Of a stretch of 64,000 nt of DNA, positions 1-64,000 are shown piece after piece. Source of the stretch: Allobosea sp. Lineage in GTDB: Bacteria; Pseudomonadota; Alphaproteobacteria; Rhizobiales; Kaistiaceae. The number at the start of each line of letters is the position of its first letter. Position 1 is the stretch's first letter. The stretch lies in NCBI GenBank assembly GCA_017307955.1, contig JAFKFV010000011.1:124001-188000 (forward strand), in the 5' to 3' direction. Below the pieces are notes generated by a model. That model did not search any database. It was not told the origin of the DNA and saw only the letters and a program-made list of their open reading frames with translations. Both the position numbers and the translations under genes were made by a program.

Positions 1-730
1 GATCAAGGCGACGGCGCCGCATGGCCACGTGCTCTCCATGCATAACGGCCCGGTGATGCCGCCCTTCGCCGAGCGCTTCAAGGCCGATCCCGAGGCCGTC
101 GACGCCATCATGTTCCAGGAATGGGGCGCGCGCGACCGCGAGAACGGCTGGCTCGCCACCGGCATCGAGGAGCAGATCGGGAAGAGCCTCGCCGGCTGGC
201 AGGGCAGCGCGATCTTCGCCGAATGGGGCTATGAGCGGAATCCGGACTTTTATCTGAAGCTGCCGAGCCACGAATTCTGCGACCGCAACCATACGCGGCG
301 CAGCGCCTGGCGCGGCGTGATGTCGGGGCTCGGCATCATCGCCGGCTTCGAGAATTCCTGGGCGCCGTGGATGGAACTCGGGACCGACCAGCCGGGCGTC
401 GCCGATCTCGACGTCGTGCAGCGCTTCGTCCGCGAGACCGTGCCCTTCGCCGACCTCAAGCCGGCTGACGATGTCGTGCGCGGCAGCTTCGAGCGCGGCA
501 CGCGCCCGCTCGCGCTCGCCGATGCAGCCCGCTCGGTCATCGTCGTCTATTTCCCGGCCGGCGGCTCGGCCGAGATCGCGGCGCATGGGACGGAGACGAT
601 GGCCTGGTTCGATCCGCGCACGGGTGCCACGACGCCGATCGACGGGCCGGCCGGCGGGACCATTTCTGCTCCAGCGGGAACGGATGAGGACGGCCATCCG
701 CTCGACGCCGTGCTCGTGCTGAGGGCCTGA
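1..730 (+). CDS. GH140/DUF4038-like glycoside hydrolase, C-terminal part
   Basis: The reading frame is open from the left edge (codons begin at base 2) and ends in TGA at 728-730, so only the C-terminal ~240 residues are present. The fragment resembles the DUF4038 (apiosidase-like, GH140) family: it has a barrel-end segment with FQEWG and a conserved Trp-rich patch, then a C-terminal beta domain with the VYFPAGG...WFDPRTG pattern of the small collagen-binding-like module (pfam12904) that ends these enzymes. The family removes branched sugars from plant polysaccharides. An SDR epimerase and a nucleoside hydrolase-like gene follow in the same direction, suggesting a sugar-utilisation operon that begins outside the window. 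Substrate is inference only. Confidence 0.7.
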   Translation, partial: IKATAPHGHVLSMHNGPVMPPFAERFKADPEAVDAIMFQEWGARDRENGWLATGIEEQIGKSLAGWQGSAIFAEWGYERNPDFYLKLPSHEFCDRNHTRRSAWRGVMSGLGIIAGFENSWAPWMELGTDQPGVADLDVVQRFVRETVPFADLKPADDVVRGSFERGTRPLALADAARSVIVVYFPAGGSAEIAAHGTETMAWFDPRTGATTPIDGPAGGTISAPAGTDEDGHPLDAVLVLRA

Positions 731-740
731 CGGAGCCGTC

Positions 741-1721
741 ATGGCAGAGGTCCTCCTCCTCGGCGGCACGGGAACGATCTCGTCGCATACGCTGGCGGCG
801 CTGGTCGCCGAGGGCCATGCCTGCACCATCCTGACGCGGGGCGACCACGGGCCGCCCGGCCTCGCCGGCGTCGGGATCGTCACCGCCGATCGCCGCGACG
901 AGGTCGCGCTGGCAGATGCCTTCGCGTCGGTGCGGCCGGATGTCGTCATCGACTTCGCCTGTTTCCAGCCCGAGGAAGCGCGCGCCATCGCCCGCATCGC
1001 GCATGGCCGCATCCGCCATTTCATCTTCGTCTCAACGGTGGACGTGTTCGGGTTCCCGCAGCCCGCGCTGCCGATCGCCGAGGATGCGCCGCTCCTCGCC
1101 GCGAACACGCCTTACGCAGCCGCCAAACAAGCCTGCGAACGCATCTTCGCCGCCGCCTGCGACAGCGGCCGCTTTCCGGTAACGATCGTGCGGCCGACCT
1201 ATTCGCTGGGGCCGCGCTTCGTCATCTCGCTCTTCGAGCATCGCGCCGAGCGCGTGCTGGCGCGCCTTTACCATGGCCGGCCGGTGGTGGTGCCGGGCGA
1301 CGGCGGGCGGCTGATCCACGTGAGCGACGCCGCCGACACCGGGCGGATGATCGCCGCGCTTGCCGGCCGCATGGATGCGCGCGGCGCGCGGCTCACCGTC
1401 GGCACGGCCGGCTCGGTCATGACGCATGCGGACTATTATCGCCGCCTGGCGCGCGCGGTGGGCGGCGAGGCGCGGCTCGTCTTCGTCCCGGACGACGTGC
1501 TCGCCGCCGAGCCTGCGGTCGCCGGCGGCCTCTATCCGGTGCTGACCCGCTTCGACCTCGCCTTCGCCATCGGCGGCCATCCGGCTTTCGACGGCTTCCA
1601 CTTCAGTGCCGGGATCGATGCCGGCATCGCCGCCTATGTGGCGCGGATCGAGGCCGAGGGTGTCCTGGCTTCGCCGCCGCCGGAGGATTTCGAGGACGCG
1701 CTCGCCGCGCGCTTTCGCTGA
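741..1721 (+). CDS. NAD-dependent epimerase/dehydratase (extended SDR)
   Basis: A 326-residue extended short-chain dehydrogenase/reductase. The N-terminus has the Rossmann motif GGTGTIS (residues 8-14), and the active site has a Ser in the FVSTVDVFG strand plus a YAAAK Tyr-Lys pair around residue 130. Length and motifs fit the NAD-dependent epimerase/dehydratase family, which isomerises or oxidises nucleotide sugars and free sugars. The ATG at 741 follows a GGAG ribosome site and lies ten bases after the preceding glycosidase stop, so the genes are probably cotranscribed. The substrate cannot be read from the sequence. The GGTGTIS variant is common among sugar-catabolic SDRs in proteobacterial operons. 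Confidence 0.85.
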   Translation: MAEVLLLGGTGTISSHTLAALVAEGHACTILTRGDHGPPGLAGVGIVTADRRDEVALADAFASVRPDVVIDFACFQPEEARAIARIAHGRIRHFIFVSTVDVFGFPQPALPIAEDAPLLAANTPYAAAKQACERIFAAACDSGRFPVTIVRPTYSLGPRFVISLFEHRAERVLARLYHGRPVVVPGDGGRLIHVSDAADTGRMIAALAGRMDARGARLTVGTAGSVMTHADYYRRLARAVGGEARLVFVPDDVLAAEPAVAGGLYPVLTRFDLAFAIGGHPAFDGFHFSAGIDAGIAAYVARIEAEGVLASPPPEDFEDALAARFR

Positions 1722-1744
1722 CCAGACTTCAACAGGAGGATCTC

Positions 1745-2647
1745 GTGCCGCTTCCCAAAGACAAGCTCGCCCGCGTCATCGTCAATACCGACGCCAAGAA
1801 CGAGGCTGACGATCAGTATTGCATCGTGCAGGCGCTGCTCTCGCCGTCCTTCGAACTCGCGGGTTTGATCCCGGCGCATTTCGGGACGCGCCGTAACACG
1901 CGCTCGATGGAGGAAAGCCGCGAGGAGATCGACCTGCTCCTGAAGCTCATGAACCTCACCGGCAAGGTCACCGTCGCCAATGGCGCCCCGACCGCGCTGC
2001 CGGACGACAAGACGCCGGTCCCCTCCGAGGGTGCGGAGCTCATCATCCGCGAGGCGATGAAGGACGACGACCGGCCGCTGCATGTCGCCTTTCTCGGGCC
2101 GCTCACCGACATGGCCTCGGCGCTGTTGATGGAGCCGAAGATCGCGTCGCGCAATGTCCGTGTCGTGTGGATCGGCGGCGGACGCTGGCCGGTCGGCGGA
2201 TCGGAGTTCAATCTCTCCAACGACATCCACGCCGCCAATGTCGTCTTCCGGTCCAGCGTCGAGCTCTGGCAACTGCCGATGACGATCTACCAGATGATCG
2301 CGGTCTCCTATGCCGAACTCGAGGAGCGCGTGCGCCCGCATGGCCCGCTCGGCGCCTATCTGGTCGACCAGCTGATCGAGTTCAACAGCCAATTCCATGC
2401 CGGGCCGATCGAATATCGCTCGCTCGGCGATACGCCGTCGCTCTCGGTGATCATGAACCCGAATGGCGGCACCTGGCGCTACGAGCCGGCGCCGGAATTC
2501 AGCCCGCTGATGAACTACATCCATACCGGCCGCAACCGGCCGGTGCGGGTCTATGACACGATCGACGTGCGCTTCATCCTGGAAGACATGTTCGCCAAGA
2601 TCGCCCGCCACGCCCGCGGCGTGCAGGAGACGGCGGTCTTCCTTTAA
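1745..2647 (+). CDS. Nucleoside hydrolase-like protein
   Basis: A 300-residue protein starting at a GTG preceded by a strong AGGAGG (1734-1739). It has the inosine/uridine-preferring nucleoside hydrolase fold signature: the N-terminal VNTDAKNEADDQ segment, the central LGPLTDMA helix and WIGGG strand, and LSNDIHAA in place of the usual NxxxD-A site. The canonical DxDxGxDD calcium loop is altered (Asn for the first Asp, Lys-Asn-Glu inserted before the paired Asp), resembling the DUF1593-type branch. It probably hydrolyses an N- or O-glycosidic bond of a ribosyl-type substrate. It is the last gene of the rightward set and its stop overlaps the convergent CoA-transferase stop inside a shared TTAA. 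Confidence 0.75.
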   Translation: MPLPKDKLARVIVNTDAKNEADDQYCIVQALLSPSFELAGLIPAHFGTRRNTRSMEESREEIDLLLKLMNLTGKVTVANGAPTALPDDKTPVPSEGAELIIREAMKDDDRPLHVAFLGPLTDMASALLMEPKIASRNVRVVWIGGGRWPVGGSEFNLSNDIHAANVVFRSSVELWQLPMTIYQMIAVSYAELEERVRPHGPLGAYLVDQLIEFNSQFHAGPIEYRSLGDTPSLSVIMNPNGGTWRYEPAPEFSPLMNYIHTGRNRPVRVYDTIDVRFILEDMFAKIARHARGVQETAVFL

Positions 2648-3801
2648 CCGGCGGCTTCGAGCGCGGCGAGTTCGGCGAGGACCTCCTCGCCATGCTCGCC
2701 GAGCCGCGGCGCCCGGCGATCGAGCGCCAGCGGCGAGGCCGAGAGGCTGATCGGGCTGCGGACGCCGGGAACGCCGTCCGGATCGATGCGCATGCCGCGC
2801 GCGATGATCTGCGGATCGGCGAAGACGTCGGCGACGCTGTTGATCGGTCCGGCCGGCACGCCGGCGGTCTCCAGCGCGGCGAGCAGCGCGTCGCGCTGCC
2901 AGAGAAGCGTGCGTTCGGTGATCGCAGCCGTGAGCTCGGCCCGATTGGCAACGCGGGCGGCATTGGTGAGATAGCGCGGATCGGCGGCCCATTCGGGCGC
3001 GCCGACGATCGAGGCGAACCGCGCGAACTGGCCGTCATTGCCGACGGCGAGGATGAAATGCCCGTCCGCGACCGGGAAGGTCTGGTAGGGCGCGATATTG
3101 GGATGCGCGTTGCCGAGCCGGGTCGGCGCGACGCCGGTGGCGAGATAGTTCATCGCCTGGTTGGCGAGGACGCCGGCCATGGTGTCGAAGAGCGCCATGT
3201 CGACCTGCTGCCCGAGGCCGGTCTTCTCGCGCGCCGCGAGGGCCGCCTGGATCGCCACGACGCCATAGAGGCCGGTGAAGATGTCGGCGAAGGCGACGCC
3301 GATCTTCTGCGGCTCGCCGGCCGGATCGCCGGTCAGGTCCATGATGCCGCCCATGCCCTGGATCATGAAGTCGTAGCCGGCGCGCGGCGCATAGGGGCCG
3401 GTATGGCCGAAGCCGGTGATCGAGCAATAGACGAGGCGCGGATTGATCGCGGCAAGGCTCGGATAATCGAGCCCGTATTTCGCGAGGCCGCCGAGCTTGA
3501 AATTCTCGATGAGGACATCGGCCTGCGCCGCCAGCCGGCGCACGAGCGAGGCGCCTTCCTCGGTGGAAAAATCCGCGATGACCGAGCGCTTGCCGCGATT
3601 GCAGGCGTGGAAATAGGCCGCCGTCCGCTCGCCGCCATGCTCGATGAAAGGCGGGCCCCAGCGCCGCGTGTCGTCGCCTTCCGGGCTCTCGACCTTGATC
3701 ACGTCGGCGCCGAGATCGGCCAGCGTCTGGCCGATCCACGGGCCCGCGAGGATGCGGGCGAGCTCGACGACGCGGAGACCCGCGAGCGGCGCCTCGGTCA
3801 T
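2644..3801 (-). CDS. CaiB/BaiF family (class III) CoA-transferase
   Basis: A 385-residue class III CoA-transferase. The N-terminus reads LAGLRVVELARILAGPW and is followed by ADLGADVIKVE, both hallmarks of the family. The catalytic Asp lies in RAGYDFMIQGMGG near residue 150. It starts two bases after the glutaryl-CoA dehydrogenase stop, so the two genes form a translationally close operon. In this context the likely reaction is transfer of CoA (for example from succinyl-CoA) to glutarate, feeding the dehydrogenase, as in the SUGCT-type glutarate CoA-transferases. The acid specificity is inferred from the neighbour, not from residues. Confidence 0.85.
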   Translation of the reverse strand: MTEAPLAGLRVVELARILAGPWIGQTLADLGADVIKVESPEGDDTRRWGPPFIEHGGERTAAYFHACNRGKRSVIADFSTEEGASLVRRLAAQADVLIENFKLGGLAKYGLDYPSLAAINPRLVYCSITGFGHTGPYAPRAGYDFMIQGMGGIMDLTGDPAGEPQKIGVAFADIFTGLYGVVAIQAALAAREKTGLGQQVDMALFDTMAGVLANQAMNYLATGVAPTRLGNAHPNIAPYQTFPVADGHFILAVGNDGQFARFASIVGAPEWAADPRYLTNAARVANRAELTAAITERTLLWQRDALLAALETAGVPAGPINSVADVFADPQIIARGMRIDPDGVPGVRSPISLSASPLALDRRAPRLGEHGEEVLAELAALEAAG

Positions 3802-3803
3802 CT

Positions 3804-5027
3804 TCAGAAGAAGGCCTGCAGGCCGGTCTGCGCCCGGCCGAGGATCAGCGCATGCACGTCATGCGTGCCCTCATAGGTGTTGACCGTCTCGAGGTTCTGC
3901 GCGTGGCGCATCACGTGATACTCGATCTGGATGCCGTTGCCGCCATGCATGTCGCGGGCGTCGCGCGCCACCGCGAGCGCCTTGCCGCAATTGTTGCGCT
4001 TGACCAGCGAGATCATTTCCGGCGCCGCCTCGCCCTCGTCCATCAAGCGGCCGACGCGCAGCGAGCCCTGCAGGCCGAGCGCGATCTCGGTCTGCATGTC
4101 GGCGAGCTTCTTCTGGAAGAGCTGGGTCTGCGCCAGCGGCCGGCCGAACTGCTTGCGGTCGAGCCCGTAGCTGCGGGCGCGATGCCAGCAATCCTCGGCC
4201 GCTCCGAGCACGCCCCAGGAAATGCCGTAGCGGGCGCGGTTGAGGCAGCCGAACGGCCCCTTGAGGCCGGAAACGCCGGGGAGCAGCGCGTCTTCGGAAA
4301 CCTCGACGCCGTCGAGCACGATCTCGCCGGTGATCGAGGCGCGAAGCGACAGCTTGCCGCCGATCTTCGGTGCCGAGAGACCCTTGGTGCCCTTCTCGAT
4401 GACGAAGCCGCGGATGGCGCCGCCATGCGCCTCCGACTTCGCCCAGACGACGAAGAGGTCGGCGATCGGGCTGTTGGAGATCCAGGTCTTGGCGCCCTGC
4501 AGGCGATAGCCGCCGTCGATCTTCGTCGCGCGGGTCACCATGCCGCCGGGATCGGAGCCGGCATCGGGCTCGGTGAGGCCGAAGCAGCCGATGAGCTCGC
4601 CGCGCGCGAGGCGCGGCAGATAGGCCTCGCGCTGCGCGGCGCTGCCATAGGCATAGATGGGATACATGACCAGCGAGGACTGCACGCTCATCATCGAGCG
4701 ATAGCCGCTGTCGACGCGCTCGACCTCGCGCGCGACGAGGCCATAGGCGACATAGCTCGCGCCCGCGCCGCCATAGGCCTCGGGGATGGTGACGCCGAGC
4801 AGGCCCTGCTCGCCCATCTCGCGGAAGATGTCGGGATCGGTGACCTCGTCGAGATAGGCCTTCTCGATGCGCGGCGCGAGCCGGTCGGCCGCGAAGGCGG
4901 CGGCGGCGTCGCGGATCATCCGCTCCTCGTCCGTCAGCTGGCTGTCGAGGCGGAACGGATCGGCCCAGTCGAACCGCGACAGATCGGGACGATCCTTCGG
5001 CGAGAGGGGAGCGGGGGCATCGGTCAT
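3804..5027 (-). CDS. gcdH: Glutaryl-CoA dehydrogenase
   Basis: A 407-residue flavin-dependent acyl-CoA dehydrogenase. It oxidises and decarboxylates glutaryl-CoA to crotonyl-CoA in lysine, tryptophan and glutarate breakdown. Visible landmarks are [14 protein letters not shown] (FAD/substrate loop, about residue 150), [17 protein letters not shown], and the C-terminal [20 protein letters not shown], where the Glu of YEGTHD is the catalytic base (about residue 385). The RxGxSWG...[11 protein letters not shown] segment and the overall length match GcdH rather than generic ACADs. It leads the operon with the CaiB-type CoA-transferase downstream. No regulator lies alongside. Confidence 0.93.
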
Positions 5028-5099
5028 GATCGGTGTCCGGAAAGCTGTCTCGGCTTGCTTGTAGCAGCCGCGTCGGCGAACACCATAGATCGAAGATTG

Positions 5100-6335
5100 T
5101 TAGACCATCAACGATTTCAGTTTGACGGCCGGATCGGCGAGCGAGGCCGGATCGGGCGATGCGCGCCGGCCGATCAGCATCTCGGCGAGCCGCACCTCGC
5201 GGGCGATGGCGCCGTTCGGCCCGACCGCGCTGGCGCCGACGAGGCGGCCGTCGCCGGCGAGGTGGAAATCGAGCCGCGCATCGCCGGCGAGCGGGCGGCT
5301 GACGGTCACGGCGCCTTCGTCCGGAAGACCGGCGATCTGCAGCGTCAGGTCGTAATGGTCGGACCAGAACCAGGGGACCGCGGCATAGGGTTCGCCGAGG
5401 CCGAGCATGGATTTCGCGGCCGCATTGCCATGGTCCTGCGCGTTGCGCCAGGCCTCAAGCCGCAGCCTTCGTCCGCCATAGAGCGCATGCGGGAAGGAGC
5501 AGCAGTCGCCGGCGGCGAAGATATCGGGATCGGAGGTCGCGAGATGCGTATCGACGGCGATGCCGTTGTCGAGCGCGAGCCCGGCCTCGGCGGCGAGCGC
5601 CGCTTCCGGCACGGCGCCGATGCCGGCGACGATCGTGTCGCCATCGACGGGATCGCGACCCGCGAGGACGACGCGGTGGCGCCCGTCCGGCAGCGTCTCG
5701 ATGCGCTCGATCGCGGCACCGATAATGATTGCGACGCCCTCGGCCGCATGCCGGGCGGCGATGACCGCGGCAAGATCGGCCGGGACGGCGCGGCCGAGCA
5801 GCCGCGGCGCCATCTCGATCACGGTCGCCTCGGCGCCGCGCGCCCGGGCCGCCGCGGCGAGTTCGAGGCCGATGAAGCCGCCGCCGATGACGACGAGCCG
5901 GCTGCCGGGCGAGAGCCGCCGACGCAGCGCCTCCGCCTCGCCGAAACTGCGGAGGTAATGGACATTGTCCGGACCGGCGCCCGGGACGGCGAGCCGCCGC
6001 GCCCGCGCGCCGGTCGCGATCAGCAGCCGGTCATAGGGGAGGGGATCGCGGTCCTGAAGAGTGAGGCGGTGCGCCGCACGATCGATGGCGAGCGCCGACG
6101 CGCCGGCGACATGGTCGATGCCATGCTCGGCGAGGCGCTCCTCGGTGAGGATCGTCGCCGGCCTCGGCGCGTCCCCGTCGATCAGCGCCGCCTTGGAGAG
6201 CGGCGGCCGCTCATAGGGGAGATGGGCTTCCTCGCCGACCAGCGCGATCGCGCCGGCAAAGCCATTCTCGCGCAGCGCCAGCGCCGCCCGCGCCCCGGCC
6301 TCGCCGGCGCCCACGATGACGATGCGCTCGGTCAT
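5100..6335 (-). CDS. Ferredoxin reductase, MocF-like (FAD/NAD)
   Basis: A 411-residue FAD-dependent pyridine nucleotide-disulfide-type reductase of the rhodocoxin/putidaredoxin reductase class. The start MTERIVIVGAGEAG (6335) puts the FAD-binding GxGxxG at the N-terminus; the longer upstream frame runs through a repeat element and is not coding. A second dinucleotide fold follows (VVIGGGFIGLE), then the IFAAGDCC FAD-ribityl motif. It probably passes electrons from NAD(P)H to the Rieske ferredoxin encoded just upstream, which serves the diiron desaturase-like oxygenase. The order oxygenase-ferredoxin-reductase is that of mocD, mocE and mocF in rhizopine catabolism. An AGGAG lies 12 bases before the chosen ATG. 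Confidence 0.85.
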   Translation of the reverse strand: MTERIVIVGAGEAGARAALALRENGFAGAIALVGEEAHLPYERPPLSKAALIDGDAPRPATILTEERLAEHGIDHVAGASALAIDRAAHRLTLQDRDPLPYDRLLIATGARARRLAVPGAGPDNVHYLRSFGEAEALRRRLSPGSRLVVIGGGFIGLELAAAARARGAEATVIEMAPRLLGRAVPADLAAVIAARHAAEGVAIIIGAAIERIETLPDGRHRVVLAGRDPVDGDTIVAGIGAVPEAALAAEAGLALDNGIAVDTHLATSDPDIFAAGDCCSFPHALYGGRRLRLEAWRNAQDHGNAAAKSMLGLGEPYAAVPWFWSDHYDLTLQIAGLPDEGAVTVSRPLAGDARLDFHLAGDGRLVGASAVGPNGAIAREVRLAEMLIGRRASPDPASLADPAVKLKSLMV

Positions 6336-6364
6336 GAGGATGGGCATCTCCTGCTTTACCTCTG

Positions 6365-6469
6365 CCAGAGGGAGAGGTCGACGCGCCGCAGGCGCGGCGG
6401 GTGAGGGGTTACGGACTCTCCGGAGGGGTGCGCCCTCACCCGGACCTTCGGTCCGACCTCTCCCTCTGG
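6365..6469. repeat. Nested inverted-repeat intergenic element A
   Basis: A strongly dyadic element between the ferredoxin and reductase genes. Perfect 16-bp outer arms CCAGAGGGAGAGGTCG (6365-6380) and their complement (6454-6469) enclose 9-bp arms GGGTGAGGG (6399-6407) and CCCTCACCC (6433-6441). A small CGGACC-TTC-GGTCCG hairpin sits at 6441-6455. It resembles the palindromic intergenic repeats abundant in rhizobial-type genomes. Inside a transcript it would fold into a long cruciform-like RNA that could attenuate or protect the mRNA. Confidence 0.8.
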
Positions 6470-6500
6470 GAGTGGTGAAGGGACGCCGCCGCACCCGCTC

Positions 6501-6830
6501 TCAATCCAGCCCGATGAGCACCTTGCCGCCTTCGACGCGCACCGGATAGGTCTTGAGATCGACGCAGACGGGGGCGCCCTTGGCTTTGCCGGTCGTGTAG
6601 TCGAAGCGGCCATTGTGCTTCGGGCACTCGATGATGGTGTCCATCACGAGGCCGTCGGCGAGATGCACCTTCTCATGCGTGCAGAGGCCGTCGGTGGCGA
6701 AATAGTCGTCGTCGGGCGAGCGGTAGATGGCGAAGGTGCGGCCCGCATGGTCGAAGCGGATCACGTCCTCCTCGTCGATTGCGTCGGCGGCGCAGGCCTC
6801 GACCCAGCTGGCGGCGATGGCGGTCGGCAT
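6501..6830 (-). CDS. Rieske [2Fe-2S] ferredoxin, MocE-like
   Basis: A 109-residue Rieske-type ferredoxin. The cluster ligands are visible as CTHEK and CPKHNG, that is Cys-x-His, 15 residues, Cys-x-x-His. The start MPTAIAASW (6830) is chosen because the frame upstream is a shadow of the desaturase gene and the mature domain begins about 20 residues later. It would carry electrons from the MocF-like reductase to the MocD-like oxygenase in the cytoplasm. It sits 17 bases downstream of the desaturase gene and 165 bases upstream of the reductase, separated from the latter by repeat element A. The family is MocE/naphthalene-dioxygenase-type ferredoxin. Confidence 0.9.
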   Translation of the reverse strand: MPTAIAASWVEACAADAIDEEDVIRFDHAGRTFAIYRSPDDDYFATDGLCTHEKVHLADGLVMDTIIECPKHNGRFDYTTGKAKGAPVCVDLKTYPVRVEGGKVLIGLD

Positions 6831-6847
6831 CGTGGTGACTCTCCTGC

Positions 6848-7936
6848 TTACTCGGCGGCGATGATCGCGCCGCCGGCGGCACCGGGATCGAGCGGCGCGG
6901 CATGGCGCGGCAGCTCGCGCTTCACATACCAACCCGGCTCGCGCCGCTGACGCAGCAGCGCCGGGATGATCTCGCGATAGGCGGCCAGCGTGTTGGGATA
7001 GGGCGTCGGGCAATCGTCCTTGATCGCCTCATGCAGCTTCGGCAGCGCGTGATAGGGCACCATCGGGAACATGTGGTGCTCAACGTGATAGTTCATGTTG
7101 AGATAGAGGAAGCGGAACACCGGGTTCATGTAGACCGTGCGGCTGTTCAGCCGGTGATCGAGCACGTCCTCGTCGAGGCCGGCATGCTGCGTCAGCCCGA
7201 AGAACACCATCATGAAGGCGCCGTAGAAGCTCGGCAGGCCGAAGAACATCGCCGGCAGGATCGACCCGACCGCGAGGCACCAGACGGGAATCGCGAGATA
7301 GAGCAGCGCCATCACCCGCGCCTCAAGATAGACGCGCGGCCGCTCGGACTCCGGAATGAACGTCTCCTCGCCGGGCTCGAGCTCGCCGCGGACATGGTAG
7401 GAGAGCTTCTTCACGAGCGCGATGGCGCTCTTGATCCCGAAAAGATTCAGGATGATGCCGGCGATGTCCGGCGGGCGCGGCACGGCGATCTCGGGATCGA
7501 GGCCGACGATGATCGTGTCGGTGTGGTGGCGGGTATGGCTCCAGCGCCAGACGGTCGGCTCGCGCAGCACCATGAAGCAGGCGATGTAGTAGACGACATC
7601 GTTCATCCAGGTCGTCTTGAAGGCCGTGCGGTGGCCGCATTCGTGCCAGCGCGAGTCGCAGGCCGAGCCATAGAGCACGCCATAGACGAGGAAGAACGGT
7701 ACCGCCGCCCAGGAGCCCCAGAAATACCAGCCGCCGAGACCGGAAAGCGCCATGGCGCCGAACCATATGATCGTATCGCGGATCGCCGGCCCGTCGGAGC
7801 GGCGCATCAGCTCCTTCATCTGCTTGCGGTCGATCGGGCACTGGTACCACTTCGCGGTCGCAAGCCCCCGCTCGATCGCCCGCTGATGCTCCGGGCCGAC
7901 GAGGGAATAATCGCGCGGTCGTTCCTGCACGGTCAT
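6848..7936 (-). CDS. Fatty acid desaturase-fold oxygenase, MocD-like
   Basis: A 362-residue integral-membrane diiron enzyme of the fatty-acid-desaturase/alkane-hydroxylase fold. All three histidine boxes are present: HECGH (about residue 105), HTRHH (about 140) and HVEHH near the C-terminus, with hydrophobic spans between them. A GGAGGAG site precedes the ATG. With the downstream ferredoxin and reductase it forms a complete NADH-ferredoxin-oxygenase chain like MocDEF, which in rhizobia is needed to remove the O-methyl group of the rhizopine 3-O-methyl-scyllo-inosamine. Substrate here is unknown; fatty acyl, methoxylated inositol or another O-methyl compound are possible. It is divergent from a LacI-family regulator and probably controlled by it. 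Confidence 0.87.
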   Translation of the reverse strand: MTVQERPRDYSLVGPEHQRAIERGLATAKWYQCPIDRKQMKELMRRSDGPAIRDTIIWFGAMALSGLGGWYFWGSWAAVPFFLVYGVLYGSACDSRWHECGHRTAFKTTWMNDVVYYIACFMVLREPTVWRWSHTRHHTDTIIVGLDPEIAVPRPPDIAGIILNLFGIKSAIALVKKLSYHVRGELEPGEETFIPESERPRVYLEARVMALLYLAIPVWCLAVGSILPAMFFGLPSFYGAFMMVFFGLTQHAGLDEDVLDHRLNSRTVYMNPVFRFLYLNMNYHVEHHMFPMVPYHALPKLHEAIKDDCPTPYPNTLAAYREIIPALLRQRREPGWYVKRELPRHAAPLDPGAAGGAIIAAE

Positions 7937-8026
7937 GGGTGGCTCCTCCAGGCGGCGCAGGCCTTTGCGGCCTTGTCGTTCAGCGGAAGAATCTAGCGAG
8001 GCTGCGAGAGCGAGACAATCCGGCTA

Positions 8027-8085
8027 TGATGGAATCTATCAGCATGGCTCAAGGCTTCCGGAAGCGGGCATGATAGATTCCATCA
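8027..8085. promoter_or_regulatory. Paired LacI-type operators
   Basis: TGATGGAATCTATCA at 8027-8041 and its exact reverse complement TGATAGATTCCATCA at 8071-8085 form a perfect 15-bp inverted pair. Each copy is itself a near-palindrome of TGATRGA/TCYATCA halves. The second copy begins within the ATG (8070-8072) of the LacI-family gene, so binding could block both the divergent oxygenase promoter and autoregulatory expression. Arrangement and symmetry fit a dimeric or tetrameric LacI/GalR regulator. Confidence 0.75.
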
Positions 8086-9140
8086 CGGGCGAGACCGGAC
8101 GGCGGCCGACCATCGCCGATGTCGCGAGGGCGGCCGGGGTCGGCGTCGCGACCGTGGACCGCGTGCTCAACAAGCGCGCCGCCGTGCGCCGCGACACCGC
8201 CGCCCGCGTGCTCGCCGCCGCCGAGGCGATCGGCTATCACGGCGCCGGTCTCCTGCGCCGAAGGCTCGACGAAGCGCCGGCCGAGAAGAGCTTCGGCTTC
8301 CTCTTGCAGCGGCGCGGAGACGAGTTCTATCGCGAGCTCGCCGCGGCGCTGACCGGCGCGACGCGCGGCCTCACGCGGCTGCGCGGCCGGCCGGTGGTCG
8401 AGTTCGTCGACGACATCTCGGCCGCGACCGTCGCCGCCGATATCGCCGCGCTCGGCGCGCGGGTCGATGTTCTCGCCGTCGTCGCCGCCGATCATCCGCG
8501 CGTCACCGAGGCGGTCGCGGATCTTGCCCGCCGCGGCGTCGCGGTCGTCACGCTGCTCTCCGAGATCACCGGCCCGGTCGCCGGCCATTTCGGCATCGAC
8601 AGCCGCAAGGCCGGCCGCACCGCCGGCTGGGTGATCCGCCATCTCGCCCGCGAGACGGGTGGCGTCGGCATCCTCGTCGGCAGCCACCGCTTCCTCGACC
8701 ACGAACTCTCCGAGATCAGCTTCCGCTCCTATATGCGCGAATGCGCGCCGGGCTTCCGCCTGCTCGAATCCTTCTCCAATCTCGAGGATCCGGGCCTCGC
8801 CCATGAGGGAACGCTGGAGCTTCTGAAGCGCAATCCCGATCTTGTCGGCATCTATCTCGCCGGCGGCGGCATGGCCGGCATGGTCGCGGCGCTGCGCGAG
8901 GCGCGGCGGGACCGCCACATCGTTGCCGTCTGCAACGAGCTGGTTCCGGAAACGCGCGCGGCGCTGGTCGACGGCATCCTCGACGCGGTGATCGCGACGC
9001 CGATCGCGCAACTCGCCGAGCGGGCAGTCGAGGCGATGGCGGATCTGGTGCTGGACGGGTCCGGCCCGGCGGTGCCGGTCCTCCTCCCCTTCGGCCTGTT
9101 CGTCTCCGAGAACCTGCCGGAATGGCCGGGGCGGCGCTGA
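8070..9140 (+). CDS. LacI-family transcriptional regulator
   Basis: A 356-residue LacI/GalR-type repressor. The N-terminal helix-turn-helix reads PTIADVARAAGVGVATVDRV, followed by the hinge region and a periplasmic-binding-protein-like effector domain (about residues 65-345) with GHFGIDSRKAGRTAGW and the ligand-domain IYLAGGG segment. The C-terminal domain resembles the sugar/polyol-sensing class. The start MIDSITGETG (8070) is taken because the frame upstream lacks family similarity and this ATG is 14 codons before the HTH. It is divergent from the MocDEF-like operon and overlaps one of two matched operators, so it probably represses that operon and itself, released by a sugar- or inositol-like ligand. 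Confidence 0.9.
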   Translation: MIDSITGETGRRPTIADVARAAGVGVATVDRVLNKRAAVRRDTAARVLAAAEAIGYHGAGLLRRRLDEAPAEKSFGFLLQRRGDEFYRELAAALTGATRGLTRLRGRPVVEFVDDISAATVAADIAALGARVDVLAVVAADHPRVTEAVADLARRGVAVVTLLSEITGPVAGHFGIDSRKAGRTAGWVIRHLARETGGVGILVGSHRFLDHELSEISFRSYMRECAPGFRLLESFSNLEDPGLAHEGTLELLKRNPDLVGIYLAGGGMAGMVAALREARRDRHIVAVCNELVPETRAALVDGILDAVIATPIAQLAERAVEAMADLVLDGSGPAVPVLLPFGLFVSENLPEWPGRR

Positions 9141-9157
9141 GCCGCCCCGGCGGGTCG

Positions 9158-10861
9158 TCAATCGTTGGCGTAGATGTCGCGGTCCTTCGTCTCCGGGATG
9201 AAGATCACGCCGACGACGAAGCAGATCGCGGCGAAGAAGATCGGGTACCAGAGGCCGAAATAGATGTTACCGGTCTGCGCCACCATGGCGAAGGCGGTTG
9301 CCGGCAAGAGGCCGCCGAACCAGCCATTGCCGATATGATAGGGCAGCGACATCGAGGTGTAGCGGATGCGCGTCGGGAAGAGCTCCACCAGCGCCGCCGC
9401 AATCGGGCCGTACACCATCGTCACGAACAGGACGAGGATGAACAGGATGCCGATCAGCTTCAGGACCTGGCCGTTGAAGTCGAACGGGCTCGTCATCTTG
9501 ACGATGCCGGCATCGCCCGGCTTCGGATAGCCGGCGGCCTGGAGGCCAGCGAGCGTCGCCTTGTCCCAGTCCGCCTTCGCGGCCTTGGGATCGGCGGCGC
9601 CGGTCGGATCGAAGGCCGGGAATTCCTGGCCGTTGATCAGGATCTTGACCGGGCTCCCCGCCGGGGCATTGGCCATCGTGTAGCGAATCGAGTTCTTGGC
9701 GAGGAAGTCGCGCGCGACGTCGCAGGGCGCAGTGAAGACCCGCGTGCCGACCGGGTTGAAGAGGTTGCCGCAACCCGCCGGATCGGCCGAGACCTCGACC
9801 TTCACCGTATCGAGCGCCTTTTCCAGCGCCGGATTGGCGACCGTCGTCAGCATGCCGAACAGCGGGAAATAGGCGATCGCCGCGATCAGGCAGCCGGCCA
9901 TGATGATCGGCTTGCGGCCGATCTTGTCAGAGAGCCAGCCGAAGAACACGAAGAAGCCGGTGCCGAGCACCAGCGACCAGGCGATCAGGAGGTTGGCGGT
10001 ATAGCCGTCGACCTTGAGGATCGATTGCATGAAGAACAGCGCATAGAACTGCCCCGTATACCAGACGACACCCTGGCCCATGGTGAGGCCGAGCAGCGCG
10101 AGCAGCGCGATCTTCGCGTTGGACCACTTGCCGAAGGCCTCGCTCAGCGGCGCCTTCGAATGCGTTCCTTCTTCCTTCATCTTGAGGAAGGCCGGCGACT
10201 CGTTGAGCTGCAGGCGGATCCAGAGCGAAACGCCGAGCAGCACCACCGAGACGAGGAACGGCACGCGCCAGCCCCAGGCCGCGAAGCTCGCCTCTCCCAC
10301 CGCGGTGCGGGTGAAGAGGATGACGAGCAGCGACAGGAACAGGCCGAGCGTCGCCGTGGTCTGGATCCAGGACGTATAGAAGCCGCGCCGTCCATGCGGG
10401 GCGTGCTCGGCGACATAGGTGGCGGCGCCGCCATATTCGCCGCCGAGGGCGAGGCCCTGCAGGAGGCGCATGGCGATCAGGATGATCGGCGCCGCGATGC
10501 CGATCTGGTTGTAGCCGGGCAGGAGGCCGACGATGAAGGTCGACATGCCCATGATCAGGATGGTGACGAGGAAGGTGTATTTGCGGCCTACGAGATCGCC
10601 GAGCCGGCCGAAGACCAGCGCGCCGAACGGGCGGACGAGGAAGCCGGCGGCGAAGGCGAGCAGCGCGAAGATATCGGCCGTCGCCTTCGGGAACTGGCTG
10701 AAGAACTGGGCGCCGATGATCGTCGCGAGGGCGCCGTAGAGATAGAAGTCATACCATTCGAAGACCGTGCCCAGCGATGAGGCGAAGATCACCTTCTTCT
10801 CGCCGGACGTCATCGGCCGCACGGGATCCACGCCCGTGCCCGGAACTGACCGCGTCGCCAT
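9158..10861 (-). CDS. MFS transporter, metabolite:H+ symporter type
   Basis: A 567-residue major facilitator of the MHS (ProP/KgtP/ShiA-like) family. It has SSLGTVFEWYDFYLYG at TM1, the RPFGALVFGRLGDLVGRK loop motif, RLLQGLALGGEYGGA, and a second GWLSDKIGRK repeat. MHS proteins are usually 420-450 residues; this one carries a ~120-residue hydrophilic insertion (about 342-465) between the eighth and ninth predicted membrane spans, probably periplasmic, containing two cysteines (364 and 380). A GGGAGGGG lies just upstream of the ATG. It is convergent with the LacI gene and stands alone, so the substrate (an organic acid, betaine or similar) cannot be assigned. Confidence 0.88.
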   Translation of the reverse strand: MATRSVPGTGVDPVRPMTSGEKKVIFASSLGTVFEWYDFYLYGALATIIGAQFFSQFPKATADIFALLAFAAGFLVRPFGALVFGRLGDLVGRKYTFLVTILIMGMSTFIVGLLPGYNQIGIAAPIILIAMRLLQGLALGGEYGGAATYVAEHAPHGRRGFYTSWIQTTATLGLFLSLLVILFTRTAVGEASFAAWGWRVPFLVSVVLLGVSLWIRLQLNESPAFLKMKEEGTHSKAPLSEAFGKWSNAKIALLALLGLTMGQGVVWYTGQFYALFFMQSILKVDGYTANLLIAWSLVLGTGFFVFFGWLSDKIGRKPIIMAGCLIAAIAYFPLFGMLTTVANPALEKALDTVKVEVSADPAGCGNLFNPVGTRVFTAPCDVARDFLAKNSIRYTMANAPAGSPVKILINGQEFPAFDPTGAADPKAAKADWDKATLAGLQAAGYPKPGDAGIVKMTSPFDFNGQVLKLIGILFILVLFVTMVYGPIAAALVELFPTRIRYTSMSLPYHIGNGWFGGLLPATAFAMVAQTGNIYFGLWYPIFFAAICFVVGVIFIPETKDRDIYAND

Positions 10862-11277
10862 ATCCCCTCCCTGGTCGGCTGACTCGACAAAGTTCCTTGA
10901 AGGGAATGTCGTCCCGGCCTCTTTGATCGGGCCGCGCCGCTTGTTCCGGTGGTGACTCTCCCCACTGTCAGCAGAGGATCATGCCAAGGCGTTGTCAACG
11001 GCTTTTGCATGGCCTCTACATGATGCGTGAAGTCAAAGCGTCGCAGAGCGGCCGCGATCATGTTCGCGCCTGCTTGGTGAAGCGCGCAGGTGCGTCCGCC
11101 TTTGCAGTGTTGCAATTTACAACAGTCGCCCGAACACTTTGCGACGAGGCTTGGTTCTTCGAAGCCGTTGACGGAGCAGCGGCGCCAAGAAAGGTCCCAA
11201 GAAAAAAGGCGCCAAGAAAAAGGCCCCGCCACGGTGTGGCAGGGCCCTGGTCAGGAGCGCCGGATCGCTGAGGCGGC
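10862..11277. other. 416-bp intergenic region without a convincing gene
   Basis: This gap lies between the leftward MHS transporter start and the leftward ftsK stop. It should hold the transporter promoter in its left half and it holds the ftsK terminator at its right end. Around 11181-11221 there is a low-complexity Lys-codon-rich tract with GGCGCCAAGAAA twice. It reads like a basic protein tail in one frame, but a stop lies just upstream at 11169 and there is no start, so it looks like a remnant or simple repeat. Short frames on both strands lack ribosome sites and family features. Confidence 0.6.
11215..11247 (-). terminator. Rho-independent terminator of ftsK
   Basis: Read on the minus strand, GGCCCTGCCAC, a three-base loop and GTGGCGGGGCC form an 11-bp stem with one mismatch (11222-11246), followed by a T run at 11221-11217. 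It lies about 30 bases after the ftsK stop codon. Confidence 0.8.
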
Positions 11278-13935
11278 TCAGCGCTCGCGCAGGATCTCGC
11301 GCTTGCCGGCATGGTTGGCGGGGCCGACGATGCCCTCCTTCTCCATGCGTTCCATGATCGAGGCGGCGCGGTTGTAGCCGATCTGCAGGCGGCGCTGGAT
11401 ATAGGAGGTCGACGCCTTCTTGTCGCGCAGCACGATCGCGACCGCCTGGTCGTAGACATCGGCGCCGTCGTCGCCGAATTCGCCCTTGTCGAACACGGCG
11501 CCGTCCTCGGCCGGAGGCGCGGCGGCTTCCGCCTCGTCGTCCTCGTCCGAGGTGACGGCGTCGAGATATTCGGGATGGCCCTGCGTCTTCAGGTGGCGCA
11601 CGACCTTCTCGACCTCGTGGTCGGAGACGAAGGGGCCGTGCACGCGCTGGATGCGGCCGCCGCCGGCCATGTAGAGCATGTCGCCCTGGCCGAGCAGCGT
11701 TTCCGCGCCCATCTCGCCCAGAATGGTGCGGCTGTCGATCTTCGACGTGACCTGGAAGGAGATGCGGGTCGGGAAGTTCGCCTTGATCGTGCCGGTGATC
11801 ACGTCGACCGAGGGGCGCTGCGTCGCCATGATCAAATGGATGCCGGCGGCGCGGGCCATCTGGGCGAGGCGCTGGATCGCGCCCTCGATGTCCTTGCCGG
11901 CGACCATCATCAGGTCGGCCATCTCGTCGACGATGACGACGATATAGGGGAGGGGCGTGAGATCCATCACCTCCTCCTCGTGGACGATGTCGCCCGTCTC
12001 CTTGTCGAAGCCGGTCTGGATCTGGCGGGTGATGACCTCGCCCTTCTCGCGCGCCTCGGCGACGCGGGCGTTGAAGCCGTCGATATTGCGCACGCCGAGA
12101 CGCGACATCTTGCGATACCGCTCCTCCATCTCGCGCACCGTCCAGCGCAGCGCCACGACCGCCTTCTTGGGGTCGGTGACGACCGGCGTCAGCAGATGCG
12201 GGATGCCGTCATAGACGGAGAGTTCGAGCATCTTCGGGTCGACCATGATCAGCCGGCAGTCCTCCGGCTTGTACTGGTAGAGCAGCGACAGGATCATGGT
12301 GTTGATGGCGACCGACTTGCCCGAGCCGGTGGTGCCGGCGACGAGCAGATGCGGCATGCGGGCGAGGTCGGCGATGACCGGCTCGCCGCCGATCGTCTTG
12401 CCGAGGCAGAGGCCGAGCTTGGCCTTGTCCTCGGCGAATTCCTGGCTCGAGAGCAGTTCGCGCAGCCAGACGGTTTCGCGCCGCTGGTTGGGCAGCTCGA
12501 TGCCGATGACGTTGCGGCCCTCGACCACGGCGACGCGCGCCGAGACGGCGCTCATCGAGCGGGCGATATCGGCCGACAGCGCGATGACGCGCGAGGACTT
12601 GGTGCCGGGGGCCGGCTCCAGCTCGTAGAGCGTGACCACCGGGCCGGGATTGGCGTCGATGATCTCTCCGCGCACGCCGAAGTCGCGCAAGGTCTGCTGC
12701 AGCTTGGCCGAGTTGCGGTCGAGCGATTCCGCCGAGAGCTCCGAATCGGGCTCCGTCGAGGGCGGCTCCGCGAGCAGCGTCAGCGAGGGGAATTCATAGT
12801 CGTCGCTGTCGACATTGGGTGCCACGGCCGCCGCGGCGGGACGCGCGACCGGCGTCGCAGAGACCGGCGCGGGCGGAGGAGCCACTGGCGATGTCACAGC
12901 GGCGACAGGCGTCGGGATCGAGGCGGGCGCGGACTCGGGCGTCTCGGCCGCCGGCGTGGCAGCCGGTGCCGGGGTGATGACGGGCTGCGGAGCGGGCGCC
13001 GGGGCGGCGGCGAAGGGCTTCGGCGCCGGCCGAGCGGCCGGAGCCGGCGCGGCGACGACGGGAGCGGGCAGCGGCGGCAGGTCGATCGGGCCGGCCTCGG
13101 CCGTCTCGCCGGTCTCGCCGGCCGCGTCGTCCTCCTGCCGGGCATCGTCGACCGGCCACACGAAGGTGACGCGCACCGTGGCGCGCAGCGGCGCCTCGAT
13201 CGGCAGCACGGTCGGCGCGACCACTTCGGGAGCGAGCGGCATCATCGTCGCATGACCGGGCAGCGGGGCGCCGGGCATGTCGTCCTGGTCGGCCGCGCGC
13301 TCCGGCGGCGTCGCGATGTCGACGCGGATCATCTGCGCCACATGGCGCAGCGTCGGCAGCGGCTCGGCCAGCGGCCTCGTTTCCTCGGCCATGATCTGCA
13401 GGATCTCGTCGAGCGAGGAGGCGGGCGGCTCGGCCGCGACGGGCGGAACGGCCGGGGGCTCGATGAAGGCCGGAGGCGCCGGTTCCGTCGCCGGCGGAGC
13501 GACCGCGGCGCTGTCCTGAGGGCCGGCCTTCGGGGTGCCATCGGCCTGCGGCGGCTGCGGACGGGTCAGCGGGCGCTGCGGCGCGGCCGGGCCGCGCGCG
13601 GGGCCATGCAGGCGGGTCGCCGGCTGCGGCGGCGCCTTGACGGGCGGCGGCGGCGTCGCGCGCGGCCGCATCAGATAGTCCGGCGTGCGCGTGAAGCGCG
13701 TCGTCGGCGTCGTCGTGAACGGGCGCAGCCAACTCGGCACGGTATCGAGCGCGGCGAGGTCGGCGGCGCGCAGCTCGAACGGATCGGGCTTGCCGGCATT
13801 CGGTCGCCCGTGGTCGGGCCGCGCGTCGATCGGACGCCGCAGATGCAGCGTGCCGCGCTCCGGCTTCGTCGCGCTTTCGGCCGTGCGGGCCTGTTCGGAA
13901 GAATGACCATCCGGAGTGTGCGGAGGAACGCGCAT
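11278..13935 (-). CDS. ftsK: DNA translocase FtsK, lacking the N-terminal membrane domain
   Basis: An 885-residue FtsK/SpoIIIE-type DNA pump. The motor domain occupies about residues 400-800: Walker A GTTGSGKS near 534, then [12 protein letters not shown], and the [16 protein letters not shown] and [12 protein letters not shown] segments. The C-terminal winged-helix gamma domain (about 820-880, [17 protein letters not shown]) is the part that reads KOPS sequences and contacts XerD. In place of the four membrane helices of classical FtsK, the first ~390 residues are a Pro/Ala-rich, low-complexity linker with no hydrophobic span. It probably acts in chromosome-terminus segregation at the division site. 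It is monocistronic, with a terminator at 11215-11247. Confidence 0.9.
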
Positions 13936-14042
13936 GGTGCCGAAGACCTTCAGCTCGTACTGACAACCCGTCCGTCGCCGGACCCCTCAAGGCATAGGAA
14001 GCCAGCGTTAACGAAGGGTTGTCCGCATCGGTCGAGCTTGAG

Positions 14043-14077
14043 GCAAAATGGCGGAATCGCGCGATTCCGCCCTTTGC
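14043..14077. promoter_or_regulatory. Perfect 22-bp palindrome upstream of ftsK
   Basis: A perfect palindrome at 14050-14071 (GGCGGAATCGC and its complement) is flanked by GCAAA (14043-14047) and TTTGC (14073-14077). It holds two GANTC sites, the target of the alphaproteobacterial CcrM methylase, facing each other. It lies 115 bases upstream of the ftsK start and 142 bases before the divergent DUF805 gene. A TTAA-N7-TTGT half-match to a CtrA site is at 14008-14022. It could be an operator or a hairpin; function is inference. Confidence 0.45.
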
Positions 14078-14218
14078 GGCTGTGGAGAATTCGCTGCCCT
14101 GTTGCCGCCCTGCCGCATTGGCGGCGAAGGCACGCTCTGCCGGGAATCTCTTCACCTTTCGCGTGCATGATTCCAGCGCTGGGCCGCCAACCCCGGGCGG
14201 CGAATGGGAGGCAAATCC

Positions 14219-14575
14219 ATGGATATGAGCACGGCGGTCAGGACCGTCTTCTCGAAATACGTCACCTTCTCCGGACGCGCGAGCCGGCCGGAATTCTGGT
14301 GGTGGGTGCTGTTCACGATCATCGTCGCGCTGGTCGCCTATGTGATCGACTACGCGCTCGGCTGGACATCGCCCGACTATGGCGCCGGCCCGGTTTCCGG
14401 CATCTGGTCGCTGGCGACGCTGCTGCCGAATCTCGCCGTGACCGTGCGGCGTCTGCACGATACCGGCCGCTCGGGCTGGTGGTATTTCATCATCCTCATC
14501 CCGTTGATCGGCGCGCTCGTCCTGCTCTACTGGATGATCAAGCGCTCGGACCCGGGCACGAATCGGTTCGGCTGA
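14219..14575 (+). CDS. DUF805 membrane protein
   Basis: A 118-residue inner-membrane protein of the DUF805 (YhaH/YhaI) family. It has the family features FSGRASRPEFWWWVLF near the N-terminus, three or four hydrophobic spans, and the conserved TVRRLHDTGRSGWWYF motif followed by a last span and a DPGTNRFG tail. I chose the ATG at 14219 because GGGAGG (14206-14211) lies seven bases upstream; an earlier in-frame ATG at 14204 overlaps that site. It stands alone between divergent ftsK and the convergent AcoR-like gene four bases away. The family has no defined biochemical role. Confidence 0.9.
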   Translation: MDMSTAVRTVFSKYVTFSGRASRPEFWWWVLFTIIVALVAYVIDYALGWTSPDYGAGPVSGIWSLATLLPNLAVTVRRLHDTGRSGWWYFIILIPLIGALVLLYWMIKRSDPGTNRFG

Positions 14576-14579
14576 CCGA

Positions 14580-16499
14580 TCACGAGACGCGGCTTCTGGC
14601 CGGCTGGCGGGACTCGGGGCCGCCACCGCGCCAGATCAGCCGGCGATAGAGCGTCGAGCGATCGATGCCGAGCTTCCTGGCGGCGCGCGAGACATTGCCG
14701 CCGCTCTCCTCCACCGCCCGCGCCATCGCTTCAAGCGTCAGCGCCGAGAGGCTGCCGTCGCGGAGCGGCTCGGCCGCCGGCTCGAGGGCGGCTCGCGGCG
14801 CGGGCAGCGGCCGCGCGCGGATCTCCTCCGGCAGCGCCGACACGGGCAGCGGTTGTCCCGGCTCGGCCAGCGCGATCATCGCCCGGAGCAGGCCCGCCAA
14901 CTGGCGGAAATTGCCGGGCCAGTCGTGCGCCGCGAGCAGATCGAGCGTTTCGCCGCCGAGTTCGACGCCGATCGCGTCGCCGCCGAGGGCTGACCACAGC
15001 CGCGTGATGGCGCCGCGCCGGTCGGCGAGATCGCGCAGCGCCGGCAGCTCGACGACATATTGCGCGATGCGGAAATAGAGGTCCTGCCGGAAGCTGCCGC
15101 CTTCGACGAGGGCGGCGAGCGGCCTGTGCGTGGCGCAGAGCAGCGCGAAGTCGACAGGAACCGGCGCGCCGCCGCCGAGCGGGCGCACCTGCCGCTCCTG
15201 CAACACGCGCAACAGCCGCCCCTGCGCGGCGAGCGGCATGTCGCCGATCTCGTCGAGGAACAGGATGCCGCGATCGGCCTGGCGCACGAGGCCGGGCTGG
15301 CCCTGACGGCGGGCGCCGGTGAAGGCGCCCTCCTCGTAGCCGAACAGCTCGGACTCGATGAGGCTCTCGGGCAGGGCGGCGCAGTTGACGGCGATGAAGG
15401 GCGCTGCGCGGCGCGCACTGCCGGCGTGGACCCGGCGGGCGAACACCTCCTTGCCGGCGCCGGTCTCGCCATGGACGAGCACAGGAACATCGGCATCGAC
15501 GAGCCGGATGGCCCGGTCCAATGCGGCCAGGGTCGCGCTGTCGAAGACAGGCTCGATCGTGTCGGCGGCCGGCAGGCGGGCGGCGGGCCGGAGCGCGCGC
15601 GGACCCCTCTCCGCCGGCGGCGTCAGCCGGCCATGCAGCACCTGCCCGTCGGGGCCGCGGATCGGCCGAAGGTCGGCCGAGGGCTCGACCGCCTCGAGGA
15701 TGTCGCCGAGCCGGGCCTTGTCGAGCGCCGACCAGTCGAGCTTCAAGAGCGTGAGCCCGCGCTTGTTGCCGGCGACGAGCCGGTCGCCATCGAAGACGAG
15801 GATCGCCTCGCGCGCTGTCCCGACGAGGTCGGCCTCCTCATGGAAGCGCAGGATGGCGCAGTTCTCGTAGCCGCGCTCGAAGAGGCGATGCTCGATCTGC
15901 TCGACCGCCAGCCGCACGAGGCCGAGCGCATGCACATGCCGCACCGAGGCATGGCCCGACATGTCGAGCACGCCGGCGAGCTGGCCGCGCGGGTTGAAGA
16001 TCGGCGCGGCGGCGCAGGTCAGGATGCGGTGCGGCTCGAAGAAATGCTCGGCGCCATGGACGCCGATCGCCCGCCGCTCGACGAGCGCGGTGCCGATGGC
16101 ATTGGTGCCGATCGCCGTCTCGCTCCAGGCGACGCCCGGCCGGAGCGCGACGCGCGAGGCGCGGCCGGCGAACTCGGTGTCGCCCATCATCTCCAGCACG
16201 AGGCCGTCGCCATCGGTCAGGATCACGACACTGTCGGTGAGGCGAGCCTCCTGGCGCAGGGCCGTCATTTCGGGCCGCGTGATGCGGCGCAGGATCTCGT
16301 AGCGCTCCTGCTCCTCGCGCAGCGCCGTGAGGCTCATCGGCTCGACGCGCGGCCGCTCGCCGACATCGAGGCCCTGCGAGGAGCAGCGCTGCCACGAGCG
16401 CAGGATGGGCGCCGCCACCAGTCCTTCCGGCGACCCGCCCTCGACGAAAAAGCGCCTGCGCGCGGCCTGGACAGTATCCGCCGTTGCGACCGTCGCCAT
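14580..16499 (-). CDS. AcoR-like sigma-54-dependent activator
   Basis: A 639-residue enhancer-binding protein. The N-terminal half carries a GAF-type sensor (about residues 60-210, with the [20 protein letters not shown] signature of the AcoR group). The AAA+ domain (about 310-540) has HGETGAGKE as Walker A, GAFTGA as the sigma-54 contact loop, and [11 protein letters not shown] as Walker B. The C-terminal Fis-type HTH reads [20 protein letters not shown]. The start [10 protein letters not shown] (16499) has GGGAGGA eight bases upstream. It is divergent from an aldehyde dehydrogenase gene that has a -24/-12 promoter, so it probably switches on aldehyde oxidation when an alcohol or aldehyde such as acetoin, ethanol or acetaldehyde is sensed. 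Confidence 0.92.
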
Positions 16500-16526
16500 G
16501 ATCGTGTCCTCCCGGCTGTGGCATCC

Positions 16527-16573
16527 TGCAACACATGTCGCGTGCTGCCCCAGTCCTTGCCGAGACTGTTGCA
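16527..16573. promoter_or_regulatory. Candidate enhancer-binding site
   Basis: TGCAACA (16527-16533) and TGTTGCA (16567-16573) form a perfect 7-bp inverted pair 33 bases apart. They lie about 120-165 bases upstream of the sigma-54 promoter of the aldehyde dehydrogenase and just outside the activator start. This is the usual distance for a Fis-type activator upstream site. No protein-binding data can be read from sequence. Confidence 0.4.
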
Positions 16574-16693
16574 CCGATTTGCGGTTCTCGTCCACAGCGA
16601 CCAGACGTTACGCCGCCACATCCTTCGACGTCTTGATATTCCTCAAGCACTTACCGCTGTGCAGCATCGAAAGACCTTGCGCCGGCAGGCTGC

Positions 16694-16709
16694 TGGCATG
16701 GCCGCTGCA
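16694..16709 (+). promoter_or_regulatory. Sigma-54 (-24/-12) promoter of aldehyde dehydrogenase
   Basis: TGGCATGGCCGCTGCA matches the TGGCACG-N4-TTGCA consensus with the essential GG and GC correctly 10 bases apart and only two substitutions. It ends 35 bases before the ATG. The divergent gene encodes a sigma-54 activator, which supports it. Confidence 0.75.
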
Positions 16710-16744
16710 ATCGAAGAGGGCGTGTTCACCATGGGAGGAAAACC

Positions 16745-18265
<1,521 letters not shown>

Positions 18266-18423
18266 TCGGCGAGGGCGGGACCACGACGCCCGCCTTCAAT
18301 CGGTGGGCGGGCCTTCGTGTCCGCCCGCATCGACCGGGGCATCCGGTGAGGTGCCCCCCGAGGATCGCCGGGCCGGATATCCGCCCGCCGCGCAACCACC
18401 GGACCCAGGGACAGGAGGGACGA

Positions 18424-18813
18424 TTGGCCACGACCATTCCCCGCGTCACCGCGACCCCTGCCGCCATCTCCCTCCTCCGCACGCTGCGGCAGGACCACGG
18501 CGACATCCTGTTCCACCAGTCCGGCGGCTGCTGCGACGGGTCCTCGCCGATGTGCTACCCGAAAGGGGACTACATCGTCGGCGACAGCGATATCCGGCTC
18601 GGCGAGATCGACGGCGTGCCGTTCTTCATGTCGGCCTCGCAGTTCGGCTACTGGCAGCACACCCAGATCATCATCGACGTCGTGCCGGGCCGCGGCGGCA
18701 TGTTCTCGCTGGAGAACGGCCGCGAAGTCCGCTTCCTGACCCGGTCCCGCCTCTTCGACGACGCCGAACTGGACGCGCTGGCGCCGGTGGTCACGGCGGG
18801 GGAGGCGCGCTGA
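18424..18813 (+). CDS. DUF779 protein associated with aldehyde dehydrogenase
   Basis: A 129-residue protein of the DUF779 family, read from a TTG at 18424 that lies five bases after AGGAGG (18413-18418). Conserved features are LFHQSGGCCDGSSPMC (about residues 30-45, rich in Cys and His) and the FFMSASQFGYWQHTQIIIDVVPGRGG core. The family is nearly always found beside AcoD/ExaC-type aldehyde dehydrogenases, but its action is not known; the Cys-rich motif suggests metal binding. It lies 158 bases after the dehydrogenase stop, and that gap holds GC-rich dyads such as GGGCGG/CCGCCC. Its stop overlaps the end of a convergent broken GNAT gene. Confidence 0.85.
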   Translation: MATTIPRVTATPAAISLLRTLRQDHGDILFHQSGGCCDGSSPMCYPKGDYIVGDSDIRLGEIDGVPFFMSASQFGYWQHTQIIIDVVPGRGGMFSLENGREVRFLTRSRLFDDAELDALAPVVTAGEAR

Positions 18814-19301
18814 GGCCTGCCTCGAGGTCTCGGAGTGTTACCATCAGCGTCATGGGGTCGAGCGGTGACGGTGTGAAACCGAGCGCGACATAGAAGGCGC
18901 GTGCGTCATCCGAGAGCGCATGAACAAGGACGGCGCGGATGCGGAGAATTTCCGCCGCATGAAGCAGCCTGAGGCTGGCGTCTTGCACAAGGGCGCGGCC
19001 GAGACCGCGACCCTGAGCGCTGCGATCGACGGCCAGCCTGCCGATGATGGCGACCGGCACAGGATCGGGCATGTTTCGGCGGACGCGGGTTGGTGCCGCT
19101 TCGATCTGGACCGACCCGGCAGCGAGAGCATAGTAGCCGACGACCCCGCCGACTGTCGCAGGCGACGAAGGTTCGCGTTGCGCCGCTGTCCTGATTGGCC
19201 CGCGCCCGGCGCTGCAGCCAGCCATCGAGCACGGCGACCCCGGACTGGAACCCGGTGATGTCGTGCTTGTCGGCCAGCGGTTCGGGCGCGGAGAGGTTCA
19301 C
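18791..19301 (-). pseudogene. GNAT toxin (TacT-like), frameshifted
   Basis: Two overlapping reading frames together make one GNAT-type toxin. The first, from a GTG at 19301, encodes NLSAPEPLADKHDITGFQSG through TFVACDS. The second encodes GGVVGYYALAAGSV, the acetyl-CoA loop RSAQGRGLGRALV, and the C-terminal ARAFYVALGF. The switch falls at about 19150-19156, where one extra base separates the GACAG and GGCGGGGTC stretches. The pair is otherwise complete (about 165 residues when joined). TacT toxins acetylate aminoacyl-tRNA. The antitoxin gene is intact 14 bases upstream. The toxin is either inactivated or the window has a one-base read error. Confidence 0.8.
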
Positions 19302-19314
19302 GCTTCTGTCCGGG

Positions 19315-19584
19315 TCATCCCTTCGACCAGGGCGGAACCGTCGTCATCGTTCGGCGGAGCCGTTCATTGGCCTCCGGCGGCGCGTCGAGCCGCTCGACGA
19401 AAGCCGCATAGGTTTCCGGATCGACCGTGATGACCGATCTGTCGAGCAGCACGTCGACGGCCCGCTGCTCGGATGCCTCGATCATGAAGTCGGTTCTCGT
19501 TTTGCCCGTCAGTTCGGCAGCGCGGTCGATCACGTTGCGGACGGCTGGCTTGATGCGGATGTTGAGGGGAACGGTTGCCGACAT
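19315..19584 (-). CDS. DUF1778 antitoxin (TacA-like)
   Basis: An 89-residue ribbon-helix-helix antitoxin of the DUF1778/TacA family. The start MSATVPLNIRIKP (19584) has AGGAG eight bases upstream; the longer frame is not family-like. The N-terminal strand PLNIRIKPAVRNVIDRAAEL binds DNA, and the C-terminal FVERLDAPPEANERLRRTM segment is the part that neutralises the partner GNAT toxin. The toxin reading frame follows directly. Such operons are autoregulated through operator binding by the complex. Since the toxin is frameshifted here, the antitoxin may persist as an orphan. Confidence 0.88.
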   Translation of the reverse strand: MSATVPLNIRIKPAVRNVIDRAAELTGKTRTDFMIEASEQRAVDVLLDRSVITVDPETYAAFVERLDAPPEANERLRRTMTTVPPWSKG

Positions 19585-19647
19585 GAGCTCACTCCTTGGC
19601 CGCTCAATATGGCGTAACGAACCTGTCTTTACAGTCGGCACATGCCC

Positions 19648-21048
19648 TCACCGCTGCATGCGGTTCCAGGCGTCGAGACCGGCGATCTTGTAGGCCTCGG
19701 CGAGGGTCGGGTAGTTGAAGGTGTTCTCGATGAAATAGTCGATCGTGCCTTTGAGGTTCAGCACCGCCTGGCCGATATGAATGAGCTCGGTCGCGCCCTC
19801 GCCGACGATGTGCACGCCGAGCAGGCGGCGGCTCTTGGTGGAGAAGATCATCTTCATCATGCCGGTGTTGAGGCCCATGATATGGCCGCGCGAGGTCTCG
19901 CGGAAACGCGCGATGCCACATTCGTAGGGAATCTCGCGCTTGCGGACCTCTTCCTCGGTCATGCCGACGGTCGATATCTCCGGCACGGAATAGATGCCGT
20001 AGGGGAAGAACTCAGGCGGCGGCGGCGGCTGCAGGCCGAAGGCGTGGCAGGCCGCGACGCGGCCCTGTTCCATCGAGGTCGAGGCGAGGCTCGGAAAGCC
20101 GATCACGTCGCCGGCTGCATAGATATGCGGCACCGATGTCTGCATCGTAGCCGGCTCGACGACGATGCGGCCGCGGTGATCGGTCTGGATGCCGACCGCT
20201 TCGAGATTGAGCGTGTCGGTCGCGCCGACCCGGCCGGCGGCGAAGAGCAGCATGTCGGCGGTCACAACGCGGCCGTCCGAGAGCTGGGTCACCGTCTTTC
20301 CGGCGCCGTTGACGACGATCGACTGGACGCCGGCGCCGAGCCTCAGCGCGACATTCCTGTCGCGCAGCTCATGCATGAACTCCTCGATCAGCTCCTTGTC
20401 GATGAAATCGAGGAAGCTCGTCCTCGGCTCGATCAGCGTGACCGCGACATCGAGCGCGCTGAAGATCGTCGCATATTCGACGCCGATCACCCCGGCGCCG
20501 ATGACCGCGAGGCTGCGCGGCAGCTTCGGCAGCTCGATGATCTCGTCGCTGTCGAAGACATTGACGCCGTTGAAGGGGACATAGTCCGGGCGGAACGGCC
20601 GCGTGCCGCAGGCGATCAGCACATGGCCGGCCTTGTAGACGCGGGTCTCGCCGTTCTCGCTCGTGACCTCGACCTCATGCGCCGAGACGAAGCGGCCGGC
20701 GCCGTTGGCGGTCCAGACGCCGTTGCGGTTGAACTGGTGCTCGAGGACCTCGACCTCGTGGTCGAGCGTCTTGTGCAGCCGCGCCATGAGATCGCCGGCG
20801 CTGATGTCCTGCTTCACACGGTAGGAGCGGCCATAGAATCCGCGCTCGCGCCAGCCGGAGAGGTTGAGCACCGTCTCGCGCAGCGTCTTCGAGGGGATCG
20901 TCCCGGTATGGACCGATACGCCGCCGACGCGGCGTCCCTTCTCGACGACGAGCACCGTCTTGCCGATCTTGGCCGCCTGCACCGCGGCGCGCCGCCCGGA
21001 CGGGCCGCTGCCGATGACGATGAGGTCGAAGTCATTGGTGGCGATCAT
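19648..21048 (-). CDS. sthA: Soluble pyridine nucleotide transhydrogenase (Si-specific)
   Basis: A 466-residue flavoprotein of the dihydrolipoamide dehydrogenase fold. It has DLIVIGSGPSGRRAA (FAD site), VVEKGRRVGGV, the NAD(P) fold AVIGAGVIGVEYATIFSALD, and a C-terminal dimerisation domain with VGMTEEEVRK and NTFNYPTLAEAYK, both typical of SthA. Both redox cysteines of the disulfide enzymes are replaced (GGVSVHTGTIPSK: Ser and Thr), so it cannot work as a disulfide reductase. It moves reducing equivalents between NADPH and NAD+ in the cytosol. The start MIATNDFDLIV (21048) gives the standard family length; ATGs at 21054 and 21063 are alternatives. Confidence 0.9.
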   Translation of the reverse strand: MIATNDFDLIVIGSGPSGRRAAVQAAKIGKTVLVVEKGRRVGGVSVHTGTIPSKTLRETVLNLSGWRERGFYGRSYRVKQDISAGDLMARLHKTLDHEVEVLEHQFNRNGVWTANGAGRFVSAHEVEVTSENGETRVYKAGHVLIACGTRPFRPDYVPFNGVNVFDSDEIIELPKLPRSLAVIGAGVIGVEYATIFSALDVAVTLIEPRTSFLDFIDKELIEEFMHELRDRNVALRLGAGVQSIVVNGAGKTVTQLSDGRVVTADMLLFAAGRVGATDTLNLEAVGIQTDHRGRIVVEPATMQTSVPHIYAAGDVIGFPSLASTSMEQGRVAACHAFGLQPPPPPEFFPYGIYSVPEISTVGMTEEEVRKREIPYECGIARFRETSRGHIMGLNTGMMKMIFSTKSRRLLGVHIVGEGATELIHIGQAVLNLKGTIDYFIENTFNYPTLAEAYKIAGLDAWNRMQR

Positions 21049-21245
21049 GGACATCCGTTGCATGCGCGTCACGAGGAGAGGTCCGCGGCGTGAAACGCGC
21101 GGCAGGAGATTGCGATTCCGGTAACGATGCGCAGGATCGGTCCGCGCTGCCGCCGGTTTCGCCATAATTCGGAGCAATCGGCATGCCAGAGCACGCTTCG
21201 CCGCCGGCGCGATCATCGGCCGTGCAGTTGACAGGCCGATGAACC

Positions 21246-22052
21246 ATGCGAGACCCCTTCGCCCTTCTCCGACGCCAGCCGCGCCTCGCCCGGCGCACGC
21301 TGGCGGCGCTGATCGCGGTCGGGGCCGCCGTCGCGAGTGTCTTCGGTGCGATCGAGCCGATCGAGGCGCATGACAGGAGCGCGCTGGGCACGGCCGTGCG
21401 CAGCTGCTGGGTCGCGAAGAAGACGCTTCACACGTCGTTCCCCTGCCTTTCGGTCTCGACCGAGGACCAGACCGCCGTCATCCGCCCGCCCCTGGCGAAG
21501 AGCGAGGTTCTGCTGGTCCCGACCATTCCGGTGACCGGCATCGAAAGCCCGCTCCTGGTCGAGAAGAATGCGCCGGACTATCTCGCCGAGGCCTGGGCGG
21601 CGCGCGGCTATGTCCTCGCCGCGCTGCCGCGCGACCCTGGCCCGAACGCTCTCGGTCTCGCAGTCAACTCGCTCCCGACCCGCAGCCAGGACCGGCTGCA
21701 CATCCATGTCGACTGCCTGCAGCCGCGTGTCGTCGCTGCGCTCGCCCGCTATGGCGGACGACTGGGGAGCAACTGGACGCGCTTTCCCGTTCCCCTCGGC
21801 GGCGGCCGCTATTACGCCCGCGCGATCGGCGAGAACGATCTTGTCGCGCGCAATCCTTTCCGCTTGGTCGCGACGGGCGTGCCCGGCGCGGCGCGCGACA
21901 TGGCCGACATGACGCTCGTCGTCGCCCCGATCACGCGCGCCGGCGGACGGACCGGATTCGCGCTCATCGCCGCGAATACCGAGGATGGCAGCCACGCCAT
22001 GGGCGAGAACCTGCTCGACCACACTTGCCGGATCGCCCGCGACGCCGGATGA
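21246..22052 (+). CDS. cdh: CDP-diacylglycerol pyrophosphatase
   Basis: A 268-residue protein with an N-terminal hydrophobic anchor or signal (about residues 18-40). The HIT-like fold of Cdh follows: VLLVPTIPVTGIESPLL, ALPRDPGPNALGLAVNS, and the catalytic-type motif SQDRLHIHVDC. The enzyme cleaves CDP-diacylglycerol to phosphatidate and CMP at the membrane. It is divergent from sthA across 197 bases and is followed 66 bases later by a DUF6790 gene. Length and motif order match the family. The physiological role of Cdh in most bacteria is unsettled. Confidence 0.85.
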   Translation: MRDPFALLRRQPRLARRTLAALIAVGAAVASVFGAIEPIEAHDRSALGTAVRSCWVAKKTLHTSFPCLSVSTEDQTAVIRPPLAKSEVLLVPTIPVTGIESPLLVEKNAPDYLAEAWAARGYVLAALPRDPGPNALGLAVNSLPTRSQDRLHIHVDCLQPRVVAALARYGGRLGSNWTRFPVPLGGGRYYARAIGENDLVARNPFRLVATGVPGAARDMADMTLVVAPITRAGGRTGFALIAANTEDGSHAMGENLLDHTCRIARDAG

Positions 22053-22118
22053 TCGCCGGCAAAGGCAAGCGATGGTGCGGGGGCCCTCGTCTGGCTCAAG
22101 AAGCGGGGAGGGCTTCCC

Positions 22119-22637
22119 ATGTCGTCGACCATCGGGGCGGTGATCGCCTTCGTGCTGTCCAATTTCACGCTGAGCTTCCTGGTGCTCGGCCTCGTGGTGG
22201 CCCTCATTGCCATCGCCCGCGCGCCGCGGCCGCATCCGCCCGGCCTCGTCACCGAGAAGCTTCTCGCCGCTTACTGCTTCTTCGCGATCGGCGTGACCTT
22301 CTTCTACAATTTCGTGATGCACTCCTTTTTCGGGAGGATGGCGGCCTCGTTCATCGGCTGGGCCGACAGCCCGTTCCAGTTCGAGGTCGGAACCGCGAGC
22401 CTCGGCTTTGCGATCGTCGGATTCCTGGCGGCGTTCCGCGGCTTCGAGATGCGTCTCGCGGCCGTGATCGGCCCCGCGGCCTTCCTGCTCGGCGCCGCCG
22501 CCGGCCATGTGTACCAGATGGTCACCGCCGGCAATTTCGCCCCCGGCAATGCCGGAATCATCTTCTGGACCGACATCCTCGTCCCGGTGATCGGCTTCGT
22601 GCTGCTGGCCCTCGCGCGGCGGCATGCGGCGCGCTGA
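22119..22637 (+). CDS. DUF6790 membrane protein
   Basis: A 172-residue inner-membrane protein with about five hydrophobic spans: an N-terminal anchor, then LLAAYCFFAIGVTFFYNFVMHSFF, LGFAIVGFLAAF, LAAVIGPAAFLLGAAAGHVYQMV and a C-terminal span. These features match the DUF6790 family, for which no function is known. GGGAGGG lies eight bases before the ATG. It probably follows cdh in the same transcript. The AGHVYQM and NFAPGNAG segments are conserved in relatives and face a loop. Confidence 0.75.
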   Translation: MSSTIGAVIAFVLSNFTLSFLVLGLVVALIAIARAPRPHPPGLVTEKLLAAYCFFAIGVTFFYNFVMHSFFGRMAASFIGWADSPFQFEVGTASLGFAIVGFLAAFRGFEMRLAAVIGPAAFLLGAAAGHVYQMVTAGNFAPGNAGIIFWTDILVPVIGFVLLALARRHAAR

Positions 22638-22893
22638 GGAAATCACGGCGGCCGTTGCCGGATGGCCACAACAGGCTTCCAAGGCCGCGCCAAGGATGAT
22701 GAAGGGTGCGTTCGGCCCCGCTTCGCGATAACTTGCCAGTTCGGCGGAACAGATCGCGGGGGGATGCGAAGTCGATCGGCGAGGATCTGTTGCTGTTGCT
22801 ATACCCGACATTAACCGCGATCACGCATAGAACGGTCAGGCAGCGATGCCGGCCGGCGGCTTTGTATTGCGCGCGGACAGGTAAGGCGTTCTC

Positions 22894-24882
22894 TTGACGG
22901 ACTCGACGCTCGAAGGGACTGGCAGGAAGCGTCGACCGCGCGGCGGACGGGCCGTCATGCTCGCCGTCCTTCTAGTCGCCGTCGGGTCCGGTGCCGCCAC
23001 CGCCCAGGACGGGCCGAGCTTCATCGACCGCATCCGCGGCCTCTTCGGACAGAAGGTGGAGCGCGAGCCGGTCGTCGACGCCGTTCCCTATACCGTCACC
23101 GTCGATGTCATCGATGCCGGCCGGTCACTGCGCGGGACGATCCGCTCGGCCTCCAATCTCCAGGACATGCGCCGCTCGCCGCCTTCGGGCGCTGCCGGGC
23201 TGCTGCGCCGCGCCCGCTCCGATTTCGACCTCATTACCGCCGCCCTTTATTCCGAGGGCTATTATGCCGGGCAGATCGCCATCACGGTCGCCGGCGTTCC
23301 CGCCGAGAGCGACGGCGCGCTCGCGGCCATCGAGGCGGCGCGTGCCGCCGGCCCGGTTCCGGTCACCGTCGCCGTCACCGTCACGCCCGGCCCGATCTTC
23401 ACCTTCGGCGAGGTGCGGCTGCTCGATGCCGGCAACGGCAAGCCGATCGCCGACGTCCCGACGCTGCGCAGCCTCGGCATCATCGAGGGGCGCACGGCGC
23501 AATCGAGCGCGATCCTCGCCGCCGAGAGCCGGATCACCGCCTTCTACCGCGACCGCGGCTATGCCTTCGCCAAGATCGTCGACAAGGACGTGGTCGCCGA
23601 CCATGCCCGCCACGTGGTCGATGTCGATTTCTATGTCGCGACCGGTAATCCGGTCACTTTCGGCCCGGTCACGGTCTCCGGCACCGAGCGGCTTAAGCCT
23701 TCCTTCGTCGAGAAGCGCGCTGCCCGCTATATCATTCCGGGCGAGATGTTCTCGCAGAAGCGGCTCGCCGACACACGCCGCTCGCTTCTGAAATATGACG
23801 CGATCTCCGGTCTGCGCATCATCGAGGGCGACAAGGCGGACGCCGCCGGCCGCGTGCCGATCGATATCGAGGTCACCGAGCGCAAGCCGCGCTATATCGG
23901 CTTCGGCGCCAAATATTCGACGACCGACGGCGCGTCGATCAACGGCTACTGGGGCCACCGCAATCTCTTCGGCGGCGCCGAAACGCTGCGCCTCGACGGC
24001 CAGGTCTCGTGGTACGGCAATGTTCCGGACGCGGTTCCGGACGCCAATCCGTTCGGCTACCGCTTCACCGGCACCTTCACCAAGCCCGGCATCATCACCA
24101 CGGCCGACGATCTCGTCGTCGCGGCTGCCGTGCTGCGCGAGGTGACCGACGCCTATATCCGCGAGGCGGTGACACTGCAGGCCACGGTCCGCCGCACCGT
24201 CAGCGACCAGCTCCAGGTCGAAGCCGGCATCGATCTCGAAACGTCGAATGTCGAGGATAGTTACGGCACCAACGACTACAATATCGCCGGCATCCCCCTA
24301 TCTGTGACCTATGACACCACAGACAATGCGCTCGATCCAACCAGGGGCATCCGCGCCACAGCGACCGCCGAACCCTTCCTTGTTCTCGGCGATGCCGGCG
24401 CCGGTTCGGTGATGGTCAAGGGCCAGATCTCCGGATACAAGTCGCTCGACGCGGACGACCGCTATATTCTCGCCGCCCGCATCGCCGCCGGATCGATCAT
24501 GGGCGCCGAGCTGTTCGACGTGCCGCCGCAGCGGCGCTTCTATGTCGGCGGCGGCGGGACGCTGCGCGGCTTCAACTACCAGTCGCAGAGCCCGCACAAC
24601 GAAGAGGGCGACATCGTCGGCGGCCTCTCCTATGTCGCGGCCTCGGCCGAGGCGCGCATCAAGATCACCGACACGATCGGCCTCGTGCCCTTCGTCGATG
24701 CCGGCGCGGCCTCGGCCGGCACCACGCCGGAATTCAACGATATCGGCGTCGGCGTCGGCCTCGGCCTTCGCTACTACACCGCCATCGGACCGGTCCGCCT
24801 CGACGTCGCCGTTCCCGTCGCCAATGAAAGCGACGACCAGGCCGGCTACGGCGTCTATCTCAGCCTCGGACAGGCGTTCTGA
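22894..24882 (+). CDS. tamA: TamA, outer-membrane Omp85-family translocation module
   Basis: A 662-residue Omp85 protein read from a TTG at 22894. A basic signal peptide (RKRRPRGGR, then a hydrophobic run ending near ATAQ) is followed by POTRA domains (about residues 50-330; for example FTFGEVRLLDAGNG and VTFGPVTVSGTERLKPSFVEK) and a C-terminal beta-barrel (about 335-662). The barrel contains the family motif YVGGGGTLRGFNYQ and ends in YGVYLSLGQAF. TamA works with TamB to insert outer-membrane proteins or move phospholipids. The gene overlaps tamB by one base (TGATG), so the two are translationally coupled. Confidence 0.92.
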   Translation: MTDSTLEGTGRKRRPRGGRAVMLAVLLVAVGSGAATAQDGPSFIDRIRGLFGQKVEREPVVDAVPYTVTVDVIDAGRSLRGTIRSASNLQDMRRSPPSGAAGLLRRARSDFDLITAALYSEGYYAGQIAITVAGVPAESDGALAAIEAARAAGPVPVTVAVTVTPGPIFTFGEVRLLDAGNGKPIADVPTLRSLGIIEGRTAQSSAILAAESRITAFYRDRGYAFAKIVDKDVVADHARHVVDVDFYVATGNPVTFGPVTVSGTERLKPSFVEKRAARYIIPGEMFSQKRLADTRRSLLKYDAISGLRIIEGDKADAAGRVPIDIEVTERKPRYIGFGAKYSTTDGASINGYWGHRNLFGGAETLRLDGQVSWYGNVPDAVPDANPFGYRFTGTFTKPGIITTADDLVVAAAVLREVTDAYIREAVTLQATVRRTVSDQLQVEAGIDLETSNVEDSYGTNDYNIAGIPLSVTYDTTDNALDPTRGIRATATAEPFLVLGDAGAGSVMVKGQISGYKSLDADDRYILAARIAAGSIMGAELFDVPPQRRFYVGGGGTLRGFNYQSQSPHNEEGDIVGGLSYVAASAEARIKITDTIGLVPFVDAGAASAGTTPEFNDIGVGVGLGLRYYTAIGPVRLDVAVPVANESDDQAGYGVYLSLGQAF

Positions 24883-27800
24883 TGCGGGCGGCGCGCATCA
24901 TCGCCGGCATCCTGGCCGGCCTCTTCCTGCTCATCGTCGTCGCGCTGGTCGGCGCCTTCGCCTTCATCCAGACCGAGACCGGCAAGCGCATGCTCGCCGA
25001 TCTCGCAAGCAGCCTCGCCAGCCGCGACGGGCTCACGGTGACGGTCGAGGGCATCACCGGCTTCGTCCCGTCCGATCTCGGGATCGGCCGCATCGTCGTC
25101 GCCGATGCCGAAGGCCCGTTCGCGACCGTCGACGATCTCACGCTGGCCTGGAACCCGCTGGCGCTCCTTTCCGGCCGCATCGATGTCAGCCGCCTGGCGG
25201 CGGACCGCGTCGCGATGGATCGCCGGCCGGTGCTGCCGCCGCCGAGCGAGCCGGCGCCGGCTTCCTCGTCGTCGATCCCCATGCTGCGGCTGGCGCTCGG
25301 CGATCTCGACATCCGCTCCGTCGTGCTCGGCAAGCCGGTCGCCGGCCTCGCGGCGGAACTCTCCGTCAAGGCCTCGGCGCGGCTGGTTAATCCGGCCGAG
25401 GGGCTTGATCTCGACTTCGCCATCAGCCGGGTCGATGCGCCCGGAACGGTCAAGGGCAGCGCCCGCTATGCGCCGGGCGAACCCTCCGACCGCCTCGCCC
25501 TCGACGTGACGGCGTCCGAGCCGGCCGGCGGCCTCGTCGCGCGCCTCGCCCGCATCGAGGGCCTGCCGGCGCTGTCGCTCACCATCAAGGGCGACGCCCC
25601 GCTCGACGACTGGCAGGGCACGCTGGCGCTCGATGCCGGCCCCTCGGGCCAGCTCTCCGGCACCGGCGCCGTCAAGAGCGCCGATGGCGGCCGCCGCATC
25701 TCGCTCGATCTCGGCGGCACCGTGCAAGGCCTGGTGCCGGCCACGGTCAGCCCGCTCTTTGCCGGCCATACCGAACTGATCGGCTCCGCGATCTACGACG
25801 CCGAGGGCCGCATCAATATCGAGGGGCTCAACCTCTCCGCCGCCGGCTTCGGCATCGCGCTGCTCGGAACCGTCGACCCGGCCGCCGGCACGGCGGTCGT
25901 GACCTTCGATGTCGTCGGCGGCGCGGCCGAGCATTTCGCGACGCTCGCCCCCGGCATCGGCTGGACCGGCTGGCGGCTCAATGCCCATCTCGCCGGCCCG
26001 CTGCGCCTGCCCGCCATCGACGCGACGCTCTCCGCCGAGGGCCTCACCGGCCACGGCTACGGTGCCGCCAAGCTCGACCTGACCGCCAAGGGCACGCCGG
26101 ACGGCGACCTTCTCGGCATCCAGATCGAGGGCACCGCCAGCGGTCTCAGTTCGGACCAGCCGAGCGTTGCCGCCGCGCTCGGCACGAATGCGAGCTTCAC
26201 GGCCTCCGCCAGCGTCTCGCCGATCGGCCAGACGCTCACCGCGGCCTCGGTGAAGCTGACGCCGCTCGAGGTCTCCTTCGTCGGCTCGGCCGGCACCGAT
26301 GCCGTGAAGGGCGTCATCAAGCTGCCGCGGCTCGATCTCGCCGCCTTCGCATCGCTCGCCAACCGCCCGCTGCGCGGCTCAGTGACTCTGGACGGCACGA
26401 TCGACACCGGAACCGCCTTCTCCTCGATCGCGCTCGACATCGACGGCACCGCGAAGGATGTCGCGCTCGGCATCGACCGCGTCGACGGCTTCCTCGCCGG
26501 CGAAACCAAGTTCAAGGGCGCTCTCGCCCGCGCCTCGGACGGCACGATCGCGGTTCGCGATTTCACCGTCGCGGCGAACGGCCTCGACCTCACCGTCGAT
26601 GGCGGCATCGCGCAGGCGACGGCCGATCTCACCGCCAAGCTGGCGCTCGCCGATCTCGGCCGGCTCGATCCGCGCGTCAAGGGTGGCGCGAAGGCGGAGC
26701 TGCGCTTCACCGGCGGCCTCGATGCCCTCGGGCTCAAGGGGCGCTTCGACGTCGCCTCGGCCGAGGCGATGGGCAAGCCGGTGCGCGATCTTTCCGTGAC
26801 GGTCGATCTTGCCGACCTGACGGGGAAGCCCGGCGGCAACGTGACACTTGCCGGCATGGTGGCGGACCGCCCGGCCAAGGGCAGCGCCCGCTTCACGACC
26901 GAGGCCGACAGCCGCCGCATCGACAATCTCGACCTTTCGGTCGGCAGCGTCCGCGTGACCGGCGCCGCGGCGCTCGCCAGCGACAACATCGTCGATGGCC
27001 GCCTCGTCGTGGCGGCGGCCGATCTCACCGATCTCGCGCCACTCATCCTGACCGAGATCGGCGGCCGGCTCGATGCGACCGTGGTTCTCGATCGCGCCAA
27101 CGGCACGCAGCGTGCTGCGGTCAAGGGCCGGGCGGAGAATGTCCGCTTCGCCGGCAACCGGCTCGCCAGCGCCGATGTCGATCTGACCGTCGTCGATCCG
27201 ACCGGCACGCCGGTCCTGAATGGCCGGGCGACGCTTGCCGGCCTCGATGCCGGTTCGCAGCGCATCGACCGCGCGACGCTCACCGCGACGAGCCGCGGCA
27301 ACGCCACCGATGTCTCGCTCGAGACCGCGGTGCTCGGCGCCGCGCTGACGGCGCGCGCCAATATCCAGCCGGCCGGCGCCGCGACGCGCATCCGCCTCGA
27401 CCAGCTCCGCCTCGCGCGCGGTCCGACGGTCGTGACGCTGTCGCAGCCGGCGACGATCACGCTCGGCGAGGGCGGCGTCGCCATCGACCGGCTGCAGCTC
27501 GCGACCGGCGGCGGCGGCGCGACCATCGCCGGCCGCGTCGGCAGCACGATGGATCTGACGGCCGATATCCGAAACCTGCCGCTCGCCCTCGCCGCGCTCG
27601 TGGCGCCCGACCTCGATCCGCGCGGCACGCTCTCCGGCAATGCCCGCATCACCGGCTCCGCTACCGCGCCGACCGGCAACTACGATATTCGCGTCGCGCG
27701 GCTGTCGACGGCGGACCTCGCCGGAAAGGGCATCGGCCCGTTCGACATCGCGGCGCGCGGCACGCTCGGCGGCGGACGGGTGACTGTTGACGCGACGGTC

Positions 27801-29171
27801 AATGCGCCGTCGGTCTCGGGCCTCACGGTGCGCGGCTCGGCGCCGATCACGGCCGGCCAGCTTGATCTGCGCATCGCGGGCGGCATCGATCTCGGCATCG
27901 CCAACACCTTCCTCGCCGACCAGGGCTCGACGCTGCGCGGCCGCGCGACCGTCGACATGACCGTGCGCGGCACCACCGCGGCGCCCGCGGCGAGCGGCAC
28001 GATCCGCGTCGCCGGCGGGAGCTACACGGATTCGGTGAACGGGCTGACGCTGACCAATATCCAGGCAGTGCTGACCGGCTCCAATTCCAGCATCGTCGTC
28101 AGCCAGCTGACGGCGGCGACGCCGCGCGGCGGCAGCGTGACCGGCAGCGGCAGCATCGGGCTCGATCCGGCGCGCGGCTTCCCGGCCGATATCCGCCTCA
28201 CCTTCAACCGCGCCAATATTCTCTCCAGCGACCTCATCAACCTCGTGACCAGCGGCCAGCTCGCGGTCGAGGGACCCGTGGCGACGCGCCCGCGCATCAC
28301 CGGCAAGCTCGACGTGCTGCGGCTCGACATCAACATCGCCGACAAGCTGCCCGGCGGGTTCGATCCGCTGCAGGTCCGGCATATCAACACCGGCGGCAAG
28401 ACATCGCCCTCGCAGCAGGGCCTCCGCGCCCAGGCCAAGCAGCGCGCCGCGGCAACGTCGCGCCGCGAGGCGCAGCCGCCGGCCTTCGCGGCCGATCTCG
28501 ATCTGACGATCGCCGCGCGCAATTCCGTCTTCGTGCGCGGAATGGGCATCGACGCCGAATTCGGCGGCGACCTGACGCTGCGAGGCACGACCGCCAATAT
28601 GGTGACGCTCGGCGGCTTCGAGCTGCGCCGCGGCCGTTTCGACCTGCTCGGCCGCCGCCTCGATTTCACGGAAGGGCGCGTGACCTTCGAGGGCAACACC
28701 GATCCGGCGCTGGACTTCACCGCCTCGACGACCACCAGCGACGTCACCGCCTCGATCGTCGTCTCCGGCCGTGCCTCGGCGCCGGTGGTCAGCTTCACCT
28801 CGTCGCCGGCCCTGGCGCCGGACGAGGTGCTGGCGCGCATCCTGTTCGGCCGCTCGATCTCGACGCTGAATGCCAGCCAGGCGCTGCAGGTCGCCCAGGC
28901 CGTGGCCACCTTCTCCGGCGGTGGTCCCGGCGTGCTCGATCAGGTGCGCCGCTCGCTCGGTGTCGATTCCTTCGATGTCGACGCGACCGGCCAGGTCGGC
29001 ATCGGAAAACGCCTCAACGACCGCGTCTATGTCGGCGCCCGGCAGGGGCCGACGGCGAATTCCGGCAAGGTGACGGTCGATGTCGACGTGACGCGCAACA
29101 TCCGCCTGCAGGGAGCGGCCGGCGGCGACGGCTCCGGCGAACTCGGCATCGGCGCGCAGTGGGATTACTGA
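24882..29171 (+). CDS. tamB: TamB, inner-membrane-anchored translocation module
   Basis: A 1429-residue AsmA-like/TamB protein. An N-terminal signal anchor (about residues 7-30) is followed by a very long repetitive beta-rich region of Thr/Asp/Gly strands, which in the family builds a hydrophobic groove spanning the periplasm. It ends in the DUF490 domain: LGGFELRRGRFDLLGRRLDF, VSFTSSPALAPDEVLARILFG, and the final GIGKRLNDRVYVGARQG. It acts with TamA at the outer membrane. It shares TGATG with tamA. The gene is long but intact, with no frameshift and an even codon use. Confidence 0.93.
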   Translation: MRAARIIAGILAGLFLLIVVALVGAFAFIQTETGKRMLADLASSLASRDGLTVTVEGITGFVPSDLGIGRIVVADAEGPFATVDDLTLAWNPLALLSGRIDVSRLAADRVAMDRRPVLPPPSEPAPASSSSIPMLRLALGDLDIRSVVLGKPVAGLAAELSVKASARLVNPAEGLDLDFAISRVDAPGTVKGSARYAPGEPSDRLALDVTASEPAGGLVARLARIEGLPALSLTIKGDAPLDDWQGTLALDAGPSGQLSGTGAVKSADGGRRISLDLGGTVQGLVPATVSPLFAGHTELIGSAIYDAEGRINIEGLNLSAAGFGIALLGTVDPAAGTAVVTFDVVGGAAEHFATLAPGIGWTGWRLNAHLAGPLRLPAIDATLSAEGLTGHGYGAAKLDLTAKGTPDGDLLGIQIEGTASGLSSDQPSVAAALGTNASFTASASVSPIGQTLTAASVKLTPLEVSFVGSAGTDAVKGVIKLPRLDLAAFASLANRPLRGSVTLDGTIDTGTAFSSIALDIDGTAKDVALGIDRVDGFLAGETKFKGALARASDGTIAVRDFTVAANGLDLTVDGGIAQATADLTAKLALADLGRLDPRVKGGAKAELRFTGGLDALGLKGRFDVASAEAMGKPVRDLSVTVDLADLTGKPGGNVTLAGMVADRPAKGSARFTTEADSRRIDNLDLSVGSVRVTGAAALASDNIVDGRLVVAAADLTDLAPLILTEIGGRLDATVVLDRANGTQRAAVKGRAENVRFAGNRLASADVDLTVVDPTGTPVLNGRATLAGLDAGSQRIDRATLTATSRGNATDVSLETAVLGAALTARANIQPAGAATRIRLDQLRLARGPTVVTLSQPATITLGEGGVAIDRLQLATGGGGATIAGRVGSTMDLTADIRNLPLALAALVAPDLDPRGTLSGNARITGSATAPTGNYDIRVARLSTADLAGKGIGPFDIAARGTLGGGRVTVDATVNAPSVSGLTVRGSAPITAGQLDLRIAGGIDLGIANTFLADQGSTLRGRATVDMTVRGTTAAPAASGTIRVAGGSYTDSVNGLTLTNIQAVLTGSNSSIVVSQLTAATPRGGSVTGSGSIGLDPARGFPADIRLTFNRANILSSDLINLVTSGQLAVEGPVATRPRITGKLDVLRLDINIADKLPGGFDPLQVRHINTGGKTSPSQQGLRAQAKQRAAATSRREAQPPAFAADLDLTIAARNSVFVRGMGIDAEFGGDLTLRGTTANMVTLGGFELRRGRFDLLGRRLDFTEGRVTFEGNTDPALDFTASTTTSDVTASIVVSGRASAPVVSFTSSPALAPDEVLARILFGRSISTLNASQALQVAQAVATFSGGGPGVLDQVRRSLGVDSFDVDATGQVGIGKRLNDRVYVGARQGPTANSGKVTVDVDVTRNIRLQGAAGGDGSGELGIGAQWDY

Positions 29172-29190
29172 GGCAGCCGGACGAGAAGTA

Positions 29191-29345
29191 CCCCCTCTCC
29201 TGCTCTCCCCAGTTCTCCCCCAAAGTACTCCCTCTCCAGCTCTCCCCCGCTGCGCGGGAGAGAGGGCGGGCTTCGGCTTTCATCCGCGCTGCCGAGACGC
29301 CGGGGACTCCCTCTCCCGCATCGCGAGGGAGGGCGGGGAGGGGGC
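29191..29345. repeat. Intergenic repeat B (hairpin array)
   Basis: The gap between convergent tamB and gltS is filled with C/T-rich blocks and two hairpins: CTCTCCCCCGC-TGC-GCGGGAGAG around 29240-29262 and a CCCTCTCCCGC-ATC-GCGAGGGAGGG stem around 29308-29333. The first core is nearly identical to the hairpin at 45375-45399, so they belong to one family. It may also serve as a bidirectional terminator. Confidence 0.75.
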
Positions 29346-29366
29346 TCTTCCGGCTGGCTGGAATCC

Positions 29367-30578
29367 TCAGCGGATCATGAAGCCGATCGCGATCGCGTTG
29401 GCGATGTCGATGAAGAAGGCCGACACCAGCGGCAGGATGATGAACGCCCGTACCGCCGGACCGTGCAGCTTGGTGACCGCCGTCATGTTGGCGATGCCGG
29501 TCGGCGTCGCGCCGAGCGAGATGCCGGCGAAGCCTGCCGCGATGACGGCCGCGAAATAGTCGCGGCCCATGGCCGGGAACACGACGAAGATCATGTAGAT
29601 CGCCGCCGCGGCCGTCTGCACGGCGAGCACCACGAGAAGGCGCGGCCCGAGTTCTTCCAGCGTCCAGAGCTGCATGCTCATCAACGACATCGCCAGGAAG
29701 ATGTTGAGCGAGAGGTCGGAGAGGAGCGCCAGCGAACGGGTCCGCGAGGGCCAGGCGAGCCGCGGCAGGAGGCGCGGCACGATATTGGTCGCGAGGATCG
29801 ACAGCACCATGCAGACCACGAACAGCGGCAGCTTGACGCCGAGCTGCTCGACCGTCTCCTCCAGCGCATAGGCGGCGAGGATCACGAGGTTGAGGATCAG
29901 GATCGTGCGCATCAGCGCGATATGGCTGATGTTGTCCTGCTGCGGCGTCTTCTGCTCGGCCTGCGGCAGCCCCACCATAGGCCCGCCGGCCTCTGACGAG
30001 CCCTTGAGGCCATAGCGGCGGATGAGATAGCCGGCGACGGGGCCGCCGAGAAGGCTCGCCACGACGAGGCCGAGCGTGGCACTTGCAATGCCGGCCTCGA
30101 GCGCACCGTCAAGGCCGAAGCGGGTCCCGATCGTCGGCGCCCAGGCGATGGTCGTTCCGTGGCCGCCGATCAGCGCCGCCGAGCCGACCAGCGGCGCAAT
30201 GCCTTCGGGCAGGCCGAGAAGGCCGGAAAAGACGGTCGCGATGACGTTCTGGATGAGGAGGAAGACGATCGTGATGCCGAGCAGGATCGCCAGCGGCCGT
30301 CCGCCCTTCAGGAGGTCGTCGATCTTGGCATTGAGGCCAATGCCGGTGAAGAAATAGAGCAGCAGCATGTCGCGCGCGGCAAGCGTGAACGAGATCTCGC
30401 GGCCGAACACCTCATAGGCGACCAGCGTCAGCGTCGCGGCGATCAGCCCGCCCGTGACGGCCTCGGGGATGTTCCAGCGCTGCAGCGCCGGCACGGCCCG
30501 GTTGATGCCGGAGCCGGCGAAGAACACCACGATGGCGATGGTGAAGGTCAGGAGACCCGGGATCTGGATCGCTGTCAT
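29367..30578 (-). CDS. gltS: Sodium/glutamate symporter
   Basis: A 403-residue inner-membrane transporter with about ten spans in two inverted repeats. Recognised GltS features are FAGSGINRAVPALQRWNIPEAVTGG, the TGIGLNAKIDDLLKGG loop, GHGTTIAWAP in the first re-entrant region, and GATPTGIANMTAVT in the second. The start MTAIQIPGLLTF (30578) has GGAGAA seven bases upstream; the longer frame adds a non-family tail. It imports glutamate with Na+. The glutaminase gene lies upstream in the same direction, 81 bases away, so glutamine hydrolysis and glutamate transport are probably made together. Confidence 0.92.
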   Translation of the reverse strand: MTAIQIPGLLTFTIAIVVFFAGSGINRAVPALQRWNIPEAVTGGLIAATLTLVAYEVFGREISFTLAARDMLLLYFFTGIGLNAKIDDLLKGGRPLAILLGITIVFLLIQNVIATVFSGLLGLPEGIAPLVGSAALIGGHGTTIAWAPTIGTRFGLDGALEAGIASATLGLVVASLLGGPVAGYLIRRYGLKGSSEAGGPMVGLPQAEQKTPQQDNISHIALMRTILILNLVILAAYALEETVEQLGVKLPLFVVCMVLSILATNIVPRLLPRLAWPSRTRSLALLSDLSLNIFLAMSLMSMQLWTLEELGPRLLVVLAVQTAAAAIYMIFVVFPAMGRDYFAAVIAAGFAGISLGATPTGIANMTAVTKLHGPAVRAFIILPLVSAFFIDIANAIAIGFMIR

Positions 30579-30659
30579 CGATGGTTCTCCGGCGCGCCCC
30601 CGGCGCGGATGACCGTTTCTCATGCAAGCGCGCTGCCGCCGCAAGGGCGGCGGATCAAC

Positions 30660-31640
30660 TCAGGCGCCCCGGCCCGGCAGCGAGGCAAAGAGATCGAGGC
30701 CGAGGCGGGCCGCGAGGAAGCGCGCCGCATGCTGGCCCTTGACGCTGTTGCCGGCCGCATCGAGCCGCGGCGCGAAGCTGCCGAGCGCGCCCTTGCCGGG
30801 CGCCACGGTGACGATGCCGCCCGAGATGCCGCTCTTCCCGGGCAGCCCGACATCGAACAGCCAGTCGCCGGAGGTCTCATAGAGCCCCGCCGTCGTCATG
30901 ACGGCGAGCGCGTTGCGCGCGCTTTCGGCGCTGACCACCGCCGCGCCGGTCAGCGGCTGCACCCCGCCGCCGGCGAGCGTCGCGCCCATGGCGGCGAGGT
31001 CGCGTGCCGTCACTTTCAGCGAGCATTGCCGCGTATAGAGCTCGACCGCGTCGACCGGGTCGCAGCCGAGCCGGCCGAAGGTCGCGAGCAGCTGGCCGAT
31101 CGCCTTGTTGCGCGTGTTGGTGAGGGAGGCCGAATGATAGACCTCGTCGTCGCGTTCGAGCGGCCGGCCGGCGAAGCGCGTGATGCCCTCTTCGATGAAG
31201 CGCCACTTGGCTTCGACATCGCCGCCGGGGACGAGGCTGCTCGCTGCGATGGCGCCGGCATTGACCATCGGATTGGTGCGCCCCTCGCGACCCTGTTCGA
31301 TCGCGGCGAGGGCGTTGAAGGGGAGGCCGGTGGCGTTGACGCCGATCGCGGCCCGCGCGGCCTCGCCGCCGATGGCATCCGAGAGCAGCGCGAAGACGAA
31401 GGGTTTCGAGACGCTCATCAGCGAGAAGGGGTGATCGGCGTCGCCTGCCGCATGGACCCGCCCCGAGACGCCGACGACCGCGAGGCCGAAGAGATCGGGC
31501 GGCATCGCGGCCAGCGCCGGGTAGATCTTGATCGTGTCGCCGCTGCGATCGTCGCGATAGCGGCGATGCGCCTCCGCGACCGCGTCGGCGACGGCTTCGG
31601 GCGGCGGCAGCTGGCCTGTCGAGACGGGCGTGTCGATCAT
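30660..31640 (-). CDS. glsA: Glutaminase A
   Basis: A 326-residue serine-dependent glutaminase that converts glutamine to glutamate and ammonia. The beta-lactamase-like active site is visible: SVSKPF (Ser-x-x-Lys, about residue 75), GLPFNA, and NPMVNAGAI, followed by the C-terminal FDVGLPGKSGISGGI. The start MIDTPVSTGQ (31640) is preceded by AGGAC. It is the first gene of a two-gene operon with gltS and is divergent from the DUF1993 gene. This pairing fits glutamine-dependent acid resistance or glutamate supply. Confidence 0.92.
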   Translation of the reverse strand: MIDTPVSTGQLPPPEAVADAVAEAHRRYRDDRSGDTIKIYPALAAMPPDLFGLAVVGVSGRVHAAGDADHPFSLMSVSKPFVFALLSDAIGGEAARAAIGVNATGLPFNALAAIEQGREGRTNPMVNAGAIAASSLVPGGDVEAKWRFIEEGITRFAGRPLERDDEVYHSASLTNTRNKAIGQLLATFGRLGCDPVDAVELYTRQCSLKVTARDLAAMGATLAGGGVQPLTGAAVVSAESARNALAVMTTAGLYETSGDWLFDVGLPGKSGISGGIVTVAPGKGALGSFAPRLDAAGNSVKGQHAARFLAARLGLDLFASLPGRGA

Positions 31641-31766
31641 GCTGCGTCCTCTGCCGCTCCGTCGGCGCAGCGGGACGCTGCGAATCGAGCTTTCCGATGC
31701 CATATCTGCCGGCGCCGGCCTTGTCAGCAGGACCGGATGCAGCCGCCAGCCTCAAAGGAGCCCGGC

Positions 31767-32270
31767 ATGAGCTTTTCGATCTACGACATCACCATCCCCG
31801 TCTTCCGCCGCGGCTTCACCGTTCTGTCGGCGGTTCTCGACAAGGGGCTTGCCCATGCGAGCGCGGAAGGGGTCGATCCCGCCAGTTATGTCGAGGCGCG
31901 GCTGGCGCCCGACATGCTGCCGCTGTCCGGACAGGTGCAGCGGGCAAGCGACACCGCCAAGGCCGCCGCGGCGCGGCTGACCGGGCTTGCGGCGCCGAGC
32001 TTCCCGGACGAGGAGACGACCTTCGACGAATTGCAGGCGCGCATCGCCCGCACGGTCGACTATCTTGCGAGCGTCGATCCGGCCGCCTTCGAGGGCGGCG
32101 AGGAGCGGCAGGTCGTCCTGCGCTCGCGCGCCGGCGAAACGCCCTTTGTCGGCCGCGACTACGTCCTCCAGCACGCGCTGCCGAACTTCTTCTTCCACGT
32201 CACGACCGCCTACGGGATCCTGCGCATGAAGGGCGTCTCGGTCGGCAAGCGCGACTATCTCGGCTTCTGA
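31767..32270 (+). CDS. DUF1993 protein
   Basis: A 167-residue protein of the DUF1993 family, with a DinB-like helical bundle. Family marks include SIYDITIPVFRRGFTVLS at the start, LAPDMLPLSGQV, and the C-terminal HALPNFFFHVTTAYGILRMKGV with GKRDYLG. AAAGGAG (31754-31760) is six bases before the ATG at 31767; the long upstream frame is a shadow of the glutaminase gene. The family is of unknown role. It stands alone between divergent glsA and a convergent hairpin. Confidence 0.88.
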   Translation: MSFSIYDITIPVFRRGFTVLSAVLDKGLAHASAEGVDPASYVEARLAPDMLPLSGQVQRASDTAKAAAARLTGLAAPSFPDEETTFDELQARIARTVDYLASVDPAAFEGGEERQVVLRSRAGETPFVGRDYVLQHALPNFFFHVTTAYGILRMKGVSVGKRDYLGF

Positions 32271-32279
32271 AACGGAAAC

Positions 32280-32303
32280 GGCCCCCTCCGCGAGGAGGGG
32301 GCC
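32280..32303. terminator. Hairpin between convergent genes
   Basis: A perfect 10-bp stem, GGCCCCCTCC (32280-32289) and GGAGGGGGCC (32294-32303), with a GCGA loop lies between the DUF1993 stop and the convergent gene stop. On the minus strand it is followed by GTTTCCGTTT, a weak T-rich tract, so a bidirectional terminator is likely. Confidence 0.7.
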
Positions 32304-32321
32304 GCTCAGTCCTGACGGGCC

Positions 32322-33176
32322 TCAGCCGGGCTGTGGGGCGGGCGCCGGCTGCGTGGCGTCGTCAGGAAGATCGGGAGCCGGCGGCGCGTCGTCAGGCTCC
32401 ATCATGGGCATCATGTCGGCGCCGTCGTCGCCGGGACCGGCAGCCGGCGGCTCGCCGGGTCCGCCCATCGGGCCGGGGCCTTCGGATCCGCCCATGCGGC
32501 CGCCCGGGCCGGGGCCGTGATGCATCGGTCCGTGCCAGCCGGGACCGCCGCGTCCTTCCGGACCACGACCCTCGGGGCCGCGTCCATCGGGACCATGGCC
32601 GCCGGGGCCGCGACCGCCCCAGCCGGGATGCATCGGCGGGCGAGGCATCAGCGTGACCGAGCCGAGCTTCTCGAGCTGGTCGGGCGTCAGCTTCGCCTTC
32701 AGCGTCGTGATCGCGGCGATGAGCGCGTCCGCCTTGGCGGCGCGTTCCTTGATCCGCTGCGCCATCCGCTCCTCACGGGCGAAGGCGCGCTCGGCGGCGC
32801 CATCTGGACCGCCGGGCGCGGGGCCGCCGATCGGCGGGGCAGGCGGCGCGGGCGGCGTGAAGAGATCGATCAGCGCGCTGGTATAGGCCCGCCAGGCGTC
32901 GAGCTGGTCGGCGCGGATGCCGATCAGCGTCTCGGCGGCGGAGAGCCGCTCGGCGATCCGCATGCGGAATTCCTGACCGCGCGGACCCGCGCCCCACTGG
33001 CCCGGACCGCCACGCGGCGGCATCGGGCGGGCATCGGGGCGCCCCTCGGGACCCTTGCCGGGGCCGGGCTTGGCGGGGGCTTCGGCGACGCGATCCGTCT
33101 GAGGGGCGGTCGTCACCGCGAGCGCGGGCGTTCCCATGATCAGGGCGGTGGCAAGTGCTACGGGCAGGCGTTTCAT
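32322..33176 (-). CDS. Spy/CpxP-like LTXXQ periplasmic protein
   Basis: A 284-residue secreted protein. Residues 1-20 form a signal peptide (KRLPVALATALIMGTPALA). The middle (about 70-170) is helical with an LTPDQLEKL motif, typical of the Spy/CpxP LTXXQ family. The last third is disordered, dominated by Gly, Pro and His (GRGPEGRGPEGRG-type repeats), and contains Met-rich and acidic patches. GGAGG precedes the ATG. It is divergent from an OmpR/EnvZ-type two-component system, as cpxP is from cpxRA, and so may chaperone periplasmic proteins or adjust the sensor. The His/Met-rich tail suggests metal binding. Confidence 0.8.
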   Translation of the reverse strand: MKRLPVALATALIMGTPALAVTTAPQTDRVAEAPAKPGPGKGPEGRPDARPMPPRGGPGQWGAGPRGQEFRMRIAERLSAAETLIGIRADQLDAWRAYTSALIDLFTPPAPPAPPIGGPAPGGPDGAAERAFAREERMAQRIKERAAKADALIAAITTLKAKLTPDQLEKLGSVTLMPRPPMHPGWGGRGPGGHGPDGRGPEGRGPEGRGGPGWHGPMHHGPGPGGRMGGSEGPGPMGGPGEPPAAGPGDDGADMMPMMEPDDAPPAPDLPDDATQPAPAPQPG

Positions 33177-33311
33177 GTTCAACCTCCTTGGCTGTTCCAC
33201 AGCGCGGCGAAGCTAGCCACGAACCTTGTCGTGCCGTCGTCCTTCAATGACGAAGCCTTGCCGGCGGAGCGATTGTTGTTGCGGAAGATTGCTGCGGCGC
33301 GCCGCGACAGG

Positions 33312-33324
33312 ATTGGTTACCAAT
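33312..33324. promoter_or_regulatory. 13-bp palindrome in the divergent promoter
   Basis: ATTGGTTACCAAT is a perfect palindrome in the 220-bp gap between the Spy-like gene and the response regulator gene. It lies about 70 bases upstream of the latter. It may be an operator; OmpR-type proteins more often bind direct repeats, so this could serve another factor. Confidence 0.3.
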
Positions 33325-33396
33325 GCATCCGCTAATGGTTCTTCCGAAGCGCTATTCCTCGCCTCGGCAATCCCGTTCGCGCTATGAAGTTCCCTG

Positions 33397-34119
33397 ATGC
33401 AGATCACCCCGCATGTCCTCGTCGTCGATGACGACCTCGAAATCCGCAAGCTGCTCGGTCGCTATCTCGACCAGCAGGGCATCCGCGTCACGCTGGCCGC
33501 GGACCGGCGCGAGTTGGAAGACAAGCTCTCGACGCAGCAGATCGATCTCGTCGTGCTCGACGTGATGCTGCCGGACGGTTCCGGCCTCGATATCTGCCGG
33601 CAGCTGCGCGACCGGCGGCCGCATATTCCGGTCATCCTGCTGACGGCGCTCAAGGAAGACGTCGACCGCATCATCGGCCTCGAGATCGGCGCCGACGACT
33701 ATGTCGGCAAGCCGTTCAACCCGCGCGAACTGCTCGCCCGCATCCGCGCGGTGCTGCGCCGCGTCTCGGATGTCGCCGAGCCCCCGACCGTCGATGCCTA
33801 CAAGTTCGCGGGCTTCGTCGCCTCGCCGACCAGCCGCTCGGTGATCGATCCCGACGGACAGGATGTCGTGCTGACCGGCGCCGAGTTCGACCTCCTGCGC
33901 GTCTTCCTCGACCGCCCGGGCCGCGTCCTCTCGCGCGACCAGCTCCTCGACCTGACGCAGGGCCGCGAGGCCGATCCGCTCGACCGCTCGATCGACGTGC
34001 TGATGAGCCGCCTCCGCCGCAAGCTCGGCGACGGCGGCTCCTTCCAGATCTTCAAGACGGTGCGCAATGGCGGCTATCAGCTGTCGACGCGCGTGGAGAC
34101 GATCGAGGCGCCGCGGTGA
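33397..34119 (+). CDS. OmpR-family response regulator
   Basis: A 240-residue two-domain regulator. The receiver (about 1-118) has the acidic pair VVDDD, the phosphoacceptor Asp in LVVLDVMLPDGSG (about residue 51), and the Lys in VGKPFNPREL. The C-terminal winged helix (about 135-235) is of the OmpR/PhoB type, with VLTGAEFDLLRVFLDRPGRVLSRDQLLDLTQGR and RRKLGDGG...VRNGGYQL. It shares GTGA with the sensor kinase start, so the two are coupled. It probably regulates the divergent Spy-like gene and its own operon. Confidence 0.92.
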   Translation: MQITPHVLVVDDDLEIRKLLGRYLDQQGIRVTLAADRRELEDKLSTQQIDLVVLDVMLPDGSGLDICRQLRDRRPHIPVILLTALKEDVDRIIGLEIGADDYVGKPFNPRELLARIRAVLRRVSDVAEPPTVDAYKFAGFVASPTSRSVIDPDGQDVVLTGAEFDLLRVFLDRPGRVLSRDQLLDLTQGREADPLDRSIDVLMSRLRRKLGDGGSFQIFKTVRNGGYQLSTRVETIEAPR

Positions 34120-35396
34120 ACACGCTGCGCCTGCGCATCGCGGTGCTGGTGATCTGCGCCATCGTCGCGGTGGTGGGCCTCGCCACCTTCGTCGCCATCC
34201 TCGTCATCGGCCGCCCGGGTCCCGAGCGTCTCGTTCAGGACTCGGCGCTGCAGATCGATCTCATCGCCCGCCTCGCCGAGCAGCTTCCGGACGATTTCGA
34301 GCCGGATTCGGTCAAGAACAGCCTCCGCGGCATGCAGCTTCTGGCCGAGCCGGCGCATGGGCCGGTCGACCAGCGGCTGACCGACGTGCTGCGGTCCGAG
34401 CTTGCCCGCATCGGCCAGCCGCGCCCGGTGATCGTCAGCCAGCCGGTGCCTGATGCGCCGATGATGGTCTCGGTGCCGATCGTCAGCCAGGGCTGGTGGA
34501 TCGCGATGCCGCTCTCGGCGCGGCCGCCGCCGGCGAGGGCCGGCTGGTTCATCCTGCTCGGCTGGATGTCCGCCATCATCCTCGGCGCGGCCGGCATCGC
34601 CGTCGTCATCTCCAACCGCCTGACGCGACCGCTGCAGCTCATTGAGAGCGCGATCGCGCAGGTCGGGCCGGATGGCACGCTTCCCGTGCTGCCCGAGATC
34701 GGCACGGGCGAGTTCAAGGCCACCGCCAAGGCGCTCAATCGCCTTTCGGCACGCCTGAAGACGTCAATGGAAAGCCGCATGCGCCTCGTCGCGGCCGCCG
34801 GCCACGACCTGAGGACGCCCATGACGCGCATGCGCCTCCGCGCCGAATTCGTCGCCGACGAGGACGAGCGCGCGCTCTGGCTGCGCGATCTCGAGGAGCT
34901 CGACCGCATCGCCGACAGCGCCATCCGCCTCGTGCGCGAGGAGGCGACGCCGGCCGAGCGGGAGAAGGTCGAGCTCGGCGGGCTCCTGCGCGAGGTCACG
35001 GGCGAACTCGCCGCCCAGGGACTGAAGCTCAGCACGGGCACGATCGTGCCGGCCGAGGTTGCCGTGGCGCGGCTGGCGCTGACGCGGGCGCTCCGAAATC
35101 TCTTCATCAACGCCGCGACCCATGGCGGCGGCGGCACCGTCTCGTCGGAGGTCGCCGGCGGCTTCGCCGTGGTCACGGTGCGCGATCACGGGCCGGGCAT
35201 CCCGGAATATCTCATCGCCTGCGTCTTCGAGCCGTTCTTCCGCGTCGATCCCTCGCGCCGCCAGGCGGTACCGGGGGCGGGGCTGGGGCTGGCGATCGCC
35301 AAGGAGATCATCGAGCGCAATGGCGGCTCGATCACCGTCTCCAATGCGCGCGGCGGGGGCCTCCTGCAGGAAGTCCGCGTACCGTTAGCCGCCTGA
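34116..35396 (+). CDS. EnvZ-type sensor histidine kinase
   Basis: A 426-residue membrane sensor. It has two spans (about residues 8-30 and 150-170), a periplasmic domain of about 120 residues between them, a HAMP linker, then the dimerisation/H-box AAGHDLRTPMTRMRLRAEF with the phospho-His near residue 230. The catalytic domain has an N box (RNLFINAATHG), G1 (VRDHGPGIP), F (VFEPFFRVD) and G2 (GAGLGLAIAKEI) boxes. The GTG start overlaps the response-regulator stop. It likely senses envelope state, with the Spy-like protein as output or modulator. Confidence 0.92.
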   Translation: MNTLRLRIAVLVICAIVAVVGLATFVAILVIGRPGPERLVQDSALQIDLIARLAEQLPDDFEPDSVKNSLRGMQLLAEPAHGPVDQRLTDVLRSELARIGQPRPVIVSQPVPDAPMMVSVPIVSQGWWIAMPLSARPPPARAGWFILLGWMSAIILGAAGIAVVISNRLTRPLQLIESAIAQVGPDGTLPVLPEIGTGEFKATAKALNRLSARLKTSMESRMRLVAAAGHDLRTPMTRMRLRAEFVADEDERALWLRDLEELDRIADSAIRLVREEATPAEREKVELGGLLREVTGELAAQGLKLSTGTIVPAEVAVARLALTRALRNLFINAATHGGGGTVSSEVAGGFAVVTVRDHGPGIPEYLIACVFEPFFRVDPSRRQAVPGAGLGLAIAKEIIERNGGSITVSNARGGGLLQEVRVPLAA

Positions 35397-36758
35397 GGCG
35401 GCGCCGGCGACGGGCCGGCCGGCGACCCAGACCGTCGCGAGATTGGCGCGCGTCGCGGTGTGGACGATCTTCTCGAGATAGTCCTCTTCGCTGTCGACAT
35501 CGTCGAAAAGCCGGAGCGTCGAGCCCGGCGCGTCCGGATCGACGAGGATCGCGTCGAACTGACGGCCAACCGCGAAGCTGCCGACCGGAAGGTCGAGCGC
35601 GTCGGCGCCGCCGGCCGTCGCGAGATGGAAGGCGAGCGGCACGTCGATCCGCGAGCCGGGCCGGCCGCGCCGCTCGGCCGGAATGTCCGGGTCGACGCCC
35701 GTCTCCAGCATGCGCGAGGCGGCGATCGCCATGCGCTGCGCGTCCAGCATGGAGGAGATCGGGCCGCCGGAAATGTCGGTGCCGAGCCCGACCCGGACGC
35801 CGCGCGCCAGCGCCGCGCGGAGCGGGAAGACGGAATTGGCGAAATAGGCGTTGGAGAGCGGGCAATGCGCGACGGCGGCGCCGCGGGCGGCGACCCGGCT
35901 CATGTCCTGCGGCGTCAGGAAGTTCGAATGCGCCAGCACCGTGCGCCGCGTCAGGAGGCCGAAGCGATCGAGCATCTCGGCGTCGGTGTGGCCGTGGCGG
36001 GCAAGGACATAGCCATGCGCCCAGTCGCTTTCCGAGCAGTGGGTCTGCACATGGCAGCCGCATTCACCGACCAGCGCGCCGAGCCCTTCGAGCAGCGCAT
36101 CCGTGCAGGCCGGAATGAAGCGCGGCGTCGCGACGGCATGGACGAGCCCGTCATTGTCCGGAAGCCGGCCGACATCGCGGATCAGCGCGCGCGTCCCCTC
36201 GATCGCGGCCTCGGCGCCGGCGTCGCGATAGAAAGACGGGCAGTTGTCCGGATGATCCATCGCCACCTTGCCGACGAGACCGCGCTGGCCGAGCTCGAGG
36301 CAGATCGCGGCAAGGAGCAGCGTCGCCTCCTGATGCAGGGTCGCGAAATAGAGCGCCGTCGTCGTGCCGCCGGCGAGGAGATCGCCGACCAGAAGGCGAT
36401 AGCTGCGCTCGGCGAAGGCGAGGTCGGCATAGCGGGCTTCGAGCGGGAAGGTGTAGCGGTAGAGCCAGATCTCCAGCGGCACGTCGAGCGCCTTGCCGAG
36501 CTGGGGATATTGCGGCGCGTGGATATGGAGGTCGACGAAGCCGGGCAGCACGGAGGTGCGCCGCGGCAGCTCGACGAGCGTTCCGGCCGCGCGCGCTGTC
36601 CTGAGCCGCTCGTCGTGACCGCCATCGGCCGGCGTCGAGATGGCACCGATGGTTCCACGCTCGTCCACCGTCACCAGCGCGTCGGACAGGACTTCGATTC
36701 CGTCCGGCCGCGGCGCATGGATGAACCGACCTTTGATCGTCCTGCCCCGCGCATCCAT
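35385..36758 (-). CDS. guaD: Guanine deaminase
   Basis: A 457-residue amidohydrolase that converts guanine to xanthine. The metal and substrate motifs are in order: PGFVDLHIHAPQYPQLG (His-x-His pair), ATPRFIPACT, VQTHCSES, VLAHSNFL, GTDISGG (catalytic Asp), followed by the C-terminal composite domain. Length matches bacterial GuaD. It belongs to purine salvage and breakdown; no xanthine dehydrogenase or uric-acid gene lies in this window. Its stop overlaps the kinase stop by twelve bases in convergent orientation. It is divergent from the L,D-transpeptidase across 196 bases. Confidence 0.92.
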   Translation of the reverse strand: MDARGRTIKGRFIHAPRPDGIEVLSDALVTVDERGTIGAISTPADGGHDERLRTARAAGTLVELPRRTSVLPGFVDLHIHAPQYPQLGKALDVPLEIWLYRYTFPLEARYADLAFAERSYRLLVGDLLAGGTTTALYFATLHQEATLLLAAICLELGQRGLVGKVAMDHPDNCPSFYRDAGAEAAIEGTRALIRDVGRLPDNDGLVHAVATPRFIPACTDALLEGLGALVGECGCHVQTHCSESDWAHGYVLARHGHTDAEMLDRFGLLTRRTVLAHSNFLTPQDMSRVAARGAAVAHCPLSNAYFANSVFPLRAALARGVRVGLGTDISGGPISSMLDAQRMAIAASRMLETGVDPDIPAERRGRPGSRIDVPLAFHLATAGGADALDLPVGSFAVGRQFDAILVDPDAPGSTLRLFDDVDSEEDYLEKIVHTATRANLATVWVAGRPVAGAASGG

Positions 36759-36954
36759 CGTTCGGTTGCCCCAGTCGCCATTCTCTTCGACGGACTCTAG
36801 CGCCGAATGGCGGCCGCTTCACCTCCTCGGAGCGGGCCGCGCCATACGGTCGCCGCCTTCACGCCCTTCAATCAATCTTAACCACGATGGCCGAGGATCG
36901 ATCAGGGTTTCCGCGGCGTTAAAGCACCGTGTCCGCGTTGCGTTGGAGTTGAGC

Positions 36955-38295
36955 GTGCCGAAATCGTCTCCGTCCCGCATCCTGCTGCCGGCCATGCTGG
37001 CCCTTTGCGGAGCCACGCTGCCCGCCGCCGCACAGGACTATTACGACGCCTACAGCTTCGGCGGCTGGCGCTATCGCGATTACGCGCAGCCTTCTTATGG
37101 CACCCCGCAGGGCGGCTACGAAGTTCCGCCGCCGCCCGGGGCCTACGAAGCCGCGCCGCAGCCGGCGCCCTATCAGGGCGAACGGCAGGTGGCACCGCCC
37201 GAGGCCTATCAGCAGCCGCCCGAGCCGCAGCCTTATGCCTCTCAGCCGCCGCAGCAGCCGCAGCCGCCCGTGGCCGCGGCGCAGCCGGCCGAGCCGGCCC
37301 TGGCACCGGCGCAGTTCGTCGCCGCGGCCAACCAGCCGGCCCTGCCGCAGACGCTGAAGAGGGGCGGCAAGCAGCCGCTTCCCGAGGTGGCGCGGCTGCA
37401 GATCCTGCTCGACCGCGCCAATGTCTCGCCCGGCGTCATCGACGGCCTCATGGGCAGCAATCTCGCCAAGGCGATCTCGGCGCTGGAGAACATGAACGGC
37501 ATGCCCTCGACCGGGCGGATGAGCCCCGATGTCGATGCGATCCTGGCGCGCCATGGCGATCGCCCGGTGCTGACCGAGTATGTCATCACGGAGGCCGATG
37601 CCGCCGGTCCGTTCACGCCGTCGATTCCCAAGGATTACGGCGAGATGGCCCAGCTTCCGGCCCTCGGCTATCGCGGCGTCACGGAAATGCTCGCCGAGCG
37701 CTTTCACATGGACGAGGGCTTCCTGAAGCGCCTCAATCCCGGCAGCCATTTCGCCGCCGGCGAGACGGTGGTCGTCGCCGATGTCGGCGCGCCCTCGAAG
37801 ACCAAGGTCTATCACCTCGTCGCCGACCAGAATGCGCGTCAGCTGCTGGGCTATGACCAGGATTGGAATCTCGTCGTCGCCTATCCGGCGACGATCGGCT
37901 CCACCGACATGCCCTCGCCGACCGGCATCCATGCCGTGAAGGCGATCGCCGTCGATCCGGTCTACTGGTACCGGCCCAAGGTCAATTTCCAGCAGGGCAA
38001 GAACGACAAGTCGCTGAAGCTCGCGCCCGGCCCGAACAATCCGGTCGGCGCGGTCTGGATCGGCCTCGACAAGCCGACCTATGGCATTCACGGCACGCCG
38101 GAGCCGAGCCGCATCGACAAGACCAACAGCCATGGCTGCCTGCGGCTGACCAACTGGGACGCCAAGGAGCTCGCCCATCTGGTGCGGCCGGGCGTCGATG
38201 TCGAGTTCGTCGATCCGACCCGGACAGCCTCCGTCGCAGCTCCGGCCCCGGTCGAGGCGCAGCCCGCCCAGCCGATGCCGCCCGCGCTGCAATAG
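36955..38295 (+). CDS. L,D-transpeptidase with signal peptide
   Basis: A 446-residue periplasmic peptidoglycan-modifying enzyme. The GTG start (36955) has TTGGAG six bases upstream and is followed by a signal peptide ending near AAAQDYYD. A Pro/Gln-rich flexible region (residues 30-125), a peptidoglycan-binding-like helical module (LPEVARLQILLDRANVSPG), a LysM-like stretch, and the YkuD catalytic domain (about 280-430) follow. The active-site motif is HGTPEPSRIDK with SHGCLRL, where Cys is near residue 395. It forms 3-3 crosslinks in the sacculus or attaches lipoprotein. The C-terminal tail is Ala/Pro-rich. Confidence 0.9.
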   Translation: MPKSSPSRILLPAMLALCGATLPAAAQDYYDAYSFGGWRYRDYAQPSYGTPQGGYEVPPPPGAYEAAPQPAPYQGERQVAPPEAYQQPPEPQPYASQPPQQPQPPVAAAQPAEPALAPAQFVAAANQPALPQTLKRGGKQPLPEVARLQILLDRANVSPGVIDGLMGSNLAKAISALENMNGMPSTGRMSPDVDAILARHGDRPVLTEYVITEADAAGPFTPSIPKDYGEMAQLPALGYRGVTEMLAERFHMDEGFLKRLNPGSHFAAGETVVVADVGAPSKTKVYHLVADQNARQLLGYDQDWNLVVAYPATIGSTDMPSPTGIHAVKAIAVDPVYWYRPKVNFQQGKNDKSLKLAPGPNNPVGAVWIGLDKPTYGIHGTPEPSRIDKTNSHGCLRLTNWDAKELAHLVRPGVDVEFVDPTRTASVAAPAPVEAQPAQPMPPALQ

Positions 38296-38298
38296 GCT

Positions 38299-38655
38299 TC
38301 AGAACGGCCCCATCGCCACGATGCCGGCGAAGCCCTTCTTGAGCGCGGCGATGCGGTCGGCATAGGCCTTTGTCAGGCAGGCGTCGTCGCTGCCGCAGGC
38401 GGCGCGGGTTTTCAGGAAGGCGCGCTGCGAATCGCGGAGATCCCCCGCCGCGCCCATGGCGAGCAGCTGCAGCAGCATGTCGTAGCGGGTCGCCATCTCG
38501 ACATCGGCATCATCGAGCGCGCGGCTGGCGCAGATCGCGATCTCGTCCGGCGCCGCCGCCTTGCTGCAGTCGAAGCTCGCCGCGCCGGCGGCTGCCGGAA
38601 GACCCGCCAGCGCCAGCGCGAAAGCCGCGCCTTTCCATCGGCCGAAGACACGCAT
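38299..38655 (-). CDS. LprI-type lysozyme inhibitor family protein
   Basis: A 118-residue secreted protein. Signal peptide residues 1-25 end at AAGAASFDC. The mature part has the LprI/DUF1311 pattern: SFDCSKAAAPDEIAIC, LDDADVEM, and a C-terminal RAACGSDDACLTKAYADRIAALK, giving four cysteines that probably make two disulfides. GGGAGG lies ten bases before the ATG. In mycobacteria LprI blocks C-type lysozyme. It sits at the end of a leftward cluster that also holds CcdA, a thioredoxin and an MliC-like inhibitor. Confidence 0.8.
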   Translation of the reverse strand: MRVFGRWKGAAFALALAGLPAAAGAASFDCSKAAAPDEIAICASRALDDADVEMATRYDMLLQLLAMGAAGDLRDSQRAFLKTRAACGSDDACLTKAYADRIAALKKGFAGIVAMGPF

Positions 38656-38682
38656 GTTGTTTCCTCCCTCGGGGCGCCGAGT

Positions 38683-39396
38683 TTAGAGCGTCACGGCGAT
38701 GCCGACCAGCCAGTCCGGCATGATCGAGACGAGGGTACCCTCGACGATCTTGTCGAGTCCGGTCGCGATCAGGAGGCCGGTGGCGACGAAGACGGCGCCG
38801 AGCAGCGTGCGCCCGATCGCGGCCGAGCGGCCGGCGATGGCACGGCCGCGCCGGGCGAGAAGGCCGAGCCCGTAGCCGGCGGCGAGCAGCGAGGTCGCGG
38901 CACCGAGCGCGAACAGCATCATGGTCAGCATTGCGACGGGAAGCGATCCACCGCTCGCCGCGAGCGTCAGTGCCGCGCCGAGCGTCGGTCCGACACAGGG
39001 CGCCCAGGCGAGCGCGAGCAGGGCGCCGAGCGCGGCCTGGGCGCCGAGCCCGCGCAGACCGATGCGGCCGGACTGCTGCCCCGCCCAGGCGCCGAGCGGC
39101 GCCATCAGCGCCTCGGCCCTGTGCGCGAGAACAGGGACCAGCATGACGAGGCCGAGCCCGGCCATGACCAGCCCCAGCACGATCCGACCGGCGCCGGTGT
39201 CGCCGAGCTCGACGCCGAGCGAGGCGAGGAGGCCGCCGACGATGCCGAAGGTGATGGCGAGACCGCCGGCCAGCGCCAGCGGGGCGGCCGGGTTTTCGGC
39301 CCGCGCGCCGGCGACGACGATCGGCGCCAGCGGCAGGACGCAGGGATTGAGGATGGTGAGCAGGCCGGCGAGGAAGGCGAGCAGCGGGCCCGCCAT
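38683..39396 (-). CDS. CcdA/DsbD-type membrane thiol carrier
   Basis: A 237-residue inner-membrane protein with six predicted spans. The first span carries the redox-active NPCVLPLAP and the fourth WAPCVGPTLG, the paired membrane cysteines of CcdA. The start MAGPLLAFLAG (39396) overlaps the stop of the preceding thioredoxin-like gene by one base (TGATG), so the two are coupled. It passes electrons from cytoplasmic thioredoxin to periplasmic thiol proteins for cytochrome c maturation or disulfide repair. No cytochrome maturation genes are adjacent. Confidence 0.88.
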   Translation of the reverse strand: MAGPLLAFLAGLLTILNPCVLPLAPIVVAGARAENPAAPLALAGGLAITFGIVGGLLASLGVELGDTGAGRIVLGLVMAGLGLVMLVPVLAHRAEALMAPLGAWAGQQSGRIGLRGLGAQAALGALLALAWAPCVGPTLGAALTLAASGGSLPVAMLTMMLFALGAATSLLAAGYGLGLLARRGRAIAGRSAAIGRTLLGAVFVATGLLIATGLDKIVEGTLVSIMPDWLVGIAVTL

Positions 39397-39797
39397 CAGC
39401 CAGCCTTGTCGAGCACGTCGACCACCGAGGCTTCGGTCACGCCCCACGACATGCGGCCGGTCTCCTTGCCGCCGCGATAGACGATGAAGGTCGAGCGCGG
39501 CACGCCGAGCTGCTTCACCACGTCCTTCTGCTTGTCATAGTTGACGGTGAAGACCGCGAGGTCGGGATAGCGGCCTTCCTTGGCGAGGCGGCCGAGGATC
39601 GACGCCTGCGCCCGGCATTGCAGGCACCAGGACGCGTTGACATGGATGGCGACCGGCTTGCCCGAGGCGATGGCCTTCTTCACCGCCGCCGCGTCATAGG
39701 GCTGGTCGGTGAGCGCCAGGGCCGGCGTCAAGGACGCGGCGAGAGCGAGGGCCGGAAGCGCGGCCGCGAGCGCGGCGAGGCGGCGTCGTGTCAGCAT
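39396..39797 (-). CDS. Secreted thioredoxin-like protein
   Basis: A 133-residue thioredoxin-fold protein. The N-terminus MLTRRRLAALAAALPALALA is a signal peptide with a twin-arginine-like pattern. The active-site motif is WCLQC (about residue 60), followed by the FIVYRGGKE strand. Length and motif fit small periplasmic thioredoxins. It overlaps ccdA and is therefore the probable periplasmic partner that CcdA keeps reduced. It may control the disulfides of the neighbouring lysozyme-inhibitor-like proteins. Confidence 0.87.
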   Translation of the reverse strand: MLTRRRLAALAAALPALALAASLTPALALTDQPYDAAAVKKAIASGKPVAIHVNASWCLQCRAQASILGRLAKEGRYPDLAVFTVNYDKQKDVVKQLGVPRSTFIVYRGGKETGRMSWGVTEASVVDVLDKAG

Positions 39798-39890
39798 GGG
39801 ACTATCTCCACCCGATGAACTCGTCGATTCATACGGGCGGGATCGATGCCGGGTTACGCCCTCACGGCGAAGTGAAGAGGCGGCCGCGGA

Positions 39891-40205
39891 TCAGTCCTTG
39901 GTCTCGCACTCGGTTTCCTTGCCGGAAACCGTGAAGCGGGCGCTGTTGCCGCGGATCCAGAACTCGGTCGTGTCGTCGGCGTAGCGGCCGCCATCGGCGG
40001 AGACGGCCTGCGGAAGCGTCAGCGTCTTGCCGCCCGCGATGACGAGCTTCGCCGCCGCTGGATCATTGGTGAAGGTCGCGGTCAGCGCGGTGCCGTCGCC
40101 GCAGGTGTAGCTGGCGGTGGCATCGGCGAGCGCCGGCCCGGCCAGCGCAAGCGTGACAACGGCGCCTGCGAGGCAGGCGATTCGAACGCGGCGCGGCGAG
40201 GGCAT
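39891..40205 (-). CDS. MliC-family C-type lysozyme inhibitor
   Basis: A 104-residue secreted protein. The signal peptide covers residues 1-28 (LALAGPALADA). The mature part has SYTCGDGTALTATF, a strand with GGRYADDTTEFWIRG, and KETECETKD at the end, matching the MliC/PliC fold and its terminal disulfide. It has no lipobox Cys after the signal, so it is a periplasmic (PliC-type) form. Its ribosome site AGGAAAG overlaps the stop codon of an upstream 56-residue membrane protein gene, so the two are coupled. Confidence 0.85.
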   Translation of the reverse strand: MPSPRRVRIACLAGAVVTLALAGPALADATASYTCGDGTALTATFTNDPAAAKLVIAGGKTLTLPQAVSADGGRYADDTTEFWIRGNSARFTVSGKETECETKD

Positions 40206-40215
40206 GGCGGCTTTC

Positions 40216-40386
40216 CTAGATGACGAGCACGCCCGCTATGATGCCGACAAGGCCGATGGAAGCAAGCGCGCCGCCCCAATAAAGCCGGCGGTGATGGTCG
40301 TCTCCGAGCGCCTGGCTCGGGCGGACGGCCTGCGCGCCGAGCATCAGCGCGCCGGCCGCGGCCATATAGATCAGGATCGCGTACAC
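40216..40386 (-). CDS. 56-residue membrane protein
   Basis: A short gene read leftward from a GTG at 40386 to TAG at 40216. GGGGGA lies eight bases upstream. The protein has two hydrophobic spans, AILIYMAAAGALMLGAQA and LASIGLVGIIAGVLVI, joined by a polar loop with GDDHHRRLYW. The frame has even codon use and its stop overlaps the ribosome site of the MliC-like gene. It is too short for most gene finders. No family is recognised. A TTAA-N7-TTAA box lies just upstream at 40401-40415. Confidence 0.7.
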   Translation of the reverse strand: MYAILIYMAAAGALMLGAQAVRPSQALGDDHHRRLYWGGALASIGLVGIIAGVLVI

Positions 40387-40400
40387 CTGGACTATCCCCC

Positions 40401-40415
40401 TTAATCCTTTCTTAA
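40401..40415. promoter_or_regulatory. TTAA-N7-TTAA box (CtrA-like)
   Basis: TTAA, seven bases (TCCTTTC) and TTAA match the alphaproteobacterial CtrA recognition pattern. It lies 15 bases upstream of the small membrane protein start. It also contains ATCCTT/AAGGAT dyads that could form a short hairpin. A second, longer-spaced TTAA pair is at about 40486-40502. Confidence 0.45.
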
Positions 40416-40512
40416 GGATAGCCCATGGCGAAGCGGCGCGTCCATGGCAAGATGGTCGCAGGAATGGCGGTTTCGTGCGGTAATGTTAAGCGGCAGGGTT
40501 AAGGCGGCGGTC

Positions 40513-43500
40513 TCAGAGCCGGCGCGACAGGTGCTCCGAACCCTCTGTCCAACCGACATCGACCTTGCCGAATGAGGCCGGCAGCACGCGTGCCGCGCCG
40601 CGCCTCCGCCCGAGGCCGAGCGCGAGGTCGACGAGGAGCCGCGTGAAGATGCCGGGACCGCTCGAATAGGTCCGCCAGCCGCCATCGACCGCGACCCGCC
40701 CCGTCCGCGCATCCTGCCAGTCGCGGCTTGCGGCATAGCGGTCCGGAAAGGCGGCGTCTGAGGACGAGAAATAGGTATTGCGCTGGCGGATTGTCGCCGA
40801 GGGCAGCACCTCCGTGACGCGGATCGGATTGGCGAGCGCGATCGCCTGCCAGAGGGCGTCGGCGGCGCCGAGCCGCGCGAGCACCTCCGATTGGCGCAGA
40901 TGCGCATGCGTGTACATCAGCCCGATCTCGCGCCCGAAGAAGGATGCGGATTCGGCACGGCGGAACAGCGTCTCGGGGCCGCCGGCATAGGTGACCGGCT
41001 TGTCCATCAGCCGGTAGCCATCGGGGAAGGCCAGCGCCTCGTCGATCGCCGCCAGTTGCTGGAAGGTCTCCGTCTCGCCGACGAGCCCGCCCAGCATCGC
41101 CTCGGTCATCGCGATCAGCGAATAGGAGAGCCCCGTGCGCCGGTCGGAGGGATGGAGCAGCAGCTCGGTGCGATGGCCCTCATGGTCGAAGAGGCCATAG
41201 CCGGCCACGATCCCGCCCGCGACGAGATGGCGGTTGAAATCGGCGCGGATCGCGGCGGCGAGCTTCTCCAGCCGCTTGGCCTCGTCGCCTGCGCCGGGCG
41301 GGTTGTTTTCCGGCGCGCGTTCGAGGATCGCCGCATAGCGGACGATCTGCTCGTGCAGGAGCCCCGCCGTCCAGCTCGAGACCATCCAATCGCGAAGATG
41401 CGGATCATGCGGCTGCAGCGAATCATTCCAGTCGCCCTCGCCATAACGGATGAGATGGGTGCCGGGGATGAAGCGCCGCTCGCACTCCGCGATCAGCGGC
41501 GCGACATGGTCGGCGATGGTCGAGGCCTCGCCGCCGCGCCACGCCACCTTCTCGGCGAGGATGCCGACATCGCCGCTCGCCTCGATATAGTCGCAGAGCG
41601 CCTTCAGCGGCCAGATGATGACGTCGCCATGCGCATCGCCGGCGCGGATGCTCGAATAGGGCGGCAGCATGAACCATTGCGGCCAGTCGGCGGTCTTCCT
41701 GTCCTGCTCGGCGAAGAGGGCGAGCAGGATGCGGTGCACCGCCGTGTCGTGGCGCATGGCGAGGAGGAACTCGACCGGCCCCTGGCAGACGTCGCGCGTC
41801 CCCCAGGCGGCGCCGGTATATTGCTCCAGCCCGTGCGGCACCGTCAGATGCACGATCGCGTCATGCGCCAGCCAGGGCAGCAGCAGGTTGGCCGCCGCGA
41901 TGTCCGGATGATCGCCGGACAGCGTCAGGTCGCGGGTCGCATGGCTCCAGAACCGCCGCGCTGGCTCCAGCAGAGCCTCCTGCTCGATACCCGCAGCATA
42001 GCGGTCCGCCAGCTTTTCCGCCGCGGCGGCGCCGGTCATCGACCCGGTGACGGCGACGACGAGGTCTGTTGTCGGGTGCGACAGCAATGTCGCGACGCCG
42101 GCACCGTGCGAAGCGCCGTCGTCATAAAGGAGGCTGTCGCCGCCGAGCGCGGCCACCGCCTGCGGCGTCGATGTCACGAGATGCATCCGCGCCTCGGGAT
42201 AGGCGCGGCCCCAGAGCCAGTCCGCGCCCGGCGCGAAGGCGATCCGGTTCTTGTCCGCCTCCATGGTGACACGGCCGGATTGCTCGAACTCGCGCTCGCC
42301 GAGCACGAGATGGCCGGCGACGAGGAAGCGGCAGGGTTCGCCGGCGACGCTGATCCGCCACTGCATCGCCGGCGCGTCGCCGGCCGCGACGCCGTGAACG
42401 GTGATCGTGCGGCTGCCGAGGCGGTAGATCCAGCGGCAGTCGGAGAGGCCCATCTCGAACAGCGACGGCACGCCGAGCAGCTGCCAGCCGCCGCCGATCT
42501 CGGCGAGGATGCGCAACCCGCTGGCGCGGGTGAGGCCATAGGGATCGCGCGAGACCGAGAAAAGCTTGTGGAACGAGGTGTTGCCGATGGTGAGCTGCGC
42601 CGCGAAGATGCCCTGCATCCAGCAGGTGGCGGCAAGCGTGTGGTCGTCCAGCATCAGGCTGTCGCCCGAGCGCAGGATGATGCCGGTGCGCCGCCGCACC
42701 AGCGCCTCCTTGGCCGCCGTCACGACATGGCGGTTCTGTGCGCCGTCGGGCGTGAAGAAGGAGAGGAGCCTTCCCTCAAGCCGCTCCTCCGCCTCCCGCT
42801 CGGGATAGAGCGCGGCGATCTCGGCGTCGTCGAGCGGTGCGCCGGTCGCGAGGGGGGCTGTCTCGACAAGGCTCATCGCGCGCGGCGTCGTCGCGGCAGG
42901 CGGAGCGGCGAGCGCGGCGGCACGGGCCGGCACATCGTCGAGGCGCGCGAGATCGGCCGCCGTCGAGGCATCCGGATGATCGGCGAGGACGAGCGCGAAG
43001 AAGGTGAAGCGCGCCGTTTCGCCCGGCGCCAGAGTGCGGGCCGGACTCTGCAGCGTGATGCAGGCAACCTCGTGCTGCAGCCGTGTCGAGGGCAGCTCCG
43101 TGCCGAAGGGGAAGGCGAAGCGGTCGGTGAGGCGGTTCTCCGCTCCGAACACCTGCAGCGCGTCGGTGGCGAATCCGGCGGCGCCTTCGAGGCAGCCCTG
43201 CGCCATCCAGGGATGGCGGCCGCCCTGGTCGAGATTCTGCCGGCTCATCACCACCGGCCCGAAGAGCGGATGCGTCTCGACGTGATGGTCGAGATATTGT
43301 GAGGCATAGGCCTCGCTGCCCATCAGGAAGCCGCGCCCGCCGAGCCCGACATCCTGCACGGCGACGACATCGAGCGGCACGCTCTCGCCGCCCTCGTTGG
43401 TCACCTCGACGCGCCAGAACCAGAGCGCCTCGCTCGGGTCGAGCGAGAGCGTCGCGCGATGGCGAAGGCCGCCGGTCGCGCCCGCATAGGTGAGGCTCAG

Positions 43501-43776
43501 GCCGTCATGGCCGATCTCCGTCATGGCGCCGTTGCCGGCCAGCGTGACGACCGCCGGGGTGGCGCCGCCCCGCCGCAGCAGGACGCGGCCGATGCCGCCG
43601 GCGGTCGGCGCGCCGAGAACCTGGTTGACCATGATCGCGCCGCGCGGCTCGCGGTGGGTGATCTGGAAGATCGTCCCGTTCGGCAGCACATCGACGGCGA
43701 GGCCGCCGGCATTGGCCAGCCGCACGAGGCCGAGCCCCTCGTCGCGGGGTGTCTCGAATGTCGCCGGACCCGTCAT
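40513..43776 (-). CDS. GH94-type glucan phosphorylase (1,2-beta-oligoglucan phosphorylase-like)
   Basis: A 1087-residue protein with the organisation of GH94: an N-terminal beta-sandwich, a large middle region and an (alpha/alpha)6 barrel in the second half. The catalytic-type segment GEGDWNDSLQPHDP (about residue 780) carries the general-acid Asp, and YTGAAWGTRDVCQG precedes it. Size and these segments resemble the 1,2-beta-oligoglucan phosphorylase branch rather than cellobiose phosphorylase (about 800 residues). It would split a beta-glucan with phosphate, releasing glucose 1-phosphate. It follows the AKR-RidA fusion gene by eleven bases. Exact linkage is inference. Confidence 0.6.
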   Translation of the reverse strand: MTGPATFETPRDEGLGLVRLANAGGLAVDVLPNGTIFQITHREPRGAIMVNQVLGAPTAGGIGRVLLRRGGATPAVVTLAGNGAMTEIGHDGLSLTYAGATGGLRHRATLSLDPSEALWFWRVEVTNEGGESVPLDVVAVQDVGLGGRGFLMGSEAYASQYLDHHVETHPLFGPVVMSRQNLDQGGRHPWMAQGCLEGAAGFATDALQVFGAENRLTDRFAFPFGTELPSTRLQHEVACITLQSPARTLAPGETARFTFFALVLADHPDASTAADLARLDDVPARAAALAAPPAATTPRAMSLVETAPLATGAPLDDAEIAALYPEREAEERLEGRLLSFFTPDGAQNRHVVTAAKEALVRRRTGIILRSGDSLMLDDHTLAATCWMQGIFAAQLTIGNTSFHKLFSVSRDPYGLTRASGLRILAEIGGGWQLLGVPSLFEMGLSDCRWIYRLGSRTITVHGVAAGDAPAMQWRISVAGEPCRFLVAGHLVLGEREFEQSGRVTMEADKNRIAFAPGADWLWGRAYPEARMHLVTSTPQAVAALGGDSLLYDDGASHGAGVATLLSHPTTDLVVAVTGSMTGAAAAEKLADRYAAGIEQEALLEPARRFWSHATRDLTLSGDHPDIAAANLLLPWLAHDAIVHLTVPHGLEQYTGAAWGTRDVCQGPVEFLLAMRHDTAVHRILLALFAEQDRKTADWPQWFMLPPYSSIRAGDAHGDVIIWPLKALCDYIEASGDVGILAEKVAWRGGEASTIADHVAPLIAECERRFIPGTHLIRYGEGDWNDSLQPHDPHLRDWMVSSWTAGLLHEQIVRYAAILERAPENNPPGAGDEAKRLEKLAAAIRADFNRHLVAGGIVAGYGLFDHEGHRTELLLHPSDRRTGLSYSLIAMTEAMLGGLVGETETFQQLAAIDEALAFPDGYRLMDKPVTYAGGPETLFRRAESASFFGREIGLMYTHAHLRQSEVLARLGAADALWQAIALANPIRVTEVLPSATIRQRNTYFSSSDAAFPDRYAASRDWQDARTGRVAVDGGWRTYSSGPGIFTRLLVDLALGLGRRRGAARVLPASFGKVDVGWTEGSEHLSRRL

Positions 43777-43787
43777 CTCGTCTCCCT

Positions 43788-45263
43788 TCAGGCGTCGACC
43801 ACCGCCTCCGCCTCGATCTCGACCTCATAGGGCCCAACCAGCGTGCCGATCTCCAGAAGCGTATTGGCCGGACGTGTCGTCCCGAAGACCCTGCCGTGCA
43901 CGCGCGATGCCGGTTCCCAGAGATTGGCATCGCGCAGATAGACGCGGGTTCGGACGACATCGTCCATCCTGCCGCCGAGCGCCGCGATCGAGGCGGCGAT
44001 CTTGTCGAGGATATAGGTCGTCTGGCCGGCGATATCGCCGGGGCAGACCGTCGATCCGTCGGTATGCGTCGCGGTCGTGCCGGAAACGAGGATGCGCTCG
44101 CCGATCCTGACCGCGCGCGAATAGCCGGCGATCGGTTCCCAGATGCTGCCGGAATCGACCCTGAGACGGCCCGGCTTTCCCGGCACCGGCTCGGCCCGGT
44201 AGATCTGCGGCATGGTCGCGAGATGATGCGAAAGGTCGCCCGATGCCGTCAGGAAGGGCGGCTTGCGGTACTCGTCGCCGCAATCTCCCGGCAGCATCGT
44301 CGAGCCCGCGAAGGCGGCGTCGAGGAGCGCGTGGTCCTCGGCGTCGAGATGGAATGAAAAGGCCGCGAGATTGTCGGCGCGATGCTCGCGCTCGCCGAGG
44401 CGCGCGCCGATGATGACGGCCGCCACGGCCGGATGATCGAGCACCCAGCGTGTCGCGACATTCGACAGCGAGACGCCATGCTTCTTCGCGATGGCCGAGG
44501 CGGCGGAGAGGATGCCCTGCAGCGCGTCCCAGCCGCCGATCGCGTCGACGAAGCGGCGATATTTCATCTTGCTCCAGTCCGAGGCGTCGCCGGGCTCGGC
44601 CTTGCCGAGCCAGCGCTCCGACAGCCAGCCGCCGCCCATGGTGCCATAGGCGAGCAGGCGGATGCCGCTTTCGAGGCAGAAGGCGCTCATCGCATCGGCC
44701 GCGCGGCGGTCGAGCAGCGAGAACGACACCTGATTGGTGGCGATGGTGACGCCGTTCTTCACGACGAGGCGCAGATGATCGGTGTCGAAATTGGTGAGCC
44801 CGAGATGACGGATGATCCCCTCGCGCCGCATCTCCTCCATCTCGGCCAGAGCGTCGAGATAGTCGGGATGCTCGAAGCTCCACCAGTGGAACTGCATGAG
44901 ATCGACGCTGTCGACGCCGAGCCGCTCGAGGCTGCGGCCGACTCCGGCGCGCACGACCTCGCGCGTCATCGGCCCCGGCGGCGGGCACCATTTGGTCGAG
45001 ACGAACGGCTTGAGTCCCTCTTCCTCCGCCCGTTTCAGGAACCGGCCGGTGATCAGCTCGGCGCTGCCATAGTGATCGGCCATGTCGAAGGCGTCGAAGC
45101 CCGAGCGCGCATAGGCGAGCATGGCTTCCGCCGCCGGCTCGATCGCCACCGCCTCGCCGCCGCGCTCCATGTCCGCGATCTGCCAGAGTCCGGTCGCGAT
45201 GCGCGGGATGGTGAACCCGGCCGGCACGGTAACACGGGCCGGGGCGGAGGGGAGGGCGGTCAT
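43788..45263 (-). CDS. Aldo/keto reductase fused to a RidA-like domain
   Basis: A 491-residue two-domain protein. Residues about 10-340 are an aldo/keto reductase with the Asp-Tyr pair in FDMADHYGS, the Lys in VSTKW, and the His in LMQFHWW. Residues about 365-490 are a RidA/YjgF domain (YSRAVRIGERILVSGTTA to YEVEIEAEAVVDA). The residue aligned with E. coli RidA Arg105 is Asn in PANTLLEI, so the imine-hydrolase activity is probably lost, as in the Rid4-7 subgroups. The two domains are in one continuous frame with no internal start needed. A repeat element and 179 bases separate it from the binding-protein gene upstream. Confidence 0.88.
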   Translation of the reverse strand: MTALPSAPARVTVPAGFTIPRIATGLWQIADMERGGEAVAIEPAAEAMLAYARSGFDAFDMADHYGSAELITGRFLKRAEEEGLKPFVSTKWCPPPGPMTREVVRAGVGRSLERLGVDSVDLMQFHWWSFEHPDYLDALAEMEEMRREGIIRHLGLTNFDTDHLRLVVKNGVTIATNQVSFSLLDRRAADAMSAFCLESGIRLLAYGTMGGGWLSERWLGKAEPGDASDWSKMKYRRFVDAIGGWDALQGILSAASAIAKKHGVSLSNVATRWVLDHPAVAAVIIGARLGEREHRADNLAAFSFHLDAEDHALLDAAFAGSTMLPGDCGDEYRKPPFLTASGDLSHHLATMPQIYRAEPVPGKPGRLRVDSGSIWEPIAGYSRAVRIGERILVSGTTATHTDGSTVCPGDIAGQTTYILDKIAASIAALGGRMDDVVRTRVYLRDANLWEPASRVHGRVFGTTRPANTLLEIGTLVGPYEVEIEAEAVVDA

Positions 45264-45309
45264 GATGGTTCTTTCAGTTCGTCGTCGCCGGCAAAGGCGG
45301 CTCTTCTCC

Positions 45310-45400
45310 CACTCCCGCGCCGGCGGGGGAGGGTCGGAAGGGAGGTGTCTCGACGCAGGAGACCCCCTCTCCATCTCTCCCCCGCCTAGCGGGAGAGAGG
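45310..45400. repeat. Intergenic repeat C
   Basis: Between the binding-protein gene and the AKR-RidA gene. The right part holds CTCTCCCCCGC-CTA-GCGGGAGAGAG (45375-45399), nearly the same hairpin as in repeat B. The left part holds CCGCGCCGGCGGGGG and GTCGGAAGGGAGG blocks. It interrupts an otherwise compact leftward operon and could uncouple binding-protein expression from the enzymes downstream. Confidence 0.7.
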
Positions 45401-45442
45401 ACAGCTCGTGCCAGCCGATGGGGTGGCGCCCCAACGTCCACG

Positions 45443-46723
45443 CTACTTCGCGATGCTCGCCTTCACCTTGTCCACATCGGCGGTCGACATGGTGCCGACG
45501 GTCGTCACCTCGCCGTTCTGGATGCGCCACAGGCGGAACGGGCCGGTGATGTCGCCGACCTCGTCGAAGGTGACCGGTCCGATCACACCCTCATACTTGA
45601 TCGGCTTGCCCTCCTTGATGAGCGCGAGCGCCTTGGCGAACTCGTCCTTGCCGGCATGGATGACGGTGCCGTTCGGGTCGAGGACCTTGCGGATCGAGGC
45701 AGTGATTGCGGCCGGTTCGGCCTTGCCGTCCTTGGCCGCCTCGGCGATGGCGAGGCCGACGATGGCGCCGGCGTCATAGGACCGGTCGGCGGCCGGGGCG
45801 GCCGGGTCGATCCCCGAGAAGTCCTTGTACGAGCCGTAGAAATACTTGGTCGACGCGGTCTCGTCGGTGCCCGACGAGGTGCCGAAGGCGTCGTTCAGAT
45901 ATTCCGCGCCGACATTGGTGATGAAGTCGGCGCTGTTCATGCCGTCATTCAGGAGGAACTTCTGCGGGCCGCCCTGCGAGATCCAGGTGCGCGCGATGGT
46001 GGCGCCGTCGACCGGCGTCGAGACAAGATAGAGCGCCTCGGGCGAGGAGGCGAGCGCCGCCGTGACCTCGGCCTGATAGCTCGACTGCTTCTCGTTATAG
46101 GGCGTCACCGAGGTGATCTCGCCGCCCAGCGCCTTATAGGCCGACGAGAACTCGTTGACCATGTTGACGCCGAAGTCGTTGTTAACATTGATGATCGCGA
46201 TCTTCTTGATGCCCTGGTCGATCGCGAACTTCGCCGCCGCGATGCCCTGCAGCGCGTCCGAGGTGATGGTGCGGAAGAAGACGCCGTTGGTCTTGCCCTC
46301 GCGGCCGAGCTTGGTCAGCGTCGGCGAGGACGAGGCGGGCGAGACCTGCGGGATCTTGGCCGGGCCGGTGACCGAGGTCAGGATCGGGATCGATACCGAC
46401 GAGATGATGCCGCCGATGATGACCGGCACCTTCTTGACCTGAACAAGCTGCGTCGCGACATCCACGGCGACGGTGCCCTGGCTCTGCGAATCGCGCGTGT
46501 CGGTGACGAGTTTGCAGCCGCCGACGCCGCCGGCATCGTTGATGTCGCGCAGCGCCATCTCGACCGACTTGGCCCCGGCCTGGCCATATTCGCCGGCGGG
46601 TCCGGTCAGCTCCATCACGAGGCCGACGGTGATGGTGCAATCGTCGGCGCGCGCGGCTCCGGCGGCGCCGAGTGCGACGGCGCCGGTCATCAGCGCCGCG
46701 GTGAGCATACGGATCGACGTCAT
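45443..46723 (-). CDS. Branched-chain amino acid-type (LivJ-like) ABC substrate-binding protein
   Basis: A 426-residue periplasmic binding protein. The signal peptide (MTSIRMLTAALMTGAVALGAAGAARA) is followed by the type I binding fold: ITVGLVMELTGPAGEYGQAGAKSVEMAL, VIIGGIISSVSIPIL, and KFLLNDGMNSADFI. These match the Liv (HAAT) family that binds amino acids, amides or urea-like compounds. The start (46723) has AGGGAG seven bases upstream. The matching ATPases and permeases (livGFHM-like) lie about 2 kb away on the other strand, so the importer is split across a divergent promoter. Confidence 0.9.
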   Translation of the reverse strand: MTSIRMLTAALMTGAVALGAAGAARADDCTITVGLVMELTGPAGEYGQAGAKSVEMALRDINDAGGVGGCKLVTDTRDSQSQGTVAVDVATQLVQVKKVPVIIGGIISSVSIPILTSVTGPAKIPQVSPASSSPTLTKLGREGKTNGVFFRTITSDALQGIAAAKFAIDQGIKKIAIINVNNDFGVNMVNEFSSAYKALGGEITSVTPYNEKQSSYQAEVTAALASSPEALYLVSTPVDGATIARTWISQGGPQKFLLNDGMNSADFITNVGAEYLNDAFGTSSGTDETASTKYFYGSYKDFSGIDPAAPAADRSYDAGAIVGLAIAEAAKDGKAEPAAITASIRKVLDPNGTVIHAGKDEFAKALALIKEGKPIKYEGVIGPVTFDEVGDITGPFRLWRIQNGEVTTVGTMSTADVDKVKASIAK

Positions 46724-46773
46724 CGAAAACTCCCTGCCCCGCTTCAGCGGGCCTTTCCCCCGGTTTCCCGTCT

Positions 46774-47208
46774 TCAACCCGTCTGCATCCAGGTTTCCTG
46801 CAGATGGCGCCACACCACGCCGCGCGGCGCCGCCTCGTCGCCGAGAAACAGCGCCATCGAGCGCCGCCGCGTGATGCGGCCGTCACGATACTGTCGCTCG
46901 ATATAGATGAGCAAGACGGCATCCCCGGAGGCGTGGACGAGCTCGACATCCTCGATGCCGATCTCGAAGCGGTCCGCCATCGAGCCGAAGGCGCCTTCGA
47001 TCCAGGGCACGATCGCGCCCCGGTCCAGCATCTCCCCGCCCGGCGTCGTCAGGCGAAAGTCCGGATGCGTCGTGGTCAGCCAGAGCTCGAACTCGTCGCG
47101 CGTCGCCGTCCCCAGGAACCAGCGGACGAAGAAATCATGCGAGGCCGCGATCTCGGCGACCGCGGCGCGCGCGAGCGGATGATCGGGCAGGGGGCGATCG
47201 GTGCTCAT
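46774..47208 (-). CDS. NTF2-like (SnoaL-fold) small protein
   Basis: A 144-residue protein of the nuclear transport factor 2/SnoaL-like fold: an N-terminal helix, then FELWLTTTHPDFRLTTPGG, a dyad-like EIGIEDVELVHASGDAVLL strand, and YRDGRITRRRSMALFLGD. The ATG (47208) overlaps the preceding reductase stop as ATGA, so they are translationally coupled. The fold often binds or hydrolyses small hydrophobic or polyol substrates. Position between an AKR and a transporter suggests an isomerase or dehydratase role in the pathway, which is inference. Confidence 0.75.
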   Translation of the reverse strand: MSTDRPLPDHPLARAAVAEIAASHDFFVRWFLGTATRDEFELWLTTTHPDFRLTTPGGEMLDRGAIVPWIEGAFGSMADRFEIGIEDVELVHASGDAVLLIYIERQYRDGRITRRRSMALFLGDEAAPRGVVWRHLQETWMQTG

Positions 47209-48248
47209 TGGGCGTTGAGATTGTATTTCATGATCGAGCCATGGCGTCCGGTGCGGTCGCGTTCGAGCGTATAGACGTCGCCCTCGAGCCCGCGCCCCTT
47301 GGCGATCACCGCGTCGATCGCCGCCCGGTCTTCGTCGTCGAGCGTGAGCGCGCCGATGGCCAGATTGCGGGCGAGATGGGCGCGGCTGCGGGCGCCGACG
47401 ATGACGGCCGCGACGCCCGGCCGGTCGAGCGTCCAGCGGCTGGCGACGGTCGCGATGTCGGCGCCATGTTTCGCGCCGATGCGGGCCAGCGTCGCGAGGA
47501 GTTCCTGAAAGAGATCCCAGCCGCCGAAATCCTCGATGATCAGCTTGTACTTCGTCAGCGAGCGGTTCTCGAGCGGATGCTCGGGCTCTGTGGCGCCCAG
47601 CCAGCGCTCGCCCAGGAAGCCGCCGGCGACGGTGCCGTAGCACAGAAGGTCGATGCCGTTCTCGGCGGCCAGCGCGACCAGCTCCTTTTCCGGGCGCTGG
47701 TCGAGCACGGAATACTGCACTTGCAGCGTCCGGAGCGGCACGCCGGCAGCGAGGATCGCGCGCACCCGCTCGCAATCGAAATTGGTGCCGCTGACAAAGC
47801 GGATCTTGCCGGCCTGCCGCAGTTCGTCGAGCCACACGGCGGCCTCGACATAGCGCGGCTCGGCATAATCCCACCAATGGAACTGCACGAGGTCGAGCCG
47901 TTCCATTTTCAGCCGCATGAGCGACTGGTCGATGATCGCCTCGATGTCGGCCTTGCGGAGGCGCGGCAGGATCGCAAGATCCGGCACGCATTTGGTATGG
48001 ACATGGATGCGGCCGAGCGCCGCCTTGCCATAGGTGGCCCCGAAGGCGGCGCGGAAGTCGCCGATCATCGCCTCCACGCCGGTATAGATGTCGGCGCAGT
48101 CGAAAGTGACGATGCCGGCCTCGGCGAAGGCGGCCATGTCCGCAATGGCGTCGTCGCGATCGACCGGGCCGTGGCCGCCGGCCAGCTGCCAGCCGCCGCG
48201 GATGACGCGCGAGATGCGGTAGTCGGGCGCAAGGTCTCTGTATTCCAT
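47205..48248 (-). CDS. Aldo/keto reductase
   Basis: A 347-residue aldo/keto reductase. The catalytic set is Asp and Tyr in FDCADIYTG, Lys in HVHTKCVP and His in LVQFHWWDY. NAD(P) binding marks include AAVIVGARS near the C-terminus. The start MEYRDLAPDYRISRVIRGGWQ (48248) is chosen by family length; the frame upstream runs into the TIGR04076 gene. It is paralogous to the reductase half of the AKR-RidA fusion, sharing the QFHWW and GTNFD signatures. It probably reduces or oxidises the same class of substrate. Confidence 0.88.
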   Translation of the reverse strand: MEYRDLAPDYRISRVIRGGWQLAGGHGPVDRDDAIADMAAFAEAGIVTFDCADIYTGVEAMIGDFRAAFGATYGKAALGRIHVHTKCVPDLAILPRLRKADIEAIIDQSLMRLKMERLDLVQFHWWDYAEPRYVEAAVWLDELRQAGKIRFVSGTNFDCERVRAILAAGVPLRTLQVQYSVLDQRPEKELVALAAENGIDLLCYGTVAGGFLGERWLGATEPEHPLENRSLTKYKLIIEDFGGWDLFQELLATLARIGAKHGADIATVASRWTLDRPGVAAVIVGARSRAHLARNLAIGALTLDDEDRAAIDAVIAKGRGLEGDVYTLERDRTGRHGSIMKYNLNAQ

Positions 48249-48259
48249 GGGTCTTGCTT

Positions 48260-48625
48260 TCAATCGGCCGCCGGCAGCGGCACGGCCGTCGTCTCGGCAT
48301 GCGAGAAGCGGCGGAGGCCGAGCCTCGTGATGCGCAGCCGCGACGGACAGTTGGGATCGGGGCAGGCGACTTCGGCGTCGCTGGTCATCCAGTCGTTCTG
48401 ATGGGTCGGCCGCTGCTTGGCGGCGAGGAGGGGAAGCACCGAGGCGAGCGAATAGATCGAAATGCCCTGGCCGGGCGGAAGATGCAGCATCTCGCCCCTG
48501 AGCTCGAAATGATCGCCGACCTTGGCGCCGCAATAGAGCTTCGCCCCCGGCGGCGCCACCACCTCGACGCGCAGATCGTAGAGCGTGAATGCGTCATCGG
48601 CCCCGCGGGGCGGCTCGTCGGCCAT
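48260..48625 (-). CDS. TIGR04076 family protein
   Basis: A 121-residue small cysteine-containing protein. Family features are VEVVAPPGAKLYCGAKVGDHFEL, the GQGISIYSLASVLPLLAAKQR helix with NDWMTSDAEVACPDPNC and the basic SRLRITRLG end. AGGAGG lies six bases before the ATG at 48625. It starts the leftward operon, 11 bases before the aldo/keto reductase. Function is unknown; relatives also sit in oxidoreductase clusters. Confidence 0.75.
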   Translation of the reverse strand: MADEPPRGADDAFTLYDLRVEVVAPPGAKLYCGAKVGDHFELRGEMLHLPPGQGISIYSLASVLPLLAAKQRPTHQNDWMTSDAEVACPDPNCPSRLRITRLGLRRFSHAETTAVPLPAAD

Positions 48626-48738
48626 TGCCATCCTCCTCGAACGCAGGCCTCGCCCCTTGAGTACGCGCCTGAGCCATGGTGAAACGGGCGGGGTCCTTCG
48701 GGGCCGATCCGCTCCATCCGCCTTGGTCTGGCGCAGGC

Positions 48739-49497
48739 ATGCTTGAAGTTCAATCGGTTTCCAAGTCCTTCGACGGCTTTCGGGCGGTCGACGGCGTCAG
48801 CTTCGCGGTCGCGCGCGGCGCGATCACGGGGTTGATCGGGCCGAACGGGGCCGGCAAGACGACGACCTTCAACCTCATCGCCGGCACGCTCGCGCCCGAT
48901 GCCGGATCGATTCGCGTCGACGGCCGGGCGGTCGAGCATGAGCCGGCGCACCGGCGCATCGCGTCCGGGCTCGCGCGCACCTTCCAGATCCCGAAGCCCT
49001 TCGCGGCGATGACGGTGCTCGAAAACGTGCTCACGGCGGCGCAGGACCAGCCGGGCGAACGCCTCCTGCCGGCGCTTTTCGCGCGCGGCGCCGGTCGGGC
49101 GCAGGAGCGGCGCAATATCGAGCGCGCCCGCGAGATCATCGCCTTTCTCGAACTCACCCGTGTCGAGCGCGAGCCGGCGCGCGTCCTTTCCGGGGGCCAG
49201 CGCAAGCTGCTCGAACTCGCCCGCGTGCTGATGGCGGGGCCGAAGCTCATCCTGCTCGACGAGCCGGCGGCGGGGGTCAATCCGGCGCTGCTCGAGACGA
49301 TCATGGCGCGGATCGAGGAGATCAACGCCCGCGGCATCACCTTCCTGATCATCGAGCACAATATGGATCTCGTCGCGCGGCTCTGCGGCGAGGTGGTCGT
49401 GATGGCGGAGGGGCGCGTGCTCGGTCGCGGCCGGCCGGCCGAGATGGCGCGCGATCCGCGCGTCGTCGAGGCCTATCTCGGCGGGGTCGCGGCGTGA
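48739..49497 (+). CDS. LivG-type ABC transporter ATPase
   Basis: A 252-residue ATPase. Walker A is GPNGAGKTT (about residue 36), the signature is LSGGQRK, Walker B is LILLDEPAAG, and the insert RTFQIPKPFAAMTVLENVL is typical of LivG. The ATG at 48739 gives the family N-terminus (MLEVQSVSKSF). It opens the rightward arm, divergent from the TIGR04076 gene across 113 bases. It powers import of the substrate bound by the LivJ-like protein. Confidence 0.93.
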   Translation: MLEVQSVSKSFDGFRAVDGVSFAVARGAITGLIGPNGAGKTTTFNLIAGTLAPDAGSIRVDGRAVEHEPAHRRIASGLARTFQIPKPFAAMTVLENVLTAAQDQPGERLLPALFARGAGRAQERRNIERAREIIAFLELTRVEREPARVLSGGQRKLLELARVLMAGPKLILLDEPAAGVNPALLETIMARIEEINARGITFLIIEHNMDLVARLCGEVVVMAEGRVLGRGRPAEMARDPRVVEAYLGGVAA

Positions 49498-50246
49498 GCG
49501 AGGCGGCCGTCCTCTCGGCGACCGATCTCGAGGCCGGCTACGAGCCCGGCCTGCCGATCGTCAAGGGCGCCTCGATCAGGGTCGGGCGTGGCGAGATCGT
49601 CGTGCTGCTCGGCCCGAACGGCGCCGGCAAGTCGACGCTGATGAAGGCGATGGCGGGTCTCGTGCCGGTCTCGCGCGGCGTGGTGCGCCTCGGCGAGGCC
49701 GATATCACGCGGAGCCCGGCCCATCGCATGGTCCGTCTCGGCCTCGCTTTCGTGCCGCAGACGGAGAACATCTTCACGACCATGAGCATCGAGGAAAACC
49801 TCGTCCTCGCCGGCCATGTCGTGGCGCCGGCCGAGCGCCGCGCCCGCGTCGAGGCGATGTTCGCGCTCTTTCCCGATCTTGCCGCCCGCCGCCGCCTCGC
49901 CGCCGGGCGCCTCTCCGGCGGCCAGCGCCAGATGCTGGCCGTTGCCCGCGCGCTGATGATCGACCCGACGGTGCTGATGCTCGACGAGCCCTCCGCGGGC
50001 CTCTCGCCGAAGCTCACCGGCGAGGTGTTTGCCAAGCTCGCCGAAATCCGCCGGACGGGCGTCACCATCCTTCTCGTCGAACAGAACGCCCGCGCGGCGC
50101 TCGCCATCGCCGATCGCGCCTATATCCTTGCCGACGGCCGCAACCGCCATGAGGGGCCGGCCGCGAGCCTCGCCGCGGATCCCGAAATCGCGGCGCACTA
50201 TCTCGGCCTCGGCGGCGCCGACGATCTCGAAAGGACCCGCCGTTGA
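49494..50246 (+). CDS. LivF-type ABC transporter ATPase
   Basis: A 250-residue ATPase, the second of the pair. Walker A is GPNGAGKST, the signature LSGGQRQ, and Walker B VLMLDEPSAG; FVPQTENIFTTMSIEENL is the LivF helical insert. The GTG overlaps the LivG stop (GTGA). It is followed without a gap by the permease gene, whose TTG overlaps its stop. Confidence 0.93.
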   Translation: MSEAAVLSATDLEAGYEPGLPIVKGASIRVGRGEIVVLLGPNGAGKSTLMKAMAGLVPVSRGVVRLGEADITRSPAHRMVRLGLAFVPQTENIFTTMSIEENLVLAGHVVAPAERRARVEAMFALFPDLAARRRLAAGRLSGGQRQMLAVARALMIDPTVLMLDEPSAGLSPKLTGEVFAKLAEIRRTGVTILLVEQNARAALAIADRAYILADGRNRHEGPAASLAADPEIAAHYLGLGGADDLERTRR

Positions 50247-51151
50247 GCCTGCAGTTCCTCGCAGACGGCATCTTCGCCGGCGCGCTGATCGGCCTCGGCG
50301 CGGTCGGCCTGACGCTGACCTATTCGATCCTGCGCTTCTCGAACTTCACCCATGGCGACTTCGTCAGCTGGGGCGCCTATCTGGCACTGACCGTGACCGG
50401 GGCGCTGGCCGGGACGCTGCTTCCGGCCGCGCGCTTCGTGCCCTTCTCCTTCGGCTGGCCGCTCGTCGCCGGGGCGCTGATCGCCATGGTGCTGACAGGT
50501 CTCCTCGCGCTCGCGCTCGACTTCGCCCTGTTCCGCCCGCTCCGGCGAACCGGCCACGGCATCGTCATGGTGATCGCGAGCTTCGGCGCCTCGCTAGCCC
50601 TCCGGGCGCTGCTCGAATTCCTCTTCACCTCCGAGCCGGCCTATTTCAGCCGCGCCATCCAGATCGCGATGCCGATCGGCTTCGGAATCCGCGTGACGCC
50701 CGATCAGGCGGCGATGATGGGCCTCGCCGCGATCGTCGTCGCCGCCATGCATCTTCTCCTGACGCGTACCCATATCGGCCGTTCGATGCGGGCGGTGAGC
50801 GAGAACCCGGCGCTGGCGCGTGTCGTCGGCATCGACGTCGCCGCCGTCATCCGCGCCACCTGGCTGATCGGCGGCGCGCTCGCCTGCGTCTCCGGCATCA
50901 TGCTCGGCCTCACGGTGCAGATCCGGCCGCAAATGGGCTTCGACCTCCTTCTCCCGCTCTTCGCCGCGGCCATTCTCGGCGGCATCGGCAGCGTCTGGGG
51001 CGCCATCCTCGGCGGCCTCGTCGTCGGCATCGGCGAGGCGGCGGCGGTGCAGTTCGTCGGCTCGGAATATCGCGCCGCGGTCGCATTCCTGCTGCTGATC
51101 GCCATGCTGCTCGTCCGCCCGCGCGGCTTCTTCGGAGTGCGCGAGGGATGA
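50243..51151 (+). CDS. LivH-type ABC permease
   Basis: A 302-residue membrane permease with about eight spans. It has GLTLTYSILRFSNFTHGDFV at the start, MRAVSENPALARVVGID (the ATPase-contact loop), and GGIGSVWGAILGGLVVG near the C-terminus. It starts at TTG (50243) as TTGA over the LivF stop. It forms one half of the import pore. Confidence 0.92.
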   Translation: MSLQFLADGIFAGALIGLGAVGLTLTYSILRFSNFTHGDFVSWGAYLALTVTGALAGTLLPAARFVPFSFGWPLVAGALIAMVLTGLLALALDFALFRPLRRTGHGIVMVIASFGASLALRALLEFLFTSEPAYFSRAIQIAMPIGFGIRVTPDQAAMMGLAAIVVAAMHLLLTRTHIGRSMRAVSENPALARVVGIDVAAVIRATWLIGGALACVSGIMLGLTVQIRPQMGFDLLLPLFAAAILGGIGSVWGAILGGLVVGIGEAAAVQFVGSEYRAAVAFLLLIAMLLVRPRGFFGVREG

Positions 51152-52122
51152 TCGACCTCATCGGCTATGGCGCCTTCTTCCTCGTCACGGCGCTGATCTT
51201 CGGCGTGCTGGCGCTCGGGCTCAACCTGCAATGGGGCCAGACGGGACTGTTCAATGTCGGCGTCGCCGGCTTCGCGGCCATCGGCGCCTATGCCTCGGCG
51301 CTGGTGACGACGCCGGATGCGGCCGAGCGCTTCGGCGGTTTCGGCTGGCCGATCGCCGCCGGCTGGCTTCTCGCCATGGTTCTCGCCGGCGCGGCGGCGC
51401 TCGTCGTCGGCATCGCGACCTTGCGGCTGCGGGCCGACTATCTCGCCATGACCACCTTCGGCATCGCGGTCACCATCCAGGTCGTGGCGCTGAACGCGAC
51501 GGCGCTGACCGGCGGGCCGTTCGGCATTGCCTTCATCCCGCGTCCCTTTTCGGGCCTTGCCGAGAACCCGCTCGCCTTCAATTTTGCCAATCTGGCGCTC
51601 ACCGCGGCGGTGACGCTCGGTCTCTTCCTGATGCTGGAGACGCTGACGCGGAGCCCCTTCGGCCGGGTCCTCCGGGCCATCCGCGAGGACGAGGCGGCGG
51701 CAGCCTCGCTCGGCAAGAACGTCAATCTCTACCGGCTGCAGGCTTTCGCGCTCGGCGGCGCGATCATGGGCCTCGCCGGCGCCATGCAGGCGCATTTCAT
51801 CGGCTTCATCGCGCCCGACAATTATCTCTCGATCCTGACCTTCCAGGTCTGGGCGATGCTGATCGTCGGCGGCTCGGGCAACAATCGCGGCGCTCTCATC
51901 GGCGCTTTCGTCGTCTGGGCCCTGTGGAGCCTCTCCAGCCTCGCGGTCGGCAGCCTCGTCGCGCCGTCCTTCCAGGCGCGCGCCGCCGCGCTGCAGATCG
52001 TGGCCATCGGCGTCGCGCTGGCGCTGATCCTGCTCATCCGCCCGCGCGGCCTCATCGGCGAGCGCGCCACCGTCTCGCGCGATGTCGAAGTCGCGCCCGG
52101 CGACATCGCCGACAAGACCTGA
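51148..52122 (+). CDS. LivM-type ABC permease
   Basis: A 324-residue membrane permease with about ten spans, the other half of the pore. It has GLNLQWGQTGLFNVGVAGF, the contact loop GRVLRAIREDEAAAASLGKNV, and GGSGNNRGALIGAF. The ATG overlaps the LivH stop (ATGA). A hydrophilic C-terminal tail of about 20 residues follows IRPRGL. All four Liv genes are coupled by start/stop overlaps. Confidence 0.92.
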   Translation: MIDLIGYGAFFLVTALIFGVLALGLNLQWGQTGLFNVGVAGFAAIGAYASALVTTPDAAERFGGFGWPIAAGWLLAMVLAGAAALVVGIATLRLRADYLAMTTFGIAVTIQVVALNATALTGGPFGIAFIPRPFSGLAENPLAFNFANLALTAAVTLGLFLMLETLTRSPFGRVLRAIREDEAAAASLGKNVNLYRLQAFALGGAIMGLAGAMQAHFIGFIAPDNYLSILTFQVWAMLIVGGSGNNRGALIGAFVVWALWSLSSLAVGSLVAPSFQARAAALQIVAIGVALALILLIRPRGLIGERATVSRDVEVAPGDIADKT

Positions 52123-52157
52123 CGACCCGAACGCAGGACAATCCCGAAGGATCCCCC

Positions 52158-53210
52158 ATGGCCAACCTCTTGCCGATCTTCGACGGACATAATGATGTCC
52201 TGCTGCGCCTCTGGGGCCGCGACGACGGCGCCCGCGCCTTCGTCGAAGGCACGGCGGACGGCCAGCTCGACCTGCCGCGCGCCCGGCAGGGCGGCCTTGT
52301 CGGCGGCCTCTTCGCCGTGTTCGTGCCCTCGCCCGGCGGCTTCGCCTATGCCGACAGCATGATGTCGGGCAGCTATGACGTGCCGCTGCCCGATCCGCTG
52401 CCGGTCGCGGATGCGCGCGGTCCGGCGATCGCGATGGCCTCGCTGCTGCTGCGCATCGAGCGGCAATCGGAAGGCGCCGTCGCGATCTGCCGCAGCGCCG
52501 CCGAGATCCGCGCGGCCATCGCCCGCGGCGCGCTCGCGACCGTGCTGCATATGGAAGGCGCCGAGGCGATCGAACCCTCGCTCGAAGCGCTCGATGTATT
52601 CCATGCGGCGGGCCTGCGCTCGATCGGCCCGGTCTGGAGCCGGCCGAACGCCTTCGGCCATGGCGTCCCCTTCCGCTTCCCCGGCTCGCCCGACATCGGA
52701 CCCGGTCTCACCGATGCCGGCAAGGCGCTGGTGGCCGCCTGCAACGCGCTTCGCATCATGATCGACCTGTCGCATCTGAACGAGGCCGGTTTCTGGGACG
52801 TCGCCGCGCTCTCGGATGCGCCGCTCGTCGCCACCCATTCCAACGCCCATGCGGTCACCGCCTCGGCGCGCAACCTGACCGACCGGCAACTGGACGCCAT
52901 CCGCGACAGCGACGGCATGGTCGGTGTGAATTTCGCGACCTGCTTCCTGCGCGAGGACGGGCGGATGACCGTCGACACGCCGCCCGAGACCGTTCTGCGC
53001 CATCTCGACCATCTGATCTCCCGCCTCGGCGAGGACCGCGTCGGCTTCGGCTCCGATTTCGACGGCGCCATGATCCCGGCCGAGATCGGCTCGGCCGCCG
53101 GACTTCCCGCCCTGGTCGAGGCGATGCGCGCCCACGGCTATGACGAGCCGCTGCTGAGAAAACTCGGCACGGAGAACTGGCTGCGCGTTCTGGAAAAGAC
53201 GATCGGCTGA
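52158..53210 (+). CDS. Membrane dipeptidase-like (renal dipeptidase family) metalloenzyme
   Basis: A 350-residue zinc amidohydrolase. Metal ligands are in order: DGHNDVLLR (His-x-Asp), the Glu in HMEGAEAI, His in IDLSHLNEAGF with THSNAHAV, and the Asp in GFGSDFDGA. This is the peptidase M19 family, which hydrolyses dipeptides, often with a C-terminal D-residue, and some cyclic or beta-lactam amides. GAAGGA is seven bases before the ATG. It lies 35 bases after livM and is probably the first enzyme to process the imported compound. Confidence 0.9.
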   Translation: MANLLPIFDGHNDVLLRLWGRDDGARAFVEGTADGQLDLPRARQGGLVGGLFAVFVPSPGGFAYADSMMSGSYDVPLPDPLPVADARGPAIAMASLLLRIERQSEGAVAICRSAAEIRAAIARGALATVLHMEGAEAIEPSLEALDVFHAAGLRSIGPVWSRPNAFGHGVPFRFPGSPDIGPGLTDAGKALVAACNALRIMIDLSHLNEAGFWDVAALSDAPLVATHSNAHAVTASARNLTDRQLDAIRDSDGMVGVNFATCFLREDGRMTVDTPPETVLRHLDHLISRLGEDRVGFGSDFDGAMIPAEIGSAAGLPALVEAMRAHGYDEPLLRKLGTENWLRVLEKTIG

Positions 53211-53295
53211 CGGGCGAAACCGTCTCGGGGGAGACAAGAAGCGGCCCGGCAAGGGCCAAGAAGAGCCAAAAAGAAGAGCGTAGGAAGGAACGGCC

Positions 53296-54417
53296 ATGAC
53301 CATCAGCAACCGGATCGCCATGGCGGCGTTCATGCTCGTCATCGCGCTTGCTGCGATACCCGCGCCGGCGCGGGCGCAGACGGCGGAGCAGCCGCCCCGG
53401 AGCCCGGCGGTGGCCGCGAAGCCGATCACGGTCGGCGTCTTCGTCAACCCGCCCTTCGTGATGCGCGACGGCGACCGCTATACCGGCATGGCCATCGACC
53501 TCTGGCAGTCGCTTGCCGCCCGGCTGCACCAGCCCTTCGTCTATCAGAGCTACCCGAGCATTCCCGGTCTCATCGACGCGACCAGCCGCGGTGAGGTCGA
53601 CCTCGCGGTCGCCAATATCACGGTGAACGAGAACCGGGCGCGCCGCATCGACTTCACGCAGCCCTGGTTCGATGGCGGCCTCCGGATCATGGTCGCCGAC
53701 ACGCATCATTCCAGCTTCCGCGACGTCTTCGACGGCATCAGGAATTCAGGCTTCCTGCGGTCCTATGCGTGGATCCTGCTGGCGATCCTCACCGCGTCGC
53801 TGGTGCTGACGATCTTCGACCGCCGCTTCGACAAGGCCTTCCCGCGCCGCTGGCGCGACGGCTTCGCGGAGAGCTTCTACACGGTCATGCAGATCTCCAC
53901 GACCGGCAAGCCGGCCGTTCGCAAGAACCTCTTCGGCTGGATCGGACGCATCTGGCAGGGCATCTGGCTGATGGCCGGTGTGGTGGTGATCGCCTATGTG
54001 ACCTCCTCCGTCACCACGGTCATGACGACGCTGGCGCTCACCAACCAGATCCGCGGCCTCGAGGATCTCGACGGCCGCACGATCGGCGTCCTGCGCGGCA
54101 CCGTCGCCAACGAGTTCGCGCAGCGCGAGGGTTTTCGCCACCAGCCCTATGCGCAGATCGGCGATGCCGTGAACGCGCTGCTTTCCGGCGAGATCGACGC
54201 CATCATCGAGGATGCGCCGATCCTGCAATACTATTTCTACACCCATCCCAAGGCCGATGTCCGGCTGGTCGGCCGGCTGTTCGAACGGGACAAATACGCC
54301 TTCGGCCTGCCGCAGCGGAGCACGCTGCGCCTGCCGGTGACGGTCGAGATCCTGTCGGCGCAGGAGCGCGAGGAGATCGACCAGCTCAAGATGAAGTATT
54401 TCGGCGACGAGAACTGA
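53296..54417 (+). CDS. Ionotropic glutamate receptor-like protein (binding domain plus membrane pore)
   Basis: A 373-residue protein with the S1-TM-pore-TM-S2 plan of GluR0-type receptors. The signal peptide covers 1-28. Binding half S1 (about 44-140) has ITVGVFVNPPFVMR and the RIDFTQPWFDGG motif. The first span is about 156-174, a pore-like segment AESFYTVMQISTTGKPA is at 191-207, and a second span at 219-246 ends in AYVTSSVTTVMTTL, resembling the SYTANLAAFLT motif of receptors. S2 (about 254-370) has GLEDLDGRTIGV. The pore lacks the potassium-type TVGYG filter. It may be a sensor or channel for an amino acid near the importer. Confidence 0.85.
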   Translation: MTISNRIAMAAFMLVIALAAIPAPARAQTAEQPPRSPAVAAKPITVGVFVNPPFVMRDGDRYTGMAIDLWQSLAARLHQPFVYQSYPSIPGLIDATSRGEVDLAVANITVNENRARRIDFTQPWFDGGLRIMVADTHHSSFRDVFDGIRNSGFLRSYAWILLAILTASLVLTIFDRRFDKAFPRRWRDGFAESFYTVMQISTTGKPAVRKNLFGWIGRIWQGIWLMAGVVVIAYVTSSVTTVMTTLALTNQIRGLEDLDGRTIGVLRGTVANEFAQREGFRHQPYAQIGDAVNALLSGEIDAIIEDAPILQYYFYTHPKADVRLVGRLFERDKYAFGLPQRSTLRLPVTVEILSAQEREEIDQLKMKYFGDEN

Positions 54418-54421
54418 GACG

Positions 54422-55201
54422 TCAGCCGGACTCGGGCTCTGGTGTGCGCGAGAACCCCTTGCTCGCCGTCAGCATCGCGCGCGTATAGGGCTCGCTCACC
54501 GTTCCGCGGCGCAGCGCCTCGGCGGTCGTCTCCTCGACCACGCGGCCGCGGCGCATGACGACGAGCCGCTCGCAGAGATGCGCGACGACGGCGAGGTCGT
54601 GGCTGACGAGAAGATAGGAAAGGCCGAACTCGCGCCGCAGCGTCTCCAGCAGGTTGAGAATCTCCGCCTGCACCGAGGCGTCAAGCGCCGAGGTCGGTTC
54701 GTCGAGCAGCACGAGGCGCGGCCTCAGCACCAGCGCGCGGGCGATGGCGACGCGCTGCCGCTGGCCGCCGGAGAGCTGATGCGGATAGCGGAAGCGGTAG
54801 GAAGGGCCGAGCCCGACCTCCGCGAGGGCCGCGACGATGCGCGCCTCGGCATCGGCGACGCGATGGATCGCAAGCGGCTCGGCGAGGATCTGGTCGACCG
54901 TATGGCGGGGATGCAGCGAGGCGAACGGGTCCTGGAAGACCATCTGCACCGTCCGGTAGAAATCCATGCCGCGCGGCAGGCGCACGGGCTCGCCGGCAAG
55001 GCGGATGGTGCCGCCCGCGACCGGCGCGAGACCGGTGATGGCGCGCAGCACGGTGGATTTCCCCGAGCCGGACTCGCCGACGAGGCCGAGCGATTCACCT
55101 GGCCCGAGCCGCAGCGACACGCCTTCGACGGCGGCGACATGCAACCGCCCGACACCGAAGGTGACGCGGAGATCGTCGATGGCGAGAAGCGGCTCGGCCA
55201 T
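54422..55201 (-). CDS. Dpp/Opp-type ABC ATPase (DppF-like)
   Basis: A 259-residue ATPase: Walker A GESGSGKST, LSGGQRQRVAIA, LVLLDEPTSALD. PHELS-type loop and the C-terminal EPYTRAML segment are typical of DppF/OppF. Its stop lies four bases from the convergent glutamate-receptor-like stop. It is the last gene of a five-gene peptide-importer operon, one base after its partner ATPase gene. Confidence 0.92.
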   Translation of the reverse strand: MAEPLLAIDDLRVTFGVGRLHVAAVEGVSLRLGPGESLGLVGESGSGKSTVLRAITGLAPVAGGTIRLAGEPVRLPRGMDFYRTVQMVFQDPFASLHPRHTVDQILAEPLAIHRVADAEARIVAALAEVGLGPSYRFRYPHQLSGGQRQRVAIARALVLRPRLVLLDEPTSALDASVQAEILNLLETLRREFGLSYLLVSHDLAVVAHLCERLVVMRRGRVVEETTAEALRRGTVSEPYTRAMLTASKGFSRTPEPESG

Positions 55202-55202
55202 T

Positions 55203-56039
55203 CTAGAGCGCCCAGGCCGGGTCGCGGTCGAGCACCGGCAGCGGGTGGCTGTCCCTGTCCAGCCGCGGCAGGCAGCCGATCAGCCCGCGCGTATAGGGAT
55301 GCTGTGCGTCATGCAGCGCATCGGCGTTGAGTTCCTCGACGATCCGCCCGGCATACATGACGAGCACGCGGTCGCAGAAGGAGGCGACCAGTTCGAGATC
55401 GTGGCTGATGAGGATGAGGCCCATGCCGCGCTCTGCGACCAGCGCATCGAGGATGCGCAGCACCTCGCCGCGCACGGTCACGTCGAGCGCCGAGGTCGGC
55501 TCGTCGGCGATGAGGAGTTCGGGATCGGTGATGAGCATCATGGCGATCATCACCCGCTGCCCCATGCCGCCGGAAAGCTCGTGCGGATAGAGCGCCATCA
55601 CGCGCTCGGGCTGGTCGATGCGCACCGAGTGCAGCATGGCGAGCGCCGCCTTGCGCGCCTCGCCCCGGGACGCGCGGCGATGGGCGCGATAGGCCTCGAC
55701 GATCTGCTGCCCCACCGTCATCACCGGGTTCAGCGAATAGCGCGGGTCCTGCATGACCATGGTCATGCGGCTGCCGCGCAGCGCCCGCCGCTCGCGCTCC
55801 GAAGCACGAAGGAGATCGATGCCGTCGAAGGCGAGCCGCTTGGCGGAGACGGTGCCGTTCCGCGCGGTGAGGCCGAGCAGGGCTCGGCCGGTCTGCGACT
55901 TGCCGGACCCGCTCTCGCCGACAATGCCGAGCCGCTCGCGGCCGAGCGTGAACGAAACGCCGCGTACCGCCTCGATGCGCCCGTCCGGCAGGTCGAAGGC
56001 GACCGAGAGGTCCTCGACCTCGACGAGCGGCACGGTCAT
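55203..56039 (-). CDS. Dpp/Opp-type ABC ATPase (DppD-like)
   Basis: A 278-residue ATPase: Walker A GESGSGKSQ, signature LSGGMGQRV, Walker B LLIADEPTSALD. The tail has the HPYTRGLIGCLPRL motif and a short proline-rich end, where DppD proteins carry an iron-sulfur-like region in some members. The start MTVPLVEVEDLSVAF (56039) is taken because the longer frame is a shadow; it overlaps the permease stop as ATGA. Confidence 0.9.
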   Translation of the reverse strand: MTVPLVEVEDLSVAFDLPDGRIEAVRGVSFTLGRERLGIVGESGSGKSQTGRALLGLTARNGTVSAKRLAFDGIDLLRASERERRALRGSRMTMVMQDPRYSLNPVMTVGQQIVEAYRAHRRASRGEARKAALAMLHSVRIDQPERVMALYPHELSGGMGQRVMIAMMLITDPELLIADEPTSALDVTVRGEVLRILDALVAERGMGLILISHDLELVASFCDRVLVMYAGRIVEELNADALHDAQHPYTRGLIGCLPRLDRDSHPLPVLDRDPAWAL

Positions 56040-56950
56040 CGCACGCTCCTCGGGTCGAGCACGTCGCGAAGGCCGTCGCCGAGCAGGTTGAAGCCGAGCG
56101 AGACGACGAAGATCGCGATGCCGGGCATGGCGGCCACCCACCACTGGTCGATGAGGAAGCGGCGGCCTTGCGCGATCATCGTGCCCCATTCCGGCGTCGG
56201 CGGCTGCGCGCCGAGGCCGAGAAAGCCGAGCCCCGCGGCGGTCAGGATGATGCCGGCCATGTCGAGCGTCACGCGCACGGTGACCGAGGAGAGGCAGAGC
56301 GGCACGATATGTTTCAGGAGGATGCGCGCCGAGGAGCCGCCCTGCAGCCGCACGGCATGGATGAAGTCGCTGTTGCGGATCGTCAACGTCTCGGCGCGGG
56401 CAAGCCGCGCATAAGGCGGCCAGGCGGTGATGGCGATGGCGATGATGGCGTTCTCGATGCCCGGCCCCAGCGCCGCGACGAAGGCGAGCGCCAGCACGAG
56501 CCTTGGAAAGGCGAGGAAGATGTCGGTGATCCGCATCAGGATGCGGTCGATCCAGCCGCCGAAATAGCCGGAGATGGTGCCGATCGCGAGGCCGATCGGC
56601 GTCGCGATCACGGTGACCAGGACGACGACCGCGAGCGTCAGCCGCGAGCCGTAGATGATGCGCGAATAGATGTCGCGCGCCTGGTCGTCGGTGCCGAGCC
56701 AGAACACCGGCCCCGGCGGCAGCAGCCGCTCGGTGCGGAGATCGCCGCCGGCGGTCGGCGAATGGGTGGCGAGGAGCGGCGCCAAGGCGGCGACGACGAC
56801 GAGCAGCACGACGACCGCGAGCCCGACCATGGCGGTCGGGTTGCGGGCGAGGCGGCGGAAGCCCTGATAGAGCCCGCCGAGCCGGGCCTGCATGCGCGAG
56901 CGCGGCTCCGATGTCGTCAGCCAGAGGCGAAGCGGGGAGGCGGTCGCCAT
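56036..56950 (-). CDS. Dpp-type ABC permease (DppC-like)
   Basis: A 304-residue membrane permease with about six spans. It has the OppC-type N-terminal segment, the WLGTDDQARDIYSRIIYGSRLTL motif, and the EAA loop near ARLARAETLTIRNSDFIHAVRLQGGSS. It overlaps the next gene by ATGA and the preceding permease by one base. Confidence 0.9.
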   Translation of the reverse strand: MATASPLRLWLTTSEPRSRMQARLGGLYQGFRRLARNPTAMVGLAVVVLLVVVAALAPLLATHSPTAGGDLRTERLLPPGPVFWLGTDDQARDIYSRIIYGSRLTLAVVVLVTVIATPIGLAIGTISGYFGGWIDRILMRITDIFLAFPRLVLALAFVAALGPGIENAIIAIAITAWPPYARLARAETLTIRNSDFIHAVRLQGGSSARILLKHIVPLCLSSVTVRVTLDMAGIILTAAGLGFLGLGAQPPTPEWGTMIAQGRRFLIDQWWVAAMPGIAIFVVSLGFNLLGDGLRDVLDPRSVR

Positions 56951-58017
56951 CAGCGTGTCCTCGGATCGAGCAGGCGGTAGAGAAGGTCGGAGAGAAGGTT
57001 CAGCGTCACGAAGGCCGCGCCGACCACCAGAGTGCCGCCGAGCACGGCATTCATGTCGGCATTCTGCAGCGAATTGGTGATGTAGGAGCCGATGCCCGGC
57101 CAGGCGAAGACGGTCTCGGTGAGCACGGAGCCTTCGAGCAGCGTCGCATAGGAGAGTACGACGACCGTCAGGAGCGGCACCGCGGCGTTCCGAAGCGCAT
57201 GGCGCCAGATCACCCGCGTCTCGGAGAGGCCCTTAACGCGGGCAGTGATCACATATTCCTGGCCGAGCTCGTTGAGGAGCAGGGCGCGGGTCATGCGGCT
57301 GATATAGGCGAGCGAGAAATAGCCGAGAAGGCATGCCGGCAGAACGAGATGCGAGACGGCGTTCCAGAACACATCCGTCTGCCCCTGCATCAGCGCATCG
57401 ACGGTGAGCATGCCGGTCACCGGCGTCACCATATAGTCATAGGCGATGTCTAGCCGGCCGGGCCCGGCCACCCAGTCGAGCCGCGCATAGAAGAGGAGGA
57501 GCGCCATCAGGCCGAGCCAGAAGATCGGTACCGAATAGCCAACGAGCCCGATAATGCGCACGATCTGGTCGAGGAGGCTGCCCGAGCGCACCGCCGCGAA
57601 GACGCCGAGCGGGATGCCGATCAGCGTCCCGATCACGGTGCCGAGCGTCGCGAGTTCGATCGTCGCCGGGAAATAGGTGCGGATATCCTCGATGACCGGG
57701 TTCGTCGTCAGCACCGAGCGGCCGAAATCGCCGGTCACCGCCTTCACGAGATAGATGCGGAACTGCTCGAGGAGCGGCAGGTCGAGCCCCATCTCGGCGC
57801 GCACCCGCGCATAGACATCGCCCGACGCCCGGTCGCCGACCACCGCCAGCACCGGATCGATCGGCACGACGCGGCCGATGACGAAGGTGACGACCACGAG
57901 GCCCAGGAGCGTGATCGCCAGCGTCAGGAGGAAGCCGGCGATGCCGCTCAAGACAGCCAGCGCGACGGCGCCGCGCCGCTCCGGCCGCGCCGCGAGGGCG
58001 CCCTGGTCGAGGCTCAC
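56950..58017 (-). CDS. Dpp-type ABC permease (DppB-like)
   Basis: A 355-residue membrane permease. It has the extra first span and periplasmic region of DppB, RVVPIDPVLAVVGDRASGD, YFPATIELATLGTVIGTLIGIPLG, and the EAA-like YISRMTRALLLNELGQEYVITARVKGL loop. The start is GTG overlapping the binding-protein stop as GTGA. Its stop overlaps the DppC start as TGATG. Confidence 0.9.
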   Translation of the reverse strand: MSLDQGALAARPERRGAVALAVLSGIAGFLLTLAITLLGLVVVTFVIGRVVPIDPVLAVVGDRASGDVYARVRAEMGLDLPLLEQFRIYLVKAVTGDFGRSVLTTNPVIEDIRTYFPATIELATLGTVIGTLIGIPLGVFAAVRSGSLLDQIVRIIGLVGYSVPIFWLGLMALLLFYARLDWVAGPGRLDIAYDYMVTPVTGMLTVDALMQGQTDVFWNAVSHLVLPACLLGYFSLAYISRMTRALLLNELGQEYVITARVKGLSETRVIWRHALRNAAVPLLTVVVLSYATLLEGSVLTETVFAWPGIGSYITNSLQNADMNAVLGGTLVVGAAFVTLNLLSDLLYRLLDPRTR

Positions 58018-59612
58018 TCCTTGCTCGTCGCCGTCGCCAGGTTGTTGTCGAAGGACGGACCCATGATGAAGCCCTTCACATTGGCGCGCTCGGCGGCGTT
58101 CTCGGTCTGCTGGAACATGATGACGAACGGCCCGTCCGCCATGATCTCGCGCTGCATCGCCTCATAGAGCGCCGCGCGCTTGGCCGGGTCGCGTTCGAGA
58201 ATGGCGGCGTCGACTTCCTTGCCGAGTTCCGGCGTCTCCCAGGCATTGCGCCAGGCGAGCGTCTTCGACGAAGCATCGTCCTTGTTGTCGGGATTGGAGG
58301 CGAAGGTCTGCGCGTTGGTGTGCGGGTCCTGATAGTCGGGACCCCAGACTCCGATATAGATGTCATGCGTGCGGGCACGATATTTGGTCAGCGTCTGCTT
58401 GCCGTCGCCCGGGATGATCTCGAGCTTGACGGCGGCCTTGGCGAAGGTCGACTGGATCGCCTCGGCGACGCCGGTGATCGGCTGCGAGGACCGCACATCC
58501 ATGGTCACGGTGAAGCCGTCCGGCAGCCCGGCCTTGGCGAGCAGCGCCTTGGCCTTCTCGACATCGAGCTTGTAGGGGTTGTCGTTGACAGCGCCGAGGA
58601 AGCCCTTGGGCAGGAACGCCTGGTGCACGTTCGCCTGGTTCTTCATGATCGTGTCGGCGATCGCCTCGTAGTCGACGAGATATTTGAGCGCCTCGCGCAC
58701 CTCGGGCTTGGCGAGGTTGGGGTTCTTCTGGTTGAGCCCGAGATAATAGAGCGTGCCCTTCGGCGCCGACTGTATCTTGACGTCCGCGTTCTTCGAGACG
58801 GCCGCGATCTCCTCCGGACCGAGATTGCGGGCGATGTCGACATCGCCCTTTTCCAGGAGGATGCGCTGCGTCGCCGTCTCGGGGATGTGGCGGTAGATGA
58901 CGCGGGCGAGGGGTGCGGGCGTGCCGGAATAGTTCGGGTTGCGCTCCAGCACCGCCACCTCGTTGGCGCGCCAGTCGCGGATCGTGAACGGGCCGGAGCC
59001 GGCATAGTGCGTCTTCAGCCATTCATAGCCGAAATCGCCATTCGCCTCGTGCTCCATGACGAGCTTCTTGTCGACGACCGAGGCGACCGAGGAGGTGAGC
59101 GCGTAGAGGGCGAAGCTCGGCGCATAGGGACGGTCCATGGTGAAGTCGAGCGTGTACTCGCCCGTCGCCTTGATGGCGTCCTTCACATTGTCCTTGGTGA
59201 TGCCGAACTGGTTGATGATGAAGGCGGGCGACTTGTCGAGCAGCACCGCGCGCTGCAGCGAAAACTCGACATCGGCGGCGGTGATCGGGTTGCCCGAGGC
59301 GAATTTCCGTCCCTCGCGGATCTTGAAGGTGATCGTCTTGCCGTCATCGGAGACGGTCCAGCTCTCCGCGACGACGCCGAAGATCTTGGAGACATCGTCG
59401 AGATCATAGCCGATCAGCCGCTCATAGGTGTTGCCGGCGATCTCGGTGGTCGAGATCTCGAAGATCTCGGCCGGATCGAGCGAGATGATGTCGTCGATCA
59501 TCCAGGCCTGGACGAGCGTGTCCTTCGGCGTTGCGGCGAGCGCCGGCGCGGCGGCGAGCAAGGCGGCAAAGACGGCCGCTCCGAAACCTCTCCTGACGAA
59601 TGCGAGACCCAT
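58014..59612 (-). CDS. Dpp/Opp-family periplasmic substrate-binding protein
   Basis: A 532-residue family 5 binding protein. The signal peptide runs to about residue 27 (LLAAAPALAA). The mature part has DIISLDPAEIFEISTTEIAGNTYERLIGYD and the YEWLKTHYAGSGPFTIRDW motif of this family. A GGGGAG site precedes the ATG. It is the first gene of the operon and delivers peptides or a peptide-like compound to the two permeases and two ATPases downstream. The promoter should lie in the 79-bp gap up to the oxidoreductase gene. Confidence 0.92.
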   Translation of the reverse strand: MGLAFVRRGFGAAVFAALLAAAPALAATPKDTLVQAWMIDDIISLDPAEIFEISTTEIAGNTYERLIGYDLDDVSKIFGVVAESWTVSDDGKTITFKIREGRKFASGNPITAADVEFSLQRAVLLDKSPAFIINQFGITKDNVKDAIKATGEYTLDFTMDRPYAPSFALYALTSSVASVVDKKLVMEHEANGDFGYEWLKTHYAGSGPFTIRDWRANEVAVLERNPNYSGTPAPLARVIYRHIPETATQRILLEKGDVDIARNLGPEEIAAVSKNADVKIQSAPKGTLYYLGLNQKNPNLAKPEVREALKYLVDYEAIADTIMKNQANVHQAFLPKGFLGAVNDNPYKLDVEKAKALLAKAGLPDGFTVTMDVRSSQPITGVAEAIQSTFAKAAVKLEIIPGDGKQTLTKYRARTHDIYIGVWGPDYQDPHTNAQTFASNPDNKDDASSKTLAWRNAWETPELGKEVDAAILERDPAKRAALYEAMQREIMADGPFVIMFQQTENAAERANVKGFIMGPSFDNNLATATSKE

Positions 59613-59691
59613 GATCGCTCCCCGGCTGCCTGAGGCGGATCGGGGAAGTCTGCATCGCCGCGCCGCCGCCGTCCATGGGCTTCAAGCGCTG

Positions 59692-60603
59692 TCAGGCCGC
59701 CAGCGGCTCAAAGACCAGCGACTGGTGCAGGAAGACGCCGGCCGCGACGCCATCGGCGGAGGCAAAGGTCGCGTTGTGCGGCGCCCGCGCGATGTCGCCG
59801 GCCGCGAAGACGCCGGCGACCGTCGTCAGCTTGCGCTCGTCGGTGCGGATGACCGGGCCGAGCGGCGTATCGTCCATGGTGCAGCCGAGGCGCTCGGCGA
59901 GATCGCTGTTGTGATGCGGATCGGGACCGACATAGAGCGCGTCGACCGGCAGCGCGCGGCCATCCGCGAGAAGAGCCGCGTCAAGCGCCTCGCCCTCGCC
60001 GCGAAGCCCCGTCACGGCCGCCGGTTCGATCACGACGCCGCGCGCGGCGAGTTTAGCCGCCGTCTCGGCGTCCGGCATCGCGCCGCCATTGAGAAGAAGC
60101 GTCAACGGTCCCCAGTCGGAGACGAGCAGCGCCTGATGCGACGCCATCGGGTGCGTCTGCAGAACGGCGAGGCGCCGGCCGGCGAATTCGAAGCCGTGGC
60201 AATAGGGGCAGTGGAGCACCGTTTTGCCCCAGCGCTCGGCGAGACCCGGGACGTCCGGCAGCCGGTCCGAGACGCCATAGGCGAGCACCAGCTTGCGGGC
60301 GTGGAACACGTCTCCGGCGTTGGTGGTGACCGCGAAATCGCCGTCGCCGCCTGTCACGGCGGTGGCCTCGCCCTCGATCAGGCGCGCATTGGGATAGCGC
60401 AGCAGTTGCTCGCGCGCCGCGGCGATCATGGCGAGCGGATTGCTGCCGTCCTGCGTGAAGAAGCCATGGGAGGCGGCAGCGAAGCGGTTGCGCGGGCGGC
60501 CGGCATCGATGACGAGGACCGGCCGCCGGGCACGGGCGATCTGCAGCGCGGCGGAGAGGCCGGCGAAGCTGCCGCCGATGATGATGGCGTCAAAGGGGGG
60601 CAT
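59692..60603 (-). CDS. Thioredoxin reductase-like FAD/NAD(P) oxidoreductase
   Basis: A 303-residue flavoprotein. The FAD site is [17 protein letters not shown]; the redox-active pair is CPYC in [10 protein letters not shown] (about residue 132); a C-terminal [11 protein letters not shown] motif follows. Length and a shortened NADPH domain place it in the TrxB-like group often paired with Rrf2 regulators. Its start lies 14 bases inside the end of the Rrf2 gene, so translation is coupled. It may protect against oxidised or electrophilic thiols. Confidence 0.88.
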
Positions 60604-61057
60604 GATTGGTCTCCAGATCGACGGAGCGGCCGCTGGCGACCATCCGCGCGTGGAAGTCTGCGCTGAGCGCGGCGAGCGTCACGGTGCCGAAGCGGGCGAT
60701 GAGCAGCGCCTCGGCCTCGGCGAGGCTGTCGTCGAGCGCGGCATTCACCGCCTGCTCGACGAGGCATCCGGGCGATTCGGTCCGGTTGCCGATCGCGAAG
60801 AGGTCCGGCCGCCCCAGCGCGTCATAGATGTCGCGGAGCGTGATTTCGGACAGCGGGCGCCCGATCGTCCAGCCGCCGCCATGGCCCTTTTCCGAGCGCA
60901 CGAGCCCGGCCTCGCGCAGCCCGGCCATGATCCGGCGGATGACGACGGGATTGGTTTGCATGGCCCGCGCCATCGTCTCCGATGTCACGGGTCCGTTCAT
61001 TTCCGCCATGTGGAGGAGGACGTGCAGGACGCCCGAAAGCCGACTGTCGCGTTTCAT
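60590..61057 (-). CDS. Rrf2-family transcriptional regulator
   Basis: A 155-residue winged-helix regulator. The helix-turn-helix is [38 protein letters not shown], followed by LRDIYDALG and a C-terminal dimerisation helix. Only one cysteine is present (GCLVEQ), so the three-Cys iron-sulfur site of IscR/NsrR is missing and direct sensing by that single thiol or by another route is likely. The ATG at 61057 has no Shine-Dalgarno and lies seven bases after a -10 box, so the message is probably leaderless. Operator arms sit across this start. Confidence 0.88.
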
Positions 61058-61093
61058 GTAATTCGATATGTTACATGATGGGGCGCGCGTCAA
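61055..61093 (-). promoter_or_regulatory. Leaderless Rrf2 promoter with overlapping operator
   Basis: On the minus strand, TTGACG (61093-61088), 17 bases, then CATATC (61070-61065) form -35 and -10 boxes. Seven bases later comes the ATG (61057). CATGTAA (61055-61061) and TTACATG (61071-61077) are perfect 7-bp inverted arms nine bases apart, covering the -10 and the start codon, so the bound regulator would block its own transcription. Confidence 0.65.
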
Positions 61094-61151
61094 CCCTCCG
61101 CCGCGAGGGGCGGGCGATGCGCCGTCCGCGTGGACGGCGCTGCCGTTTCGT

Positions 61152-63569
61152 TCAGGACGCCGGCTTCAGGTGGCGCACCGGCCGCGCCGGCGCCAGCGCC
61201 GAGGCGGCGCGGGCGATCGCCTCGGCGTCGATGCCGTGATGGCGATAAAGGTCGGCGATCGTGCCCGTCTGGCCGAAATGCTCGACGCCGAGCGAACGCG
61301 TGCGGTGGCCGGCGACCGAGCCGAGCCAGCCGAGCGTCGCCGGATGACCGTCGATGACGGTGACGAGGCCGCAATGCGCCGGCAGCGCCTCGAACAGCCG
61401 CTCGGCATGCGAGCGGGCATGGACGAGACCGCGTTCGCGCGCCCGGCCCGCCGCTGTCCAGCCGGCGTTCAGCCGGTCGGCCGAGGTGACGGCGAGGAGA
61501 CCGATATCGCGCCGGTCCTCGGCAAGGAGCCCCGTCGCCGCGATCGCTTCCGGCGCGACGGCGCCCTGATAGGCGATGACGAGTTCGGCATTCGGCCCCG
61601 GCTCGCGCAGCCAGTAGGCGCCGTCGACGATGGCGCGCGACAGCTCCGGTGTCAGCGGCCGCTGCGGCTGCTCGATCGGCCGGGTCGAAAGGCGGAGATA
61701 GAGCGAGCCGCCCGTTTCGTCCCGGAGCCAGGTCCGCTCGTCCGGCTCGCCGTCGGCCTTGGCGCGCTGGATATAGTCGAAGCCGAAGCCGAGGATGGTC
61801 GCGAGTTCGTCGACGAAAGCCGGCTCGAAGGCGGCGAGCCCGTCCTGCGCGAGGCCGACCAGCGGCGTGCCGATCGACTGATGCGCGCCGCCCTCTGGCG
61901 CCAGCGTCACGCCCGAAGGCGTCGCGACGAGGATGAAGCGGGCGTCCTGGTAGCAGGCATAGTTGAGCGCGTCGGCGCCGCGATAGATGAAGGGGTCGTA
62001 GAGCGTGCCGATCGGCAGCAGCCGCTCGCCATTGATGGCATGCGACAGCCCGAGCGCCGAGAGCATCAGGAAGAGGTTCATCTCGGCGATGCCAAGTTCC
62101 AGATGCTGGCCTTGCGGCGAGAATTCCCAGTTGAAGGTCGAGGGGATACGCTCGGCCTTGAAGAGATCGGCCATATTCTCGCGCGCAAAGAGGCCGCGGC
62201 GGTTCACGAACGGCCCGAGATTGGTCGAGACCGTGACGTCCGGCGAGGTCGTGACGATGCGGCGGGCGAGGTCGCTGTCCTCGCGCGCGATCTCGTTGAG
62301 GATCTGGCCGAAGCCCGCCTGCGTCGAGAGCTGCCGACCGGCCGCCGGCGGCACCGGCAACGCTTCCGGAACCGCGACCACCGGTGCTGCGCCGCTCTTC
62401 TGCCGAGCCGCGAAGGGAACTTCGGCGAGGAAGGCCTCAATCTCGGCGGGTGGCGTCGCGAGGCCCTCGAACGGTTCCCATTCATGGCCTGCCCGGACAC
62501 TCATCGCCGTGCGCAGCTGGTCGACCTGCGCCGGCGTCATCAGCCCGGCATGGTTGTCCTTGTGGCCGGCGAGCGGCAGGCCGAAGCCCTTTATCGTGTA
62601 GGCGATGAAACAGGTCGGGCGCTCATGCGTCCGCGCCCTGGCAAAGGCCTCGGTCAGGCTCGGCAGGTCGTGGCCGGCGAGGTTGGTCATGAGGCTCGCG
62701 AGTTCGGCATCGCTGCGCCGCTCGACGAGCGCCGTCACCGCGCCCTGGTCGCCGATCTCGTCGAGAAGCCGCTTCCGCCACGCCGCGCCGCCCTGGAAGC
62801 AGAGCGCCGAATAGAGCTGGTTGGGACAGTGGTCGATCCAGTCGCGCAGGCGCTCGCCGCCCGGCTCGGCAAAGGCCGCCTCGAGCAGGCGGCCATATTT
62901 CAGGATCACCACGTCCCAGCCGAAATTGGCGAAGATCGCCTCGAAGCGCTCCCAGAGCCCTTCGCGCACCACGGCGTCGAGGCTCTGGCGGTTGTAGTCG
63001 ACGATCCACCAGCAGTTCCGGAGGCCGTGCTTCCAACCCTCGAGCAGCGCCTCGAAGATGTTGCCCTCGTCCATCTCTGCGTCGCCGACAAGAGCCACCA
63101 TGCGTCCCGCCTTGCGCCCGCCGCTCCAGCCCTTGGCGCGGACATAGTCCTGCACCAGCGCCGAAAACAGCGTCTGCGCCGCGCCGAGCCCGACCGAGCC
63201 GGTCGAGAAGTCGACATCGTCGGTGTCCTTGGTGCGCGAGGGATAGCTCTGCGCGCCCTTGAAGGCGCGGAAAGCCTCGATCTTCTCGCGGCTCTGGCGG
63301 CCGAGCAGATACTGGATGGCATGGAAGGCCGGGCTCGCATGCGGCTTCACCGCGACGCGGTCTTCCGGCCGGAGCGCCTCGAAATAGAGCGCCGTCATGA
63401 TAGTCGCGACCGAGGCGGAGGAGGCCTGGTGGCCGCCGATCTTGATGCCTTCCTCGTTGTCGCGCAGGTGGTTGGCGTTGTGGATCATCCAAGCGGAGAG
63501 CCACAGAACCTTCTTTTCCAGCTCGGCGAGGATGGCGGCGGGCCGCCCGGTCTCGGTCAGGACATCCAT
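61152..63569 (-). CDS. Homodimeric E1/transketolase-like thiamine-diphosphate enzyme
   Basis: An 805-residue enzyme of the AceE-type/transketolase fold. The N-terminal half has [47 protein letters not shown] (the ThDP GDxxxxEG motif) and the [12 protein letters not shown] segment. The middle and C-terminal parts have [19 protein letters not shown] and a pyruvate-DH-type C domain with [17 protein letters not shown]. It is about 80 residues shorter than AceE and lacks E2/E3 neighbours, so the annotation stays general: E1 component or transketolase-like. GGGAGG lies 11 bases before the ATG at 63569; an in-frame GTG at 63575 with a five-base spacing is an alternative start. Confidence 0.75.
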
Positions 63570-63717
63570 CGGCACGACAACCTCCCTTGCTGCGCGCTCC
63601 CCGAGACTATCGCCGCTTCGCGCCGCCGTCGAACGAAGATGACGGGGAAGGCGCGTCCGTGATACTCGCCTTGCCCGGAAAGGCCCCGGCGCGGCGGCCG
63701 GGAGAGGAAGACGACAC

Positions 63718-64000
63718 ATGACGGCAGCATCGAGCGCGGCTCCGGCGGCGGATTTCAGGGCGAGCGGCGCGGCCGTTCACGGCTTCATCGAGACGGCGCT
63801 CAAGGCGGCCGGCAGCGAGAGCGCGCAGGCGGTCTCGGTCGCCGACGCCTTGACGGAGGCCTCGCTGCGCGGCGTCGACAGCCATGGCTGCCGGCTGCTC
63901 GTCCACTATGCCAAGGTCGTGCGCACCGGCCGCATCAATCCCGCCCCCAAGCTCGGCGCCAAGGTCACGGGTCCGGCGACCGTCATCGTCGATGGCGACA
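63718..64000 (+). CDS. Ldh2-family malate/L-lactate dehydrogenase, N-terminal part
   Basis: The first 94 residues of a gene that runs off the right edge. GGAGAGGAAG lies seven bases before the ATG. The visible segment VADALTEASLRGVDSHGCRLL and GRINPAPK is typical of the Ldh2/YlbC family of NAD(P)-dependent 2-hydroxyacid dehydrogenases, where the SHG His is near the active site. It is divergent from the E1/transketolase gene across 148 bases. Substrate is unknown from this fragment. Confidence 0.82.
   Translation, partial: MTAASSAAPAADFRASGAAVHGFIETALKAAGSESAQAVSVADALTEASLRGVDSHGCRLLVHYAKVVRTGRINPAPKLGAKVTGPATVIVDGD

Follow-up and report, generated by a model that had tools for sequence, protein, structure and literature searches.

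Prokaryotic glutamate receptors without a K+ filter are already known: of the 22 receptors surveyed by Ger et al. (2010), 12 carry a K+ filter and 10, termed Group 2, have pore regions that were not recognised, according to the accessible text of that paper (PMC2950845). The K+-selective Group 1 of the same source has a TVGYG-type filter. GluR0 from Synechocystis, a bacterial receptor with measured function that we met in the literature searched, is K+-selective, and the available portion of a 2026 study in Synechocystis reports its K+ channel activity, with both ends of the protein outside, and a role in KCl stress (PMC13099474). Eukaryotic ionotropic glutamate receptors have an M4 and an amino-terminal domain, and family 3 ABC solute-binding proteins (GlnH type) have an S1 plus S2 clamshell with no pore between the lobes. 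As far as we know, the route from a K+-selective to a cation-nonselective glutamate-receptor pore is unsettled.

The protein described here is encoded in the window, which is the whole 64,000-nucleotide stretch of DNA that was analysed. It shares with GluR0 and NpGLR (from Nostoc) the order of its parts, the absence of an amino-terminal domain and of M4, and the Arg and Asp anchors, whereas eukaryotic receptors have both extra parts; the window protein ends with S2. By definition it fits Group 2, with receptor architecture and a non-K+ pore, and its filter, TTGKP, is not the TVGYG type of Group 1. The accessible text on Group 2 describes no filter motif, no basic-filter clade and no reversed plus-4 charge (PMC2950845). 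Among the matches listed from the open-licence literature, no basic-filter bacterial clade was found, and the clade presented below adds such a variant to the receptors known since 2010. The features of the locus are the following.

48739..52122, plus strand: Liv-type (branched-chain amino acid) ABC importer, two ATPases and two permeases (NCBIfam matches below the curated cut-offs)
52158..53210, plus strand: family M19 dipeptidase, 85 bases upstream of the receptor gene
53282..53289, plus strand: AGGAAGGA, likely ribosome-binding sequence (read directly; 6 bases between its end and the ATG)
53296..54417, plus strand: gene for a GluR0-like subunit of 373 aa (ORF, Pfam, homologues)
53296..53379, plus strand: leader, residues 1-28, hydrophobic, C-terminal ARAQ, likely signal peptide (sequence, hydropathy)
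53419..53700, plus strand: S1 half of the ligand-binding domain, residues 42-135, anchors T109 and R114 (alignment to 2pyy)
53752..53829, plus strand: M1 helix, residues 153-178 (AlphaFold2, hydropathy)
53851..53904, plus strand: pore-loop helix (P), residues 186-203 (AlphaFold2)
53899..53913, plus strand: filter TTGKP, residues 202-206, where TVGYG is expected (alignment, profile comparison)
53920..53925, plus strand: R209-K210, with R209 at the acidic 'plus 4' column (alignment, profile comparison)
53935..54042, plus strand: M2 helix, residues 214-249, with T236 and the gate-like end AYVTSSVTTVMT (AlphaFold2, alignment)
54043..54405, plus strand: S2 half of the ligand-binding domain, residues 250-370, anchor D306 (Pfam, alignment to 2pyy)
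54422..59612, minus strand: Dpp/Opp-type peptide ABC importer converging on the receptor gene (one ATPase and the binding protein from NCBIfam matches below cut-offs; permeases and second ATPase named by eye)

The receptor gene is intact from ATG to stop (ORF list and translation), and Pfam, hydropathy, AlphaFold2 and Foldseek agree on the order S1-M1-P-M2-S2 in one chain. The original prediction of an S1-TM-pore-TM-S2 plan is borne out by the Pfam matches, the hydropathy peaks and the three AlphaFold2 helices (153-178, 186-203 and 214-249). Hydropathy is maximal in the leader, at about residues 152-178 and at about 219-248. The leader-like N terminus is likely a signal peptide, which would place S1 in the periplasm. 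The linkers M1-P and P-M2 are basic in the window protein; among the 54 members of the clade defined below, 12 have an M1-P linker whose net charge is at most 0. SBP_bac_3 (E 1.6e-18) and Lig_chan-Glu_bd (E 1.1e-10) match above their Pfam cut-offs, and Lig_chan (E 4.9e-6), at 26.9 bits, falls short of its cut-off of 30.8. In alignment A1, with 17 members, SBP_bac_3 and Lig_chan-Glu_bd were each found in 17/17 and Lig_chan in 16/17 at E 0.001. Scans of positions 53100-54500 gave no promoter-like site, and one terminator-like site on the minus strand, a count no higher than in shuffled sequence.

The best solved sequence relative is 2pyy, the binding domain of the Nostoc bacterial receptor (E 4.8e-28). 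An AlphaFold2 monomer, built as a single chain from 17 sequences, has a mean pLDDT of 83; the binding lobes mostly exceed 90, and the stretch between the filter and the end of M2 lies at 63-75. Foldseek aligned 369-385 columns, and 49 of 50 among the matches listed are AMPA receptor subunits, including the best one (E 7.8e-23 over 371 columns). The TM-scores by query length are 0.47-0.64 and the rmsd is at least 5.5, so lobes and pore are not in one rigid pose in these full-length matches. With VIA-align, the binding domain scores Z 29.9 against an engineered glutamine-binding protein, 29.8 against glutamate-bound NpGLR and 29.5 against glutamate-bound GluR0, a tie within 1. The clamshell is as close to family 3 solute-binding proteins (Z up to 29.9) as to GluR0 and NpGLR (29.5-29.8), but in the window protein the lobes are separated by a pore loop and two transmembrane helices, where the former have no pore.

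For the pore itself, a pore-only profile gave no significant match against solved chains (best E 0.083), which, at the level of profiles, speaks against a homology of the pore that is easy to see. The profile of TVGYG-type bacterial pores, by contrast, matched KcsA at 6.8e-14, and the clade pore is linked via these bacterial TVGYG pores.

Homologues were taken from genome contigs (17 loci), from genomes sampled by order, phylum, class and genus, and from plasmids; the first scan yielded 17 homologues, 40-59% identical. The final alignment contains 90 distinct proteins, of which 54 (window included) form the clade and 36 are other prokaryotic homologues. The clade was set by a whole-protein score above 400 bits (lowest member 428, next row 252); the filter was not used to pick the 54, but the pore adds to the whole-protein score. 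Rows left out are L018 and L020 (the window itself), L019 (a lone weak match), L030, L041 and L066 (duplicates) and L064 (a broken copy). The later additions L097, L098 and L135 enter none of the counts, and the filter counts leave out G1023, G935, G812, G850 and G817, five of the 36 order genomes with a match below 1e-100. Plasmid members in the alignment are H1, H3, H5, H8, H15 and H21.

In a tree calculated from S1 and S2 with the pore excluded, all 54 clade members fall on one side of a branch with an SH-aLRT of 100; the tree comes from a quick search with no bootstrap, and long branches leave the arrangement of the non-clade rows unsure. Conservation in the protein is highest in the pore loop and M2, with a mean share of the commonest residue of 0.84 and 0.82, compared with 0.65 in S1 and 0.60 in S2. 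The pore is therefore probably functional.

TVGYG is absent from the window protein, and the segment QISTTGKP (residues 199-206) occupies its place, as the original prediction had stated; the filter is changed in 54 of 54 clade members. G204 is present in all 54, preceded by T202 in 51, and position 205 is K in 34 and R in 20; after the filter, position 209 is R in 47 and H in 4, and K210 is found in 51. None of the 36 other homologues has K or R at column 205, 12 of them having T[VI]GYG and 24 neither type. Irrespective of register, a G followed by K or R occurs in columns 198-208 in 54/54 clade members, 0/12 TVGYG homologues and 1/24 others, the sole row outside the clade (G-R, L029) being very divergent, its pore segment shortened. 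Columns 200-207 contain a K or R in 54/54, 0/12 and 3/24, respectively, and G-Y-G is present in 0/54 clade members. Judged from the alignment, the changed filter is the rule of one clade, conserved across genera, and not chance or a one-off. Further prokaryotic filters that are neither TVGYG nor basic (for instance VVNGGFEER) were seen in L021, L023, L056, L048, L052, L024 and L096.

The second change concerns the 'plus 4' site, which according to the excerpted source is acidic: Asp in animal receptors, Glu in plants and an equivalent Asp in GluR0 (PMC12226733). The window protein has no acidic plus-4 residue of the kind found in eukaryotic receptors, and Arg209 stands at the aligned column. 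With the R of the conserved G-R that opens M2 as reference, the residue nine positions N-terminal to it is D in 12/12 TVGYG homologues and R or H in 51/54 clade members. Columns 202-212 contain no acidic residue in any of the 54 clade members, and at least one in 12/12 TVGYG homologues and 13/24 others. A profile comparison of 31 clade pores with the 12 TVGYG pores (E 8.4e-13) places K205 opposite the Tyr and R209 opposite the Asp. The filter register differs by one between methods: hhalign pairs K205 with the Tyr and MAFFT pairs it with the preceding Gly. Over columns 202-218 of the MAFFT alignment, 38/54 clade members are one residue longer than the TVGYG type and 16/54 are equal.

On these grounds the pore would be a non-potassium one, and the prediction of a bacterial glutamate-receptor-like subunit without a K+ filter holds in sequence, structure model and family data. 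The clade has T-[ST]-G-[KR] where GluR0, a K+ channel in the part of the source at hand (PMC13099474), has TVGYG. A likeness to this filter is found in animal receptors. GluN3, like the window protein, has a G followed by a basic residue at the filter constriction, and in the alignment with a GluN3A chain the number of residues separating this G from the G-R ahead of M2 is the same. GluN3 differs in being an animal protein with extra domains and M4, and its pore profile match has an E of 1, so convergence is a likelier source of the resemblance than close descent. A positive charge in the filter is found as well in R-edited GluA2 AMPA receptors, but at a neighbouring position, by RNA editing and with the plus-4 Asp kept.

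The anchors of the ligand-binding domain are retained. An Arg of S1 and an Asp of S2 hold the alpha-amino acid, as described in the accessible text of Ger et al. (PMC2950845). The window protein has T109, R114 and D306; across the clade, T or S at 109 is found in 52/54, R114 in 53/54 (missing in L014) and D306 in 53/54 (missing in L090). Given these residues, the ligand is likely a free alpha-amino acid. Glutamate was considered and not adopted: the anchors are kept, but columns 48, 265, 305 and 333 differ from those of the TVGYG set. Column 48 is T in 7/12 TVGYG homologues and V, L or I in 53/54 clade members; column 305 is Y or H in 12/12 TVGYG homologues, G or A in 44/54 clade members and Glu in the window protein. 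The pattern suggests a ligand other than glutamate, perhaps a less polar amino acid.

The receptor gating motif is SYTANLAAF. The original prediction had likened the end of the second transmembrane span to this motif, and the claim stands in part: the threonine (T236, in 54/54 clade members) and the hydrophobic pattern of AYVTSSVTTVMT are present and align to the end of M3 of plant GLR3.4, a match that is non-significant (E 0.14), but SYTANLAAF itself is absent. An exact SYTANLAAF gate was accordingly rejected, the window protein keeping the threonine and hydrophobic pattern alone.

What we infer for the tetramer, orientation, gating, selectivity, ligand and role is the following. Four copies of the protein would form a ligand-gated ion channel like GluR0. 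In the periplasm, the S1-S2 clamshell would bind a free alpha-amino acid and close, and closure would pull on M2 and open the pore. The pore would be an inverted K+-channel pore with a remade filter, in which T-x-G is retained, K or R followed by a residue that varies or is missing takes the place of Y-G, and Arg stands where an acidic residue would follow the filter. With such a filter and the Arg behind it, the channel should have lost K+ selectivity. Conduction would be of monovalent cations with little Ca2+, as in receptors with GluN3, which has G-R at the Q/R/N site, or with R-edited AMPA subunits, some passage of anions being possible. Opening would shift the membrane potential or the ion balance once the amino acid appears outside; as no cytoplasmic domain can be seen, the one evident output is the pore. 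Overall, we favour with moderate confidence an amino-acid-gated homotetramer of the GluR0 kind, no longer selective for K+ and permeable to monovalent cations but poorly to Ca2+. The channel probably opens to an amino acid and passes other ions than its known bacterial cousin.

The choice of monovalent cations over anions is guided by the animal precedents. The excerpted text on GluN3 attributes a suppressed Ca2+ permeability to G and R standing in the place of N, and states that GluN1-GluN3 receptors, with G-R in GluN3, conduct mainly Na+ (PMC12005412). GluA2(R) without auxiliary subunits has a detectable Cl- permeability (PCl/PCs 0.14), and with an auxiliary subunit its Cl- flux is negligible, according to the available part of that study (PMC6754398). 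From these precedents we would rank monovalent cations first and anions second. A ring of four K/R205 and four R209 could nevertheless favour Cl- or small organic anions, in line with the Cl- permeability of GluA2(R) alone and with the net charge of columns 205-217, which is +2 to +4 per subunit in 54/54 clade members but lies between 0 and +1 for the 12 TVGYG homologues and between -1 and +1 for the other 24. Against an anion channel, this topology should turn the charged segment towards the cytoplasm, a side on which basic residues are common, and both the GluN1-GluN3 receptors and GluA2(R) with its auxiliary subunit speak for cations; we consider anion permeation unlikely.

Another reading takes the protein as a membrane-anchored binding protein or a non-conducting sensor for a neighbouring ABC importer, with the two-transmembrane part as a mere anchor. 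The original prediction had placed the gene beside a dipeptidase and an amino-acid-type importer, and this is correct: a Liv-type importer and the M19 dipeptidase lie upstream and a Dpp/Opp-type importer downstream, the importer names coming from matches below cut-offs. The Liv-type importer and dipeptidase adjoin the gene in the window and in L001 (Kaistia soli), where the whole order Liv-dipeptidase-receptor-Dpp recurs (L030 is the same gene as L001). In L032, with short flanks, the order is dipeptidase-receptor-Dpp as far as the sequence reaches, with the dipeptidase just upstream. By eye, other ABC-type genes are found within 4 kb in L005, L010, L011 and L013, and relatives are annotated as 'transporter substrate-binding domain-containing protein'. 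However, L001, L030 and L032 all belong to the genus of the window, the arrangement is absent from the other clade loci inspected (L002-L017 and L031), and outside the genus no single importer recurs beside the gene. Clustering of the ORFs of 20 loci (L001-L017 with 4 kb flanks, L030-L032 with about 1.5 kb, L001 and L030 being one gene) gave no cluster in more than 5 loci, the receptor and its antisense ORFs aside. An arrangement found in one genus only says little about function, and the operon was rejected as a strong functional clue. An anchor alone would also not be expected to keep a pore loop, and conservation peaks in the pore loop and M2, which makes the anchor or sensor improbable in our view.

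The Y-G of the K+ filter completes the K+ sites. A channel that still selects K+, in which T-x-G would suffice for the K+ sites and K205 would point off the pore like the Tyr, could draw on the retention of T202 (51/54) and G204 (54/54), but with G-Y-G in 0/54 and the post-filter Asp lost, it is the least likely of the readings weighed here.

If the favoured reading of a cation channel with lost K+ selectivity holds, the clade would be a bacterial parallel to GluN3 and R-edited AMPA receptors. With an invariant basic filter, its members, about 370 aa long and free of extra domains, would serve as a large natural set of small channels in which the effect of a basic filter and a reversed plus-4 charge could be measured.

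Within the order, 36/397 sampled genomes have a match below 1e-100 and 65/397 any match at 1e-20; the corresponding numbers are 7/398 and 27/398 for the phylum, and 1/385 (the window) and 9/385 for the class. Among 14 genomes of the genus (E 1e-20), the window type is present in 3 (G000, G385 and G392), a second type in 7, both in 0 and neither in 4. The second receptor type (L034-L040, seven genomes of the window's genus) has TQASTG where the filter is expected. In Devosia algicola (L009:3827-5089) the reading frame of the receptor appears disrupted close to the leader, with a main ORF that begins at 4112, inside S1; this may be a decaying copy or a sequencing error.

Plasmids gave 85 matching records, and in 21 of these the match spans 80% or more of the query. 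A plasmid of Paracoccus denitrificans carries a member with a G-R filter, 50% identical; one of the ten Group 2 sequences, ZP_00629025.1, is presumably from Paracoccus denitrificans. A Salmonella conjugative plasmid (NZ_CP017721.1, L095:3932-4987) carries a 41% identical member with the filter TTGK, annotated merely as a transporter substrate-binding protein.

A further copy lies in a cluster of phage head genes. L098 (IMGVR_UViG_3300020599_000097, 10,119 bases), a viral contig found by two profile scans, contains a full-length clade member of 371 aa at 3223-4338, with the filter ATSGRPAARKN and 67% identity to L007 (Devosia) and 71% to L067 and L069. It is encoded on the opposite strand between the genes for a portal (E 1.8e-158) and a head maturation protease (E 9.7e-99), with terminase and major head protein genes nearby. 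Of 30 portal-bearing loci, 26 have both portal and protease; the receptor is present in L098's own contig alone, and the 25 related loci are without it. In the nearest relative, L106 (portal 78% identical), the portal-protease gap measures 353 bases, compared with 1,286 in L098, and in L111, L117 and L131 other reverse-strand ORFs of 204-240 aa lie in the same gap. A search of 50,697 phage records gave no match, and among the matches listed from the open-licence literature none described a glutamate receptor carried by a phage. From this one contig, the receptor of L098 looks like cargo, in a site used for cargo.

We speculate, as an idea somewhat less likely than anion permeation as such, that the doubly basic pore (K/R205 and R209, four copies each) makes an amino-acid-gated, Ca2+-excluding, anion-conducting channel, whose gene travels on plasmids and as phage cargo, in which case it could allow the phage to couple the membrane potential of the host to external amino acids. 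We know of no anion-permeable native member of the glutamate-receptor superfamily described before; an anion-conducting clade, if real, would be the first, as far as we know. Six further viral contigs (L099-L104) contain stretches resembling TVGYG receptor pores, which may be receptors or plain K+ channels.
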